Assembly (NCBI GenBank): GCA_009691845.1
Contig: SIAJ01000005.1
Span: forward strand, 1 to 64,000
Source: Gemmataceae bacterium
GTDB lineage: Bacteria > Planctomycetota > Planctomycetia > Gemmatales > Gemmataceae
Length of the DNA stretch: 64,000 nucleotides
Reading direction: 5' to 3'
The notes below the pieces were generated by a model. The model did not search any database, was not told where the DNA came from, and saw only the letters and a program-made list of their open reading frames with translations. A program made the position numbers and the translations under genes. Shown here piece after piece: positions 1-64,000 of the stretch (the stretch's first letter is position 1; every line of letters starts with the position of its first letter).

Positions 1-117
1 CCGGCAGTGGGAATCGGCGAAGAGTTCCGCGCGGATCGCGTCAATGGGAAGTGGCACGGCTCCGTACTGGCGAACGAAGGCCGAATCATTCACGGCAGTC
101 TGGTTCTGGCGATCTGA
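1..117 (+). CDS. 3' end of a CDS that begins before the window; product unknown
   Basis: Open frame from base 1 (PAVGIGEEFRADRVNGKWHGSVLANEGRIIHGSLVLAI) ending at TGA 115-117. Confidence 0.5.
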   Translation, partial: PAVGIGEEFRADRVNGKWHGSVLANEGRIIHGSLVLAI

Positions 118-225
118 TTGTGTCGAGCGGATCTGAGCCAGGCTGGTCGTTTCTCAATTCTTGACGACCTGTGTCCAGCGGTCTTGATTGCCGAACGGGG
201 AAACCCAAGATGACGGTTTCCCCCG

Positions 226-1650
226 ATGCATCCGGCAAACCGCATGACTTCCGCCTCCCGCATCCGCTATCAGGTTCTTCTTCTCGCTTGTTTCCTGTCG
301 GCGTTGACCTATCTGGATCGAGCCTGCTTCGGTGTGGCGGCTCCGACCATCGTCAAGGAATTCGGCCTGGACAGCGTGGCCGACCTGAAGTGGGCCATCA
401 CGGCCTTTGCCATCGCGTATGGGCTGTTTGAAGTACCGACCGGATGGTGGGGCGATCGGTTCGGGCCGCGAAAAGTGCTCATCCGCATCGTGCTTTGGTG
501 GTCGTTCTTCACAGTGCTCACCGGGTTAGCCGGTTGGAAAGTTGCGGGGATCACGTTTGGCGGACTGACGTTCTTGATCGTGGTTCGTTTCATGTTCGGG
601 GCGGGGGAGGCCGGGGCTTTCCCCAATATTGCTCGCGCATTGCAGAATTGGTTTCCGCCAGCAGAGAGAGCACGCGCACAGGGTTTAGTCTGGATGTCCG
701 CCCGGCTGATGGGAGGCCTCACGCCGCTGCTTTGGACGTTTCTGGTGGCCGGCACTTCCATGACCGTGCCGCTGTTGACCTGGCGGCAAGCATTTCTCGT
801 CTTCGGACTTCTGGGGCTGTTTTGGTGCCTGATCTTTGCCCGTCGATTCCGCGATCGGCCGGAACAGCATCCGCAAGTCAACGATCTGGAACGGGCTTAC
901 ATACTCGCAGGACGACAGCCGAGTCCAAAGCACGCCCCAGTACCGTGGGCTTCTGTCTTCTTCCAGCGCAATCTGGTCTGCCTGTATGCGATGTACTTTT
1001 GCATAACCTATGGCTGGTACTTCAACATGACCTACCTGCCGGCCTGTCTGGAACGGCGTTACGGCGTGGATCCGTCCGACATTTTTGGCGCCGTCATGAA
1101 GGGCGGTCCGCTCTGGCTTGGTGCGTTTGGCTGTCTGCTAGGCGGCTTTCTGACCGATGCGCTTTTGAAGCGTGGATCCAGTCTGCGCTGGTCTCGACAA
1201 TTGCCTGGATTCGTCGGCATCGTTCTGTGTTCGATTTGCTATTTCGTGGCCTCCGGAATGCCGAGTGCGTGGTCGTTCGCCCTGGCGATTTCGCTGGCCG
1301 CGTTTTTCAACGACTTCGTGATCGGCGGTGCCTGGGCGACATGTTCGGATGTTGGCGGCAAGCACACAGCCGTAGTCGCGGGGGTTCTGAACACGGCCGC
1401 GAGTGCGGGGGCAGCAATTGCCGGTTGGGTCAGTGGCGTGGTCCTGGATCGGGCCCTGAATGCGAAGGCTCGCCTGCTCGATTCGACCGTGGGCGAGTTG
1501 TCCGCTGATGATCGCACGGCTGCCCTCGTCGTGGGTTATGAAACGAATCTGTTGATCTTCGCCGCTATTACGGCGGTCGCCGCGATCGTATGGCTGGGTG
1601 CCAACGCGGAACGACGATTGCCGGAGCAATGCGGGGAGCCTGAAGCGTAA
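226..1650 (+). CDS. MFS transporter (anion:cation symporter-like)
   Basis: 474 aa, about 12 hydrophobic segments, MFS-like loop GWWGDRFGPRKVL; start could be a downstream ATG. Confidence 0.85.
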   Translation: MHPANRMTSASRIRYQVLLLACFLSALTYLDRACFGVAAPTIVKEFGLDSVADLKWAITAFAIAYGLFEVPTGWWGDRFGPRKVLIRIVLWWSFFTVLTGLAGWKVAGITFGGLTFLIVVRFMFGAGEAGAFPNIARALQNWFPPAERARAQGLVWMSARLMGGLTPLLWTFLVAGTSMTVPLLTWRQAFLVFGLLGLFWCLIFARRFRDRPEQHPQVNDLERAYILAGRQPSPKHAPVPWASVFFQRNLVCLYAMYFCITYGWYFNMTYLPACLERRYGVDPSDIFGAVMKGGPLWLGAFGCLLGGFLTDALLKRGSSLRWSRQLPGFVGIVLCSICYFVASGMPSAWSFALAISLAAFFNDFVIGGAWATCSDVGGKHTAVVAGVLNTAASAGAAIAGWVSGVVLDRALNAKARLLDSTVGELSADDRTAALVVGYETNLLIFAAITAVAAIVWLGANAERRLPEQCGEPEA

Positions 1651-1706
1651 GCGAAGGCGGGACAGTAGAGATAGGGCGAGGTTGCCTTCGCTTACGCTTC
1701 AGGCTC
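1636..1706. repeat. Perfect 22-bp inverted repeat between convergent genes
   Basis: gagcctgaagcgtaagcgaagg (1636-1657) / ccttcgcttacgcttcaggctc (1685-1706). Confidence 0.9.
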
Positions 1707-3048
1707 CACGGCTGGCGGGAAGGTGCTCGGCGACCCGCAAACCACGTACTTTTTCGTTTGCCAAGAAGCGTTCCAGTCGCTCCAACCCCTCGCGAAGTCG
1801 CCCGGCATCCGTGGCGAAACTGAGACGAAAGAACCGCTCGCCCGATGGCCCGAACGGCGAGCCTGGATTGACGAGAACTCTGGTTTCTCTCAGCAGGCGC
1901 TGGGCAAAGTCACTTCCCTTTTCATCATTCGGCACCGGCACCCACAGGAAGAAGCCCGCTTGGGCCGTCCAGGGTTTCAGGCCCATTTTCTGGAGTCGTT
2001 CGCTCACATTCGCTCGGCGCGAAGCGAAATCTTCACGGACCGATTCCGAGGTCCGCATCGCCTGGAATGCCGCTTGTTGGCACAGCGTGGGAACGAACGG
2101 AGCGGTGAGTAACATCGCGGCAGCACATGGCCGCACGAGATGTCGATTGCCCGTCAGCCAGCCAACGCGTGCCGCGCTCAACCCGTGACTCTTGCTAAAG
2201 CTGCCGCACGTGAGAATGCGGGCGTTCGCGTTGGGTAGCGAGGCCAAACGCGTGCGGGCAGGCTCGGATCGCCAGCGATCGAACGAGGCATCCTGGAAGA
2301 TCAGCACATCGTGCTTTCTCGCCCAGAACGCGATTTGTTCAATGTCCTCCGGAGCCAACACGCAGCCGGTCGGATTCGCGGGATCGGCCAAGACGAGCAG
2401 TTTCGCTCCTCGCATCACTTGGGCGAATCGGTCCATGGCGAAGCGGAGTTGCCCCTGGTCGGACCAGGTTGGCACCCAGCGGACCCGTGCTCGGCGATGC
2501 TTCAAGCCAATCGAGAAGATCGGCGAGGTCGGATCGAATAGGACGGCCGCGTCGCCGGGATTGACGAAGGCGTCGATGCACGAGGCGAATGCCCCCGTGG
2601 CTCCGTGCGTGATCAACACCTCGTCGTTCGGATCGTGCTCGACGCCGTGGTTCAACTGAAACTCAGCCGCCAGGTCGGATCGCAATTCGAGCAGGCCCCA
2701 AGGAGGGATGGGTCGCCGTTCATTCAAGCTACGACCCAAGCTCATTGAGATGTCGCACCGGGGCGAACCGAGTACGAAGTCGATGGAGTCCGGCGTGTGG
2801 ATCGCCGGGAGGAGCGCGAAGTCTTCAAGTTCCGCGTACGGAACGGCAAGAGTGCGATCGCTGTAACGGGCAATCGCGTCGTCGGCTCCGCGAAGTTGCC
2901 GGCGAACGGACGGAATGAGTCGGGCCAAGCCGCTGCGTACGAGGAGCTTGCGCCAAAAGAACGAATGGATCACGCGGACGGCCTCCATGCCAGGGAGAAG
3001 AATTGTCCCACGAATCCCCCAATTGAGCAATAGGACCATGCTCGCCAT
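1699..3048 (-). CDS. Class I/II PLP-dependent aminotransferase
   Basis: Motifs ADPANPTGCVLAPEDI, FQDASFDRW, CGSFSKSHGLSAARVGWL (PLP Lys); true start possibly MEAVRVIHSF near 2988. Confidence 0.85.
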   Translation of the reverse strand: MASMVLLLNWGIRGTILLPGMEAVRVIHSFFWRKLLVRSGLARLIPSVRRQLRGADDAIARYSDRTLAVPYAELEDFALLPAIHTPDSIDFVLGSPRCDISMSLGRSLNERRPIPPWGLLELRSDLAAEFQLNHGVEHDPNDEVLITHGATGAFASCIDAFVNPGDAAVLFDPTSPIFSIGLKHRRARVRWVPTWSDQGQLRFAMDRFAQVMRGAKLLVLADPANPTGCVLAPEDIEQIAFWARKHDVLIFQDASFDRWRSEPARTRLASLPNANARILTCGSFSKSHGLSAARVGWLTGNRHLVRPCAAAMLLTAPFVPTLCQQAAFQAMRTSESVREDFASRRANVSERLQKMGLKPWTAQAGFFLWVPVPNDEKGSDFAQRLLRETRVLVNPGSPFGPSGERFFRLSFATDAGRLREGLERLERFLANEKVRGLRVAEHLPASRGA

Positions 3049-3112
3049 AACGGGGCTCGAATCATAAACTTCCCGCTAACGCCACGAACCCTCCTGAAGG
3101 CTCTCGTCACCC

Positions 3113-4489
3113 ATGACCGCACCGACTTACGACAAACTGATCGCTCCCACTGCTGGCACCCGTGCTGTCAATCAGAACGGCACCTGGAAGTTCCCGGACG
3201 ACCCGATCGTCTGCATGTTGCGCGGCGACGGCATCGGGGCCGACGTGAATGGAGTACCGGGGATTTCCGCGGTGGCCATGAAGGTTCTCGATGCGGCCGT
3301 CACGAAGGCCTATGGCGGCAAAAAGAAGCTGGCGTGGTTTGACGTACACGCGGGTGACGCGGCCCGGAACCTCTACAAGCCGGACGTGAAAGACGAGCAG
3401 GTTGCCACTCTCAGCGAAGAAGAGCAGCGCAAGCTCTATCTGCCTGACGACACACTGAAGGCTTTCGAGTATTACGGCCTGGGACTGAAGGGGCCACTCA
3501 CCACGCCCATCGGCGGCGGTTTCCGCTCCATCAACGTCTTCCTGCGTTTCAAGTTCGATCTGTATTCCTGCGTGCGGCCCGTGCGTTACTACAAGGGGGT
3601 CGATGCCCCGAACCGCAACGCGAACAAGGTGGACATGTGCATCTTCCGCGAGAACACCGAAGACGTGTATTGCGGCATCGAGTTCAAGAGCGGCAGCGAT
3701 CGAGCCAAAAAGGTCGTCGCGTTCCTGCGTGAAATGGGTTACGGGCCAGACGTCCTCATGGACTCGGCCGGTATCGGCATCAAGCCGATTTCGCCCGAAC
3801 GCAGCAAGCGGCTCATCAAGATGGCCATCCAGTTCGCCATCGACAAGAAACTGCCGAGCGTGACGCTGTGCCACAAGGGCAACATCATGAAGTTCACGGA
3901 AGGGGCGTTCAAGGACTGGGGCTATGAACTGGCGAAGGCCGAGTTCCGCGACAAGATCGTGACCGAAGATGAAGTCTACAAGGACTTCGGCGGCAAAGCC
4001 CCGGCGGGCAAGGTCGTCATCAAGGACCGCATTGCCGACAGCATGTTCCAGCAGATTCAGCTTCGCCCCGAGGATTACAGCGTGATTGCCACGCCGAACT
4101 TGAACGGCGATTACCTTTCGGATGCAGTTGCCGCTCTCACGGGCGGCATCGGTCTCGCGGCCGGTGCCAACATCGGCGATCGGGCCGCGATGTTCGAGGC
4201 CACGCATGGTACAGCCCCGAAGTACACTGGCAAGAACCTGGCCAACCCGGGTGCTGTGCTACTTTCAGGTGCGTTGCTTCTCGAGTATCTGCAGTGGTTC
4301 GAGGCAGCGGAGTTGGTGAACAAGGCCGTCGAGAAGACCTTTGCCGAAAGCGAAGAGATCGCCCATTCCGGCCCAGGCAAGAAGTTGCATGTGACTTACG
4401 ACATCGCCCGCCAGTTCCCCGGCTACACCGACAAAGACGGGGCCACTAGCAGTGCATTCGCGGAACGGATTATTCACCATATTGGATAA
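3113..4489 (+). CDS. icd: NADP-dependent isocitrate dehydrogenase
   Basis: CMLRGDGIGADV, FRENTEDVYCGIEF, TPNLNGDYLSDAVAALTGGIGLAAGANIGD, FEATHGTAPKYTGKNLANPGA. Confidence 0.95.
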   Translation: MTAPTYDKLIAPTAGTRAVNQNGTWKFPDDPIVCMLRGDGIGADVNGVPGISAVAMKVLDAAVTKAYGGKKKLAWFDVHAGDAARNLYKPDVKDEQVATLSEEEQRKLYLPDDTLKAFEYYGLGLKGPLTTPIGGGFRSINVFLRFKFDLYSCVRPVRYYKGVDAPNRNANKVDMCIFRENTEDVYCGIEFKSGSDRAKKVVAFLREMGYGPDVLMDSAGIGIKPISPERSKRLIKMAIQFAIDKKLPSVTLCHKGNIMKFTEGAFKDWGYELAKAEFRDKIVTEDEVYKDFGGKAPAGKVVIKDRIADSMFQQIQLRPEDYSVIATPNLNGDYLSDAVAALTGGIGLAAGANIGDRAAMFEATHGTAPKYTGKNLANPGAVLLSGALLLEYLQWFEAAELVNKAVEKTFAESEEIAHSGPGKKLHVTYDIARQFPGYTDKDGATSSAFAERIIHHIG

Positions 4490-4499
4490 TCCACAATCG

Positions 4500-4526
4500 T
4501 AGTCGGCACACTTCGTGTGCCGACTA
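4500..4526. terminator. Perfect hairpin just after icd; also member of the TCGGCACAC repeat family
   Basis: tagtcggcacac-ttc-gtgtgccgacta, 11 nt after the icd stop. Confidence 0.7.
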
Positions 4527-4632
4527 TTTGCACATCTCAACACGAATGAATCCAAGAATTCCTCCGCCGCACTCAATCTGCCAGAATGATTTCGATTCGT
4601 GATGTGCTTTGCCACGATGCAAAATTGGGGTG

Positions 4633-6087
4633 TTACAGAATCGGCGACAGCAGCCGGCTGGCGTTCTCCGCCATCTTCGAGATATAGGGCCTTCTCGCAA
4701 AGACTGTGGGATCCAGACGAATCGATACTTCCAGGTCGCGAAGAAACTGCCTTTCCAGTTCGGCCTGAACGTCGGGGGATTCGATCAGGCAAGTCACCTC
4801 GAAGTTCAGGTGCAAGCTGCGATTGTCGAAGTTAGCCGTGCCAACCGAGGCCCACTCATCATCAATCAGCAATGTCTTCGCGTGAATGAAGCCGTTCGTG
4901 TACTGATACACCTTTCCGCCCGCACGCAGCAGTTCGGCCCAATAATATCTCGCAGCCAGGAGTGCCAGCCATTTGTCGGGGCGGAACGGGCAGAGCACAC
5001 GGACATCGCGACCGAGATGGGCTGCCAGACAGAGAGCGTCGAGTATGCCCGCATCCGGAACGAAATATGGCGACGTCAGCCAGACTCGTTTTCGAGAGCG
5101 CATGATGGCCGCGAAATAAACTTCGCGGATCATCTTGCTGTCCTGGTCGGGACCAGACCACGCGACTTGCACGGTCGAAGGTCCCATTGGCGGCACGACT
5201 GGGAAGTACGCATCCGTCGTCAACTCTTCGTCAGCCGAGAAGTCCCAATCTTCCGTGAAGACACGCTGCAAGCCTGCGACGGCCGGTCCTTCGACGCGGA
5301 TGAAGGTGTCCCGCCACGGTCCGAAGAACGGGTTCTTGCCAAGATATTCGTCGCCCAGGTTGAATCCGCCCGTGAAGCCGACCCGGCCATCAACGACCAG
5401 GATCTTCCGGTGATTACGAAGGTTGATCTGGAGTCGCCGACGCAAAGGATTCGACAAGGTACGAAAGGGACGTGCCTGACCGCTTGCACTGGTTAGGATG
5501 TCAACGACAGATCGTTTCAGACTCCAGGACCCGACCGCGTCGAACAAGAAACGAACTTCAACGCCGTTCCGTGCTCGCTCGGCCAATGCCTGCATGAATC
5601 GAATGCCGGACTCATCGCTTCGGACGATAAAAAATTGCAGGTGGACGTGGTGCTTCGCCTGCCGAATGGAGTCGAGCATCGCTTCGTAGGTCTCGGCTCC
5701 CGTGTCGTACACCGTCACCGCATTGCCGATGGTTGCGGGCTGAGCGCCGAGTCGGACGGCTAGCCCAGCCAGGCCCTCGTAGCCGACGTGATCCGAGCGT
5801 TCATCGACCCCGGCCCCTCGAGCGCGAAATTCCGCAGCGTGTCGGCGTTTCTTCCGAATGGGCGCATGGACGCTTTGATAGCCGAAGAGGACAAAGAGAA
5901 AGCAGCCGAGAAACGGGACGAACAGAACTAGCAGGCACCAGGCAAGCGCGGAAGTCGGCTCACGCTTGATGGCGAGAATCCAAGAAATGGTCGCGACGGC
6001 GAGTGCGATATTGATCAGAGCCAGTGAGCCAGTGATGCTCGGCCAGTGAAGCGCAGCGAAGAGGTTGGCGAACATCACGCTCGGCAC
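4633..6087 (-). CDS. cls: Cardiolipin synthase / phospholipase D-like protein
   Basis: N-terminal TM segments plus two HxK(x)4D motifs: HRKILVVDGRVGFTGGFN and HAKTLLIDDEWASVGTANFDNRS. Confidence 0.92.
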   Translation of the reverse strand: MPSVMFANLFAALHWPSITGSLALINIALAVATISWILAIKREPTSALAWCLLVLFVPFLGCFLFVLFGYQSVHAPIRKKRRHAAEFRARGAGVDERSDHVGYEGLAGLAVRLGAQPATIGNAVTVYDTGAETYEAMLDSIRQAKHHVHLQFFIVRSDESGIRFMQALAERARNGVEVRFLFDAVGSWSLKRSVVDILTSASGQARPFRTLSNPLRRRLQINLRNHRKILVVDGRVGFTGGFNLGDEYLGKNPFFGPWRDTFIRVEGPAVAGLQRVFTEDWDFSADEELTTDAYFPVVPPMGPSTVQVAWSGPDQDSKMIREVYFAAIMRSRKRVWLTSPYFVPDAGILDALCLAAHLGRDVRVLCPFRPDKWLALLAARYYWAELLRAGGKVYQYTNGFIHAKTLLIDDEWASVGTANFDNRSLHLNFEVTCLIESPDVQAELERQFLRDLEVSIRLDPTVFARRPYISKMAENASRLLSPIL

Positions 6088-7563
6088 TCAATCCTCCGGC
6101 ATCCAGGCTGCCAGTTTTTCCTGAAGCATCTCGAACGGCACTTCGCCGCCGAGTTTGCGAACGTGCTCGCGAACCCGTTCGATCCGCAGTCGGGCGGGAG
6201 ACACCACGGCACAACCCCGCGACGCTGCTTCCCTCAGCATCTTGGTCGGCCGCATGCCGGCCGTCAGATCGATCACAGCCATGCTGGACTTGAGATAGCC
6301 CGGATGAAGTGGCAGCGTTTGGCCATCGTCGAGCGGGTCTCTCGCACCGTCACGACCGACCACCAGAACGTCGTGGCTGGTGTTGTAAATCGCTTCCCAC
6401 ATGAGTTGTCGGCCGCCGAAGGATTGGCTCATCGACGCCGCGGCCCCCTTGTTCTTGCTGGCCCAGATGAGTGAGGCTCCGCGTGCTTTCAGTGCAAGCG
6501 CAGCCATTCGTGTTAACGGTCCACAACCGGCCAGCAAGACGGCACGGCCCTTCAGAGAACCATCGTTGCCGCGTTCTTTCATCGTTGCTTCGAGTGCGGC
6601 GGTCGCCGCGTTGCCAAGCGTGTTAAACGCCGACCAGCCCCCTTCTGCCGGGATCAGGCCGTCGGCAGCCAGCGTGGGAACACGTGACGAGTCGTCGTAC
6701 ATCGCGATCTCATGGAGCCCTTCAAAGGCATCCTCTTCAAGAAACACGCCCTGCATGCGAACCGCATCCGCGATTTGCTTGAAGTGCTTGCGATTCCCCA
6801 TCTGCACCGGCAACACGCGGTTCGGCGATTCGAGATGAGCGAAGGCGGCGTTGAACAGGCCGGCCGTTACTCGAGCGATCTCCCCTTCGCCCACGACGCC
6901 GAAGAAGCGAGTCTTCTTGGTAATATCGCGACAACGATACACGTCGTTCACGTCGCTAATGGTCGGTTGGCCGGGATATGCCTCCATCCCCCGTTCGATT
7001 GCCGCAGAGATCCACGGAGAGCCGATCTTGCATCCGACCATCGCCAGAATCAATGCAGCCGGGCCGATCCCCATGACCACGGTCGGCACGGGTGGCTTGT
7101 TCAGCAGTTGAACGAGCGGCCAGGCCTCCTCGATCGTGCGTGCCATGCACGTGATTTTGATGACGTCGGGCTTCTTCGTTTGCAGTTGCTTGTAAATCGC
7201 GTCGATATCCTTCGGAGTCCCCTCCAGGTTCGTGTAGGAGATCACGCGTTGGCAGCCGGGGAACGGACGGACCTGATCGGCAACGTCCAACTCGAGTTCG
7301 ACATAATCGGCCTTGGCCATGACGGCGGATCGCAACAGGATCAGTCGCTCGTCATCGGCACCGGCCCATTCGCCGCCATCTCGTGGCCTACGGCAAGAAA
7401 AAAGAATCGGCTTACGGCGAGCGGACACGAGTTCCGCGAGATTGGCGTCTTTGTCGAATTTGTCGAGCCGGACTTCGATGAGGTCGGCTCCCAGCATCGC
7501 CGCGTTCAACATGTCGGCCAGTGCAAGTCGCCGGGATTCCTGTACGATGCTGACACAAATCAT
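6088..7563 (-). CDS. aroDE: Bifunctional 3-dehydroquinate dehydratase / shikimate dehydrogenase (AroD-AroE fusion)
   Basis: N-terminal AroD part (MICVSIVQESRRLALADMLNAAMLGADLIEVRLDKF...ISYTNLEGTP...KITCMARTIEEA) and AroE part (FGVVGEGEIARVTAGLFNAAFAH...ADGLIPAEGGWSAFNTLGNAATAALEATMKERG). Start moved to ATG at 7563 from ORF start 7743. Confidence 0.88.
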   Translation of the reverse strand: MICVSIVQESRRLALADMLNAAMLGADLIEVRLDKFDKDANLAELVSARRKPILFSCRRPRDGGEWAGADDERLILLRSAVMAKADYVELELDVADQVRPFPGCQRVISYTNLEGTPKDIDAIYKQLQTKKPDVIKITCMARTIEEAWPLVQLLNKPPVPTVVMGIGPAALILAMVGCKIGSPWISAAIERGMEAYPGQPTISDVNDVYRCRDITKKTRFFGVVGEGEIARVTAGLFNAAFAHLESPNRVLPVQMGNRKHFKQIADAVRMQGVFLEEDAFEGLHEIAMYDDSSRVPTLAADGLIPAEGGWSAFNTLGNAATAALEATMKERGNDGSLKGRAVLLAGCGPLTRMAALALKARGASLIWASKNKGAAASMSQSFGGRQLMWEAIYNTSHDVLVVGRDGARDPLDDGQTLPLHPGYLKSSMAVIDLTAGMRPTKMLREAASRGCAVVSPARLRIERVREHVRKLGGEVPFEMLQEKLAAWMPED

Positions 7564-7636
7564 GGGGGGGGCACCAGGATGATCGGACCGGAATGATTCC
7601 GGCATTGTACGAACGTGGACAATCAGACCGGAAGGC

Positions 7637-8893
7637 TTAGGGCTTCTTGCCGAAACAGTAGAGCGTCTTCTCGGAGCGAATGAAGAGCTTGCCATCGGCG
7701 ATCGCTGGGCTGGCGTTAAACATCCCCGCCCGGCCGAGTTCATTCACGGCCAGTTTTTCGAACGATGGTTTGGCGGCCAACACGATCGTCTTGCCGGTCC
7801 GCGAAACGTAGTAAATTTTCCCATCCGCAAGGACCGAGGACGCGTACACTTGTTCGATCCGATCGATCTTCTCCTCGTAGACGATCTTCCCGGTCGTCAA
7901 CTCGGCACAATAGGCGATGCCGTTGTTCTCGTGCATCCAATACATGTGCCCATTGTGTAAGGCCGGCGATGTCACGTTCGAGCCTTTCTTGATCGTCCAG
8001 ACGCGATGAGTCTTGGTCACATCGCCACGCCCGCCGACTTTCACGGCCAGGCCACCTCCCGTTCGACCGCCAACGCAATAGACGATTCCCTCGGCGTGAA
8101 TCAGGCTTGGCACCATGTACCAGCCGATGTCCGTGGCACACGACCAGAGTTGATCTCCCGAAATGGGATCAAAACCCAGTACCTTTCCCACCATGGCGAG
8201 TACCAGTTCCGTCTTGCCTTCAGCGGTTTCGACCAGAATCGGCGTATTCCAGGATTCCTTGATCCCCTTCGCTCGCCAGACTTCCTTGCCCGTTTTGGCA
8301 TGGAAGGCGATCAAACTCTCGCTCTCGACGCTCGCGTTGACGATTACGAGATCCTTGAACCGGATCGGCGATGGGCAGGAACCCCAGCCGTTCAGCCCTT
8401 CACCGATGTCTGCCTGCCAAAGTTGCTTGCCGGCATGGTCGAAGGCGAACAGTCCCGTCTTTCCGAAGGAGACGTAGATTCGTTCGTTGTCCGCGATCGG
8501 CGTGCCGGATGCGTAGCCGTGTCCCTCGCGGATGGTGACCTGCTCAGGTAGTTTGGGTGGGACGTCCTTCTTGAACAGTACTTTTCCACTGTCTCGATCG
8601 AGGCAGACAAAGTGGAGCTTGAGGTCTTCCATGGTCCCGGCTCGTGAGCCAGGCTCGTTGAAGCCGGTATATGTGGTCAGATAGATCTTGTTGCCGACGA
8701 CGATGGGACAGGAATTGCCGCCGCCTGGAAGATCGGTCTTCCAAACCATGTTTTCAGTGGTACTCCAAGTGGTCGGCAGGCCCTTCTCCGGACTGATGCC
8801 CTGGCCGGCCGGCCCACGAAACTGCGACCAGTCCGCCAGAGTCGGCGAAGTGATTAGAGCTGGAAGCAAGTAAGCTAATTGACGTAGATTCAC
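7637..8893 (-). CDS. Secreted PQQ-like beta-propeller repeat protein
   Basis: Signal peptide; WSQFRGPAGQGIS...W; repeated blade motifs (GKVLFKKDVP, GKQLWQADIG, GKEVWRAKGI, GDQLWSCAT). Confidence 0.88.
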   Translation of the reverse strand: MNLRQLAYLLPALITSPTLADWSQFRGPAGQGISPEKGLPTTWSTTENMVWKTDLPGGGNSCPIVVGNKIYLTTYTGFNEPGSRAGTMEDLKLHFVCLDRDSGKVLFKKDVPPKLPEQVTIREGHGYASGTPIADNERIYVSFGKTGLFAFDHAGKQLWQADIGEGLNGWGSCPSPIRFKDLVIVNASVESESLIAFHAKTGKEVWRAKGIKESWNTPILVETAEGKTELVLAMVGKVLGFDPISGDQLWSCATDIGWYMVPSLIHAEGIVYCVGGRTGGGLAVKVGGRGDVTKTHRVWTIKKGSNVTSPALHNGHMYWMHENNGIAYCAELTTGKIVYEEKIDRIEQVYASSVLADGKIYYVSRTGKTIVLAAKPSFEKLAVNELGRAGMFNASPAIADGKLFIRSEKTLYCFGKKP

Positions 8894-8935
8894 TCAAGCC
8901 TCTTGAGTTGAAAGCGACTGGTAGAGCTAAAGTCT

Positions 8936-9274
8936 TCAGGTTTTCCAATGCGTCAGACGGCCCATGCCCTTGCCGGCGAGAAATCCGAGAACTGTTCCTA
9001 CCCCCGAAAATATCGCCAGAAAGCCGATGCCCCACACATAGTGGTGAACCGTGTCCGTTGTTCCAAGATGAAGATCCAGAAAGCTCACCCGGTCTGAAGA
9101 ATGTTCCCCAGTATACCCCGGTATCACCAATCGCTCGGTCGTTAGCAGCGCGAACGTGAAAATGATGCCTGCAATCGCGCCGATCGGTAGCAAAACGGCC
9201 GTGAACAGATCGTGTCGCAGGGTCGGGTGCTGCGAAGGTTGTGGCGATTCGGGCGGTGATTGATAAGAATCCAT
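8936..9274 (-). CDS. Hypothetical membrane protein
   Basis: MDSYQSPPESPQPSQHPTLRHDLFTAVLLPIGAIAGIIFTFALLTT...; two hydrophobic segments; start taken at ATG 9274 inside ORF 8936..9421. Confidence 0.6.
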   Translation of the reverse strand: MDSYQSPPESPQPSQHPTLRHDLFTAVLLPIGAIAGIIFTFALLTTERLVIPGYTGEHSSDRVSFLDLHLGTTDTVHHYVWGIGFLAIFSGVGTVLGFLAGKGMGRLTHWKT

Positions 9275-9454
9275 GCTCGAATCACTGCCAGCCTGGAGTG
9301 GGTTTTGAGAAATGTAGTATACATGGCGAATGTCGTGCCATGAAGGTCGAATGCGACATTTATAACTGGCGAGCCGACCGCCTTTCAAGGACGCTTCCCA
9401 ACTGGTAGTCAATATTGACAAAATATCCTTAGCGAATTCCCTATCTCATCCAGC

Positions 9455-10390
9455 ATGTCCACTGTGCTGGAAGTCAACGGCATTCAGAAGACCTACGGAG
9501 CCATCGAGGCTTTGCGAGGCATCTCTCTTCAGGTTGAAGAAGGAGAAATGTTCGGCCTGCTCGGCCCGAACGGTGCCGGCAAAACCACGCTCCTGAGTAT
9601 CCTGGCCTGCCTACTCGATCCCACTTCGGGAAGTGCTCGTCTGTTCGGCAGGCCCCTCGATCGCAGGGACCACACGCTACGACCTCTGATCGGACTAGCG
9701 ACGCAAGATTTGGCCCTGTACGAAGAACTCACCGCACGCGAGAACCTCGCTTTCTTCGGGAAACTTTATGGTCAACGAGGCAAAGAACTGCAAACCCGTG
9801 TGGATGAAATTCTCGAGTTCACGGCCCTCCGTGATCGGGCCGACGATCGGGTCGGAACGTTTTCAGGGGGTATGAAACGCCGGCTGAACCTCGGCGTGGC
9901 GGTCGTGCATCGACCGCGACTCCTGTTTCTCGATGAGCCGACCACCGGCGTCGATCCGCAATCGCGGCATCACCTGTTCGAGGAAATACGTTCCTTGAAC
10001 GCATCCGGCACGACGGTGGTTTACACCAGCCACTACATGGAAGAGGTGCAATCGTTATGTCCCCGGATTGCGATTGTCGATCACGGCCGGGTGATTGCCT
10101 CCGATCAACGAGAAAACCTGTTGCGACTGCTCCCCGGCTCGCTGACAGTGCGAGTAAACGGTCCGACAGCGACGCTGGCCGAGCGATTGGGAAAATTGGA
10201 GGGAGTTAAGGTCGTATCCTCCGAGGGCGATGCGCTGAGGCTGTCATCGACTGATGTGAAGGCAACAACCCTGCGGCTCATCGCGATACTTCGCGAACTC
10301 GACATCGAACTACTTGATCTCGAATCGAGCGAGCCGAATTTGGAGCAAGTATTTCTGCATCTGACCAATGCGGCTGTCCGGGATACGTGA
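9455..10390 (+). CDS. ABC transporter ATP-binding protein
   Basis: Walker A GPNGAGKTT, signature FSGGMKRRLNLG, Walker B LLFLDEPTTGVDP. Confidence 0.95.
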   Translation: MSTVLEVNGIQKTYGAIEALRGISLQVEEGEMFGLLGPNGAGKTTLLSILACLLDPTSGSARLFGRPLDRRDHTLRPLIGLATQDLALYEELTARENLAFFGKLYGQRGKELQTRVDEILEFTALRDRADDRVGTFSGGMKRRLNLGVAVVHRPRLLFLDEPTTGVDPQSRHHLFEEIRSLNASGTTVVYTSHYMEEVQSLCPRIAIVDHGRVIASDQRENLLRLLPGSLTVRVNGPTATLAERLGKLEGVKVVSSEGDALRLSSTDVKATTLRLIAILRELDIELLDLESSEPNLEQVFLHLTNAAVRDT

Positions 10391-10410
10391 GAGTGGTTCC
10401 CCTTTTCATG

Positions 10411-10479
10411 GGGATAGACCTCTGGTCTGTCCGGGTTGGATCGGATGGTTCGAATGAGACAGACCAGAGGTCTCTTCCC
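10411..10479. repeat. Inverted repeat of the 'GACAGACC' family
   Basis: gggatagacctctggtctgt / agacagaccagaggtctcttccc; second copy at 25425..25497. Confidence 0.8.
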
Positions 10480-10567
10480 ACATGATGCGCCTTCGTCCAT
10501 ATTTCCCTCGCGATCTTCGCTCCAATTCGCCATAATACCTCCAGCGATCCCCTTTCGGATACTCGTG

Positions 10568-11536
10568 ATGGCTGTCCGCACACTCTTCGTTGCACTGTTG
10601 TTCGCTTTCCCGGCCCTCGCGGAACTCAAGCCGCTCGAGAAGGGAAAGGTCTCCTTCAAGGCCGTTGACGACCAGAAGGACGTGGTCGAGCGTTATCGCC
10701 TGGAGCCGAGGGAGTTCGACTATCAACTCAAGCCGCAGCGCGATCTGGTGGTAAGCGGCATTGAGATTTATTCGTTGACCTTTCCTTCACCCGTGAAAAC
10801 GAAATACGAGGAAAACAACACCGTCCACGCGGAGTATTTTTTACCCAAGGGGAAGGGACCATTCCCAGGCGTGATTATTCTCGACATTCTCGATGGGAGC
10901 CAGATTGTTTCACGAGGTATCGCGACCATACTCGCAACGCAAGGAATCGCGGGTCTTTGCGTACAAATGCCCTATTACGGTCCACGCCGACCGGCCGATG
11001 GCAAGGTGCGGCTACTCTCTCCGGATGTGACGCAAACGCTGGAAAGAATTCGCCAAACCGTGCTTGATAACCGCTGTGCGGTTGCGTGGCTGGCCTCGCG
11101 GCCGGAAATCGACTCCAAGAAACTCGGCATTCACGGCACAAGCCTGGGAAGTTTCATGGCGGCCCTTACCGCCGCGGCCGAACCGCGATTGAACAACGTA
11201 TCCCTACTCCTCGGCGGGGGAGGGCTTGTCGATGCGTACTGGGATCATCCGCAAGCCAAGCAGTACCTGGGCGTGCTGGCGTACTTCGGCGGCGACAAGG
11301 CGGGCTTGAAGAAGGCCATCGCTCCAGCCGATCCGATCACCTACGCTGAAAACCTCAAGAAACGCAACCTGCTGATGATTGCCGCGAGCAACGACGATAT
11401 CGTGCCGCCGAGTGCCGCCAGGGCTTTGTGGGAGGCGACGGGCAAGCAAAAAATCGTTTGGTTGAATGCGACACACGTGGGGGCCGTGTTCTATTTGTTC
11501 GACGCGACGGATCATATTGTGAAACACTTCAAGTAG
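10568..11536 (+). CDS. Secreted alpha/beta hydrolase-like protein (acetyl xylan esterase/dienelactone hydrolase type)
   Basis: Signal peptide MAVRTLFVALLFAFPALA; nucleophile elbow GIHGTSLGSFMA; late catalytic-like D and H (ASNDDIVPP, NATHVG). Confidence 0.8.
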   Translation: MAVRTLFVALLFAFPALAELKPLEKGKVSFKAVDDQKDVVERYRLEPREFDYQLKPQRDLVVSGIEIYSLTFPSPVKTKYEENNTVHAEYFLPKGKGPFPGVIILDILDGSQIVSRGIATILATQGIAGLCVQMPYYGPRRPADGKVRLLSPDVTQTLERIRQTVLDNRCAVAWLASRPEIDSKKLGIHGTSLGSFMAALTAAAEPRLNNVSLLLGGGGLVDAYWDHPQAKQYLGVLAYFGGDKAGLKKAIAPADPITYAENLKKRNLLMIAASNDDIVPPSAARALWEATGKQKIVWLNATHVGAVFYLFDATDHIVKHFK

Positions 11537-11550
11537 CAGGAAGCCGTCTG

Positions 11551-11616
11551 GGGTTCGAGGCAACGGCTCGAACGGAATGCAATCGCCAGGTTCGTTCGAG
11601 CCATTGCCTCGAACCC
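11551..11616. repeat. Inverted repeat (24-bp arms, one mismatch) downstream of hydrolase
   Basis: gggttcgaggcaacggctcgaacg / cgttcgagccattgcctcgaaccc. Confidence 0.85.
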
Positions 11617-11652
11617 TAAACAAAGTCATGTCCGACCACCTAGAATGAAGAG

Positions 11653-13083
11653 ATGACGTCCCACGCAATCGCTCACGCCCACGCTACGCCTACGATTACC
11701 TTCTGGGGTGCAGCCCAAGTCGTCACCGGCTCCATGCATCTAGTGGAAGCCGGCTCGACCAAGGTCCTCCTCGACTGCGGCCTGTTTCAGGGTCGCAGAA
11801 GCGAATCGCACCAACGCAACGCCAGTTTTCCGTTTCAACCGAAGCAGATCAACGCGGTTCTCCTATCTCACGCCCATATCGACCATTGCGGCAACCTGCC
11901 GACGCTAATTCGCAACGGGTTTGACGGCCCGATCTTCTGCACGCCCGCCACGCGCGATCTACTAGCCGTGATGCTGGTCGATTCAGCGAAGATCCAGGAA
12001 GAAGATGCTGCCCACCTGAACATTCAACGGAAATACGCAGAGCCGTATGTCGAGCCTCTCTATTCGCGAGCCGATGTCGACACCTTACTGGGCCAAGTGA
12101 CAGCAATCGGCTACGACCGATTCCGAGAACTCCGGCGTGGGATGCGTTTCAAGTTCCTGGAAGCCGGCCACGTGCTTGGCTCGGCCGTCGTCCATGTCCA
12201 GATCGATCGCGAGGGTGGCGATCCGCACACCCTCACGTTCACGGGTGACCTTGGTCGGCGCAGTCTGCCACTCTTGAAGCACACGGCCCCGATTCCCGCT
12301 GCGGACGTTTTGGTTTGCGAGAGCACCTACGGCAACCGCACCCACGAACCGATTGCGGAGACTTCGCGCAAGTTGATCGAAGCGATCAACCGCACGATCG
12401 CACGTGGCGGCAAGGTGCTCATCCCGGCCTTTAGCTTGGGCCGAACCCAACTCATCATTCACTTCATCCACCGTGGTATTCTGGATGGGACCATTCCGCA
12501 TGTGCCCGTCTATGTCGATAGTCCACTTGCCGCGAACATCACGCGGGTCTACGAGGATCATCCCGAATGTCTGGATGCCGAGGGGCAGCAGATGCTGAAA
12601 GACGGCACCGGCATTCTTGGCGGGGATGTGGTGACTTACATCCGCGAATTCGAGGATTCGCTTCGGGTCAGTCGCCGACCGGACCCGTGCATCGTGATCG
12701 CGTCGAGCGGCATGTGCGATGCCGGTCGAATTCTGCACCACCTGAAAGAGCACGTCGACGACGAACGATGCACGGTAATCCTGGTCAGCTATCAGGCCAA
12801 GGGGACAACGGGCCGTCGCTTGCTGGAAGCCTCGCCAACGGTGAAGTTTCTCGGCAAGGAGTTCAACAAGTGGATCGAAGTCGTGCATCTCGATGGCTTC
12901 AGCGGCCACGCGGATCGCGAGGACTTTTTGACCTATCTATCACCGCTGGTGGGCAAGGTCGGCAAAGTCCGGCTCATCCATGGCGAACGCGAGCAGGCCG
13001 AGGCACTCGCTACATCGTTGCTCGAACTCGGTTTTGAGGACGTGTCCGTGCCGAGTCCGGGGGATGTAGTGGAGTTGGGGTGA
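11653..13083 (+). CDS. MBL-fold beta-CASP ribonuclease/hydrolase (CPSF73-like)
   Basis: SHAHIDHCGNLP, HVLGSAVVHV, FTGDLGRRSLPLL, SSGMCDAGRILHHLKEH, GFSGHADREDF. Confidence 0.92.
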   Translation: MTSHAIAHAHATPTITFWGAAQVVTGSMHLVEAGSTKVLLDCGLFQGRRSESHQRNASFPFQPKQINAVLLSHAHIDHCGNLPTLIRNGFDGPIFCTPATRDLLAVMLVDSAKIQEEDAAHLNIQRKYAEPYVEPLYSRADVDTLLGQVTAIGYDRFRELRRGMRFKFLEAGHVLGSAVVHVQIDREGGDPHTLTFTGDLGRRSLPLLKHTAPIPAADVLVCESTYGNRTHEPIAETSRKLIEAINRTIARGGKVLIPAFSLGRTQLIIHFIHRGILDGTIPHVPVYVDSPLAANITRVYEDHPECLDAEGQQMLKDGTGILGGDVVTYIREFEDSLRVSRRPDPCIVIASSGMCDAGRILHHLKEHVDDERCTVILVSYQAKGTTGRRLLEASPTVKFLGKEFNKWIEVVHLDGFSGHADREDFLTYLSPLVGKVGKVRLIHGEREQAEALATSLLELGFEDVSVPSPGDVVELG

Positions 13084-13106
13084 GTCTCGCGTATTAACAG
13101 TAAAAA

Positions 13107-14483
13107 ATGCGTCGTCTCTTCGTCCTGCTTGCGATCGTCCTGCTCGCCGCCTTGGTTCTTCAGGCGGGCTTGCTTGCGTTTGCGATGTACGTACTCATCG
13201 GCGTGCTCATTCTCAGCCGGTATCTGGCCAAGAAGTGGGTGGGGTCGTTGGATGCCACTCGCGAATGTGTGGCAACCGATCCGGTTGAAGTCGGGGCCAC
13301 CGTCGAGATGAGAGTTCGGATCACGAACTCGGGGAACACGCGGGTCGCGTGGGTCTTGATCGAGGATCTGTTTCCCGAACAGTACCTGCGACAGAAACCA
13401 CCGCGACTGCGGATTACCGGACGTCGGATGAAACTCTGCGCCATCCGTGGCGGAGGAGCAACGGTTCTCAAATATGTGCTCGAGTGCGATACCCGTGGCT
13501 ACTACCAGCTTGGCCCGACGCTGCTCGAAACCGGCGATCTTTTCGGACTGCATCGTCGGCACCGAATCGTCGCTAAGCCATTTTTCTTGATGGTGTTGCC
13601 CAAGGTGCTCCCGTTGCCGAAGTACGACTTTGCTTCGCAACGGCCGATCGGCGAAGTGAACGTGGCCAGGCGACTCTACGAGGATCCCACTCGAAATGCA
13701 GGCGTTCGGCCCTATCAGGTCGGCGATCCGCTGCAACGGGTCCACTGGCGAGCCACGGCGCGAACGGGCGAGTTGCAGTGTCGCGTCTTCGATCCGACGA
13801 CTCTCGCCGGCGCAAGCATTTTGGTGGACTTTCACAAGGACGGCTATTCTTCACGCGGCGAGCCCTTTCGTTCCGATCTGGTCGTGACGACAGCCTGCTC
13901 GATCGCCTATGCGGTCACAATGTTGAATCAGCAGATCGGACTGGCCAGCAACGGACGCGATGCCGCGGACCTATATCGTTATCACGTTCAATCTCAGCGT
14001 GGTACGGACGAAGAAGAAGCGGGTTACGAAACTCGTGATGCCGCGCGACGAGAAGGCGAAGCCGACGAGGAGAGCAGCCGGTTGCGCCCCATCGTGGTCG
14101 AAACGCGTCGGGGCATCGAACAATTCCAGCAAATTCGCGAGGCCTTGGCCCGTCTCGAATTCACCGATGGTCTCAGCTTCGCCCGATTGGTTCTTGAGGT
14201 CACGCCACGTTTGCCGAGAGATGCGACTGTTATCGCCATCCTGCCGGATGTAAAGGTGGAGACCTCGACGACGCTCGGCAGCCTGCGGCGGCAGGGTTTT
14301 GCGGTGTCCGTGATCCTGATTGGACTCGATGAAGAAGAACGGTTGGTCGCTCATGGCCGCCTGGTCGCGGAGGGTGTTCGCGACGTGCGTCATGTGAACA
14401 ACGAAGACGAGCTGAGCCTGCTCGGCGATCAGGCACCCTCGAGTGGTATGAATCCCTACCAGTTGGCCGTGGCACTCGCGTAA
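13107..14483 (+). CDS. DUF58 domain-containing protein
   Basis: N-terminal TM; GVRPYQVGDPLQRVHWRATARTGELQCRVFDPT motif typical of DUF58. Confidence 0.88.
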   Translation: MRRLFVLLAIVLLAALVLQAGLLAFAMYVLIGVLILSRYLAKKWVGSLDATRECVATDPVEVGATVEMRVRITNSGNTRVAWVLIEDLFPEQYLRQKPPRLRITGRRMKLCAIRGGGATVLKYVLECDTRGYYQLGPTLLETGDLFGLHRRHRIVAKPFFLMVLPKVLPLPKYDFASQRPIGEVNVARRLYEDPTRNAGVRPYQVGDPLQRVHWRATARTGELQCRVFDPTTLAGASILVDFHKDGYSSRGEPFRSDLVVTTACSIAYAVTMLNQQIGLASNGRDAADLYRYHVQSQRGTDEEEAGYETRDAARREGEADEESSRLRPIVVETRRGIEQFQQIREALARLEFTDGLSFARLVLEVTPRLPRDATVIAILPDVKVETSTTLGSLRRQGFAVSVILIGLDEEERLVAHGRLVAEGVRDVRHVNNEDELSLLGDQAPSSGMNPYQLAVALA

Positions 14484-14496
14484 TATCATCTTCACT

Positions 14497-15150
14497 ATGT
14501 CCGAAGAAGAATACATCGACGCGATCAGCAAGCACATCGTCCAGCACGTTGGCCCGGTGACCAACGTCCTTCACGAGGTGGCCCCGGACATCGTCCACGT
14601 GGACATCCTCGTGATCGGCCCACGTGAAGAGCGACCGTATTTCACGCTGCTCACTTGCGGAATGAGCGAACGTGCGATGAGGGTTCCGATCGAGGACCCC
14701 GATGACTTGGCGCTCGTACCGGAACTGCGATTTGCCGAGCTACTTCTTTGCCTGCCGACCGATTGGTCGCTTGATCCGACAACCTTTCGCGACGAGTCAA
14801 ATTATTGGCCGATCCGTTGGCTGAAGCGATTGGCCCGTCTGCCGCATCAGCATGAGTCGTGGCTCGGGCTTGGCCACACGATCCCGAATGGCGATCCGCC
14901 GCAACCCTTCGCGTCCAACACGCAATTCTCGGGCTGGCTGGTCGATGAGCCAGTCCTGTTTCCAACCGAGTTTCAAAAGCTGCGCGTGGGTGAGAAGGTC
15001 ATCAATTTTTACGGGATCGTGCCGCTATTCGAGGAAGAAATGACACTCAAACTCCGCAAGGGCAGTGGAGCCTTATCGCATGTTTTGGATGCGGGTCAAG
15101 TATCGGAGTTGATCGACGTACAGCGCAAGAACTTGGGCAGGCACGAGTAG
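14497..15150 (+). CDS. Suppressor-of-fused (SUFU) domain protein
   Basis: HEVAPDIVHVDILVIGPREERPYFTLLTCGMSERAM...RFAELLLCLPTDW resembles bacterial SUFU-domain proteins. Confidence 0.78.
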   Translation: MSEEEYIDAISKHIVQHVGPVTNVLHEVAPDIVHVDILVIGPREERPYFTLLTCGMSERAMRVPIEDPDDLALVPELRFAELLLCLPTDWSLDPTTFRDESNYWPIRWLKRLARLPHQHESWLGLGHTIPNGDPPQPFASNTQFSGWLVDEPVLFPTEFQKLRVGEKVINFYGIVPLFEEEMTLKLRKGSGALSHVLDAGQVSELIDVQRKNLGRHE

Positions 15151-15155
15151 CCGGA

Positions 15156-16178
15156 TTAAACCGAATACATTCCGACTGCTCCATTTTCGCCGCCGACCAA
15201 CAGTCGACCATCGGACGCCGACCAGGCCAGCTTCGAGATGGCTTCGTTGAACTCGATAGCGCACTGCAATTTTTTGGCTCCCTCCGGGTACCAGATTGCA
15301 AGCTTGCCATCGGGAGCAGCCGACGCGAGGAAGGGCCCGCGGTTTTGAAATGCGAGAGCGGAAATCGGCTTTTCGTGCAACTCGAACGTTAGCGGTTTTG
15401 ATCCTGCCGGGCCCTTTCCCGAACAGTCCCATACGGTCACCGCCTCGCCACCGCCTGTCGCCAGGAAACGGCTCGTGGAATCCCACGAAAGTTCCCGCAC
15501 TTTGTTGGGATAGCCGGCCATCTCCAGATCTTTGCCTGATTTCACATACCAGAAATGGACGGAGCAATCCTGGGCACCACCGGCCAGCATCTTACCGTCG
15601 GGCGACCAGGCGAGCGTGAGCAACGAGCCCTTCCATGGAAATTGATTCACCGGTTCATCCGCGTCCGGGCGAAGAAGCGATACTCCTCCGTATCCCGCGG
15701 CTGCGATCTCTTTTCCGCGTGGGGACCAATCAATTGCCGCGATCGTGCTCAATGAGTCCTTGTAAGCTCGGGCCCGGGAACCCTCGGAGTTCCATAAACG
15801 AAGCTTTTTACCGGCTGCCGAAACAAGAAATTCACCCTTCGGAGACCACGCCAGATGTTCCACCCACGTTGCACCGCCTTCGAGTTCCGACAGAATCTCG
15901 CCTGTTGCCGGGTTCCACAATCGAACTTTCCCGTCCTGCCCCGAGGTTGCCAATCGCTTGCCATCGGGACTCCAGGCGAGATCAGTCGTGCCAAAACCGT
16001 GACCTGAGAGTTGGAAATTGATCGTGCCGCTGGCAACGTCGAGTAGGAAAACCGGGCCGGCGACCGAAGCGACGGCAACCGTCGAGCCATTGGGGGACCA
16101 GCCGATCGCGATGACATGATCGTTAATGTTGTGAGTCCAGCGTAATGCGAGACGAGGCGGAGCGGTGAGTCGAGCCAT
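15156..16178 (-). CDS. WD40 repeat protein
   Basis: Repeated IGWSPNGSTVAVAS, LAWSPDGKRLATSGQDGKVRLWN, LAWSPKGEFLVSAAGKKLRLWN, LAWSPDGKMLAGGAQDCSVHFW. Confidence 0.9.
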   Translation of the reverse strand: MARLTAPPRLALRWTHNINDHVIAIGWSPNGSTVAVASVAGPVFLLDVASGTINFQLSGHGFGTTDLAWSPDGKRLATSGQDGKVRLWNPATGEILSELEGGATWVEHLAWSPKGEFLVSAAGKKLRLWNSEGSRARAYKDSLSTIAAIDWSPRGKEIAAAGYGGVSLLRPDADEPVNQFPWKGSLLTLAWSPDGKMLAGGAQDCSVHFWYVKSGKDLEMAGYPNKVRELSWDSTSRFLATGGGEAVTVWDCSGKGPAGSKPLTFELHEKPISALAFQNRGPFLASAAPDGKLAIWYPEGAKKLQCAIEFNEAISKLAWSASDGRLLVGGENGAVGMYSV

Positions 16179-16609
16179 GTGGATCCTGGGGTGAAGGCAT
16201 CGCCCATCTTAGCGGGACGTTCGTCTCCCGCGAATCTAGTCGAGATGAGATGCTGAAAAAAGGATCGAAGAACCACCTGCGATCGTTCATCCGTCGATCG
16301 CCACAGGGAAAGTTCGGCGATCCTGGCGAGATCCGTTCCACGAAACCTTTTGCGGAATCAAGCGTGGCGTTGGAATGGTGTGTGATTCGGATGTGCAATC
16401 GCTGGGTGTTCGTCGCGGGATTGTTCAACAGCGCCCTCGAGACGCTCGTGCACAGGCTCGACTCGGAAACGAAATCGCGGTGGAACGGCCCATTCGACAT
16501 TGCTGCCAGGGCCGTTCGCACCGCAAGTTTGTTTGCCACTCTGATCGCAGCGATCGCCATCACCAACCGCTTCGGCAAACCGATGAAGTGGTGGGAGCAA
16601 ACTCGATCA

Positions 16610-18064
16610 TTACCACTTATATTGCAGGCCCAGGCTAATGCCTTGCACCCACACGTTGGACGATTCGAATCTCGGTAGCGGACGGACACTGCTCGCCGGC
16701 GGTTGGGCTGGCCAGTCCGGCAAAAGGTTTTCGTCGATGACGCGGTCGATCAGATCGCCCGGTCGAACGACATTGTTAATGTACATCAGCGTGTAGCCTC
16801 CGGAGACCCGCAGCCGGGAGGTGATGTCGTAACCGATATTGATTCCGGCTTCCGGCAAGAACGCGAACTGATCCTTCCGCTGTTCGCCGATGTTGCTGCT
16901 GAGCGCCAGCATGCCTCCAACCTGATCCGGCGGTGCTCCACCGGCAAGCTGGGTGATTGAGCCATTGATACTCGCGTATTTCCGATTCATACCGGCGGCA
17001 ATCTTCGCTCGCAATTCCACGTTCCAGGGACCGTATGCGTACTGGTAGATGGCACCAATCTGCAGGCCATAGAAATTGTTGCTGGTCTTGAAGGAATCCG
17101 TGAGTGACCGCGAGATGCCCGGAACCGGGCCCCCAGGCAATCCCGTCGAACTCTCGGTGATTTCGAGTTCCTCTTCCAAATTCAGGTAGCGGAAACCGGC
17201 AATCAAATCGAGGCTGTTGATCGGATCGGTCCACCAGTGTCGTCGAGCGTTTAATTCGCCGCCGTACAAATTGCTTCGAGTTAAAACATTAACCGTGCCG
17301 CTGAACACGCCAGCCCGCGAGACGAGCTCGGCATTCTCGCCTTGCGAGTTCATGCTGAAGAAGGGACGTGCGAGATCCGCATCGCCCACGGTTCCCGTGT
17401 CCGCCGTGAAGGTCGTTTCGTTCGAGCGAGTGAAGAATGCGTTGAGTTCAACCGCCCAGCAGGGTGAGAACCAATATCCGAGCGTCAGGCGGCCGCCATA
17501 GCGAGGGTTCGTCTCCATCGTCTCCCCACCGGACAAGACACTGACATCTCCGTTGCCAATAATTCCACTTGTGCCGAAAGGGCCTGTGGTGACAAGCGGT
17601 GGCACCGTGTAGCCGTTAACTTGCCACAAGAGCGCTTCCATGCCGACATACCAGTTCGTTTGGGTCTGGCAGCCTCCCATCGGGCATGCCGAGCCTCCAC
17701 TGAGGACTGGGTCCATCATGGTGACTGGACCAGACGGGATCGGCGGGCCATAAATCGTGCCCGGAGGTACGCTCAGCATGGGGCCGGTAATAGCACCCGG
17801 GGGCAAAGGGCCAGCAGGGCCGCCCGGAAGCGGAGGAGTTCCAGGCAGAGGCAAGGGAGATGGCACGGAGGGCAGCTCCGCGACCGTTCCCTTGGGCATT
17901 GCCTTTGGAATCTCGAAGGCGGCCGCGGGCTCGACTCCAGGGGATTGGGCCCGGATGGTGATTGCCGCCGGGATTCCAAGTCGGGCTGCTGGGGCTCGAT
18001 CCTGGGCTAGCAAAGAGCACGGCAATACCAGCGTGCAACCCAAGCCAAACAATGTGCGCTTCAT
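16610..18064 (-). CDS. BBP7-family-like outer membrane beta-barrel protein
   Basis: Signal peptide MKRTLFGLGCTLVLPCSLLAQ; WYVGMEALLWQVNG, RLTLGYWFSPCWAVELNAFF, GFRYLNLEEELEI, YTLMYINNVVRPGDLID; start at ATG 18064. Confidence 0.8.
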   Translation of the reverse strand: MKRTLFGLGCTLVLPCSLLAQDRAPAARLGIPAAITIRAQSPGVEPAAAFEIPKAMPKGTVAELPSVPSPLPLPGTPPLPGGPAGPLPPGAITGPMLSVPPGTIYGPPIPSGPVTMMDPVLSGGSACPMGGCQTQTNWYVGMEALLWQVNGYTVPPLVTTGPFGTSGIIGNGDVSVLSGGETMETNPRYGGRLTLGYWFSPCWAVELNAFFTRSNETTFTADTGTVGDADLARPFFSMNSQGENAELVSRAGVFSGTVNVLTRSNLYGGELNARRHWWTDPINSLDLIAGFRYLNLEEELEITESSTGLPGGPVPGISRSLTDSFKTSNNFYGLQIGAIYQYAYGPWNVELRAKIAAGMNRKYASINGSITQLAGGAPPDQVGGMLALSSNIGEQRKDQFAFLPEAGINIGYDITSRLRVSGGYTLMYINNVVRPGDLIDRVIDENLLPDWPAQPPASSVRPLPRFESSNVWVQGISLGLQYKW

Positions 18065-18417
18065 CAACTCGCCCTCCGGGCAATGTTCGCGTACCAATCG
18101 CCTCGCGTGTCCTGCTCAGCCCTCGAAGGCGTGACTGCAGGGAGAATTCGATTCACCACGAGGCTTTTTTTCTTCGTCGCAGCAAGCTCGGCGAAGTACG
18201 GGAACTGCGAGATTGTGGTGGACCTGAACGATTATGGGGCTGCGCTTTTGTCTTGCCCAGCATAATCCGCGTGTCCGTCGCGCAAGACCTTCTGAATTCA
18301 ACAATTCTTCCGGCGGGAGAGCAATCGTTGCACGATCGATGTTTATCAGGACGATCAGAACAATTGCCTCGGCACGGAAGCTCGGTGATCGGCTGCGGGG
18401 CACGAAGGAGTCCAATT

Positions 18418-18714
18418 ATGTCCCGTCGTGGAATTCAATTCGGTGTGATGGCCCTGGCGCTGGCCATTGCCGCACCCTCAATCAGCTTGGCCTATTTCCC
18501 GCCTCAAATTGGGCTTACGAATCCGAACACTCCTCCCGAACCATTCGGCGTGCCCAGTCAAGGCGGACTCGGCGAGCCGGAACCGCCCGATCCAGGCCTG
18601 GGACCCACCGTCCAAACACCGGAGCCCGCTTCGATCGTAACCGCCCTCACCGGCTTGGCGATGGCAGGGGCGTTTGCGTTGCGGAGAAAACTGCGGGCTC
18701 ATCAGGCGGCTTGA
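18418..18714 (+). CDS. Small PEP-CTERM sorting-domain protein
   Basis: Signal peptide then C-terminal PEPASIVTALTGLAMAGAFALRRKLR. Confidence 0.82.
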   Translation: MSRRGIQFGVMALALAIAAPSISLAYFPPQIGLTNPNTPPEPFGVPSQGGLGEPEPPDPGLGPTVQTPEPASIVTALTGLAMAGAFALRRKLRAHQAA

Positions 18715-19025
18715 ACCGAATTCGAAGAATCACCTGCTGGAAGGCTAGTACTTGGTCACAGCTAAAACTTCGGGGTGGAGCATGGGATAAATCGGCGATT
18801 CTGCCTGGCACAAGGAGGCGTGCCATACAGGAGATTCTTCTGGTGCGATTGATGGAGCAAGTGCGGGATGAGCTTCAACGGTCAAGAAGATCCGACAGTG
18901 GCTGGTCGGACGTGGCTACAGGGACACGCTTCATCGGTCCAAATGGGTGCAAGCTCTCTACCCTCCTTTTTACGGAACGGGCCCGGGCGGTTGTGAGCTG
19001 TTTCAACGAAGGAAACCTACCGAAG

Positions 19026-20979
19026 CTATGCCGTGCGGCGAAGCATTTGCGTCTGGAATGGAAGCACATCGCTGGACTCAGTTGCCGAATACCGATCGCG
19101 GAAGTTTTCCCACTGCGCGAGGGCAAACAAAGCCCAGAGTTCCTTGTAGCGATTCTCGACGCGATTCGTGTGTTCGTTCCAGAGCCGTTGAATCACTCTG
19201 CGGTCGAACATGTCAAGTGTTGGTGGCCAGGCGTCGATGACCACTTCACGGAAATACGATTGTAACTCGACGCGCATCCAGCGAGCCACGGGCATGGCAA
19301 ACCCTTGCTTCCGTCGCCGGACGATGTTCTCGGGCAGCAGTTTTCCGCGAACAACCGCTTCGCGGAGTATGTGCTTCTGGACGCCTTTGCGGAATTTGAA
19401 ATTACTGGGCAGCGAGTTCACATAGGTGACCAGGGCTGTATCGAGGAATGGCGAACGGACTTCGAGCGAATGCATCATGCTCGCCCGGTCCATCTTCACA
19501 AGAATGTCGTTCGGGAGATACGTCCGCTGGAAGAATTCGAGCGATCGGTCGATGGCGTTCGCAACTGAAATGAATGCTTCCTCGTCCGTCTGCAGTTCAC
19601 GCAAGTCCGGCGTCAATTCTCGCAAGAGTTCCGGTGAAAACGGAGCCATCCAGCGGGCGGTCCGAATGGCCTCGGGCACGTGGGTGCCTCGCAGAAACCT
19701 GGCAACCTTGAACGAGAGCGGCAGGTACTTGTCGCTATCCGACAGCATTCTGGTTAGCGGCTGCACAAGGTTTCGATGCACGAAACCCGGTACCAACCTT
19801 TCGTACCACCTTGCGGCTTTCAGTGCCGCGAACGTGCCGTAGCCCGCGAAAACTTCATCCGCACCGTCGCCTCCCATCGCGACTTTCACATGCTCCGCCG
19901 CCAGTTCACAGAGGACGGCCGTCGGGTAGATCGACGGATCCGCGAAAGGTTCATCCAGACTCGCTGAGAGGATAGGCACCTGCCGCACAAACTCACTCGC
20001 GGTGAATGTCCGGGCGAAATGTTCGCTGCCGACGATCCGCGCAACTTCCGCGGCACGTTCTGTTTCGTCGAATGAAGCTTCTTCGAATCCAATCGAGAAC
20101 GTCTGGAATGGACCGTAATTGGACCGAGCGATCAGACTCGCGATTGTTGACGAATCCAAGCCGCCCGACAACAGCACGCCAATGGGCACATCGGCCAGCA
20201 TTCGTCGATCGACGGCTTGATGCAAGAGAGTTTGGACCCGCTCGCATGCCTCGGCGAAGGAAGGAATGCCTGGAACGCACTCGCCGATGGCGGGAATCGA
20301 CCAATACTTTCACAGGCGTAACCCTTCCACCTCGCTTCCTGGCAGGCCATACGAAAAGGCACATCCCGGCCCGAGGTTCTCGATCCCTTCATAGATGCTG
20401 TGTTGTCCGGTGACGTAATCGTGCGTCAGTTAGCCGGCAAGTGCCTGTGGCGAAAGATGGAGCCGAGCCTGGATGTCCTGGCACTTGCGGAGGCTCTTGA
20501 GTTCCGACGCGAAGGCAAATGCAAGGTCGCCAAACGGAAGCCCGGTCGGGTAGAGTGGCTTCTTGCCAAAACGGTCGCGGGCTCCGAAGAGCATGCGGCG
20601 TTCGCGATCGTACAGGACGAAGGCGAACATGCCGTCGAGTTCGTGGACGCATTCATTGCAATATGTGGCATACGTATGAAGAATTGTTTCCGTGTCGGAG
20701 CGAGTCTGGTAGAGCAGTCCCCGGGCTTCAAATCGCTTCTTGAGTTCGAGATGATTGTAGATTTCGCCATTGAAGACGACGATGAGCCGCCCGTCGTGGC
20801 TCAGCATCGGCTGCTGGCCCCCCCTCGCGATCGAGGATCGAGAGACGCCTGTGCCCGAGCGAGACTGGGCCATCACGATATTGGCCATCGCCATCTGGCC
20901 CGCGATGCTCGAGAACCTGCCCCATGCGTGAGAACACGGCAGGTTCGAGCTTGCCGACCGCAGCGTAGATGCCACACAT
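19026..20979 (-). pseudogene. asnB: Asparagine synthetase (glutamine-hydrolysing), disrupted by one frameshift and two nonsense codons
   Basis: MCGIYAAVGKLEPAVFSRMGQVLEHRGPDGDGQ...LSILDREGG then frameshift at the 7-C run 20818-20824, QQPMLSHDGRLIVVFNGEIYNHLELKKRF...LSPQALAG, TAA 20430-20432, LTHDYVTGQHSIYEGIENLGPGCAFSYGLPGSEVEGLRL, TGA 20310-20312, KYWSIPAIGE...PIGVLLSGGLDSSTIASLIA... Confidence 0.88.
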
Positions 20980-21202
20980 CGACGATCCTTCACGCAATAT
21001 TGGCGTGGGAATAGCGCGCGAACCATCCATCGTCATAACCCGCACGAGCAAACTGGTCAATTGCAGAAAAAGTGAAACTCAAGTTTAGAGCGTAAGGTGT
21101 CCACGAATGTCTCCTTGAATGGGATTGCCGCCATACGTCCCAGGACGTTATTCTACCTGTGAACTGCGCTCTTTCGGTGCACTCTCTGGCCTGGATCACT
21201 TC

Positions 21203-21598
21203 ATGTCAGCCCTCCTCCAAGGCGTCATCCCTCGACTTCCCGTGCTTGATCTGGGTCGCACGGTCGCGTTCTATTCGCGTGTGCTTGGGTTCCGGATCAG
21301 TCTCTTGTTTCCGGAGGAGGCACCGATTTTTTGCGTCCTGGATCGCGACTCGATCAGCCTCGGTTTCTTTACGACGGATCAGACGCGGATCGAGGTGGTA
21401 ATTGGCACAGTCGAACTTTATCTGGCCGTTGAAGATGTGCAAGCACTGTTCGTGGAGATTCGCGACCAGGTGTTCATCGAATGGGGACCGGAGGTCTATG
21501 TCTACGGTCGCCGAGAGTTCGCGATTCGCGATCCCGATGGCTATCTGTTGATCTTCACGGAGCCAACCGATGATCTGCCGACGTGCCTGGAAGCATGA
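21203..21598 (+). CDS. VOC/glyoxalase-bleomycin resistance family protein
   Basis: MSALLQGVIPRLPVLDLGRTVAFYSRVLGFRISL...REFAIRDPDGYLLIFTEP. Confidence 0.85.
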   Translation: MSALLQGVIPRLPVLDLGRTVAFYSRVLGFRISLLFPEEAPIFCVLDRDSISLGFFTTDQTRIEVVIGTVELYLAVEDVQALFVEIRDQVFIEWGPEVYVYGRREFAIRDPDGYLLIFTEPTDDLPTCLEA

Positions 21599-21612
21599 CT
21601 CTTGGTGTTCCT

Positions 21613-21671
21613 GCGCTCACGCTTCAGGCTTCGCCCGAGGAGCCTGAAGCGTCAGCGAAGGCGCGTGAGTA
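21613..21671. repeat. Imperfect inverted repeat related to 1636..1706
   Basis: ctcacgcttcaggct ... agcctgaagcgtcagcgaagg. Confidence 0.75.
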
Positions 21672-21760
21672 ACCCCCTGGTAGGCGTGTGCCTTTCCGAT
21701 CCAGCCCTTGACCATCGTGCCTCGATCCTCCAGCTTGACGGTATCTCTCAGGGCCACACC

Positions 21761-23170
21761 ATGTCCGCCACTATTCTGATCGTCGATGATGAGGAAGCGA
21801 TTTCCTGGTCGCTGCGTAAAGCATTTGAACGGCAAGGGCATCGCGTGGGTGTAGCGGCCTCTGCGGAAGCGGCCTTCCCGCTTGCCAAGCAACTCAAGCC
21901 GGACGTTGTGATCCTTGATGTTCGGCTACCCGGAATGGACGGTCTGGACGCTCTCGGCCGGCTTCGCGAAATCACCAGCAATGCTCCCGTCATCGTCATC
22001 ACGGCTCACGGCAATCTGTCGACAGCCGTGCGTGCAGTTGAAGGAGGGGCGTTCGACTATCTCTCGAAGCCGTTCGACTTGAACCAGGCCCTGGATACCG
22101 TCGCGCGAGCCCTGGGAAGCCGAGCACGACCCGTGGAAGAGCCGACGCCGACCTTAGAGCCAGATCCGGAAGAACTTGTAGGCCGAAGCCTGGCCATGCA
22201 AGCGGTGTTCAAGCGGATTGCACTGGTCGCCCCGACCGATGCCAGCGTGCTCATTACGGGAGAAAGCGGCACGGGCAAGGAACTGGTCGCGCGTGCAGTT
22301 CATCGACACTCGGCTCGCCGCGAACGTCCGTTCCTTCCCGTTCACGTGGCAGCCCTGAATCCGAACCTGGTGGAAAGCGAATTGTTCGGCCATGTAAAAG
22401 GCGCGTTTACGGGTGCGGGCCAACCGAAGCCCGGCTTACTCGCTCTCGCGGATGGGGGCACCGTGTTCCTCGACGAACTCGGCGACATTCCATTGCCAGT
22501 CCAGGCGAAGTTGCTTCGCGTTCTGGAGCATCAGGAAGTCATGCCGGTCGGTGGAACGGCTCCCGTGCGTATCAACGTGCGCGTACTCGCGGCCACACAT
22601 GCCGACCTGATGAAGCAGGTGAATGCCGGACAATTTCGGCACGATTTGTACTTTCGGCTGAATGTGTTCGAGGTTCACCTTCCCACTCTTCGCGATCGTC
22701 CCGAGGACATCGCTCAATTGTGCGACCACTTTCTGAGGCATTTTGGAAACGGCAAAGCGCTCGCCACAACAACCGTGGATTACCTGCGTTCACGAACTTG
22801 GCCGGGAAACGTGCGTGAACTGCGGAACGCACTCGAGCACGCGGCCATCGTCGCCCGCACCGGACAACTGCTGCCGGAACATTTTCCGCCGCCCGCCACC
22901 CTCGGAGGGGCGGAAACTGTCGCCGAGCGAATTGGAACACTTGTCCGCGATTGGGTCCGCGAACGTTCGCAGGTAATCGAGCCGACGGAACTGTACGACG
23001 AAATGCTCAAGTGCGTGGAACCCGCATTGTTGGATGAAGTACTTCGTCAAACCAGCAACAACCGCGTGGTCGCCTCCCGGCGACTCGGCTTGGCCCGTGC
23101 GACCTTGCGAAAGCTCATCGCGAAATACCGCACGGCTGAAGAAGCTGGGGTGGATGAAGAGGAAGGCTAA
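21761..23170 (+). CDS. Sigma-54-dependent response regulator (NtrC family)
   Basis: Receiver ILIVDDEEAISWSL...VVILDVRLPGMDG; AAA+ GESGTGKELVARAVH, GAFTGAGQ; C-terminal Fis-type helix-turn-helix. Confidence 0.95.
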   Translation: MSATILIVDDEEAISWSLRKAFERQGHRVGVAASAEAAFPLAKQLKPDVVILDVRLPGMDGLDALGRLREITSNAPVIVITAHGNLSTAVRAVEGGAFDYLSKPFDLNQALDTVARALGSRARPVEEPTPTLEPDPEELVGRSLAMQAVFKRIALVAPTDASVLITGESGTGKELVARAVHRHSARRERPFLPVHVAALNPNLVESELFGHVKGAFTGAGQPKPGLLALADGGTVFLDELGDIPLPVQAKLLRVLEHQEVMPVGGTAPVRINVRVLAATHADLMKQVNAGQFRHDLYFRLNVFEVHLPTLRDRPEDIAQLCDHFLRHFGNGKALATTTVDYLRSRTWPGNVRELRNALEHAAIVARTGQLLPEHFPPPATLGGAETVAERIGTLVRDWVRERSQVIEPTELYDEMLKCVEPALLDEVLRQTSNNRVVASRRLGLARATLRKLIAKYRTAEEAGVDEEEG

Positions 23171-23387
23171 TGCAGCCAGATTTGTCGAACTTGGGGTAGC
23201 CACACTCGCCAGAGGGCGGGCAAAGCCTCCGCGTTCTGACGAACGCGGCTACTTTCAAAAACTGACCTTTACACTCCTACTACTTTCTGGCATGGGCTCG
23301 TTGACTTCTGGCATCGGCTCCAGATGATTTGCGCTGCCCTCGATCGGGGGGTTGAGGGCAGCGGCTTTTTCCGAGGGGAACAATCCA

Positions 23388-23891
23388 ATGCGCCGTCTAG
23401 GTGCTCTACTGCTGGTCTTCGGTTTGGCCACGCCTGCGTGTTTCGCGGGGACTGGAGAAACCGAGCCTGCATCGAATTCCGTGCCTTGGTATCGACGGGT
23501 GTTCCTGGGAGAACGGAAAAAACCCGCCCCAGCCAATACCACGAAGGATCGTGCCTCTCCTGATGGACCGAAGGCTGCGCCGATCGCATCTTCGAGAGAA
23601 TTGACCAAAAAACAGTGGGCAGAAGAGAATCGGATTTACTTGGAGCGACTCCAGGCGATCAGCCGGATTCGCCGAATCGCTTCCGATCAGGGCGATGAAG
23701 CCCTGTTGCAAAAGGCAGACGACCTGGAAGTCCAGGCCGAAGAGTTGTTCACATTGCGTACTGCAAGGTTGCCGAAGTTGGGAGAAGGTGGAGACGACCG
23801 GGCCGCGCTGGAACGCGGTCGGGACGAACGCCCAGCGTCGGCCGCGCGGCCCGCGCAACGCCGGCCATCCATGCGGGGGAGCGATCGATGA
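23388..23891 (+). CDS. Hypothetical secreted protein
   Basis: MRRLGALLLVFGLATPACFAG signal peptide; coiled-coil-like centre; overlaps start of next ORF. Confidence 0.65.
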   Translation: MRRLGALLLVFGLATPACFAGTGETEPASNSVPWYRRVFLGERKKPAPANTTKDRASPDGPKAAPIASSRELTKKQWAEENRIYLERLQAISRIRRIASDQGDEALLQKADDLEVQAEELFTLRTARLPKLGEGGDDRAALERGRDERPASAARPAQRRPSMRGSDR

Positions 23892-24166
23892 AACGGATTT
23901 TTGCACTCGGCTTGATCGGTGCCCTCCTGGGATCGATCGGCTGCACCACGACCGGTGCGAAAGAGAAGAGCTACACAGCCGATCAGGCACCACCGCTGGA
24001 AAAGACAGCCGTGAAAGAACGGGTGTCGATGACTCCGGCGATGCCGGACCTGATCAAGCGAGTGTCGGCCTCAGAGATCGATGAGGGTAATGCGGAAGAG
24101 CAAGCCCGCCGCCTGCAGAACGAGATGAGTCGAGAAAAATCAAGCGCGATGAAGTCGCCTCGATAA
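23888..24166 (+). CDS. Small putative lipoprotein
   Basis: MKRIFALGLIGALLGSIGCTTTGA lipobox (IGC). Confidence 0.65.
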   Translation: MKRIFALGLIGALLGSIGCTTTGAKEKSYTADQAPPLEKTAVKERVSMTPAMPDLIKRVSASEIDEGNAEEQARRLQNEMSREKSSAMKSPR

Positions 24167-24170
24167 TCAG

Positions 24171-24213
24171 AAAAAGAGAGCCCAGCGACGGCCGTCGCTG
24201 GGCTCTCTTTTTT
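24171..24213. terminator. Bidirectional Rho-independent terminator between convergent genes
   Basis: aaaaagagagcccagcgacg-gc-cgtcgctgggctctctttttt, near-perfect 20-bp stem with A/T tracts on both sides. Confidence 0.95.
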
Positions 24214-24214
24214 C

Positions 24215-25267
24215 CTAGAAGTCGCCGCCACCTCCACCTCCACCAAAATCTCCGCCACCACCGAAGTCGCCACCTCCGCCGCCGCCGCCAGCGTCATAAT
24301 CGCCGCCGGATTCAGCACCGTCATTCCAGTTTCCAGCACCTGTGTCATCAACGCCCTGGTCGCCGCTAGCAGACGATCCGCCATCGGCGGCATTGGCACT
24401 CGATGAGTGGCCTCCCATGAAATGATCGTACATCCACATGCCGGCAGCGGCACCAAAGAGGCCGCCCATCAGGCTTGGGAAAAAGCCGCCGCCCATGCCG
24501 CCACCACCGTAACCTCCGCCTCCATATCCGCCGCCACCACCGCCCGAGAAAGCTCGCACGAGTGCAGTAACCATCCAGATTCCCAGCATGATGCTCAGGC
24601 CGATGCAGATGATGCTTGTCCAGTTCCAGCCGCCGCCCTTGTCATCATTATTCTTGGTCGCTGCGCTAGTCTTGCTGCTCGCGGACATATCGGCCGAAGC
24701 CGGTGGAAGATTTTTTTCGAGATACTCAACCGCAGTGAAGAGGGCCTTGTCTCGGATCTGCGTTTGCTTCACAGCGTCTTTCTCTTTCGACGGTGCCGAA
24801 TCGCGAAGAGCACCGACAAACGACTCTTCAAGGACTTCAACTTTTCGGCCATCGAAACCCTTACGGGTCATCTCGGCATCGGCCAGAACATGCACATGGC
24901 CGGGACTGCGACAGATTAACACGTAAATGCCATGTCCGTGATCCTCCTTCGCCAACATCCGTGAGTAGTCCGACCAATACCGGCGATGAGCCGATGCATC
25001 GTCTTTCGGCAACTTGTCGTACTTCGCCCGTTCCGATTCGGGCAACTTGGACATCGTGTGAATCGTGACTTCTCGCTCCGTCTTGGTATGCAGTCGCGAG
25101 AATTCATCCTTGGCGCGTTTGATGCCATCTTCGGAGAACAGCTTGGCTTCGTCGTGAACGATCAGGTGGCCATCTTTCAGAGGCACCTTGTCCGCAAACG
25201 CGGATCCCGTGAGGGTCAGCGCCCCCAAGATCGCTAAAAAAAACAGTTTCTTCATAAATGCCTTCAT
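24215..25267 (-). CDS. TPM-domain-like secreted/membrane protein with Gly-rich C-terminus
   Basis: Signal peptide; [39 protein letters not shown]; internal [16 protein letters not shown] and [15 protein letters not shown] tail. Confidence 0.75.
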
Positions 25268-25424
25268 AGGGTGATCTCCAGCGAGTTACGGAACATCCCC
25301 CGCTTCTACTCATTATTCGCTACGCGGGTGTTATTCTTCAAGCAAATTCCAACTCGACTTACCTGTAGTATACCTACTGGTTTACGCAACGAGTTCGACG
25401 GCAGTTTGCGTCCAGTGGGGTTTG

Positions 25425-25497
25425 TGGGGACAGACCTCCGGTCTGTCCGACCCTCGCCGCTAGATGGCAGGAGGACAGACCAGAGGTCCGTCCCCAC
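25425..25497. repeat. Inverted repeat of the 'GACAGACC' family
   Basis: gtggggacagacctccggtctgtcc ... ggacagaccagaggtccgtccccac. Confidence 0.85.
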
Positions 25498-25528
25498 TTT
25501 CATCGGGACAGCTGAAACGGGGATTTCC

Positions 25529-26071
25529 ATGGAGCGAATGCGAGCAACCACGATTTTGGCTCTGCGGCACAAGGGGCAGGCCGCCATCGGCGGAGATGGC
25601 CAAGTGACGCTTGGCAGCGTCGTCATGAAAAGCGACGCCCACAAGATTCGCAAGCTCTTCGATGGCAAAGTCCTCGTCGGCTTTGCCGGCGCATCCGCCG
25701 ATGCGTTTGCCTTGCTCGAACGCTTCGAGGCGAAATTGCGCGACCACCAAGGCTCCGTTCCGAGAGCGGCCACCGAACTCGCCAAGGACTGGCGAACCGA
25801 TCGGGCCCTCCGGCGACTCGAAGCCATGATGATTGCCCTCGACCGAACGGACTTGCTCCTCGTGAGTGGCACCGGCGACGTGATTCAACCTTCAGACGGC
25901 GTGCTCGCCATCGGTTCCGGCGGCTCGTATGCCCTTGCCGCCGCACGGGCACTGATGGCACACTCCACACTCAGTGCCGCGGAAATTGTGAAGACAGCTC
26001 TTGGTATCGCGGCAGATATATGCATCTACACGAACCGCAATATTGATGTCGTGGAGGTTTCGGCAATCTGA
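25529..26071 (+). CDS. hslV: ATP-dependent protease peptidase subunit HslV
   Basis: [43 protein letters not shown]...[16 protein letters not shown]; start moved to ATG 25529. Confidence 0.93.
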
Positions 26072-26174
26072 ACTCGAAAACACGAGTTGACGGAGTCGCC
26101 AGGCCAATGGATAGACCAGTCGCGATTGTCTTTGGTGGGTTGACGGATCGGAGAACTCGTCAGCAGCGCAGGCG

Positions 26175-26879
26175 TTAATCGCTGAAATGCTGTTCACGCA
26201 ATCCAAGAACACCTTTCCGAGTCGTGCCCAGTTCGTTCGCCTGCCAGAAGGTACCGCGTTCCACGTCGAGGCACGTGAGCCAACCTTCGCCGTAGGCCCA
26301 GGTGTCGATGCAGACTGCTTTTTCGAGAACGAGCGGCAGTCCTTCTCGCTGTTCTGTGTGGCCGCAAATCATCGTTTTTCCGGAGACGTGTGGCCTGTGA
26401 ACATCAGGGGAGATTGCCTCCCAGTGCAATGAGTCGGTCGATTGTTCTGGCAGCGGGCGATCCGGGTGCAGGTTTGCGTGAACGAAGATGTGCGTTTCGG
26501 TTTCGAACGTTTCTGGCACGGTGTGGTCGAGAAAGTACCAGTGTTCGTACGGAACAAACTCGAGCGAAGTGCCCTGGCCCGGCCTCACATAAGACTCAAG
26601 TGCTTCGAGCCCGCCGAAGTTGGTCCAGAAACGAAAATCGTCGCTGCCTTCCTTGGCCCCGAGCATCATGATTTCATGATTTCCACGCATGAAAATTGCT
26701 CGACCGGTCTTCTTCAACTCGATCAGGCGATCGAGAACGCCCTTCGTGTCCGGCCCTCTATCAACGTAGTCCCCAAGGAAGACCAGCAGGTCTTCGTTGG
26801 TCGGTTGAACAAAACCCAGGAGGGTATCAAGAGCGGTCAGGCAGCCGTGAATATCGCCGATGGCCAGAGTGCGAGGCAT
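26175..26879 (-). CDS. Serine/threonine-type metallophosphatase
   Basis: MPRTLAIGDIHGC, FLGDYVDRGPDTKGV, MRGNHEIMML, MICGHTEQREG. Confidence 0.92.
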   Translation of the reverse strand: MPRTLAIGDIHGCLTALDTLLGFVQPTNEDLLVFLGDYVDRGPDTKGVLDRLIELKKTGRAIFMRGNHEIMMLGAKEGSDDFRFWTNFGGLEALESYVRPGQGTSLEFVPYEHWYFLDHTVPETFETETHIFVHANLHPDRPLPEQSTDSLHWEAISPDVHRPHVSGKTMICGHTEQREGLPLVLEKAVCIDTWAYGEGWLTCLDVERGTFWQANELGTTRKGVLGLREQHFSD

Positions 26880-26910
26880 GAAGGTAAACTTAGCACAAAC
26901 GGACTCTCCA

Positions 26911-26962
26911 TAGTAGCCCGCAAACTCCGTGTGCGGTGGTCGGCACACGGAGTGTGCCGAAT
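26911..26962. repeat. TCGGCACAC-family inverted repeat
   Basis: tagtagcccgcaaactccgtgtgcggtggtcggcacacggagtgtgccga. Confidence 0.75.
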
Positions 26963-26969
26963 ACTTTGC

Positions 26970-28157
26970 CTACCGACCCGCCATGAAGAGTCTCAGTCCG
27001 CCTGTTTCGGGACGTCCGAACAGGCAGAGCGTCCTGATCCCGAACGTTCGCAGTACCTTCCGCATCAATTCCGCGTCGTCCTTGGTGCCGACTTCCATGA
27101 TGGGCCGGCTTTCCTCGAATAGCCACCACGTCTCGCGTAGCTTCTGCACCTTGATCAGATCGGGACGCAAAGTGAGTTTGGTCACACCGAGTGGTTCGCC
27201 GTGAATCGGCCGGCCTTCGCTCAAGAACAGTGGAGTGCCAACCTCGCCGATGCGGGCCAGGTCGGTTGGTCTGGCATTCTGAATCACCTTGAAGGCCGCT
27301 CGGGCGAGCGACTCGTCCGCACCGAATCGCGCCAGTTCTTCGCTATTATGTGTAAGGATCCAGCCACGAGCGTCGCGCTTGGCTTCCAGCTTCTTGATAT
27401 CAAACGGCGTTTTCGGTCCCGCGTAGATGTTGCCTGGCAGAAGCAGCCCGCTCCGATCGGCATCATTCAGCACACCCAAAGGCATCGGGTTGGACGCCGG
27501 GGATACTTTGTCAATCGACACGTGCCGTGGGTCGAGCATCGGGTAGAGCATCGTTGGTTGCGGGCTGCCGATCACGCCGACTTGATTGAAGCCGTACTTC
27601 CAGCAAATGGTTGCGGCCCGTTTGGCCGCTTCCGCGTCCTTGCCGAAATTGAAAAAACCTTTCTGGCCATCCGTCAGCATCCAGGCTCCGCTCACCGCTT
27701 CGGCCCTCAGCGTACGTGCGGACAACGGCACGATCACCAGTCGGGCGTTCGTCCCCTTCGGAGCCTTGCCATCCGACAGCCAATATTCAAAGGCCGGTTG
27801 TGCTCCGGGAACGTTTCCGAGTTGATTGACTCGGAGATCCTGGATGATGCGGGCTGCCTCCTGTGCGGTCGCTCGATCGTTGCCAAAATCTTTCAGAATC
27901 GCTTTTCGAGTGTGGACCTTCCAGCGTCCTTCGATGCTGCTGGCCAGAACTTCATCCGGACTGAACGAAACAATTTCTTCGTGAACGACCTTGATGACCG
28001 CCTCCCGTACTCTCGCCGCTTCTGCGGGGGACAGGGATTTTGCGGGAAGATCGCGAGCCGGGTCGCCGAGCGAGGTTGGGAGTTTTCGCGGCGGCTGGGC
28101 AAGGCTCGGCCCGGCCACGCAAACACCCAGAACGACCGCGAACATCAGGCTTTTCAC
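26970..28157 (-). CDS. Secreted protein with about four internal ~60-aa repeats, function unknown
   Basis: Signal peptide MKSLMFAVVLGVCVAGPSLAQ; repeated pattern W-x-L/V...FG-x-D...A..A..x-x-G-x-x-x..IG-x-P (see findings). Confidence 0.8.
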   Translation of the reverse strand: MKSLMFAVVLGVCVAGPSLAQPPRKLPTSLGDPARDLPAKSLSPAEAARVREAVIKVVHEEIVSFSPDEVLASSIEGRWKVHTRKAILKDFGNDRATAQEAARIIQDLRVNQLGNVPGAQPAFEYWLSDGKAPKGTNARLVIVPLSARTLRAEAVSGAWMLTDGQKGFFNFGKDAEAAKRAATICWKYGFNQVGVIGSPQPTMLYPMLDPRHVSIDKVSPASNPMPLGVLNDADRSGLLLPGNIYAGPKTPFDIKKLEAKRDARGWILTHNSEELARFGADESLARAAFKVIQNARPTDLARIGEVGTPLFLSEGRPIHGEPLGVTKLTLRPDLIKVQKLRETWWLFEESRPIMEVGTKDDAELMRKVLRTFGIRTLCLFGRPETGGLRLFMAGR

Positions 28158-28319
28158 GACGATTGCCTCCAGGCGTAACTATCCTTCCTCGTAGTCGGGT
28201 TTGCGGCTTCCGTAGTTGAACAAAAAAAGCAAGCCAGGCTGTGCTGCCCTGCTTCTGCTGTCAATTTCTCCGAAACGCGAAAGCCTTCTCGACTGCTCTC
28301 GTGAGGGACCGGACTAAGC

Positions 28320-28365
28320 CGACGCGTAAGCGAGAGCAGGAGGTGCATCCCTCGCTTACGCGTCG
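28320..28365. repeat. Perfect 15-bp inverted repeat (GACGCGTAAGCGAG family)
   Basis: cgacgcgtaagcgag ... ctcgcttacgcgtcg. Confidence 0.85.
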
Positions 28366-28630
28366 GGTTCGTATCAATTTGCACTGACAGCGGTAAATTA
28401 CCCGACCAACATCGAGCAGCGGGTCGCGGTCATGGGCAACGTGACACGGTGTCGACGCCACGGACCAATACATTGACGTTGCTGATGTGGTGAATCTAAG
28501 GCTCCTTCGGCTCAAGAAAAACTTTCGGCCGGCAGCAACGTCGCGTTGAGGCATTTGTGCAAACAACGCCAAGGAGCTGGATCACAACGCAAACGGGTCA
28601 AGTGACTTTTCCTACCGAATAGGGAGAACT

Positions 28631-29950
28631 GTGATGATGACATGCCGATGGCTCTTCACCGTGGCCGTGTTGGCGGTGGCATGGGCCAGCCCGATTCGGG
28701 CTGACGAACCCAGACCGCTGTCCGCCGACCAGTTCGACAATCTGCACAAACTGATCAAGCCCCAGACGGGCGAATCACGCTGGATGGAGATCGACTGGCA
28801 TCCCAGCGTCTGGGAAGGACGGCAGAAGGCCGCGAAGCAGGGGAAGCCGCTGTTCATTTGGGCGGGGAGTGGTGGCGCGCCGGCGGCAGGCTGCTGAACT
28901 GCGGGACGCGGGGGCCGTGCGCCCTCTCAGTGGACCGATGAACGCATCAAACTCGTCAAGGAGAACTTCATCGCCGTCGCTGTACCGACCGATGTTAGCC
29001 GTGCCAAAGGACCGGAAGGAGAGTTCTTGCGAGCTGCCGGCATCGACAAGCACTGGGTCACTTCCAGCGGGTACATGAGTTGCGTATCGCCTAGCGGGAA
29101 GTGGTTAGGTCATGCACCTACCGGCAAGGTGTTGGAGGCATTCGAGAAGTTGCCGAAGGACGAACGCGAACCGAAGGCCATCAAGGTTCCCGACCTGAAG
29201 CCATCGGAAGCGGTGATCGCCATTCCCCCGGAAGGTGCTTTGGTTCTCCGAGTCCATGGGCGGTTTCTAGGCCGTGACGACAAGGAGAACTTGCGTCCCG
29301 TTAAGGGCGACGACTTTCCCCAACTTCGCGGCAAGGAGTCGTCGATTCGTAGCCACCAGTTCCTTTTCGAGCCGAACACGGAGTACATGTGGCTGACGAA
29401 CGAGGAATGGCACTCCCTGGTGCCGGCCAAACCTGCCAAGGGGGACAGGCTGCCGGTGGCCTCCGCGATCAGCGAACGCCTGGCTCGCTTCCACCTGTCG
29501 CCACGCCGCGCTCTGACGAGCGAGGACGGCATCGTGGCCAAGAAAGACATCAAGGCAGCCAATCTTACGCTGGTGGTCGATGATGTGTCGCCTCAGCGAA
29601 TCCGACTCCTGTTGGTCGGATTCGTTCACCACGGCAACGACTTCGACAATGCCAAGGCCACGTCGCCAAACGGTCTGCTCGGCTTCGGCTACGAAACACC
29701 GATTCACGGCATGTTGGAATACGACCGCAAAAAGGAAGCCTTCGTTCGCTTGGACATCGTTGCCCCCGGAGAAGTGTGGGGCCGCTGGGGAGATGCCAAC
29801 GGGAAAAGTCTGACCATCGAGCGTCCGGGTCGGTCCCCCATCGGCTTTGCTTTCGAGTTGGCCAAGGGAGATACCCCAACGGACCGACTCCCGCCCGCTG
29901 GGCATGGTGGTCGAGCGGTGCGGGCAGGCTATTTCGCAGCTTCCAAGTAG
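28631..29950 (+). CDS. Candidate selenoprotein: secreted thioredoxin-like protein with in-frame TGA
   Basis: GTG/ATG start at 28631/28634; signal peptide; KAAKQGKPLFIWAGSGGAPAAGC-TGA(28895-28897)-TAGRGGRAPSQWTDERIKLVKENFIAVAVPTD, same frame to stop at 29950; bSECIS-like hairpin 28898-28931. Confidence 0.65.
28898..28931 (+). promoter_or_regulatory. Putative bacterial SECIS element
   Basis: ACTG(898-901)/CAGT(928-931) basal stem; GGGGGC(910-915)/GCCCTC(921-926) upper stem (one G-U); loop CGUGC (916-920), beginning 19 nt after the UGA. Confidence 0.5.
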
Positions 29951-30083
29951 TTCTGACGTCTGGCGAGGCTGACAAATCACTCCAAAACATGGTCGCCGGC
30001 ATCGAAATCGACCGCCGGCGACGAAAGAAATTCGTGAAGCAAGATCAGGGTTTACGCCAGAGCCTCGCTCCGAAGATAAATGA

Positions 30084-30840
30084 TTACGCCTTTACCAGAG
30101 TCGCCTCTTCTCCATGCTTGAGGGAGACGGAGGCAACCAACGGGCCTGACGTGCCGTCGGCATTCAGAATTCGGTAGTTGCCATTCAGGTTGTGCGTTGT
30201 CACGGCTGCCGCACCCGTGCCGCCAACGCCCTGGCCGGCCGAATACGCGAGCGGTTTGTACAGCACCAGGGCGTTACCGTACTCGCGCTGATACACTCGA
30301 AACGCAAGTTGATTGTTCGCTGGGTTGGCCGACATCGAAGGCAATCGCGTCGAACCAGTGGCGCGACCAGCTTGAAGCCGGTTCTTCGCCGCCCCAGGTC
30401 ATCAGCATCGTTCGTTGCGGATCGGCGAGCAAGTAGTAGGCAGGAGCGGCCAAACGCGTGCGGTCGTCCGCGGACGAGCCGCCTTGAGAAAGCGTGTCAA
30501 GTATCCTCGTGTTCGAAGGATTTCCGGCCGCGAACTGCGGTCGTGGCCATGTCCTCGATCAATTTCGCGTTGCCGAACGGGGCCTTGCCGACCAAATTGT
30601 CCATGAAAATACCATCGACGATCGGATTGGCCGAAAGGAACTTGACCGCGCAATCCTTGCCCATGCGTTCGACGTCCGTCATGGTGAATCGGGTGAAGTG
30701 GCTCCGAGGCTGCTTGAGAAATCGTGCGTCAACCAATCCTCTTGAGAAAAGACGCGGCACGAAACGCAACTCGCGGGCGTTCGTCATTCGACCTACGAAC
30801 GGTTCGACGTGCCGGGACGGGCCGAGTCCAATAAATTGAT
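30084..30840 (-). pseudogene. Degraded glycoside-hydrolase-like gene remnant
   Basis: Three successive frames: RELRFVPRLFSRGLVDARFLKQPRSHFTRFTMTDVERMGKDCAVKFLSANPIVDGIFMDN..., ILDTLSQGGSSADDRTRLAAPAYYLLADPQRTMLMTWGGEEPASSWSRHWFDAIAFDVG, SANPANNQLAFRVYQREYGNALVLYKPLAYSAG...; family assignment tentative. Confidence 0.6.
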
Positions 30841-30843
30841 CCC

Positions 30844-32238
30844 ATGACCGACTTGGCCTACCAGCGTTGCATTCACCCTTCGTGTGGCGCGACCGCGTCC
30901 CTGGATGACACATCGTTCCAATGTGCCGCCTGTGGCAGCCTGATGGATGTTGCCTACGACTGGGACAGGCTGCATCCGCCGAAGAATCTTCGCGAGTTCG
31001 AAGCCAAGTGGTCGCGTCGTTCGGAGCCGCTCGAGGTCAGCGGAGTTTGGCGATTCCGCGAGTTATTCCCATTCGCGCGCGACGAACAGATCATGACCAT
31101 CGGCGAAGGGCAGACGCTCACGCAACGATCGGACTCCGTGGCAAAGTTCGCCGGAATGAATTCGGGCCGATTGTTCTTGCAGTACGAAGGCATGAATCCG
31201 AGCGGCAGTTTCAAAGATAACGGCATGACCGCCGCGTTCACGCACGCCCGCATGGTCGGGGCCCGCCGGGCCGCCTGTGCGAGTACCGGCAATACCAGCG
31301 CATCTCTTGCAATCTACTGTGCGGCCACGGACCTGATGCGTGCGGTCATCTTTATCGGCTCCGGAAAAATCTCATACGGCAAGCTGGCCCAGGCCCTCGA
31401 TCATGGGGCACTGACGGTGCAGATTGCTGGGGATTTTGACGATGCCCTCGCCCGCGTTCAGCAGATCAGCAAAAAACTCGGCATCTATCTCGTCAACAGC
31501 GTGAACCCGTTCCGCCTCGAAGGTCAGAAGACGATCATGTATCGGATTCTGGAAGCCCTGCGGTGGGAAGTGCCCGATTGGATCGTAGTGCCCGGCGGGA
31601 ATCTCGGCAACACGTCGGCCTTCGGCAAGGCCTTCATCGAGCTTGTGGACCTTGGGTTGATCCCGCACGCTCCGCGCTTGGCAGTCATCAATGCCGCGGG
31701 AGCGAATACGTTTTTCCAACTCTACGAACGGCAGGGCCTGCGCTGGAACGGCGGCCGGCTCGATCAGGGACGCGTGGACGCCTACATGCACGGGATGGAT
31801 GCTGCAAATGCGAGAGCCAATACTTTGGCCAGCGCGATCGAGATCAATCGTCCTGTGAACCTGCCCAAGGCATTGCGGGCTGTTGATCGATGTGGCGGAG
31901 TCGTTCGCGAAGTGACGGATCAGGAAATCATGGACGCGAAAGCGAAAGTCGCGGCCGGGGGCCTCGGCTGCGAACCCGCTTCTGCCGCAAGTGTTGCCGG
32001 CGCGAAGAAACTCCGTGCCGAGGGCGTAATCGGTGCCGACGAGCGGATCGTCTGCATCCTGACGGGACACCAACTCAAGGATCCCACGGCCACGGTTGCT
32101 TATCATTCGGCCGATCCCAAGACATTCGAGGAAGTCCTCGGCACACGCGGCATCCGCCGTGCGAACTTCGCGAATCGGGCTGTACAGGTGCCGAACGATT
32201 TGGACGAGATTATCAAGGCGATTGAAGTGTACGCGTAA
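30844..32238 (+). CDS. thrC: Threonine synthase
   Basis: N-terminal Zn-ribbon-like Cys; [17 protein letters not shown] (PLP Lys), [32 protein letters not shown]. Confidence 0.93.
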
Positions 32239-32283
32239 TCAAACTCCCCTCTCCGCTTCGGGGCCGGGGGGAAAGGCAAAAAC

Positions 32284-33078
32284 ATGAAAACCCAACTCGC
32301 GATTCACGGAGCCTGCGGCCGAATGGGCCAGCGTCTCGTGGCCCTCGCACACGAAGACCACGACCTGAGCATCGTCGCCGCTGTTGATTACGCCAAGCAT
32401 CCGAATCAAGGCAAAGACGCGGGCGACCTGGCTGGGGTGGGGGCGATCGGCCTAGGCATCACTGCGGCAATACCCCTGAATGTGCATCCGGATGTCGTGA
32501 TCGACTTCTCGATTCCCGAAGCCACGATGGGCATCGTGAAGGTCTGCGAATCGCGAAAGATCCCGCTCGTAGTGGCGACGACCGGCCACACGGACGCCCA
32601 GCGACAGGAGATTGAAGCCGCCGCCCATGCGACTGCGATTCTCTTTTCGCCGAGCATGAGCCTGGTGGTCAATTTGCTCTTCAAACTGGTAAACGACACG
32701 GCCCTGGCCCTGAAGGGGAAGGGCTTCGACGTGGAAGTGGTCGAACGACATCACCGCTTCAAGAAGGATTCGCCGAGCGGCACGGCCATGCACTTCGCCC
32801 GCGTGTTGCAAAAGGCCATGGACATTCCAAACCTGATCCACGGACGCGAGGGAATCATCGGCGAACGGCCTGCGAACGAGATCGGCGTTCATGCCATCCG
32901 GGCCGGCGACAACGTGGGTGAACACACGATTATTTTCAGCACGCTTGGGGAGACGCTCGAACTGGTTCACAAGGGCTATAGCCGGGATAGTTACGCTCGC
33001 GGTGCTCTGGAGGCTGCGAAGTTCCTGGCGAACAAGCCGGCCGGGCGTTACTCGATGAACGACGTTCTTGGACTTTGA
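32284..33078 (+). CDS. dapB: 4-hydroxy-tetrahydrodipicolinate reductase
   Basis: AIHGACGRMGQRL, VIDFSIPEA, VVEVVERHHRFKKDSPSGTA. Confidence 0.95.
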   Translation: MKTQLAIHGACGRMGQRLVALAHEDHDLSIVAAVDYAKHPNQGKDAGDLAGVGAIGLGITAAIPLNVHPDVVIDFSIPEATMGIVKVCESRKIPLVVATTGHTDAQRQEIEAAAHATAILFSPSMSLVVNLLFKLVNDTALALKGKGFDVEVVERHHRFKKDSPSGTAMHFARVLQKAMDIPNLIHGREGIIGERPANEIGVHAIRAGDNVGEHTIIFSTLGETLELVHKGYSRDSYARGALEAAKFLANKPAGRYSMNDVLGL

Positions 33079-33081
33079 CCC

Positions 33082-33846
33082 ATGCTCAGCAACGTCCGCG
33101 TCGTTCTCGTGCAGCCGCACTATGCGGGCAATCTTGGCTCCGTGGCCCGGGCCATGGCCAACTTCGGGCTCAAGCATCTCGCCTTGGTCGCCCCCTATGC
33201 CGATCCGCTTTCGGAAGAGGCTCGACGATTGGCCACGCACGGGGAAGAGATTCTTTCGTCCGCTCGCATCCTGCCCACGCTCGAAGAGGCGGTTGCCGAT
33301 TGCGGAGTGGTGCTCGGAACCACGGGCAACGTCGAAGGGATTTATCGCACCCAGAACTATGGGCGACCGGATGAAATGCTGTCGCGAATCAGCATGGCGA
33401 TGGACCGTACTCCCTGTGCCCTCGTGTTCGGCCCGGAACCGAGCGGCCTGAGCAATGCGGAAGTGGCTCGCTGTCATGGCTTGATTCGCATTCTGACCGA
33501 CTCTCAGACCCCGTCGCTAAATCTATCACACGCGGTTGCAATCTGTTTGCATGAATTGCGCATGACCTCCCTTCGAGCGCTGGAGGTTGCCGTCCATCCG
33601 ACGCAGAAAATCGCGGAGTTTGACGAACAGGAACGGATGTTTGCAAACCTTCGCGATGCCCTGGAACGGGTTCATTTCATTTGGGGAACGAAAGCCGATT
33701 CCCTGATGCATGCGGTTCGGCATCTGATCGTCCGCGCTCAACCGTCGCCGAACGAGGTGCGGATTCTGCATGGCCTGGCCCGTCAGCTTCGCTGGGTGGC
33801 CGAGAACGGCGTCTCACACCCGGAGGACGATGGAGCCAATGACTGA
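33082..33846 (+). CDS. TrmJ-like RNA methyltransferase (SPOUT family)
   Basis: VVLVQPHYAGNLGSVARAMANFGLKHLALVAP...ALVFGPEPSGLSNAEVARCHGLIRI...SLNLSHAVAICLHEL. Confidence 0.9.
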   Translation: MLSNVRVVLVQPHYAGNLGSVARAMANFGLKHLALVAPYADPLSEEARRLATHGEEILSSARILPTLEEAVADCGVVLGTTGNVEGIYRTQNYGRPDEMLSRISMAMDRTPCALVFGPEPSGLSNAEVARCHGLIRILTDSQTPSLNLSHAVAICLHELRMTSLRALEVAVHPTQKIAEFDEQERMFANLRDALERVHFIWGTKADSLMHAVRHLIVRAQPSPNEVRILHGLARQLRWVAENGVSHPEDDGAND

Positions 33847-34657
33847 AACTGCAGCGGTCGTACTGCTCTGGGGCCTGGCTGGCTTGCTCCTCGGCTGGAC
33901 CTGGCTTCCCGCACTCATCAGCGGCCTGGGGGCTACACGCTATTCCAACGGCGGCTCGGAAGATTCGACTGCCCTCACGCCCGATCGCAGTGAGCCGGAC
34001 TATCAGTTTTGGCTCTTGCGGATTACTGCCCTGGGTTACGAACCCCTCGGCACCGCTTGGATGAAGATCAATTATCACGGCCCAAACTGGCGTTACGAGA
34101 CACAGGTGCAGGCGTTCTTCTCACGGACGAATCAAACGTACATCTTCATCCAGAAGCAACCAAAGCCGTTGGACGTGTGGTGGGTCGTTGTGTTTGCCAC
34201 AAGCTGGAACAATGGTGGTTTGTTGCTGACCAGCAACGGTGCCGACGAACCGCCTGGCGACGGCGACTACATCGTGCAGGGAATGGAAAGCGACGATTTG
34301 CGGGCGGTGCAAGAATTGCACCTGGCACAACGAGATCGCCTTTTGAAGGAGGGCAGGCATACCGAACGCGACCAGAGTCTTGAGACGTTATTGACAGCTA
34401 TGCGAGTGCATTCCGGACCGGCCGCCCGGTACCTCGGCATGAAACTGGGACAGTCGTATCTCGCCGCACACGGCATCATTCACATTTTTGTGTCGCTACC
34501 GGTGGTGTACTTGAGCGACTTCACACACTGGTCGCTCCCGCTAGTGAACCTGATTCTTGGCGGGTTACTTGCGCTGGGCGATCGCGGGGCGAAGGTGAGA
34601 GCGGGCAAGATGCTTCGGGACCAGATCGCCAGAATGACACGACGCTCCGCGTCCTGA
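33839..34657 (+). CDS. Hypothetical membrane protein
   Basis: N-terminal TM (VVLLWGLAGLLLGWTWL), C-terminal hydrophobic segment; start overlaps trmJ-like stop by 8 nt. Confidence 0.7.
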   Translation: MTETAAVVLLWGLAGLLLGWTWLPALISGLGATRYSNGGSEDSTALTPDRSEPDYQFWLLRITALGYEPLGTAWMKINYHGPNWRYETQVQAFFSRTNQTYIFIQKQPKPLDVWWVVVFATSWNNGGLLLTSNGADEPPGDGDYIVQGMESDDLRAVQELHLAQRDRLLKEGRHTERDQSLETLLTAMRVHSGPAARYLGMKLGQSYLAAHGIIHIFVSLPVVYLSDFTHWSLPLVNLILGGLLALGDRGAKVRAGKMLRDQIARMTRRSAS

Positions 34658-34700
34658 AGACCGGTTGCCCGATGAGACTTATGCTCAAGGCCGTACCTAG

Positions 34701-34815
34701 AATTGTGGCGGTAGGCCTCCAGGCTTGCCGGAATGGTCTCTGCCAAGTGCCACGAAATAGATTGGCACAGGCCTGGAGGCCCATTCCCCCAGGAATTCCT
34801 TCACGACGCGGACGT
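34701..34815. repeat. ~110-bp dispersed repeat, copy 1
   Basis: Closely matches 63401..63515 (tggcgg..ggcctccaggc.tgccggaatg....gcaagtgccac..aat.gat.tgg.acaggcctggaggcccattccc). Confidence 0.85.
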
Positions 34816-34839
34816 CGTGCCACATTCCTGGCCCCGCTA

Positions 34840-35991
34840 TCACGATGCGTCGCGTAGTCCCACGTTCAAATACCCGTACTGTCGCATCACGTCGCCCCAA
34901 CGCCGTGTGATCTCCGCGAGTTCGTCGGCCGATGGTTGCCACTTGTTGCGCTCGTAGTCGGCGTGCTCCGCGAGATAGCGTTCCAGGTCGGGTTGGACCT
35001 TCTCAAAGTTGCCGAGATCGAGATTCACATAGATCTTCCGCATCTCATCCAGCGGATCGCGAACCAGGTCTTCATAGCGAAGTTCGTGGAACCGGTCGGA
35101 CCGGATTAAGCCGCGTGTTTCGTCCAGTCGGCGATGGACTTGTAGGAAGGTTTCGTACACGCGATCTTCCAGCCCCTCGAAAGTCGGTTCGTGCAATCCC
35201 TGGGCACGATACATCTTTTTCCACAGATTCACCGTCGAAGAAAAGACGGCCACCGGATCGCGGACGATGTGGATGAAGCGGGCATCCGGAAACATTTCCA
35301 GGAGCGTCGGGATCCGGCACGTGTGCGGCGGGGACTTGAGAACCAGTCGTCGGGGATCGCGAAATGCGACTTCCTTCAGGAACTTCAGAAAAGCACGCTT
35401 CCAGTTCGCTTTCTGCCACTTCGGCAAGCCATCCAGGTTCAGGGCCTCCGCGTCCTGCCAGCCACGATTCGGGAACGCGATCGAGTTGTAAGGAGACGGC
35501 TGGCCCAGCAACGCCAGCGCGAATTCTTCCTCTTGTGGCCGACCCCAACCGACCGGCATGTTGTCCATCATCCGCTGCGATGGAAGTATCCAGTTGAAAT
35601 ATTTCCGAATGAAAGATTCCGAGATCAGAAAGTGTGCGGGATCGAAACACTGGTAGGTATTGGGAAACGAGTGCCGCGGGTCGAGAACGAGCAGTTCGTG
35701 CAAAAGCGTTGTTCCGCTACGCCAGTGGCCCAGAATGAAAATTGGCGGTTCTTGAATTGAACTGGTGCGAAGCCGTTGGCCGTAAAGGCCCTGCTGAGCA
35801 TACCGAAGGATCGTGTGCCCCAGGGCAAACATGGTTCCCAGCGGCAAGAGATGAGCCTGCTTCCATCCAAAGGAGTAGCGGCCAAGCCAAAGCAAACGAA
35901 GCCAAGCGAACAAATCGCAGCCCAGCCAGATGTGGGGGGACCAGCCGTTGGTTTTGCCCTTCGCTTTAGCCGACTCCATGCACCGCTCCAA
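34840..35991 (-). CDS. Sulfotransferase family protein
   Basis: PIFILGHWRSGTTLLHELLVLDPRHSFPNTYQCF (5'-PSB loop), IHIVRDPVAVFSSTVNLW (3'-PB). Confidence 0.88.
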   Translation of the reverse strand: MERCMESAKAKGKTNGWSPHIWLGCDLFAWLRLLWLGRYSFGWKQAHLLPLGTMFALGHTILRYAQQGLYGQRLRTSSIQEPPIFILGHWRSGTTLLHELLVLDPRHSFPNTYQCFDPAHFLISESFIRKYFNWILPSQRMMDNMPVGWGRPQEEEFALALLGQPSPYNSIAFPNRGWQDAEALNLDGLPKWQKANWKRAFLKFLKEVAFRDPRRLVLKSPPHTCRIPTLLEMFPDARFIHIVRDPVAVFSSTVNLWKKMYRAQGLHEPTFEGLEDRVYETFLQVHRRLDETRGLIRSDRFHELRYEDLVRDPLDEMRKIYVNLDLGNFEKVQPDLERYLAEHADYERNKWQPSADELAEITRRWGDVMRQYGYLNVGLRDAS

Positions 35992-36090
35992 TCCCTGAGC
36001 CGAAGTTCCAACTCATTCTTATACCATCCTTGCTACCAGAGTGAACATTGCGACCGCAGCGATACTCTCCGTCGCGTCGAATGATCACCG

Positions 36091-36145
36091 TAGGGCAAGC
36101 CTCTCGCTTGCCTTCAATCGGAGGCAAGCGTGACGCTTGCCCGAC
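36091..36145. repeat. Inverted repeat GGGCAAGC family
   Basis: tagggcaagcctctcgcttgcc ... ggcaagcgtgacgcttgcccga. Confidence 0.8.
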
Positions 36146-36171
36146 AACGGAACTCATCGGAGAGACCTTGA

Positions 36172-37185
36172 ATGCATCAAGTCACGTTCATCCAGGGCGG
36201 GGGCATCGGCCACGATCAGGAGGCTTCCGTACGCCGTCTGCTGGCTGCGGCGGGGGTCGAGATCAATTGGCAGGTCTTTCCCGCCGGCTGGGAAGCGACG
36301 TCGCAGGCACTTCCCGTGGTGCCACCGGAGGCAATCCGCTCCATTCGTGAAACGGGGGTGGCTCTCAAGACGAAGCTGCTGCCTCCGCCTGCTGGGTCGA
36401 TCGCCGGGGGTCCACCGGCCAACGCGAATGTGCTATTTCGCAAATCGCTCGGCATCTTCGCCGTCGTTCGGCCCATTCACAACCTACCGGGGTTACCGAG
36501 TCGCTTTCAGGATGTGAATTTCACGCTGGTTCGCGAGGTCACGGAAGATTTGTACGCGACGTCCGAACACGAGATCGTGCCCGGTGTCGTGCAAAGCTTC
36601 AAAATCGTGACCGAGGCCGCGTGCCTGCGCTTCTTCCGTTTCGCATTCAAACTGGCCGTGAAACAAGGCCGCAAGAGCGTCCATTGCATTCACAAGGCCA
36701 ACATCTTGAAACTTGCCGACGGACTGGCACTGGACTGTTTCCGTGCCGTCGCGGCCGACTTCCCGCAAATTACCCCGAAGGACATGATCGTCGATAATGC
36801 CTGCATGCAGTTGGTCAGCAAGCCGAAGCAATTCGAGATGCTGGCCACGGGAAATTTGTATGGCGACCTGTTGAGCGACCTGGGGGCAGGTCTGTCCGGC
36901 GGAATTAGCAGCACGGCCGGAATCATGCATGCAGAAGGCCTTCGCGTCTATGAGGCAATATTCGGCGCCACGCGCGAAGCGGTCCGCACGGATCGTGCCA
37001 ATCCACTCCCCTTGATATTGCCCGCATTGGAGATGCTGAAGGACCTTGGTGAACACGCGGTTGCGGGCCGAATCTTGGAATCGATCGGCCGCGTGCTGAC
37101 CGAACGCAAAGTGCTGACGGCCAATTTGGGCGGAACGGCCACGACATCCGCGTTTACGGAAGCGTTGATTCGCTCGCTACCGTGA
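36172..37185 (+). CDS. Isocitrate/isopropylmalate dehydrogenase family protein
   Basis: FRKSLGIFAVVRPIHNLPG, VREVTEDLYATSEHEIVPGVVQS, HKANILKLADGL, GNLYGDLLSDLGAGLSGGI; unusual N-terminal GGGIGHD. Confidence 0.85.
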   Translation: MHQVTFIQGGGIGHDQEASVRRLLAAAGVEINWQVFPAGWEATSQALPVVPPEAIRSIRETGVALKTKLLPPPAGSIAGGPPANANVLFRKSLGIFAVVRPIHNLPGLPSRFQDVNFTLVREVTEDLYATSEHEIVPGVVQSFKIVTEAACLRFFRFAFKLAVKQGRKSVHCIHKANILKLADGLALDCFRAVAADFPQITPKDMIVDNACMQLVSKPKQFEMLATGNLYGDLLSDLGAGLSGGISSTAGIMHAEGLRVYEAIFGATREAVRTDRANPLPLILPALEMLKDLGEHAVAGRILESIGRVLTERKVLTANLGGTATTSAFTEALIRSLP

Positions 37186-38334
37186 TGCCAGACTCACCGC
37201 GAGGTAGACTTCCCGCAACGGCACACCATGTTCGCGGGCGATGCGGGCACAATCTTCGTACTCGGGCGTGAGGATCGAACTTTCCTCACGCCAGCCACGC
37301 TTGGCCTGTACGGGGCCCCACGCAGTCTGAACCACAACGCTTTGGCGGTTCAGCTTGCTCCGCGTTGCCGTGTGTTTCCGGATGCCGAATGTACCCGTTT
37401 CTCGGAACAGAATCGCCTCGATGCGTGCGACCGATTCCGTGGTGGCGATCACGGACAGAAGCACGCCTGGCCGATTTTTCTTCATCTGAATCGGCACGGT
37501 GAACACATCCAACGCACCGGCCGCGAACAGGGTTTCCATGCAGTAGCCGATCACTTCGCCGGGAACATCATCGAGGTTGGTTTCGAGAACGGTCACAACG
37601 TCGCTGGCGGCCGCGATCGAGTTTGAATGGCCCAGAAACACACGCAGGATGTTCGGCTGCTCCCATGGATCCCGCTTGCCGGCTCCACACCCAATTCGCT
37701 CGATGGTCATCGTGGGTTGTTCGGTAAACTCGTTCACCAGCGTCGCGAGAATCGCGGCACCCGTTGGCGTCACCAACTCGCCCGTCACAGGTGCTTTCGC
37801 GAGCGGCATGTTCTTGAGCAGCATCGCGGTGGCCGGTGCGGGAACGGGCATCAGGCCATGAGCACATTTCACGGTGCCGCTTCCCGGCGGAACCGAGCGA
37901 CAGGTAATTCGTTCCAGGCCGAGGAGATCGATGGCGACTGCTGTCCCGGCAATGTCGGCGATGCTGTCGAGTGCGCCGACTTCGTGGAAATGGACTTTTT
38001 CGATTGGCATTCCGTGAACGGCGGCCTCCGCTTCGGCCAGCTTGCGAAAGATGGCCAGTGCCAGGTCGCGTTGCCGCGCGGTCATGGCACTCTTCGCGAA
38101 GATGGCCTCGACATCGGGCAGGAAACGGTACTCCTCCTGGTCCGGTGCGAGCACATTCACATAGGTGGCCGCGATGCCGTTGCGCTTGACCTTTTCGATC
38201 TCCAGCGTGATCGGCAGTCCGAACGATGCCAGCACGGACCGGATCGCTTCCGCGTCCACGCCGGCATCGATCAGGGCCGCGAGCGTCATGTCGCCGCTGA
38301 TGCCGCTGAAACAATCGAAGTGCAAGATTCGCAA
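37177..38334 (-). CDS. larC: Nickel pincer cofactor biosynthesis protein LarC
   Basis: MRILHFDCFSGISGDMTLAALIDAG, KVHFHEVGALDSIADIAGTAVAIDLLG, ETNLDDVPGEVIGYCME. Confidence 0.92.
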   Translation of the reverse strand: MRILHFDCFSGISGDMTLAALIDAGVDAEAIRSVLASFGLPITLEIEKVKRNGIAATYVNVLAPDQEEYRFLPDVEAIFAKSAMTARQRDLALAIFRKLAEAEAAVHGMPIEKVHFHEVGALDSIADIAGTAVAIDLLGLERITCRSVPPGSGTVKCAHGLMPVPAPATAMLLKNMPLAKAPVTGELVTPTGAAILATLVNEFTEQPTMTIERIGCGAGKRDPWEQPNILRVFLGHSNSIAAASDVVTVLETNLDDVPGEVIGYCMETLFAAGALDVFTVPIQMKKNRPGVLLSVIATTESVARIEAILFRETGTFGIRKHTATRSKLNRQSVVVQTAWGPVQAKRGWREESSILTPEYEDCARIAREHGVPLREVYLAVSLASR

Positions 38335-38350
38335 GATTGGCTCCGAGAAA

Positions 38351-38455
38351 GTAGCCCCTCGCTCCGCGAGAGGGCGGCAGGGCTGTCACTGAAGTAGAAT
38401 CGATTCTTCCCAACCACGCTCGCTCTGCCTCCCACTGGCGGAGCGAGAGGGCTAC
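38351..38455. repeat. Inverted repeat (GTAGCCCCTCGCTCCG family)
   Basis: gtagcccctcgctccg ... cggagcgagagggctac. Confidence 0.8.
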
Positions 38456-39168
38456 ATTTTCACACCACGTCGAACCACGACCGGCGAGCCTTCCGCCAAT
38501 AAAGCCGACGCAGGCTTGGCTTTCAAGAACGGCTCAAACGCTTTCCCATAAAGTCGCCCGACATCTGCCACGAATTCCGGCGATTCACAGTGCCAGACCC
38601 GCCAGGGAAGATGCTCGACGGCGTACTCCATTGTCGAACCATCGCGTTGTGCGGCATAGCCCCAATAGTGTTCCGTAATGAATGTCTCTTCCGAATCCGG
38701 TGCCGGAGTGAAGGCGTCGCCGACCGCCGTGGCTCCGATTCGTTCCCAAGTCCCCGTGTTACGCCATTCGTATTTCAGTTCGCCCGGAACCCTCAACGAG
38801 TTCCGCATCGCATGGCGAACATAGTTCTCGTTGTAGACGGTCCGGGCCACAAACGCGATGGCCCTGCGTGGCACGATCTCCTTGACGAAGACGACGCCCT
38901 TGCGCCACTCGTCGCCCATTCGTCTGCGCACATAAAATCGCAGATTCACTTGGTCGAAGTTGCGATGAAACGGAATCGGCACACCAAGAACCTGTGTATT
39001 CAAGAAACGAAAGCCCACCACCGAGACGTACGCCTTTCCCTGCCACAGATCGATCTGCACGCCCGTCGGAAGGTGCGGCAAGAGCACGCCAAGATCAACT
39101 ACGTAGTTGACCATCAGTAGATTTCGCCATTCGGCCGTGAGAAATCGGCGGGGTACGTCGGGCGTCAT
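38452..39168 (-). CDS. DUF2071 (YqjF-like) protein
   Basis: RFLTAEWRNLLMVNYVVDLGVLLPHLPTGVQIDLWQGKAYVSVVGFRF; start at ATG 39168. Confidence 0.85.
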   Translation of the reverse strand: MTPDVPRRFLTAEWRNLLMVNYVVDLGVLLPHLPTGVQIDLWQGKAYVSVVGFRFLNTQVLGVPIPFHRNFDQVNLRFYVRRRMGDEWRKGVVFVKEIVPRRAIAFVARTVYNENYVRHAMRNSLRVPGELKYEWRNTGTWERIGATAVGDAFTPAPDSEETFITEHYWGYAAQRDGSTMEYAVEHLPWRVWHCESPEFVADVGRLYGKAFEPFLKAKPASALLAEGSPVVVRRGVKM

Positions 39169-39494
39169 TTCGGCGCATCGCCGTCGGGTTGCTTCTCGAA
39201 GTCGAAAACAGGATCGGTCACTTTGTGATCTTCGCCCGTGATGGCACGAATCTTGCGCCGCAACTCTTGCGTCGAGGAAGAGATTTGCGGCGGTCCGCTC
39301 AGACTCCGGGCCACCCAGTAGCGCATGAGGTTCCAGCCGGCCAACATGAATGCGATGCCGACAATGAGCGGCATTTGCGAAACGTTCACCTTGTCGAGCA
39401 AGGCCTGCGACATCCAAATGTCGCGTGTCAGCAATGCCGTGCCGACGGCAATCCAGAAAGCCACCAGAGCCAGATTGAAGCCTCGTGTGTTCAT
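39165..39494 (-). CDS. Small membrane protein
   Basis: Two hydrophobic helices; 4-nt overlap with the downstream DUF2071 gene. Confidence 0.7.
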   Translation of the reverse strand: MNTRGFNLALVAFWIAVGTALLTRDIWMSQALLDKVNVSQMPLIVGIAFMLAGWNLMRYWVARSLSGPPQISSSTQELRRKIRAITGEDHKVTDPVFDFEKQPDGDAPK

Positions 39495-39627
39495 AATCTA
39501 ATTGTCGCTGAGTTTTCGAGAACTGCAAGATGGAGAATTGCATCTCGTCCTGAAACATGCGATGATGTCGCGTTCCAGAGTAATCCCAGGATTTTCAGAG
39601 CCGCGACCTCCATCAGGAGTCTCTCCC

Positions 39628-40725
39628 ATGAACAAGTATCGTGTGGCCGTCATCGGCCGGACTGGCAAAGGCAACTATGGGCATGGCCTCGATACCGTGT
39701 GGGTGAACAACTCACGAGCCGAGATCGTGGCCGTCGCCGATGAAGATGAGAAAGGCCGGGAGAAGGCTGCCAAGATCACCCTCAAGGCCCCGGCCGCTTA
39801 CGCCGATTACCGCGAGATGCTGAAGAAGGAGAAACCGCAGATTGTCTCAGTGGCCGACCGCTTTCTCGATTCGCACCGCGACATGGTCATCGCCTGTGCC
39901 GAGGCCGGGGCGAGCATGTTCCTGGAAAAACCGCTCTGCCGCACGCTCGCCGAGGCCGACGAAATGATTGCCGCCTGCGAGAAGCATCACGTCAAATTAG
40001 CCATCGCGCATCAGACTCGCCACAGCCCACGGGTGAAGGTCATCAAGCAACTCATCGCCGACGGAAAACTTGGCGAGATTCTCGAACTTCGCGGTCGTGG
40101 CAAGGAGGACCCCCGAGGCGGCGGGCAAGACCTGATGGTTCTCGGCACGCATTCGCTCGACATGATGCGTCACCTCGCCGGGGATGCACGCTGGTGTTTC
40201 GCTCGCATTTCGCAGGACGGGAAGAAGGCTCTGCCCGGCGACGTGCGGCAAGGCGGCGAAGGCATGGGCCCGATTCAAGGCGATCGCATCGCGGCCACCT
40301 ACGGGTTCGACAACGGCGTGATCGGCACGTTCGGAACCTACAAGGCCAAGGAAGGAATGGGCAAACGCTACAGCCTGCAGATCTGCGGGTCGAAAGGAAT
40401 CATCCAAATGCTCTTCGGCTCGCTGCCGGCCGTGTACTGGCTGGACGATCCCTCCTGGATGGCCGGCAACAGCAAAGCCACCTGGCAACCGATCACGAGT
40501 GGCGGCGTCGGCGTTCCCGAACCACTGAAAGATTCGAGCATGGACCTGTGCAATCGCCTGATCGTGGCCGACTTGATCGAATCCATCGAAAAGGATCGCC
40601 AGCCCCTCGGCAGCATCTACGACGGCCGCGCCGCGCTGGAAATGATTCTGGCGACCTACGAATCGCACAAGCTGGATCGGCCGGTGGAATTGCCGTTGAA
40701 GAATCGGCGGCATCCGTTGGGGTAG
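39628..40725 (+). CDS. Gfo/Idh/MocA family oxidoreductase
   Basis: RVAVIGRTGKGNYGHGLD, FLEKPLCRTLAEADEMI; start at ATG 39628. Confidence 0.9.
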   Translation: MNKYRVAVIGRTGKGNYGHGLDTVWVNNSRAEIVAVADEDEKGREKAAKITLKAPAAYADYREMLKKEKPQIVSVADRFLDSHRDMVIACAEAGASMFLEKPLCRTLAEADEMIAACEKHHVKLAIAHQTRHSPRVKVIKQLIADGKLGEILELRGRGKEDPRGGGQDLMVLGTHSLDMMRHLAGDARWCFARISQDGKKALPGDVRQGGEGMGPIQGDRIAATYGFDNGVIGTFGTYKAKEGMGKRYSLQICGSKGIIQMLFGSLPAVYWLDDPSWMAGNSKATWQPITSGGVGVPEPLKDSSMDLCNRLIVADLIESIEKDRQPLGSIYDGRAALEMILATYESHKLDRPVELPLKNRRHPLG

Positions 40726-40802
40726 GGATTGGAGGTCACGAAGGCTGTTAAACAGAGCATACGATTTCGTTGTTCGCAACTAGCCGAGCGAGTCCCCCTC
40801 CA

Positions 40803-42209
40803 ATGAAGATTCAAGTTCGCTGCCCCTCATGCTCGGCTGAGATGGCCGTACCGGAAGTCGCGGCCGGCAAGCGTGTGCGTTGCCTGAGGTGCAAGACGGT
40901 CGTCAAGGTGCCGGCGGCGACACCGAAGGCTGCGGCTACCGACTCGGATTACGATGTCGATGTCCTACCCGATCTTAGCGAAAAGAAGCCCCGCTCTCGA
41001 AGGGAGCGGAGCCAGTCGGACCGCGCTCGTGACGAGGATTACCGACCCAAGAAATTGAAATCGACCGACAAGAAGTCTAAGTCTCCTGCACTGCTCCTGA
41101 TCCTCGTGGTTGTCTTTGGAATCGTTGCTGTTGGTGGTGGACTAAGTTGCTATTTTTTGTTTTGGGCAAAGTCCAAGTCTCTTCAGGAACCCCTTGCCAG
41201 CGGCAGCGGCACAACCAATCAGCCGACGCGGGATGAGGAGTTGTACAAAGCACTTTCCGGAACGCAGTGGGCATGGGGCCAGGGAGTCGAGTTCCAGACT
41301 GACATGAACGCGGTCAACGCGGACTGGAAGACGGCAGGTTTCACGATGCGCTGGGACCCCATCGATCGAAGAACGGTCGTGGTGAATCTTGAGCGAGGTC
41401 GTGGCAACAATCGGCTTGCGGTTCTCACCTTCTCGGATGATTTGAAACAGTTTAACGGCTACGAATTTGAACGGCTAAATCGGCTCAATATTGTCAATCG
41501 CAAGGGCGAGGCGGCCGGAGCCCCATGGATCGATTCGGCAAGGGCCGCGTCCGTGGCGGAACTCAAACGAGATTTGGCCAAGACAAAATGGAATTGGGGG
41601 GATGCTGAGCTCACGCTCGAAGCCAACGGGATCGTAAACCATCTCCCCTGGAATCGAGCCAACATGATCACATTCTGGGAAGCAATCGATAGGCGAACAG
41701 CAGTCTTGAAACTTGAGGTGGGTCGCGTGCACGATCGGTTCGCCGTTCTTCGTTTCTCGGAGGATCTGTCTCAGTTCACCGGGTACGATTTCGGCGGAGG
41801 GCGTATGCCACCCAAGCCACGCGTCCTCGCTCCCACGACATCCCCTTCACCAAAGATTCCCGGCACCAGTTCGCCCAGTAACCCAGCCCTTGCCGCGGCG
41901 AAGAAGAAAATGATCGGAAAATGGGTTGCGGACAAGAACCTGGCGCAGATGGAACTTACTGCGGACGGACGGTACAAGATTTGGGAGAGACTCACACCTC
42001 AGGCCGAATGGAAGGAGTCGACCTCTGATGACGAACCGATCGTATGGGACTTGATCGACGCGACCACGTTTCGAATATTCAACGTATCAAAGTCGGGAGA
42101 GAGATTTTCTCGTTCGACTCGCAAGATCACCAAGCTTACGGACACCGAGTTGGAACTGGCCAGCACCGTGAGGGACGATGACACGGACAGGTATTCTCGG
42201 GCGGAATAG
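40803..42209 (+). CDS. Zinc-ribbon + TM protein with duplicated C-terminal domain, function unknown
   Basis: MKIQVRCPSCSAEMAVPEVAAGKRVRCLRCKTVVKVP; TM LLLILVVVFGIVAVGGGLSCYFLF; two copies of LxxTxWxWG...aiDRRT.vl.le.GR...R.AVL.FSeDL.QF.GY.F. Confidence 0.78.
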   Translation: MKIQVRCPSCSAEMAVPEVAAGKRVRCLRCKTVVKVPAATPKAAATDSDYDVDVLPDLSEKKPRSRRERSQSDRARDEDYRPKKLKSTDKKSKSPALLLILVVVFGIVAVGGGLSCYFLFWAKSKSLQEPLASGSGTTNQPTRDEELYKALSGTQWAWGQGVEFQTDMNAVNADWKTAGFTMRWDPIDRRTVVVNLERGRGNNRLAVLTFSDDLKQFNGYEFERLNRLNIVNRKGEAAGAPWIDSARAASVAELKRDLAKTKWNWGDAELTLEANGIVNHLPWNRANMITFWEAIDRRTAVLKLEVGRVHDRFAVLRFSEDLSQFTGYDFGGGRMPPKPRVLAPTTSPSPKIPGTSSPSNPALAAAKKKMIGKWVADKNLAQMELTADGRYKIWERLTPQAEWKESTSDDEPIVWDLIDATTFRIFNVSKSGERFSRSTRKITKLTDTELELASTVRDDDTDRYSRAE

Positions 42210-42254
42210 TGGTCGATCCGATTCGGCCGGCCGCTTGGTCGTATAAACTTCTGC

Positions 42255-43370
42255 ATGAGCACGAAGCTACCCCTCCTCCAGCAGATCTCCCAGCGCCGCA
42301 TCGATCCGCCGGCACTCACGCCGAACATGCCGCTAGTGGAGGTGATTGACAACATCTTTCTCTCCTACAACGGCGGACGGCTGCGCGAGGGCTGCCAACT
42401 TTACGTGCGCAAGATGCTGGCGGAAAAGGCGACGGTTGGACTTGCCCTGAGCGGGGCGCTGACTCCCGCGGGTCTGGGCATGTCGTGCCTCGTGCCGCTC
42501 ATCGAGGCCGGGTTCATCGACTGGATCGTTTCGACCGGGGCGAATCTGTATCACGACACGCATTTCGCGCTCGGCATGGAGTTGCACCAGTCGAGGCCGG
42601 GGCTCGACGATTACGCGCTGCGTGAAAACAAGGTGATTCGCATCTACGACATCGTCTTCGACTACGAGTGCCTGCTCGGCACGGACCGGTTCTATCGCCA
42701 GCTTTGCCGTGGCGAGGCGTTCCAAAAAACGATGGGGACCGCCGAGTTCCACTACCTGGCCGGCAAGTACCTCGCTGCACGCGAAGAGGAAACGGGCCTG
42801 AAAGGGAAATGTCTGCTCGCCTCCGCCTATCGCTGTGGCGTGCCGGTATTTACGTCCAGCCCCGGCGATAGCAGCATCGGCATGAACCTGGCTGCGTTGC
42901 AACTGGAAGGGAGCCGGCTTGCTATTGACCCGCTGTGCGACGTGCTGCAAACCGCAGCGATCGTCTACGCAGCGAAACGCGAGGAAGGTGCTAGCGGCAT
43001 CCTCATCCTCGGCGGAGGTTCTCCGAAGAATTTCTGCCTGCAAACGGAACCGACGATTCAGGAGGTGCTTGGCCTCGAAGAAAGCGGGCACGACTTCTTC
43101 TTGCAGTTCACCGATGCTCGTCCGGATACGGGCGGCCTGAGCGGAGCCACGCCGGGCGAAGCCATGACCTGGGGCAAGGTCGATCCGGACAAACTCCCCG
43201 ACTCGGTCACATGCTACGTCGATTCGACCGTGGCATTGCCGTTGCTCTCCGCATACGCGCTATCCCGGCACGAACCGCGTCCCCTCCGGCGGCTGATGGA
43301 GAAAATGCCCGCACTGATGAAGCAACTCACGGATAGCTATGGCAACCGGCGGAAACATGAGGAGGCGTGA
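42255..43370 (+). CDS. Deoxyhypusine synthase family protein
   Basis: [84 protein letters not shown]. Confidence 0.9.
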
Positions 43371-43372
43371 TG

Positions 43373-43432
43373 GTAGCCGCGTTCGTAAGAACGCTGGAAC
43401 GCCATCGCCCGCGTTCTTACGAACGCGGCTAC
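43373..43432. repeat. Perfect 22-bp inverted repeat
   Basis: gtagccgcgttcgtaagaacgc / gcgttcttacgaacgcggctac; partial relative at 23224..23252. Confidence 0.9.
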
Positions 43433-43535
43433 CTGCGAACCTCACTGAGTCTTGAACTGTCTTCGCCTTGGAACCAAATGGCGATTCGTGTAAAACACTT
43501 TTTTGTCACCCTCCCGCCTTGGCACTACGGAATTC

Positions 43536-44837
43536 ATGGAACCCGGTCCTTTACGTGCCCGACTCGCCCTGATGATGTTCGGTCAGTACATGATCCTGGG
43601 GGCTTGGGCTGTTCCGCTGGCCTCTTATCTGCTCGAGCAGCCAACGCTTGGCGGCCTGGGGTTTACTCCCAATCAAACCTCCTGGATCTACAGCACCACC
43701 GCCATCGCGGCACTGCTCACCCCGTTCGTCATGGGCCTGCTTGCCGATCGACTCTTCGCCACGCAAAGGCTGCTGGGCTTTCTGAACATCATCGGGGCGG
43801 GGCTGCTCTTCTGGACGGCTCGCTATTGCTCGCAGCAGCAGATCGCCATTCGGGAAGCAGTTGATCCCGGAGCCGAGATCCAGAGCACGTTTACCATCCT
43901 GATGGCCCTCATGTTCGCCAACTCGATGGTGCTCATTCTTACGCTCTCGCTCTGTAATGTCACCGGCTTTCGCAATTTGCGCGAGCCGAAGAAATCGTAC
44001 GGCCTGATTCGACTTTACGGGACCGTGGCCTGGATCCTCATCAATCTGGCCATCGATCTATTCGGCGAGCCGATGTCCGCTCAGCCACTCTTTGTCGCGG
44101 CCATTGCGTCGCTTTTGATGGGCATCTACTCGTTCACCTTGCCGCATACTCCGCCGTCCCGCATCGGCGGCAAGGGGATCAGCGAAGCGATCGGCCTGCC
44201 GGCCTTGAAGATGTTTCACAAACCGAGTTTCCGCGTGCTGATTTTTTGTGCTCTGTGCATGTCCACGATTCAGCAATTCTACGGCGTCTACGCCAATCCC
44301 TACTTGCGCGATCTCGGGGCGCCGAAACCGATGGCTTTGCAAACGATGGCCCAAGCCGCAGAGGTCGTTTGTCTGATTTTCTTCCCGGTTGTACTCGCGC
44401 GATACGGGTTCAAGATCACGCTCGGTATCGGCATCATGGGATGGATTGTCCGAAATCTGTTGTTCGCGACCGGTTGGCTACCATTGATTGCCGCGCTTGG
44501 TCTGCCTCTGCATGGTATGTGCTTCGCGTTTTTCTTCCTGGTGGCGAACGTGTACGTCGATCGCAATGCTCCGCTGCACTTGCGCGCCAGTGCCCAGGGT
44601 ATTCTCACCTTCACGGCGGCGGGGGTCGGCACGCTAATCGGCAATTATTTAAGTGGCGAGGTCCTCGAATCGTGCGTCTCGAATGGCGTCATCAATTGGG
44701 CCTGGTTTTGGCTCGTGCCCGCCGCCGGGGCTTCAGTCGTGTTCGTCTACTTCGTGATGTTCTTTCAGGACGATCATCCTGTGGTGAATGCGAATACAAA
44801 GAACGATACGCTACTCTCGACCACCGCAATCGCGTAG
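43536..44837 (+). CDS. MFS transporter, nucleoside-permease-like (NupG/XapB type)
   Basis: RARLALMMFGQYMILGAWAVPLASYLLEQ...FTPNQTSWIYSTTAIAALLTPFVMGLLADRLFATQRLLG; about 12 TM. Confidence 0.85.
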   Translation: MEPGPLRARLALMMFGQYMILGAWAVPLASYLLEQPTLGGLGFTPNQTSWIYSTTAIAALLTPFVMGLLADRLFATQRLLGFLNIIGAGLLFWTARYCSQQQIAIREAVDPGAEIQSTFTILMALMFANSMVLILTLSLCNVTGFRNLREPKKSYGLIRLYGTVAWILINLAIDLFGEPMSAQPLFVAAIASLLMGIYSFTLPHTPPSRIGGKGISEAIGLPALKMFHKPSFRVLIFCALCMSTIQQFYGVYANPYLRDLGAPKPMALQTMAQAAEVVCLIFFPVVLARYGFKITLGIGIMGWIVRNLLFATGWLPLIAALGLPLHGMCFAFFFLVANVYVDRNAPLHLRASAQGILTFTAAGVGTLIGNYLSGEVLESCVSNGVINWAWFWLVPAAGASVVFVYFVMFFQDDHPVVNANTKNDTLLSTTAIA

Positions 44838-44849
44838 GTTTTGTTCCCC

Positions 44850-44937
44850 TGCTCCGTTTCGGAGAGGTTTGGAGAGGCATACGCTTGCCGGCGCAAGACG
44901 CAGACCCCTTCCCCCTCGCCGAAACGGAGAGGGGAAG
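44850..44937. repeat. Imperfect inverted repeat (CTCCGTTTCGG family)
   Basis: cccctgctccgtttcggagagg ... cctcgccgaaacggagagggg. Confidence 0.7.
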
Positions 44938-44962
44938 TAAGACAAAAAATTCAGGGCTTCGC

Positions 44963-46375
44963 ATGGCACACTTCTTCAAGTACAAATCCGTCGATGACTT
45001 CCTGCCCGAGAACGCTCGGCTCGGCATCGACCTGCGTTTCTCGAACGATTTTGCAGTTTACGATCGGCCGGTCAGTATCGGCCACTTGAAAGTCGGCAAT
45101 CGCTGGTGCATCCATCCGATGGAAGGTTGTGATGGCAATCCCGACGGCTCGCCAGGCAAATTAACATTTCGCCGATATCGCCGATTCGGCGCTGGTGGTG
45201 CGAAACTCATCTGGGGCGAAGCCTGTGCCGTCAACGAGGAAGCCCGGGCAAACCCGCGGCAGATCGTCCTCAATGAATCCACGCGAGATGCCTTCGCCCG
45301 CATAGTCGCCGATTGTCGGCAGGCCCACCGCGATGCAAACTCTGATGATTCCGATCTCGCTTTCGGCCTGCAACTCACCCATTCCGGGCGCTACTGCTAT
45401 CGCCGGCCGGTGATTGCGACTCACGACCCACTGCTCGACCCGCGAACCAAAATCACGCCCGATTATCCGCTCATCAGCGATGACGAACTCAAGCGACTCG
45501 TGGACGACTACGTGACAACTGCGAAGCTGGCTTGTGCCGTCGGATTCGATTTCGTGGATGTGAAGCAATGCCATCGGTATCTGCTGAATGAACTACTCGG
45601 AGCCCGCAACCGACCCGGCCCATTTGGGGGCAGTTACGAAAATCGCACCCGCCTCACTCGCGATATTATTCAGGCCATTCGTGCTGCGGTGCCCGATGTC
45701 GTGCTGGCCTCCCGCATGAATGTGTTCGATGGCATCCCGTTCCACAAGGGCGAGAACGATTCGGGCCAGCCCGACTCCTGGACCGAACCGCTTGCGAATG
45801 GCTGGGGAATGAGTGAGCAGGACCCATTCACACCGGACCTTACGGAGCCGATTCGCTGGATCGGCGACATGCGAACGCTTGGCGTGTCGCTCGTGAATGT
45901 GACGATGGGCAACCCCTACGCCCAGCCGCATTTCGTTCGGCCGTTCGAGTATCCGCCTCCCGATGGCTACGAGTCCCCCGAGCATCCGCTCATCGGGGCC
46001 GATCGACACTTCAAGGCCACGGCCCAAATTCAACGTGCTTATCCTGATCTCGCCGTTGTTGGCACGGGCTACAGCTACTTCCAGGAATTTTTGCCACACG
46101 TTGGGGCTGGCAATCTTCTCGCTGGCCGCGTGTCCTTTGTCGGCATCGGCCGGGCTTCGCTCGCCCAACCCGATCTCGTGCGACAACTCCGCGACCACGG
46201 CCGTCTCGACCGCAAACGCGTCTGCCGAACCTTTAGCTATTGCACGGCCCTGATGCGTACGAAAGACCATCCGCTGGGTCAGTATCCCACCGGCTGCCCA
46301 CCCTTCGACAAGGAAGCCTACGGCGAAGTGTGGAAGGAAGTGCAAGCCCTCAGCCTGCGCAACAAACCCGTTTAG
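44963..46375 (+). CDS. NADH:flavin oxidoreductase / old yellow enzyme family
   Basis: CIHPMEGCDGNPDGSP, LIWGEACAVNEEARANPRQ, FGLQLTHSGRYCY, FVDVKQCHRYLLNELLGARNRPGPFGGSYENRTRL; start at ATG 44963. Confidence 0.9.
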   Translation: MAHFFKYKSVDDFLPENARLGIDLRFSNDFAVYDRPVSIGHLKVGNRWCIHPMEGCDGNPDGSPGKLTFRRYRRFGAGGAKLIWGEACAVNEEARANPRQIVLNESTRDAFARIVADCRQAHRDANSDDSDLAFGLQLTHSGRYCYRRPVIATHDPLLDPRTKITPDYPLISDDELKRLVDDYVTTAKLACAVGFDFVDVKQCHRYLLNELLGARNRPGPFGGSYENRTRLTRDIIQAIRAAVPDVVLASRMNVFDGIPFHKGENDSGQPDSWTEPLANGWGMSEQDPFTPDLTEPIRWIGDMRTLGVSLVNVTMGNPYAQPHFVRPFEYPPPDGYESPEHPLIGADRHFKATAQIQRAYPDLAVVGTGYSYFQEFLPHVGAGNLLAGRVSFVGIGRASLAQPDLVRQLRDHGRLDRKRVCRTFSYCTALMRTKDHPLGQYPTGCPPFDKEAYGEVWKEVQALSLRNKPV

Positions 46376-46387
46376 CGGGTTTGTTGC
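46359..46387. terminator. 12-bp hairpin spanning the oxidoreductase stop codon
   Basis: gcaacaaacccg-tttag-cgggtttgttgc; the TAG stop lies in the loop. Confidence 0.7.
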
Positions 46388-46692
46388 GAGCGATACGACA
46401 CCTGCCTACTCCGCACGGTCGCAAGTGGCACATCAGAGCCGCGCACGCACCGCAGCGGAGTAAGCGGTGGCGTGGCTCGCGTCCAAGGATCGCAACGCAA
46501 TAACGCACGCGGTTGCAGAGTCGGAAAAGCACCTCGCAATCCGGCCATTGGAACTGGGCGAATCGCGAGAATCATCGGTTCAACGAGTTGCCTTCTGGCC
46601 ACCGATCGCAATCGAATACGATGTCAGCGCAGACGACAACCGCGTCGTCGTTCCAGGTCTGTTTTTGGCAGGCTAAAAATGCTCTCGTCGCC

Positions 46693-49113
46693 TCAATGAC
46701 AAAACAAGAACTCCCTCGAGTTTAGCAGCATCCACATCAAATCCTGAAGTCCCTCTTTCACGTCCTTTGCGGAACTGACCCAACCGGCGGCTTTGCTGAT
46801 TTCTTCTTCCTTCGGGGATCGCGACACGGTCACCAGATAGAGTTCCTCGATCAACTCCTTCGTGTTGCGTTTGGCCTGGAGTCCCTTCTCGATGCGGCCG
46901 TTCGCGTCGGCGATCTTCTTGTTCAGGAAGTCGCCGTTCAGCAGGTGCAGGGCTTGGGCGATGTTGGGTTGACCGGTCCGTTCGCACTCGCAGACGATGC
47001 GTCTTTCCGGTCGGCCAAACACATCCATCAGGTACGAACGCACCTTGGGATCGGGTAGCTGAATCGCGCGCGTGCCGAGCGGCAGGCCCAGGTATTTCTC
47101 GCGTGTGCCCGTGACGAAATCGACCGCGTCTGCCATTTGCTCGGCCGTGAGTCGCTTCGTCGTATAGCGGCTGAAATGCGTGTTGGCGGTATCCGCTTCG
47201 TTACCGGAAACCACCGACGATGCCAGTTGCCAGGCCCGGCTATGGAGGATCGTGCGGAGCAAGTGCTTCAACTCGAACTTGTGTTCGACGAAATCCTTCG
47301 CGAGCGCATCGAGCAACTCCGGATTGGTCGATGGGTTCGTGGCCCGCATGTCGTCCATCGGCTCAACCAGGCCACGCCCCATGAGGTAGCCCCAGAAGCG
47401 ATTGACGATGTTTCGAGCAAAGAACGGGTTGTCTTTTGTTGTCAGCCATTCCGCAAGTTTCTGTCGGCGATCGAACTCGTCGTCCATCTCAACTCCGTCG
47501 AACGGTCTAGGCTTCACGACTTTGCGGCTCCGCGGATTGGTTGCTTCGCCTGCGTTCCGCAAGAAAACCACTGATTCCGCCCCAAAAAGCCCGAATTCCT
47601 GGCTGCTCTTCGTGCCCAGCCGGGTGAAGAACGCGGCCAGGCCGTAGTAGTCGTCCTGGGTCCATTTTTCGAACGGATGATGGTGGCACTTCGCGCACTG
47701 AATGCGCACGCCCAGAAATACCTGGCTCGTGGTTTCGGACCAGTCGTCCGCGGCACGGCCAACGCGATAGTAATTCGCGGGCCCTTCCGTGAAGGTGCTC
47801 CCCTCGGCCGTGATAATATCGCGAACGAATTCATCCACCGGTTTGTTGTCTCTCAGGCTCGAACGGACCCAGTTGTGAAAACTCCACATGCCCTTGTCCG
47901 TCAGGGCGTCGCGATTGATGCGAAGCAGGTCCCCCCATTTGAGAGCCCAGAAGTCGACGAACTCAGGACGATTGAGCACCTGGTCGATGGCCTTCACTCG
48001 TTTGTCGGGAGCTTTGTCAGCCAGAAATGCCTTGCTCTCGTCGGGCGTGGGGAGCGTGCCGATGGTGTCCAGGAATAGCCGACGCAGGAAGGCACCGTCT
48101 TCCACGAGCGGCGATGGCGTGATGCCGAGGTCTTTCCAACGAGTGATGAGTTTGTCGTCGATGAAGTTCGTGCGAGCCAGCGTGGGGTAGTTCTCGATTT
48201 TCGCGAATGGCAGCGTGAACCGCGAAACACCCGCCTGGCCGCCAAAGCGAATCATCACGTAGGCTTCGCCCTTGGCCTTCGCGGTCACCAATCCATCCGC
48301 GTTTACCGATGCGACAGCTTCGTTCAGGGCATCGTACTGGGCCAATCCCGTGACATCTTCGATCTTGCCGTCACTCCAGGTCGCGGTGATTGCAAGCTGT
48401 TGCATCTCACCCGACACGACGACGCGAGCGGTCGGGAAGACGGTGATGGCGGTTACGATGGCCGGGTTCGCTTCGGGTTCCGGCGTGCCGTCCTCAAGCC
48501 AGCGGCGAATCGTTTCGTATTCGCGGCCAAGAGCCTTGATCCGCTCGCCGCCACCGTGTTCCATCACCCCCGCCGGCTTCAAGAGCAGAATGCTCCGCTC
48601 GGGATCGGAAGGAACGACGCGGCGCCCCTCGCTACTTTGCACGATTTGTGCATGATCGAAGTCCGGATCGAAGCCGAACAGGCTGAGGCGGAAACCACCC
48701 TTGCCGTGCTGCGAGCCGTGACAGCTACCCGCGTTGCACGTCGACTTGGTCAAGATCGGCTCGATTTCACGGGCGAAACTGACGGGCAGTTCGGCCTTGG
48801 CCTTGGTGACCGTCAGTGGAATGGTCTTCTTCGAGTTACCCGACGTGACCGTGAGCGTGGCCTTGCCATCGCCGACTGGCACAACCAGGCCATTGCGAAT
48901 CTCGCCAATTTTTGCATCGTCGATGGTCAGCACGACTTCACGCGACAGGTCGCGAACGCGACCGTCGGCCCCAGGCCCCAGCACGATAACGCGTTGAATT
49001 GCTCGCGGACCATCGAGGGTGATGGCTTCCGGATAGACCTGCAAACCTTGCGCGATCACGGGAGAAAGCGGCAAGCAGGCACCGAGTATCGCGAGCAGGA
49101 GGCGTGTTTTCAT
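46693..49113 (-). CDS. DUF1549/DUF1553 domain secreted protein with c-type-heme-like motifs
   Basis: STCNAGSCHGSQHGKGGFRLSLFGFDPDFDH; QCAKCHHHPFEKWTQDDYYGLAAFF (CxxCH); NPFFARNIVNRFWGYLMGRGLVEP; start at ATG 49113. Confidence 0.9.
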   Translation of the reverse strand: MKTRLLLAILGACLPLSPVIAQGLQVYPEAITLDGPRAIQRVIVLGPGADGRVRDLSREVVLTIDDAKIGEIRNGLVVPVGDGKATLTVTSGNSKKTIPLTVTKAKAELPVSFAREIEPILTKSTCNAGSCHGSQHGKGGFRLSLFGFDPDFDHAQIVQSSEGRRVVPSDPERSILLLKPAGVMEHGGGERIKALGREYETIRRWLEDGTPEPEANPAIVTAITVFPTARVVVSGEMQQLAITATWSDGKIEDVTGLAQYDALNEAVASVNADGLVTAKAKGEAYVMIRFGGQAGVSRFTLPFAKIENYPTLARTNFIDDKLITRWKDLGITPSPLVEDGAFLRRLFLDTIGTLPTPDESKAFLADKAPDKRVKAIDQVLNRPEFVDFWALKWGDLLRINRDALTDKGMWSFHNWVRSSLRDNKPVDEFVRDIITAEGSTFTEGPANYYRVGRAADDWSETTSQVFLGVRIQCAKCHHHPFEKWTQDDYYGLAAFFTRLGTKSSQEFGLFGAESVVFLRNAGEATNPRSRKVVKPRPFDGVEMDDEFDRRQKLAEWLTTKDNPFFARNIVNRFWGYLMGRGLVEPMDDMRATNPSTNPELLDALAKDFVEHKFELKHLLRTILHSRAWQLASSVVSGNEADTANTHFSRYTTKRLTAEQMADAVDFVTGTREKYLGLPLGTRAIQLPDPKVRSYLMDVFGRPERRIVCECERTGQPNIAQALHLLNGDFLNKKIADANGRIEKGLQAKRNTKELIEELYLVTVSRSPKEEEISKAAGWVSSAKDVKEGLQDLMWMLLNSREFLFCH

Positions 49114-49364
49114 GGCTATGACCGCCGGTGGGAGGCGACTGCGGGGTGGGAGGAGTTGCCAACCGCCCCGGAAGGATTCGTCCTTCAACCTAGACAATAA
49201 TTTCTCGAGCCCAAAAGTGAACACGACTTTGGCAATTTTTTCCAAATATCTGCGTTCGGACTATTCAGGCTTCGGGGGCCAGCAACTCTACTTATCATGA
49301 TCCTACAAGCACGAGTGCCAGTCAAGCAAATTGGTTCTTCTTGGCAAAGTTTGGGGATCGTTGA

Positions 49365-50708
49365 ATGCTGACGTTTCGAGGACCTGGCGAGAAATCCGGC
49401 GGAAAAACGAGCCGGCGTGAGTTTTTGCGTCTGGGTGGACTCGGTCTTGCCGGCCTGACACTTGCCGATTTACTTCAGAACGATTCCCGGGCAGGCGAGC
49501 AGCATCGGCCCAAATCGATCATCTACGTTGTGCTCAACGGAGGCCCGTCGCACATCGACATGTGGGACCTGAAACCGGACGCGCCGGACGAATATCGCGG
49601 CCCCTTCAAGCCGATCGCGACGAAACTGCCAGGCGTCCAACTTTGCGAGCACATGCCTCTTCAAGCGGGCATGATGGATCGCCTGGCCCTGCTTCGCGGA
49701 ATTCGCTCGGTCGAGAACGATCACTTTCTCAGCGAGGTCTACTCCGGCCTACCACGAACATCCGGTAACCGGCCGGCTTTCGGGTCGATCGTCAGCAGAC
49801 TGGCCGAAGAACATTTGCCCTCGCCGATGCCCCCTTACATCAGCTTGAATCGGCCCTCGTCCGACCAGTTCGAATTTGAGAAGCCATACTACACGGGGCC
49901 TCAACACGGTCCCTTCCGACCGTTTGGCGATTCCCTTGCAGACCTTAAACCTGCCAAATCGCTCGATTTGCTGAACGATCGGCGTGCGTTGCTCTCCTCG
50001 TTCGACACATTGCGGCGTGATTTGGATCGTCCAGGAGCGGTTGCCGGGTTGGATAGGTTTCACGCCCGAGCGGTGGACATTATCACTTCGCCGAAAGTGC
50101 GTGAGGCATTCGATTTGTCGCGTGAGCCGGTCAAGGTTCGCGAAAGCTACGGCAAAGGTCAGTATCCACATCAAACGTACAAGAGCATCCTGTATCCCTG
50201 GCCGAGCGAGCAATTCCTACTCGCTCGTCGGCTGGTTGAGGCTGGTGCCCGCGTCGTGACGCTCCGTCCGGGCGATTGGGATCATCACAGCAGCGAGAAT
50301 GGCGACATTTTCCTGGCGCTCAAGCTACTCATGCCCGCACTCGACCGGAGTCTCTTTGCACTTTGCTCGGATCTCGAGGCTCGCGGATTGGACAAGGATG
50401 TGCTGGTCGTAGTCCTTGGGGAATTTGGCCGCACGCCCAAGATCGGGCTACCGGGCCCGGGCCGCGAACACTGGGCGGATGCAGGCTGTGCCGTGCTCTT
50501 TGGCGGCGGATTGAAAATGGGTCAGGTGGTTGGCGAAACAGATTCGCGTGCGGAACGCTCGAAGTCCGGCTCGATCACTTTCCAAAATGTGATGTCAACG
50601 ATTTACCAGGTCCTCGGCGTTGATCCGGGAGCAGTCCTCGCCGATTTCAACGGTCGGCCACAATTCGTTCTCGATGATCGACTGCCGATTGCGGAATTGA
50701 TCGCCTGA
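49365..50708 (+). CDS. DUF1501 domain-containing protein
   Basis: Tat-like TSRREFLRLGGLGLAGLTLADLL; SIIYVVLNGGPSHIDMWDLKPDAPDEYRGPFKPI; VLGEFGRTPKIG. Confidence 0.93.
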   Translation: MLTFRGPGEKSGGKTSRREFLRLGGLGLAGLTLADLLQNDSRAGEQHRPKSIIYVVLNGGPSHIDMWDLKPDAPDEYRGPFKPIATKLPGVQLCEHMPLQAGMMDRLALLRGIRSVENDHFLSEVYSGLPRTSGNRPAFGSIVSRLAEEHLPSPMPPYISLNRPSSDQFEFEKPYYTGPQHGPFRPFGDSLADLKPAKSLDLLNDRRALLSSFDTLRRDLDRPGAVAGLDRFHARAVDIITSPKVREAFDLSREPVKVRESYGKGQYPHQTYKSILYPWPSEQFLLARRLVEAGARVVTLRPGDWDHHSSENGDIFLALKLLMPALDRSLFALCSDLEARGLDKDVLVVVLGEFGRTPKIGLPGPGREHWADAGCAVLFGGGLKMGQVVGETDSRAERSKSGSITFQNVMSTIYQVLGVDPGAVLADFNGRPQFVLDDRLPIAELIA

Positions 50709-50716
50709 ACGAAAAC

Positions 50717-50738
50717 AGCCGGTGCAAGCACCGGCTGC
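50717..50738. terminator. Hairpin between convergent genes
   Basis: cagccggtgcaagcaccggctg (perfect 9-bp arms). Confidence 0.75.
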
Positions 50739-50761
50739 CTCATCTTTCATCAATGCGATAA

Positions 50762-51145
50762 TCAGCTTGAAGGTGCCGCGAACAACTCGGGCTGGGCGGA
50801 TGATGGTGCGGGTGGCGGTTCGACCGGAGGTAGCCCTGGCGGCAACTCGATCGGGGCGGCAACTACGATTGGTGCCGGTGCCGGCGCTGGCTTCTTTTTC
50901 GGTGCAGCCTTCTTTGCCACTGGCTTGGGAGCCGGCTTCGGTTTTTGCTTTGGCTTGACCTTCGCGATAGCCGTCTTCGCCTTCACGGTCTTGCGAACCG
51001 CCGCCGGTGCGACTTTTTTCGCGACCGCTTTTTTGGCGACCGCTTTTTTCACGGGCTTCTTCACAGGCTTCTTCGCTGCTTTCGCAGCTTTAGCGGCCGG
51101 CTTTGTTTTTTTAGGGGCCGGCTTGGCCTTCTTCTTCGCTGCCAT
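50762..51145 (-). CDS. Histone H1-like Lys/Ala/Pro-rich protein
   Basis: MAAKKKAKPAPKKTKPAAKAAKAAKKPVKKPVKKAVAKKAVAKKV... extremely basic low-complexity. Confidence 0.8.
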   Translation of the reverse strand: MAAKKKAKPAPKKTKPAAKAAKAAKKPVKKPVKKAVAKKAVAKKVAPAAVRKTVKAKTAIAKVKPKQKPKPAPKPVAKKAAPKKKPAPAPAPIVVAAPIELPPGLPPVEPPPAPSSAQPELFAAPSS

Positions 51146-51520
51146 CGACTGTCTCCCTGGTTAGTGTGAAGCCATTCCGATCCAGCCGGCGCTCAAACAG
51201 CGCATCAACTCAGGAATTGGGGCCGCACGGGTTTCCAATTTTGCGACGCGAGTCGCCAAATGTTTCCTGAACATCCGGCCGATCCGATTCGGATCACCGG
51301 ATAATTTGGAGTAATTTACCCGATCCGCGATGTTATGGCGATTGCATTTTTCGGCTTTTCGGCTACCGTCCGCCTCTCCCAGGTGGGTCTCTCGCTACAT
51401 TCGGGAAAGTCTTCGGCTCCGTCGCGTACCACATGTGTAGCCATAAAATCATGATATGCATGATGTTACAGAAAATCCAGATCGTGCCCGTGCCGGTCAG
51501 ATGTGGGGCTGCATTCGATC

Positions 51521-54295
51521 TCACCCAATCAACCTCAATCCAATCGGCAGCGACTCGCCGAACATTTGGCCGCGGTCGCTGGCTTCCATTTGCACGAAGT
51601 GCTCGACCATGTTGGCCCACTGGGCGGGGATCTTGAGCGTACGCAGTTTCTCGACGACCTTCATGCGGATTGATTCATCGACGTCCAAAGCCCGTTGGCC
51701 GCTTTGACGAGCGAGGTTCGCCAGGCAGAAGGCCCAGCCGTTCTTCTCGCTATCATTGCCAGGCTCGAAATTGAGCAATTGCGTCAGCCATTCTTCGACC
51801 ACGTTCGGATGCACGACAAGATTGAGTGGCCCATAGAAAAGTACCCGTGCGCCAATCCTGGTCAACGCCCAGAAGGCGTAAGTCGGGACCGGGGACTTTG
51901 CTACCTGCCGTATCAAGGCGTTCCCAAGAGTTTCCTTCGTTTTCACGTCGAGTCGTTCCAGGCTGGCGGCAGCCCGCCACATCTCGGCCAACTCGTTTGC
52001 ACCCGGCTTCACGACGGCCTTGCCCTTGACCGGCAACAAGATCGGCCGCAGACGGTTCATGAGTGTGTTTTGGATTGCCGTGCTCAGGCCGCCGGCCACG
52101 CGTCGCCACATAATCCAGTAATCGGCCCCGCCCTCGGCTTGTTGCTGGCCCACACCACCGGCCCGAAACGGGACGGCCAGCATCTTCCACAACTGCTCGA
52201 TGCGATAACGATCCAGCGAATCGCCGAAGCCGGGCCGCAAGGAATAACCTGCCAGATGATACCAGCGATTGAGATGCTGAGCCGATCGCGTTCGCCTTTC
52301 CGCCTCGGTTTCGAGAAGTGACCAAAGCCGGCGGCACAAACCCGTAGGCCACTCGTCCCGCGAACTGTCGAGAGCCTTTTCCAAAGACTTCGTGAGTTCG
52401 TTGGGAACCGCGTCCGCCTGGTAAGTCTCTCGAATCAGCACGGAGGCCTGCTGAAAAAGTTCCTCCGGGAAGACGTCGATGGCGCTCGGCCCATCGGCTG
52501 AAGAGCCCTCGTCGTCGCTCGAGTCGGTCACGATGTCGCGGACGTTGAATTCCAGCCGCCAGCGGTTGTCGCCATCTCGCGAGTTGCAATAAAGTTCAAG
52601 CGTGCCGATCTCCGTGCAGCGTGCGGACAGGGTGACGGGCACGCTCTTGGTTCCACTGCGCTTGCCGCCACGCAGAACGGTGTGCAGCGGAGGAAGTTGC
52701 AAAAGTTGATTCGCCGGGATGCTCAAGACATCGCCTGGCTTGTCCTTGCCGCGAACGGTCGAGGTAAACAGGGGGAACAAGACGGGCTGGCCCAGGGCAA
52801 GTTCGAGTTCCGGCTTCGGCAGCGTGACTTCCTGGCCTTCTTCCAATCGTCGTGGAACGACACACAGCACGGGCGAACCCGCCTCGCGATTTCCAGCAGC
52901 GACGGCGATGTAGTACGAGCGTGGAATGCCACCGCCGATGCGTTTGCCGCCGCTATGCCGAAGCCAGGCGAGATACGCCGCACCCCAGGCCACAGCCAAA
53001 TCGAGCGAAGGATTGGCCAGAATCAGCGGACTCCAGTCGTTGCCGTACCACGGCTTCATGGCCTCGATCAGCCGATCGCGCAGCGATTGTGGCTGAAACA
53101 CGCCACCGTTGAACAGGATCGCATCAGGTTTTTCATCTCCCTTTAACTGGCGTTGAAGAAATGCGGCCAGATGCCGGGTGACGGCCGGATCGCTCACATA
53201 CGGCAGGCCCATCTCCTGCAGGCCGGTGCGGGCCGCCCGTGCCGGTTCCGCTTCGCGATTCACCAGCGGGAAGAAACCCTCCAGAATCGCCTGCTTCACA
53301 TCAGCGGGGGTAATCTGCGAATGCAGCGAGCCGCCGATCACGGATCGGCCACGACCTTGCACCGTGACCGACACGCTCGCGGGTGGTTTGGGTCCGAGAA
53401 GTTGTTCCTTCGCCTGCCGGCACGATTGCACCAACATGCCGAACTGGGCGGCGTCCAGTTTCCCGGCGTGCGGCAAACGGCCCTCGACCTGCTTGGCGAG
53501 GGCCAAATCCATGTTGTCCCCACCAAGGAGCAGATGGTCTCCCACGGCTTCGCGGATGAAGGTGAGTTCGCCGGTTTCCTCGGCCGCACGAATCAGGCTG
53601 AAGTCGCTCGTGCCGCCGCCGACATCGACAACCAGGCAACGCATCCCCGGCGACATGCGCGTGACTTCGTGGGGATCGCTTAAACCCAGCCAGCAATAAA
53701 ACGCGGCCTGTGGTTCTTCCAGGAGCGTGACGTTCTTCAGGCCCGCCTCCTTCGCGGCCTGCATCGTGAGATTGCGAGCGACATCGTCAAATGAGGCCGG
53801 CACGGTCAGAACGACCGTCTGATTTTCGAGATAATCTTCCTCGGTCCGATTCGGAGCGTGGTTCCAGCCTTGAACGAAGTGCCTGATGTAACGCGTCGAA
53901 ACTTCGAGCGGCGAAAGCCGCGTGACATCGGGTGGGGCCGTCCAGGGCAGAAGCGGGGCCGTCCGATCGACGCCGGCATGGCACAGCCAGGACTTCGCGG
54001 AGGAGACCAGCCGACCCGGAACTTTCGCACCGTGATTGCGGGCGAACTCGCCGACCGCGTAGGTCGCATCCTTGTCCCAGGGCAACGCCACGGAGCCTGG
54101 CGGAAGATCGTGTTGGCCGGGAATGTAGAGGAACGACGGTAGCAGCGGTCGATCGCTGAGGGTTCCCGGGGCGATCAGTTGCGGCGTGGTAAAGGTCTTG
54201 AGGCCGAGGTTGCCGACACGCGGCTTGTTTTTTAGATCGATATACGCAAGGGCGCTGTTGGTGGTGCCCAAATCGATGCCAACGAGATAACGCAT
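51521..54295 (-). CDS. Hsp70-family protein with long non-canonical C-terminus
   Basis: MRYLVGIDLGTTNSALAYID; LVVDVGGGTSDFSLIRA; LFNGGVFQPQSLRDRL; 924 aa. Confidence 0.9.
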   Translation of the reverse strand: MRYLVGIDLGTTNSALAYIDLKNKPRVGNLGLKTFTTPQLIAPGTLSDRPLLPSFLYIPGQHDLPPGSVALPWDKDATYAVGEFARNHGAKVPGRLVSSAKSWLCHAGVDRTAPLLPWTAPPDVTRLSPLEVSTRYIRHFVQGWNHAPNRTEEDYLENQTVVLTVPASFDDVARNLTMQAAKEAGLKNVTLLEEPQAAFYCWLGLSDPHEVTRMSPGMRCLVVDVGGGTSDFSLIRAAEETGELTFIREAVGDHLLLGGDNMDLALAKQVEGRLPHAGKLDAAQFGMLVQSCRQAKEQLLGPKPPASVSVTVQGRGRSVIGGSLHSQITPADVKQAILEGFFPLVNREAEPARAARTGLQEMGLPYVSDPAVTRHLAAFLQRQLKGDEKPDAILFNGGVFQPQSLRDRLIEAMKPWYGNDWSPLILANPSLDLAVAWGAAYLAWLRHSGGKRIGGGIPRSYYIAVAAGNREAGSPVLCVVPRRLEEGQEVTLPKPELELALGQPVLFPLFTSTVRGKDKPGDVLSIPANQLLQLPPLHTVLRGGKRSGTKSVPVTLSARCTEIGTLELYCNSRDGDNRWRLEFNVRDIVTDSSDDEGSSADGPSAIDVFPEELFQQASVLIRETYQADAVPNELTKSLEKALDSSRDEWPTGLCRRLWSLLETEAERRTRSAQHLNRWYHLAGYSLRPGFGDSLDRYRIEQLWKMLAVPFRAGGVGQQQAEGGADYWIMWRRVAGGLSTAIQNTLMNRLRPILLPVKGKAVVKPGANELAEMWRAAASLERLDVKTKETLGNALIRQVAKSPVPTYAFWALTRIGARVLFYGPLNLVVHPNVVEEWLTQLLNFEPGNDSEKNGWAFCLANLARQSGQRALDVDESIRMKVVEKLRTLKIPAQWANMVEHFVQMEASDRGQMFGESLPIGLRLIG

Positions 54296-54363
54296 GTGCT
54301 TCCAGCGGGTAGCGGTCCGTGCCAGCTTCTGCGACGTGCAAGGCCATCAAGAATTCTATGGGA

Positions 54364-54529
54364 TACTGGCAATTTTCAGAGCCGCGACCGTAAGGGAGCG
54401 GATAGCCCGCGAAGGGAGTCCGCGGCTTTACTGGCAATTTTCAGAGCCGCGACCGTAAGGGAGCGGATAGCCCGCGAGGGGAGTCCGATTTCGCATGAAA
54501 CAAAAAACGCTCCCTTACGGTCGCGGCTC
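54364..54529. repeat. Two tandem ~59-bp copies (65-bp period) plus an inverted partial copy
   Basis: tactggcaattttcagagccgcgaccgtaagggagcggatagcccgcga[a/g]gggagtccg at 54364 and 54429; gctcccttacggtcgcggctc at 54509-54529. Confidence 0.9.
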
Positions 54530-54548
54530 AGTTGTAACACCCGGATGG

Positions 54549-56363
54549 CTAAAGTGCGTTCGGCAATTCGATGCGAAATTGTGTACCGAGGCCGACCTTG
54601 CTTTCGACACTGAGCCGCCCGCCCAGACGGTCGACGTACTCCTTCACGATCGCCAAACCCAAGCCAGCATGAACGCCCGTCTCGGTTCGGGATGGATCGC
54701 CCCGGAAGAACCGCTCGAAGATCTTGTCCAGGATTTCCGGTGCCATGCCGATGCCCGTGTCGCGAACCTCCAGAAGTACGCCGCCATCGACCGTGCGCTC
54801 GGCGGAAACCTCGACCGCGCCACCTGGCTGGTTGTATTCGATCGCGTTGTGGATCAGGTTCATAACGACTTCGCGGAGTTTGTCCGGATCGGTGTGGATG
54901 GCGATGGGCTTCGGGACGTTCACGCGGAAGGTCAGCCCCTTGTTCTCGGCGAGCGGCTTGCCGATAGTCGCCACGCCGCTGACCAGTTTGCCTAATTCCA
55001 CGCGTTCCGGCCTTAACACGTCCACGCCCGCATCTGACCAGGCGAGGAGCAATATGCGCTCGACGAGATGACTCATTTCCTTGGCGATGCCACGACAATC
55101 GTCGAGCGACTGGCGATATTGCTCGGCCGTTCGCACTTTTCGGCACGCCACTTCGAGCGTCGTCGTCAGAGCAGCTAGCGGTGTACGCAATTCGTGCGAG
55201 ATGTCCGCGGACGCCCGCTTTTCCCGCTCGAACGCGGCCTGCAGTTGTTCCAGTGCCAGCGAAAGACGCTCGGCCACCGGGTTCACCTCCGAGGGCAGCG
55301 AACGAGGATCCATCGGCAAGTGAAAATCTTTCGGCGAGATCTGGCTGACCGCAAACGAGAGCCGTTTGAGTGGGGCCAAGCCCAGACCAACGAGAATCCA
55401 AACCCCAAACAACGTCGCGGCCACGGCACCAGCCACGGTCCAGGCGAGAGTCGAGCGAAGGGACCGCACGCTCGCTTCCGTATCAGCGTCAATGGCTTCC
55501 AGGCGTTCATCGCGGTCGCGGATGAGCGGCGCTAGACGCGGATTTTGGGAACTGTCTTCCCACGCACAATGCAGGAAGAAAGTCGGCGACGTGTAGCCTC
55601 CGGTGGGAGAAGGCGTCGGTGGGATTACCGGTCCTGACACGGATGCCGATCCGGGCCCGAATCGGCGGTCCGGAAAACGAGCTAGCGCTCCCATGCCGAC
55701 CACGCCTCGGGACGGAGGAGGAGCATCTACCGATCGGGATGGTCGCGAGAACCAGAAGCTACCCTCACGAGAAAACTTCGTGACCGGAGCTTTCACGACG
55801 ACTCGGCGAACAACCATCCCGTTCGGCAATTCGAGGAAATCGAACCGAGTAGTGCGTGCATCCGCATCGGGCTTCAAGCTGGTTTCGTCCATCCGGAGAA
55901 CATGGCTAGCCAGCGATCGCGATCTCCAATGAGTGCCCAGATCGGTTGTCTCAACGAATTCGTAACCCGGGGCATTGGAGTCGCGGTACAGATAGTTTTC
56001 GTCCAGCTTCAACTCGGTCGATAGCCGAACGCTCAGTTCGAACGCAGCCGCTCCGTTAAGAGGCGGGTGCCCGATGGGCGTGATCGGCGCACTCAATGCG
56101 AATAACTGAGAGGATAGCCATATCTCCCTGGCTTTATCGCGATTCCAGTTCGATTGAACCTCACCAGCCAACTCGTCAGCCCGGTTGCGAAGTGCCTCAT
56201 CTCGTCGGTCGCCGTAACGGACCTCAACCAGTTCGCGAGCGGTCCGTTGCCGTTCCCGGAGCGCGCCTTCGGCCGTGCGGTAGACGAAAAAGGAGACCAA
56301 CCCCAGTGAAACAACCAGGAGTGCGAGAACGTTAAGAAGAAGTGTTCGGCGAAGGGATTTCAT
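54549..56363 (-). CDS. Membrane sensor histidine kinase
   Basis: Two TM, HAMP-like region, ADISHELRTPLAALTTTLEVAC (H-box), LIHNAIEYNQPGG (N-box), VRDTGIGMAPEILDKIFERFFR. Confidence 0.93.
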   Translation of the reverse strand: MKSLRRTLLLNVLALLVVSLGLVSFFVYRTAEGALRERQRTARELVEVRYGDRRDEALRNRADELAGEVQSNWNRDKAREIWLSSQLFALSAPITPIGHPPLNGAAAFELSVRLSTELKLDENYLYRDSNAPGYEFVETTDLGTHWRSRSLASHVLRMDETSLKPDADARTTRFDFLELPNGMVVRRVVVKAPVTKFSREGSFWFSRPSRSVDAPPPSRGVVGMGALARFPDRRFGPGSASVSGPVIPPTPSPTGGYTSPTFFLHCAWEDSSQNPRLAPLIRDRDERLEAIDADTEASVRSLRSTLAWTVAGAVAATLFGVWILVGLGLAPLKRLSFAVSQISPKDFHLPMDPRSLPSEVNPVAERLSLALEQLQAAFEREKRASADISHELRTPLAALTTTLEVACRKVRTAEQYRQSLDDCRGIAKEMSHLVERILLLAWSDAGVDVLRPERVELGKLVSGVATIGKPLAENKGLTFRVNVPKPIAIHTDPDKLREVVMNLIHNAIEYNQPGGAVEVSAERTVDGGVLLEVRDTGIGMAPEILDKIFERFFRGDPSRTETGVHAGLGLAIVKEYVDRLGGRLSVESKVGLGTQFRIELPNAL

Positions 56364-57070
56364 TTCTCCGGCCCGGTCGGGGGACTAGTCGTGTCTGCGT
56401 CTGCTCCGAGAAGCATGTACCCCTCGCCCCAGCGCGTCAGAATCAGTGGTGGCGAGAAGTCCTTATCGATCTTATTGCGTAAATAGCGAATATACACGTC
56501 CACCACGTTCGAAACACTTTCGTCGTGTTCGTCCCAGAGGTGCCCCCAGATCATCGACCGTGTTACCACTTTGCCGTGATGGAAGGCCAGGAATTCCAGA
56601 AGGGCGTATTCCTTCGGCGTCAGATGGATCGCCTTGCCGGCTCGCTTCACACTTCGTGCGGCCGTGTCAATCGAGAGATCGTGAATCTTGAGAATCGGAT
56701 CCTTGACCTGATAGCCACGGCGAATCAGCGCCCGCAAACGGGCGAGCAACTCTTCCAATTCGAATGGCTTGGTTAAATAATCGTCGGCCCCCGAATCGAG
56801 TCCTTTGACCTTGTCGCCCAGGCCACCACGGGCCGTGAGGACGAGCACATGCGTGTCCTTGCCGGCCGACCGCCAGCCCTTCAACAGGGTCAAGCCGTCC
56901 TTTTTGGGAAGCATGAGGTCCAGGATGATCGCGTCGTAATTCGTGGTGCGAGCTTTATGGTCTGCCTCGTCGCCATCTTCGGCCAGATCGACGGCAAAGC
57001 CCTCTTCCTCCAAACCCTGGCGAAGGGAGCGAGCGAGGAGTCTGTTATCTTCAACGAGTAGAACACGCAC
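56360..57070 (-). CDS. OmpR/PhoB-type response regulator
   Basis: MRVLLVEDNRLLARSLRQGLEEEGF, AIILDLMLPKKDGL; winged-helix C-terminus; 4-nt overlap with the kinase gene. Confidence 0.94.
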   Translation of the reverse strand: MRVLLVEDNRLLARSLRQGLEEEGFAVDLAEDGDEADHKARTTNYDAIILDLMLPKKDGLTLLKGWRSAGKDTHVLVLTARGGLGDKVKGLDSGADDYLTKPFELEELLARLRALIRRGYQVKDPILKIHDLSIDTAARSVKRAGKAIHLTPKEYALLEFLAFHHGKVVTRSMIWGHLWDEHDESVSNVVDVYIRYLRNKIDKDFSPPLILTRWGEGYMLLGADADTTSPPTGPEK

Positions 57071-57161
57071 GATAGAAGCCCTCTAGTGGGGAGGGAGGAC
57101 ATTAAAATCGTAACCGCCGCGCCATGAAAAGTTAATGAGAAGGGAATCGTTTCCTTCTGTT

Positions 57162-57698
57162 TTAACGCTTCATCCGGTCTGCGAACAGCTTGCGGAACTT
57201 GGCCAGCTTGGGCGAGACGACGTACTGGCAGTACGGTTGTTCCTCGTGGCCGCGAAAGTAGCCCTGGTGATAGTCTTCGGCCTTAAAGAAAGTCGTTAGG
57301 GGCGAGACCTCGGTCACGATCGGCGCCGAGAAAATCCCGGCCTGATTCAGCTCGGCGATCTTTGCTGCCGCGATTCGCTGTTGTTCCTCAGTCTGAACGA
57401 AAATGGCCGAGCGATACTGCGTGCCGGCGTCGTTCCCCTGACGATTGAGGGTCGTCGGGTCGTGGATGGCAAAAAAGACGTTCAAAACGTCCGCGAAGGA
57501 AGCAACGGCCGGGTCGAAGGAGACTTGCACCACTTCCGCGTGTCCCGTGGTTCCGGAGCAAACGTCGCGATAACTTGGGTCTGGGTTGCGGCCGCCGGTG
57601 TAGCCGGACTCGACTGTCGAGACGCCCTGCAATTGCTCAAAGACAGCTTCCAGGCACCAGAAGCAGCCGCCGGCGAGCGTGGCTTGTTCAGCTAACAT
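57162..57698 (-). CDS. msrA: Peptide-methionine (S)-S-oxide reductase MsrA
   Basis: ATLAGGCFWCLEAVFEQLQGVSTVESGYTGG, GHAEVVQV; start at ATG 57698. Confidence 0.94.
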   Translation of the reverse strand: MLAEQATLAGGCFWCLEAVFEQLQGVSTVESGYTGGRNPDPSYRDVCSGTTGHAEVVQVSFDPAVASFADVLNVFFAIHDPTTLNRQGNDAGTQYRSAIFVQTEEQQRIAAAKIAELNQAGIFSAPIVTEVSPLTTFFKAEDYHQGYFRGHEEQPYCQYVVSPKLAKFRKLFADRMKR

Positions 57699-57791
57699 CG
57701 AGATGCCTCGTAGGGTGGGTGGAGGCCTTGCGAAACCTACCACGCTTTTGCATGTCCACACCGAAAAGCACATAATTTCCGAGGCGGACTT

Positions 57792-57813
57792 TCGGCACAC
57801 GGAGTGTGCCGAC
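57792..57813. repeat. TCGGCACAC-family inverted repeat
   Basis: tcggcacacggagtgtgccga. Confidence 0.75.
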
Positions 57814-57824
57814 TACTTTGTATT

Positions 57825-58907
57825 TTACTCTTTCACGATCCTCGCATCCTGGGAAATCCGCCAGCGTTCTTTTTTGCCAGCGTGGCTCAATTCCACGCTG
57901 GCTTCGTAACCGTGACGTGTGACTTCCAGTTTTGGTTCGCTCAGTTCCTTGGCAAGCAGCAGCTTGAGCGCACTAAGGGGAGTCAAGAATTCCTTGTTCG
58001 ACTTGCGATGCTCCTTTTGAGCGTAATAGATCGAATGCAAATACTCGCGCGCCGATTGCGCGGGATCAGGCAGCAACTTGGTCTGACCTGGCTGGTCCGT
58101 GCTGAATTGCAAAATGCCCCATTTTTCCGGACGATGCATGTCGATCACGCGTTGAGGCGACCAGACCCAGTTGTGCTCCGGACGCTTGGGAATCTTCACG
58201 TACTTGCCCTTCACGATCTCGACGTCCCATTCGACACGCGAGAAATTGATCCGCCATTGCTCGCCGTGCTTGGGTGGAAACTTGCCACTCGAGATCTCCT
58301 GTACGCCCTGCAACGGCCAGGCGATTTCCAGCGTCCAGCCTTGATCTTCATCGCTCGGGTCGTTGAGCGTGCCATCGATATGCACGGCTGTCTTGAGGCC
58401 AGTGATCTCCCAGGCGTTGATCGCTCTCCCACTGTCCTTGTAGGGCTTCGTTAGCAACAAATCCCATGTCGTGTTCAGTGCGTTCAGCTCCAATTCGGCA
58501 TAGTCGTGGCTATCGCAATCGGGATCCAGGAACACCTCGAAATCGTTATCGTGGAAGATGACGGCGTCGTGATTCTTGAGCGTGCCCCAGATGTGTGGCT
58601 CCTTCAACTCGGCCGCGATGTAAAGCGTCTGATCGTCCCAGAGCATCTTCATGCGCGTGAGATAACGAGGCTTGGGTCTCCCCAATCCTTCGATATCTTC
58701 AAACGGCTCGCTCCAGGGCGCGTCGGCCCACGCTGCTTCGTCCAGCTTGCCATCAATCACGGGAGGGGCTTTTGCACGATAGCAGACATAGCCACGCGGC
58801 GCAGCGGATAGAAGCGGATCCAACTCCGACCGCAACAGTCCGGGGAGGAACAGAGGGGCCGCGACCGTGGCGAAAAGGATCAGGATCGCGATGTGAGTAC
58901 GCATCAC
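57825..58907 (-). CDS. Carbohydrate-binding family 9-like secreted protein
   Basis: PPVIDGKLDEAAWADAPWSEPFEDIEG...TLYIAAELKEPHIWGTLKNHDAVIFHDNDFEVFLDPD. Confidence 0.85.
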   Translation of the reverse strand: MMRTHIAILILFATVAAPLFLPGLLRSELDPLLSAAPRGYVCYRAKAPPVIDGKLDEAAWADAPWSEPFEDIEGLGRPKPRYLTRMKMLWDDQTLYIAAELKEPHIWGTLKNHDAVIFHDNDFEVFLDPDCDSHDYAELELNALNTTWDLLLTKPYKDSGRAINAWEITGLKTAVHIDGTLNDPSDEDQGWTLEIAWPLQGVQEISSGKFPPKHGEQWRINFSRVEWDVEIVKGKYVKIPKRPEHNWVWSPQRVIDMHRPEKWGILQFSTDQPGQTKLLPDPAQSAREYLHSIYYAQKEHRKSNKEFLTPLSALKLLLAKELSEPKLEVTRHGYEASVELSHAGKKERWRISQDARIVKE

Positions 58908-58941
58908 CAGAAAGCTCCCACGAAAAAGAGGATGCCAAGTA

Positions 58942-59877
58942 CTACCGAATCGCCTTGATGTCCAAAACCTGCGAAGCGGCCAGGCCGTTGCCGAAGGTCT
59001 TGAAGTTCTTGAAGGTCCACACGACTTTTTTATCGCGCGTCACCTCGAACAGTTGCGGATTCTCCGGGCCTGCGTGACAGTTGCCGACGATGATGTTGCC
59101 ATTCTCTTTCACTTGCAGCATCGTCACCCACGCCAGCTTGATGCCCGGCAACTCGTCCTGCTTCAGTTCCCAAACGGTCTTGCCTTCCGGCGTCACTTCA
59201 AGAACGCGATTGCCGTTGCCCGTGCCGATGAGCGTGTTGCCGCTCTTCAATCGAACCGCTCCATAGACTTCGTTGCCGTGTCCTTCCGGCCCATGTCCCG
59301 GCGAACGAGGCCGGCCACCCAGATCGAGAGCGTAGGTCCACACGACTTTGCCCTTCGCATCGTACTCGCGCAGCTTACCGTCCCCCTCGTGGCAGACGAG
59401 GTAGTTCCCGTTATCGAGTTTTCGAGCCATCCGGGTATCGCGATGGGCGTTTGGTTTCTCGACTGTGAGCGGAATCTCGACGACGACATTGCCCGCCTTG
59501 TCCACTTCGACGATCCGGGCATTTCCCGATTCCGCGATCATGGTCTTGCCATCGGCCAGTCGTTGAAACGCATGAATCTCGATGCCGCCCTTGTAGCCTT
59601 CTTTAGGCTTGGCTTCGTATTTCCAGACGATCTTCTTCTCGGGCGTCATTTCGACAACCGTCGTTCGCGAAGTCGGAAGGAGCACGTTGCCGTTCTCCAG
59701 CAACGCCAAATCATGAACCTCGGCCTTGTTGGCGACTTCCCACTCGACCTCGCCTTTCGCGTTAACGATGGCGACGCGTCCGTTATCGGCTGCGAGAACT
59801 CGATAAGCAGGTGGATCGGCCGCCAGAGCGACCGAAGCTGAAGCAAGAACGAAAGCAGTCAAGCGAAGGAAAGACAT
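58942..59877 (-). CDS. Secreted beta-propeller (PQQ-like) protein
   Basis: Signal peptide; KGEVEWEVANKAEVHDLALLENGNVLLPTS, GKVVWTYALDLGGRPRSPGHGPEGHGNEVYGAVRLKSGNTLIGTGNGNRVLEVTPEGKTVWE. Confidence 0.82.
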   Translation of the reverse strand: MSFLRLTAFVLASASVALAADPPAYRVLAADNGRVAIVNAKGEVEWEVANKAEVHDLALLENGNVLLPTSRTTVVEMTPEKKIVWKYEAKPKEGYKGGIEIHAFQRLADGKTMIAESGNARIVEVDKAGNVVVEIPLTVEKPNAHRDTRMARKLDNGNYLVCHEGDGKLREYDAKGKVVWTYALDLGGRPRSPGHGPEGHGNEVYGAVRLKSGNTLIGTGNGNRVLEVTPEGKTVWELKQDELPGIKLAWVTMLQVKENGNIIVGNCHAGPENPQLFEVTRDKKVVWTFKNFKTFGNGLAASQVLDIKAIR

Positions 59878-59937
59878 GCGGGCGAACTCCGTCGACGGAA
59901 TTGTCGATTCGCCTTTTGTAGCAGGTTAGACAAGCTG

Positions 59938-59974
59938 TAGCTCAGGTTTTCAGCCGGCAGGAAACCTGAGCCAC
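59938..59974. repeat. Short inverted repeat
   Basis: tagctcaggttttcagccggcaggaaacctgagcca. Confidence 0.6.
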
Positions 59975-60026
59975 ATCAGATTCTTACCTTTAAATTTCTC
60001 TGCAAGTTGCGGAGAAGTACCGCATC

Positions 60027-60055
60027 GTAGTCCGCACAGGGAGTGTGCCGACTAC
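60027..60055. repeat. TCGGCACAC-family inverted repeat
   Basis: gtagtccgcacagggagtgtgccgactac. Confidence 0.75.
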
Positions 60056-60093
60056 AATGCTTGCGGTTCAACCGCGTCAGGTCTGAGTGGCTG

Positions 60094-61296
60094 TTAAAAT
60101 CGTACCCGGTATTCCAGCCGCCATTGGTCGCGGAACCACCAGTTGGCAGTGGTCGTGACACCGTAACTCGCGAACAGGTCCGACATGGCCAGTAACGAGC
60201 CTGCGTTGGTATCGTCAGCCAGGCTGAAACGCATGCCGTAGTAAGTGTCGAAGATCGTCATGCCACGTGCGCTTTGCATCAGCGGTTCGATCTTGCCGAG
60301 TTCGAAACTCTGCTTGCCGCTGAGCACCGACCAGCCGACGACCTCGGCGAGTGGCATCACCCGCACGTTGCCAAGTTCGAACAAATAACTCAGGCCCACT
60401 CCGTAGCGGAGCACATGCCCTGTGAAATCGCTACGCGGGTTGACTGGAATGCGATCGTGAACATCGACGTAGAGCGTCAGGTTTTCCGTCAGAGCTTCCT
60501 GCCACATAAGACCGGGCTGGACACCATAGTTCTCTGTTCCCAATCCCCGAATGCCCTCGCCGGACGGAAAAATGCCGGCGACCTGAAGACTCACGGCTCG
60601 GTGAGGGTCGAGAATGAAAGCCCATTTCAAGCCCGCGCTCACGTCGCCAATACCGGCTTCGTTCTTGTTGATGCTGGGATTCAGGCTACGAAAAGGCACG
60701 TTCGTCCAGACGGACACGTTGTAGGAAAGCATGGCCTCGGCATAGAAGCTCACATCGACGGCATCCACGCGCGACTCGGCCTCGACGGGCCCCTTGGCAT
60801 TATCGTGCTCGCCAAAGTAGGTGAAAACGCCGTTCTTGGGCCAGAACAGTTCGGCACGATCCGGGTGGTTCATCCGGTACTGAGGATCGACGCGGAAGCG
60901 AAACACATCAACTGGGACGGCTTGATCGATGTGGCTAGGAGCACGAACCGCCTGGCTGCGGTGGAAGAACTCGAAGGCTTCCGGCTCCGGCTCATCGTAA
61001 AGGTCCAGCCCGATTCGGGTGGAAAATGGTGCGGATGGACCATGGTTACGAGGGGATTCTCCGGGAAGCTCACGCGGCTTTTTGGGGGAGAAAACGGCTG
61101 GAGTAGGCGTAGAGTCGCCTGGAATAATGAGTGTGGGAGCAGGGGCCTGAACGGGAATTACACCTTCGCTCGGGAGCGGAGGCGTGGCCTCTCGGCGAAG
61201 GGAAGGAGTTTTTTCTTGAGCCTCAACCCGTGCGGTTCCCACACAGAATAAGCCAACGATCACGGTTCCCGTGAGCCACAATGTCCAGGTTCGCAT
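60094..61296 (-). CDS. Secreted/outer-membrane beta-barrel-like hypothetical protein
   Basis: Signal peptide MRTWTLWLTGTVIVGLFCVGTARVEAQ; C-terminal DQWRLEYRVRF; start at ATG 61296. Confidence 0.7.
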   Translation of the reverse strand: MRTWTLWLTGTVIVGLFCVGTARVEAQEKTPSLRREATPPLPSEGVIPVQAPAPTLIIPGDSTPTPAVFSPKKPRELPGESPRNHGPSAPFSTRIGLDLYDEPEPEAFEFFHRSQAVRAPSHIDQAVPVDVFRFRVDPQYRMNHPDRAELFWPKNGVFTYFGEHDNAKGPVEAESRVDAVDVSFYAEAMLSYNVSVWTNVPFRSLNPSINKNEAGIGDVSAGLKWAFILDPHRAVSLQVAGIFPSGEGIRGLGTENYGVQPGLMWQEALTENLTLYVDVHDRIPVNPRSDFTGHVLRYGVGLSYLFELGNVRVMPLAEVVGWSVLSGKQSFELGKIEPLMQSARGMTIFDTYYGMRFSLADDTNAGSLLAMSDLFASYGVTTTANWWFRDQWRLEYRVRF

Positions 61297-61579
61297 CACA
61301 CCCTCCGTGGGATCGCCCAACTCGCGTAGAGAATACGCGGTCGAGGAACTCCGAGGCTCGTTCCGACTTCTATCGGTTCTCTGATTGTGCCGACTTTGAT
61401 GAGACTGCGGGGAGAATGGGAAAGACGCCCATCCGAATGCCCGATCAAGGCAAACTGCAAAGAATGGGCAAGACAGTTAGATTCGTGTTACGTTCAAGCC
61501 TTGCCGCGATTCCGCTCAATGGCTAATTCATATAGTCAGCCTTCTGTTTTCGACGACACCCACCGCGATTAGCACACCC

Positions 61580-62299
61580 ATGATACATGTCGAGAACCTC
61601 ACCAAGTATTACGGCGATTACGCCGCCGTCCGCGATGTCTCGTTCGATGTCGAACGTGGGAAAGTCGTTGGCTTCCTCGGGCCGAACGGGGCCGGGAAAT
61701 CCACGACCATGCGAATCCTCACGGGCTACCTGACGGCCACGTCGGGTCGGGCGTCGATCAACGGCAAGGATGTCTTCTGGGACCCCATCGCCGCCCGTCG
61801 ATGCATCGGCTACCTGTCGGAAGGCTGCCCCCTCTACGGCGAAATGCGTGTCGAGGAGTACCTGCGTTTCCGCGGCGGGCTCAAGGGGCTGAGCGGTCGG
61901 GAAACCACTCGTCGACTCGCTTATGTCGTTGACCGCTGTTGGCTTCGCGACGTCCGCCGGCAACTCATCGGCACGCTTTCAAAGGGTTATCGCCAGCGTG
62001 TCGGCTTGGCGGATTCCCTGATTGCGAACCCGCCGGTGCTGGTTCTCGACGAGCCGACAGTCGGCCTCGACCCAACGCAAATCCGCGAAACCCGCAAGCT
62101 CATCAAGGAACTGGGCAACGAGCACACGGTGCTGCTCTCGACGCACATTCTGCCCGAAGTGGAGATGACTTGTGATTCGGTCATCCTCATCCATCAAGGA
62201 AAAGTTGCCGCCCAGGGCACTCTCGAAGATGTGCGTTCGAAATATCGCGGCAAGAGCCTGGAAGACGTGTTCGTGGAAATCACCGGCACAGTGGACTGA
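61580..62299 (+). CDS. ABC transporter ATP-binding protein (GldA-like)
   Basis: GPNGAGKSTTMRILTGYL, LSKGYRQRVGLADSLI, VLVLDEPTVGLDPTQIRETRKLI. Confidence 0.92.
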   Translation: MIHVENLTKYYGDYAAVRDVSFDVERGKVVGFLGPNGAGKSTTMRILTGYLTATSGRASINGKDVFWDPIAARRCIGYLSEGCPLYGEMRVEEYLRFRGGLKGLSGRETTRRLAYVVDRCWLRDVRRQLIGTLSKGYRQRVGLADSLIANPPVLVLDEPTVGLDPTQIRETRKLIKELGNEHTVLLSTHILPEVEMTCDSVILIHQGKVAAQGTLEDVRSKYRGKSLEDVFVEITGTVD

Positions 62300-62399
62300 A
62301 ATAGTAAGGAGTTCCGGGAGACTCGCGATTCGTGCCTTGTACTCCTCGCTCCTAACTCCTCACCATTCCTGAAGTGCCACGAACTGAGCAGAGATCAAG

Positions 62400-63368
62400 A
62401 TGCGACCGACACTCAGCCTAATCCGACGCGAATTCACGGCATATTTCTTGTCGCCGATCGCTTACGTCGTACTCACTGTGTTCCTGCTCGGGACCGGGGG
62501 CCTCTATTTCCGGACCTTTGAAGCTCTAACCCAGAATGGTCCGCGTGGCATCGAATACCCGATGCAGGTCCTCCTGGGAAGTTCCAGCCAAACGATGGAT
62601 ATTCCGATCTTTTGGCTGGTGTTCCTGTTCGTACCTCCGCTCCTCACGATGCGATTGTTTGCGGAAGAACGCAGTTCGGGCACCATGGAAACGCTGATGA
62701 CTGCTCCCATCCGGGATTGGCAGATCGTCCTGGCCAAGTTCGTGGCTTGTTTCGCTTTCTATTTGCTGATGTGGCTACCAACACTCGTATATCTGCCGAC
62801 TTTCATGGACCTCAAAGCGACCTGGGATCTGACGGCCTGGACACTGTATTCGCTCGTGTACGCTGCGGGAGCGGCTACCGTTTTGATCGGCCTTTCGTTG
62901 ATGCCATGTGGTTGGGTCGGGCGCGGCTTCTTGATCGCACTCGTTGGCGGGATCATCGCGAGTCTTGGTGGTTGCTTGCATTACAACCGCGACGCCAACC
63001 ATCTTCTTTCGTTGGCAGCCGGCATCGACCCTTGGCCGGTATTGACCTCGTACATCGGCGTCGTTTCGGTGGGAGTGTTGTTTCTGAGTCTCGGCATGTT
63101 CGTGAGTAGCCTGGTAAAAGGGCAGATGATTGCCGCGATCATCTCGATCACGCTCGGCCTGCCACTCGTTTTGGTGATGGCGTTACTACCCGAACTGAAT
63201 CCGAATGGCTGGTCGCACAAGGCAGTGTCGTTCGTTGCGGTCCCACACCACTTCACGGAAGATTTCACCCGCGGGGTGCTCGATACTCGGCATCTGGTCT
63301 TCTACTTCAGCGCGGGATTGTTGTTCTTGTTTCTGACAGTACGAAGCTTGGAATCGCAAAGACGATAG
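62400..63368 (+). CDS. ABC-2 type permease (GldF-like)
   Basis: LSLIRREFTAYFLSPIAYVVLTVFL, LTMRLFAEERSSGTMETLMTAPIRDWQIVLAKF; multiple TM. Confidence 0.9.
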   Translation: MRPTLSLIRREFTAYFLSPIAYVVLTVFLLGTGGLYFRTFEALTQNGPRGIEYPMQVLLGSSSQTMDIPIFWLVFLFVPPLLTMRLFAEERSSGTMETLMTAPIRDWQIVLAKFVACFAFYLLMWLPTLVYLPTFMDLKATWDLTAWTLYSLVYAAGAATVLIGLSLMPCGWVGRGFLIALVGGIIASLGGCLHYNRDANHLLSLAAGIDPWPVLTSYIGVVSVGVLFLSLGMFVSSLVKGQMIAAIISITLGLPLVLVMALLPELNPNGWSHKAVSFVAVPHHFTEDFTRGVLDTRHLVFYFSAGLLFLFLTVRSLESQRR

Positions 63369-63400
63369 TCGACGGCACACTGTGAACGTGTGCCGCATTC

Positions 63401-63515
63401 AAGAAATGTGGCGGGCCTCCAGGCCTGCCGGAATGATGGCTGGCAAGTGCCACAGAATGATCTGGAACAGGCCTGGAGGCCCATTCCCACATAGCTTCCT
63501 GCACAACCTCGGACT
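63401..63515. repeat. ~110-bp dispersed repeat, copy 2
   Basis: Matches 34701..34815. Confidence 0.85.
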
Positions 63516-63571
63516 GTGCGGGCGATTATTGAGAATTCGCAACGGGCAACGACCGAACTGGATTCGACGAC

Positions 63572-64000
63572 ATGAAAACCGACACACGACACAATCTTGG
63601 CCGGGGCGCTCGGGCTCGCTTGTTTGGGCGCATCATCGGCCTGACCTCGTTGTTCGCTGCACTTGCCGGCCACTTCCTCCTGTTTGCGATTACTCGGGAA
63701 TTCGCACTCGGCAACATCCGAACCGCCTTGGTCGAGGCAGTCGGCACCGCGATGCTGGCGGCGCTGATGGTGGTCGTTGGCTTGGGCATCACGGCCGTCT
63801 GGTTCATGATCGAAATCGCCTCCTGGCTTGGTGGTTCGGGCCAACGCTCATTATCCGGTGCAAATTCCATACTCCAGGTCGCACTGGTCCTGGTCGTTTT
63901 TCTCGGCGTGAATGTTCTCGGCTTCAATTACTCCAAACGTTGCGACCTCACCCGCAATCAAGATTTCACGCTGCCGAAGCCCGTGGCTTCCGAAATGCAG
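63572..64000 (+). CDS. GldG-like ABC transport auxiliary protein, 5' part (runs off window)
   Basis: ATG 63572; TM segments then VALVLVVFLGVNVLGFNYSKRCDLTRNQDFTLPKPV, typical of GldG N-termini. Confidence 0.75.
   Translation, partial: MKTDTRHNLGRGARARLFGRIIGLTSLFAALAGHFLLFAITREFALGNIRTALVEAVGTAMLAALMVVVGLGITAVWFMIEIASWLGGSGQRSLSGANSILQVALVLVVFLGVNVLGFNYSKRCDLTRNQDFTLPKPVASEMQ

Follow-up and report, generated by a model that had tools for sequence, protein, structure and literature searches.

Here, we show that a 395-amino-acid protein encoded in the genome of a Gemmataceae bacterium contains a two-unit module twice over, in the order ABAB, and not four equal units. The protein carries an export signal, its module is shared with otherwise different exported proteins in several phyla, and the simplest history consistent with the sequences derives both copies from a single tandem duplication. 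The window, that is, the whole stretch of DNA analysed, spans 64,000 nucleotides of contig SIAJ01000005.1, and the features discussed are collected in Table 1.

Table 1. Features of the four-unit gene and its product, in window coordinates.
Feature	Coordinates	Strand	Remarks
Gene, 395-aa exported four-unit protein	26970..28157	-	ORF; stop codon included in coordinates
Ribosome-binding site GGAGG	28166..28170	-	read in sequence, 8 nt before GTG
Signal peptide, residues 1-21 (MKSLMFAVVLGVCVAGPSLAQ)	28095..28157	-	cleavage near A20/Q21; inferred by eye
Linker, residues 22-64	27966..28094	-	largely disordered, one helix
Unit 1 (A-type), residues 65-130	27768..27965	-	profile comparison and model
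Unit 2 (B-type), residues 144-209	27531..27728	-	with unit 1, module M1
Unit 3 (A-type), residues 252-315	27213..27404	-	profile comparison and model
Unit 4 (B-type), residues 330-394	26976..27170	-	with unit 3, module M2; recognisable by profile only

The list of open reading frames gives GTG as the start codon. Read by eye, the N-terminus has a positive end, a hydrophobic core and an A-x-A-like site, evidently a Sec-type signal peptide that would direct the protein to export; the sequence MKSLMFAVVLGVCVAGPSLA, with the cleavage point immediately before a Q, can be read directly and agrees with the initial annotation of a secreted protein. The linker that follows is variable and often proline-rich in homologues. 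In the AlphaFold model it has a pLDDT below 50 at model residues 1-19 and a predicted helix at model residues 23-33.

A four-fold internal repeat had been proposed from four strings, all of which occur verbatim in the translation of the ORF, and the repeat itself is well founded. When BLOSUM62 local scores were compared with those of 1000 shuffles, units 1 to 3 were already alike in the single sequence (z=12.1 for units 1 and 2, 6.0 for units 1 and 3, 6.9 for units 2 and 3), and unit 4 was barely or not recognisable (z of 0.0, 2.4 and 1.1 against the other units). Profiles of the units built from 21-23 homologues related all six unit pairs with 98.5-99.6% probability and scores of 71.4-106.3, compared with at most 25.8 for column-shuffled and reversed profile controls (n=120); the strongest pairs were units 2 and 4 and units 1 and 3. 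The shuffle-level scores of unit 4 against units 1 and 3 could be taken to mean that the apparent repeat arose by chance or from the alignment and joins unrelated units, but this reading is refuted by the profile controls. The predicted fold is also the same in the four units and an independent module profile matches both halves of the protein, so that we give an artefact practically no credence. The units measure about 65 amino acids, including an N-terminal segment 'F-[DSN]-P..L.V'; the limits drawn initially (about 60 amino acids) captured the repeat and missed its N-terminal start, which lies about 10-14 residues earlier.

The hierarchy within the repeat, missed by the initial layout of four equivalent units, emerges from comparison with what we call the canonical module, an A-B unit pair of about 150 amino acids defined by a family alignment (A4). 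The profile of this module matches M1 at 27543-27980 (E 6.4e-31) and M2 at 27003-27407 (E 8.2e-11). Membership of the A4 family means a match over the whole module, A then B, and the window protein has two such matches. Unit 1 and unit 3 prefer canonical A to canonical B (scores of 106.5 against 86.3 and 87.8 against 77.4), and units 2 and 4 prefer B to A, the latter slightly (129.3 against 116.2 and 88.1 against 86.8). In a maximum-likelihood tree of 54 modules with a midpoint root, a branch separates all M1 modules from the rest (99/95), all M2 modules form one clade (100/99) and the canonical modules are all together (100/95). The single module of a sister family (L022, L023 and L105) joins M1 (97/82). 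The simplest history is that an A-B module was duplicated once in tandem, anciently and ahead of the radiation of the family, and that M2 was the faster-diverging copy; as the root is a midpoint one, the direction of this change depends on the single module of the sister family.

The predicted structures are in keeping with this arrangement. The four-unit model (AlphaFold2 on the family alignment) has a pLDDT of 83.4 and a pTM of 0.53, and the model of the canonical module a pLDDT of 95.4 and a pTM of 0.87. DSSP assigns the order b-b-b-b-a-b-b (b, strand; a, helix) to all units of both models, which answers in the affirmative whether the four segments share a fold. In the model, and in the model only, the A and B units pack into a single compact, pseudo-dimeric domain; the overall pTM of 0.53 means that the arrangement of M1 relative to M2 is not fixed by the four-unit prediction. 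A four-blade fold had been suggested earlier, and repeat units of about 60 amino acids are indeed found in beta-propellers and solenoids, but each unit of the window protein is predicted to contain a helix of 12-14 residues. A beta-propeller, with its all-beta four-stranded blades, is therefore not supported; there was no match to a propeller family either. Foldseek returned no match in the PDB at E<=0.001 for the four-unit model or the A-B module, and none among viral structures at the same threshold for the four-unit model. Its top matches, to sliding clamps, were discarded (TM about 0.15).

The pattern of conservation differs between the two branches of the family. Canonical modules keep an E-D pair at the start of each unit, a Trp, a helix Ala and C-x-V-G-R-P after strand 5, and R60, P61, E82, D83 and R140 are near-invariant in them, but not in M1 or M2. 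In the lineage of the window protein, the hydrophobic core (W21, A40, G59, L69 and others) has been retained and the E-D and R-P residues have mostly disappeared, with unit 4 of the window protein retaining C-x-x-G-R-P. We take the E-D ... G-R-P motif, the most conserved polar one of the canonical module, to mark the canonical subfamily and not to define homology. In the alignment of 21 sequences of this lineage, the near-invariant positions are A, P, G, W, F, Y, L and I; no Asp, Glu, His, Lys, Arg, Ser or Cys is near-invariant.

The four-unit protein was found in 23 genomes among 59 relatives searched, the window's own included, with homologues in 22 of 55 genera and all frames unbroken. Across the order, 51 of 102 genomes have a match (42 of 71 of good quality), counts from which divergence may hide some members, and the gene nearly always occupies one place per genome. 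One gene (L106, at G062:C4:609001-610105) is split over two frames of 452 and 321 amino acids, either by an assembly error or by a real frameshift. Apparent extra domains in long homologous frames (up to 937 amino acids) proved to be an upstream out-of-gene frame together with the signal peptide and linker. A phylum-wide sample added only two further cases, both two-unit modules, one C-terminal in a papain-family peptidase and identical to a module in Candidatus Uabimicrobium amorphum, the other close to the N-terminus of a long protein that resembles a lipoprotein. The canonical module also occurs in Chlorobia (27 of 98 genomes searched), Cyanobacteria (2 of 244), a Coatesbacteria MAG, a MAG labelled Marinifilum and Rhodovulum plasmids; none was found in the viral contigs and phages of the viral collections searched. 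The record name Marinifilum sp. (Bacteroidota; L039 / G408) is probably wrong, since this genome falls in a small separate phylum with only 18 others among the genomes compared.

The canonical module usually occurs once per protein (twice in L039), in exported proteins and often at the C-terminus. Its partners include a papain-type peptidase (Peptidase_C1, E 1.6e-48), CARDB, cohesin, dockerin and PASTA domains, and, in Chlorobia and Cyanobacteria, two uncharacterised domains that precede it at the N-terminus. The N-terminal halves of many Chlorobia proteins (L083-L096) hold, ahead of the module, a conserved domain that is exported, bears the signature WGKCHPxDCDWG and has no match in Pfam. In an exported 522-aa ORF (L099), the module follows a region whose H-G and S-C-D motifs recall, by eye, a clan-CD cysteine peptidase; nothing in Pfam matched this region above threshold. 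On Rhodovulum plasmids (L098, NZ_CP015419.1 60000-92000, and also L044), the gene carrying the module lies in a contractile-injection-type cluster with genes for tail sheath, baseplate V, gp25 and baseplate J, and its product ends in an A-B module and also has two PASTA domains and what appears to be a membrane span.

The surroundings of the four-unit gene suggest no pathway or substrate partner, since no conserved neighbours were found around it in 20 other genomes. Recurring matches on the opposite strand nearby were shadow frames of the gene itself. In the window, the gene is followed on its own strand by a metallophosphatase-like ORF and preceded by an intergenic stretch. Elsewhere in the window, at 25428-25493 just upstream of an HslV-like ORF (and at 10412-10432), we observed a dispersed palindromic element, GGACAGACCTCCGGTCTGTCC, with an inverted copy 45 bases on. 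It has 37 matches in the genome at <=2 mismatches, compared with 0 for the reversed control pattern; copies are often inverted pairs about 35-75 bases apart, and the element looks like a repeat of the REP or MITE type.

The initial annotation recognised no named family, and searches of Pfam, NCBIfam, PHROGs and PADLOC likewise gave nothing above threshold for the module. Three weak candidates were set aside: YjbR (PF04237; 18.9 bits in one distant relative against a gathering cut-off of 30.1, none in the window protein), WGR (PF05406; E 0.066 in one of 21 members, weak and isolated) and PDB 8fjf_A 'H10' (E 0.54 with the single sequence and 0.0025 with the profile, over one stretch of 61 residues, not credible). 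No paper was found for the motifs FVGRPN, SHWMFDFG or WGKCHP. The domain family appears to be genuine and undescribed in Pfam 2025, NCBIfam 20, PHROGs, PADLOC and the PDB, and may exist in other resources.

With respect to function, we regard it as evenly balanced whether the window protein is an exported, non-enzymatic, probably two-headed extracytoplasmic binder or adhesion protein. According to this proposal, the module would be a binding or targeting part for an extracytoplasmic ligand, a role that we infer from its partner domains and from the lack of conserved residues of catalytic type. Duplicated once in tandem in this lineage, the module could have become a protein in its own right, borne on a flexible linker and probably acting as a bivalent binder in the periplasm or at the cell surface (adhesion, matrix or scaffold). 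The adhesive partner domains speak for binding only through guilt by association, and a function deduced from the canonical module might not hold in this lineage, in which E-D and G-R-P are mostly lost. Peptidoglycan is an unlikely ligand in a Gemmataceae host, given that most Planctomycetales are reported to be without the genes for its synthesis (PMC8567305). It is an improbable extension of the proposal that the A-B module combines a fold absent from the PDB with a specific, widespread extracellular ligand, serves secreted peptidases and a contractile-injection-type cluster, and forms the bivalent surface receptor of this lineage.

Other roles can be imagined for such a protein. Export, repeats, a variable proline-rich linker, fast divergence in which core residues alone are kept, and a stand-alone gene in one copy per genome would all suit a structural protein of the planctomycete envelope (matrix or outer layer), the repeats being a rigid spacer with no specific small ligand. 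We think this possible, if rather doubtful: a gene present in 42 of 71 good-quality genomes of the order, even if divergence hides some, is unlike that of an essential envelope protein, and a module that moves among unrelated architectures would seem to serve a specific task. Since one canonical module forms the C-terminus of a papain-family peptidase and that of L099 follows the putative clan-CD peptidase region, the module could instead be directed at proteases, as inhibitor, chaperone or substrate-recognition part, and the four-unit protein would then be a periplasmic protease inhibitor or regulator. This seems unlikely to us, however, as most partners are not peptidases (CARDB, cohesin, PASTA and the two uncharacterised domains), no peptidase gene is among conserved neighbours in this lineage and neither cystatin nor any other inhibitor family was matched in Pfam. 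An enzyme of some unrecognised type is very improbable. Pockets could exist between the A and B units of the confident module model, but no catalytic-type residue is invariant or near-invariant in the 21 sequences, which disfavours such a reading, and there was no match to an enzyme family.

The module thus represents a family that is absent from Pfam and NCBIfam, is patchily spread over several phyla and has a confident model without a PDB match. Cataloguing it would annotate exported proteins in about half of a planctomycete order and in 27 of 98 Chlorobia genomes, and would add a clear example of specialisation after a single duplication of a module. The family is ordinary in kind. On its own, it leaves views of mechanism as they are.

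Returning to the exported binder as the preferred reading, the likeness to known systems is one of working only for CARDB and similar adhesion-type domains, which are also exported, non-catalytic and combined with enzymes; CARDB has no sequence relation to the module and matches only separate parts of the carrier proteins. True relatives are closer at hand. Proteins with the canonical module have other domains attached, the E-D and G-R-P motifs and 2-4 Cys, whereas the window protein consists of two diverged modules with no further domain and has mostly lost both motifs. The sister family repeats the plan of the window protein, with a signal peptide region, a linker and an A-B module, but with one module in place of two. 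Finally, the module at the C-terminus of the Uabimicrobium amorphum peptidase is built of the same unit, in the same A-B order and in an exported protein, as in the protein described here.
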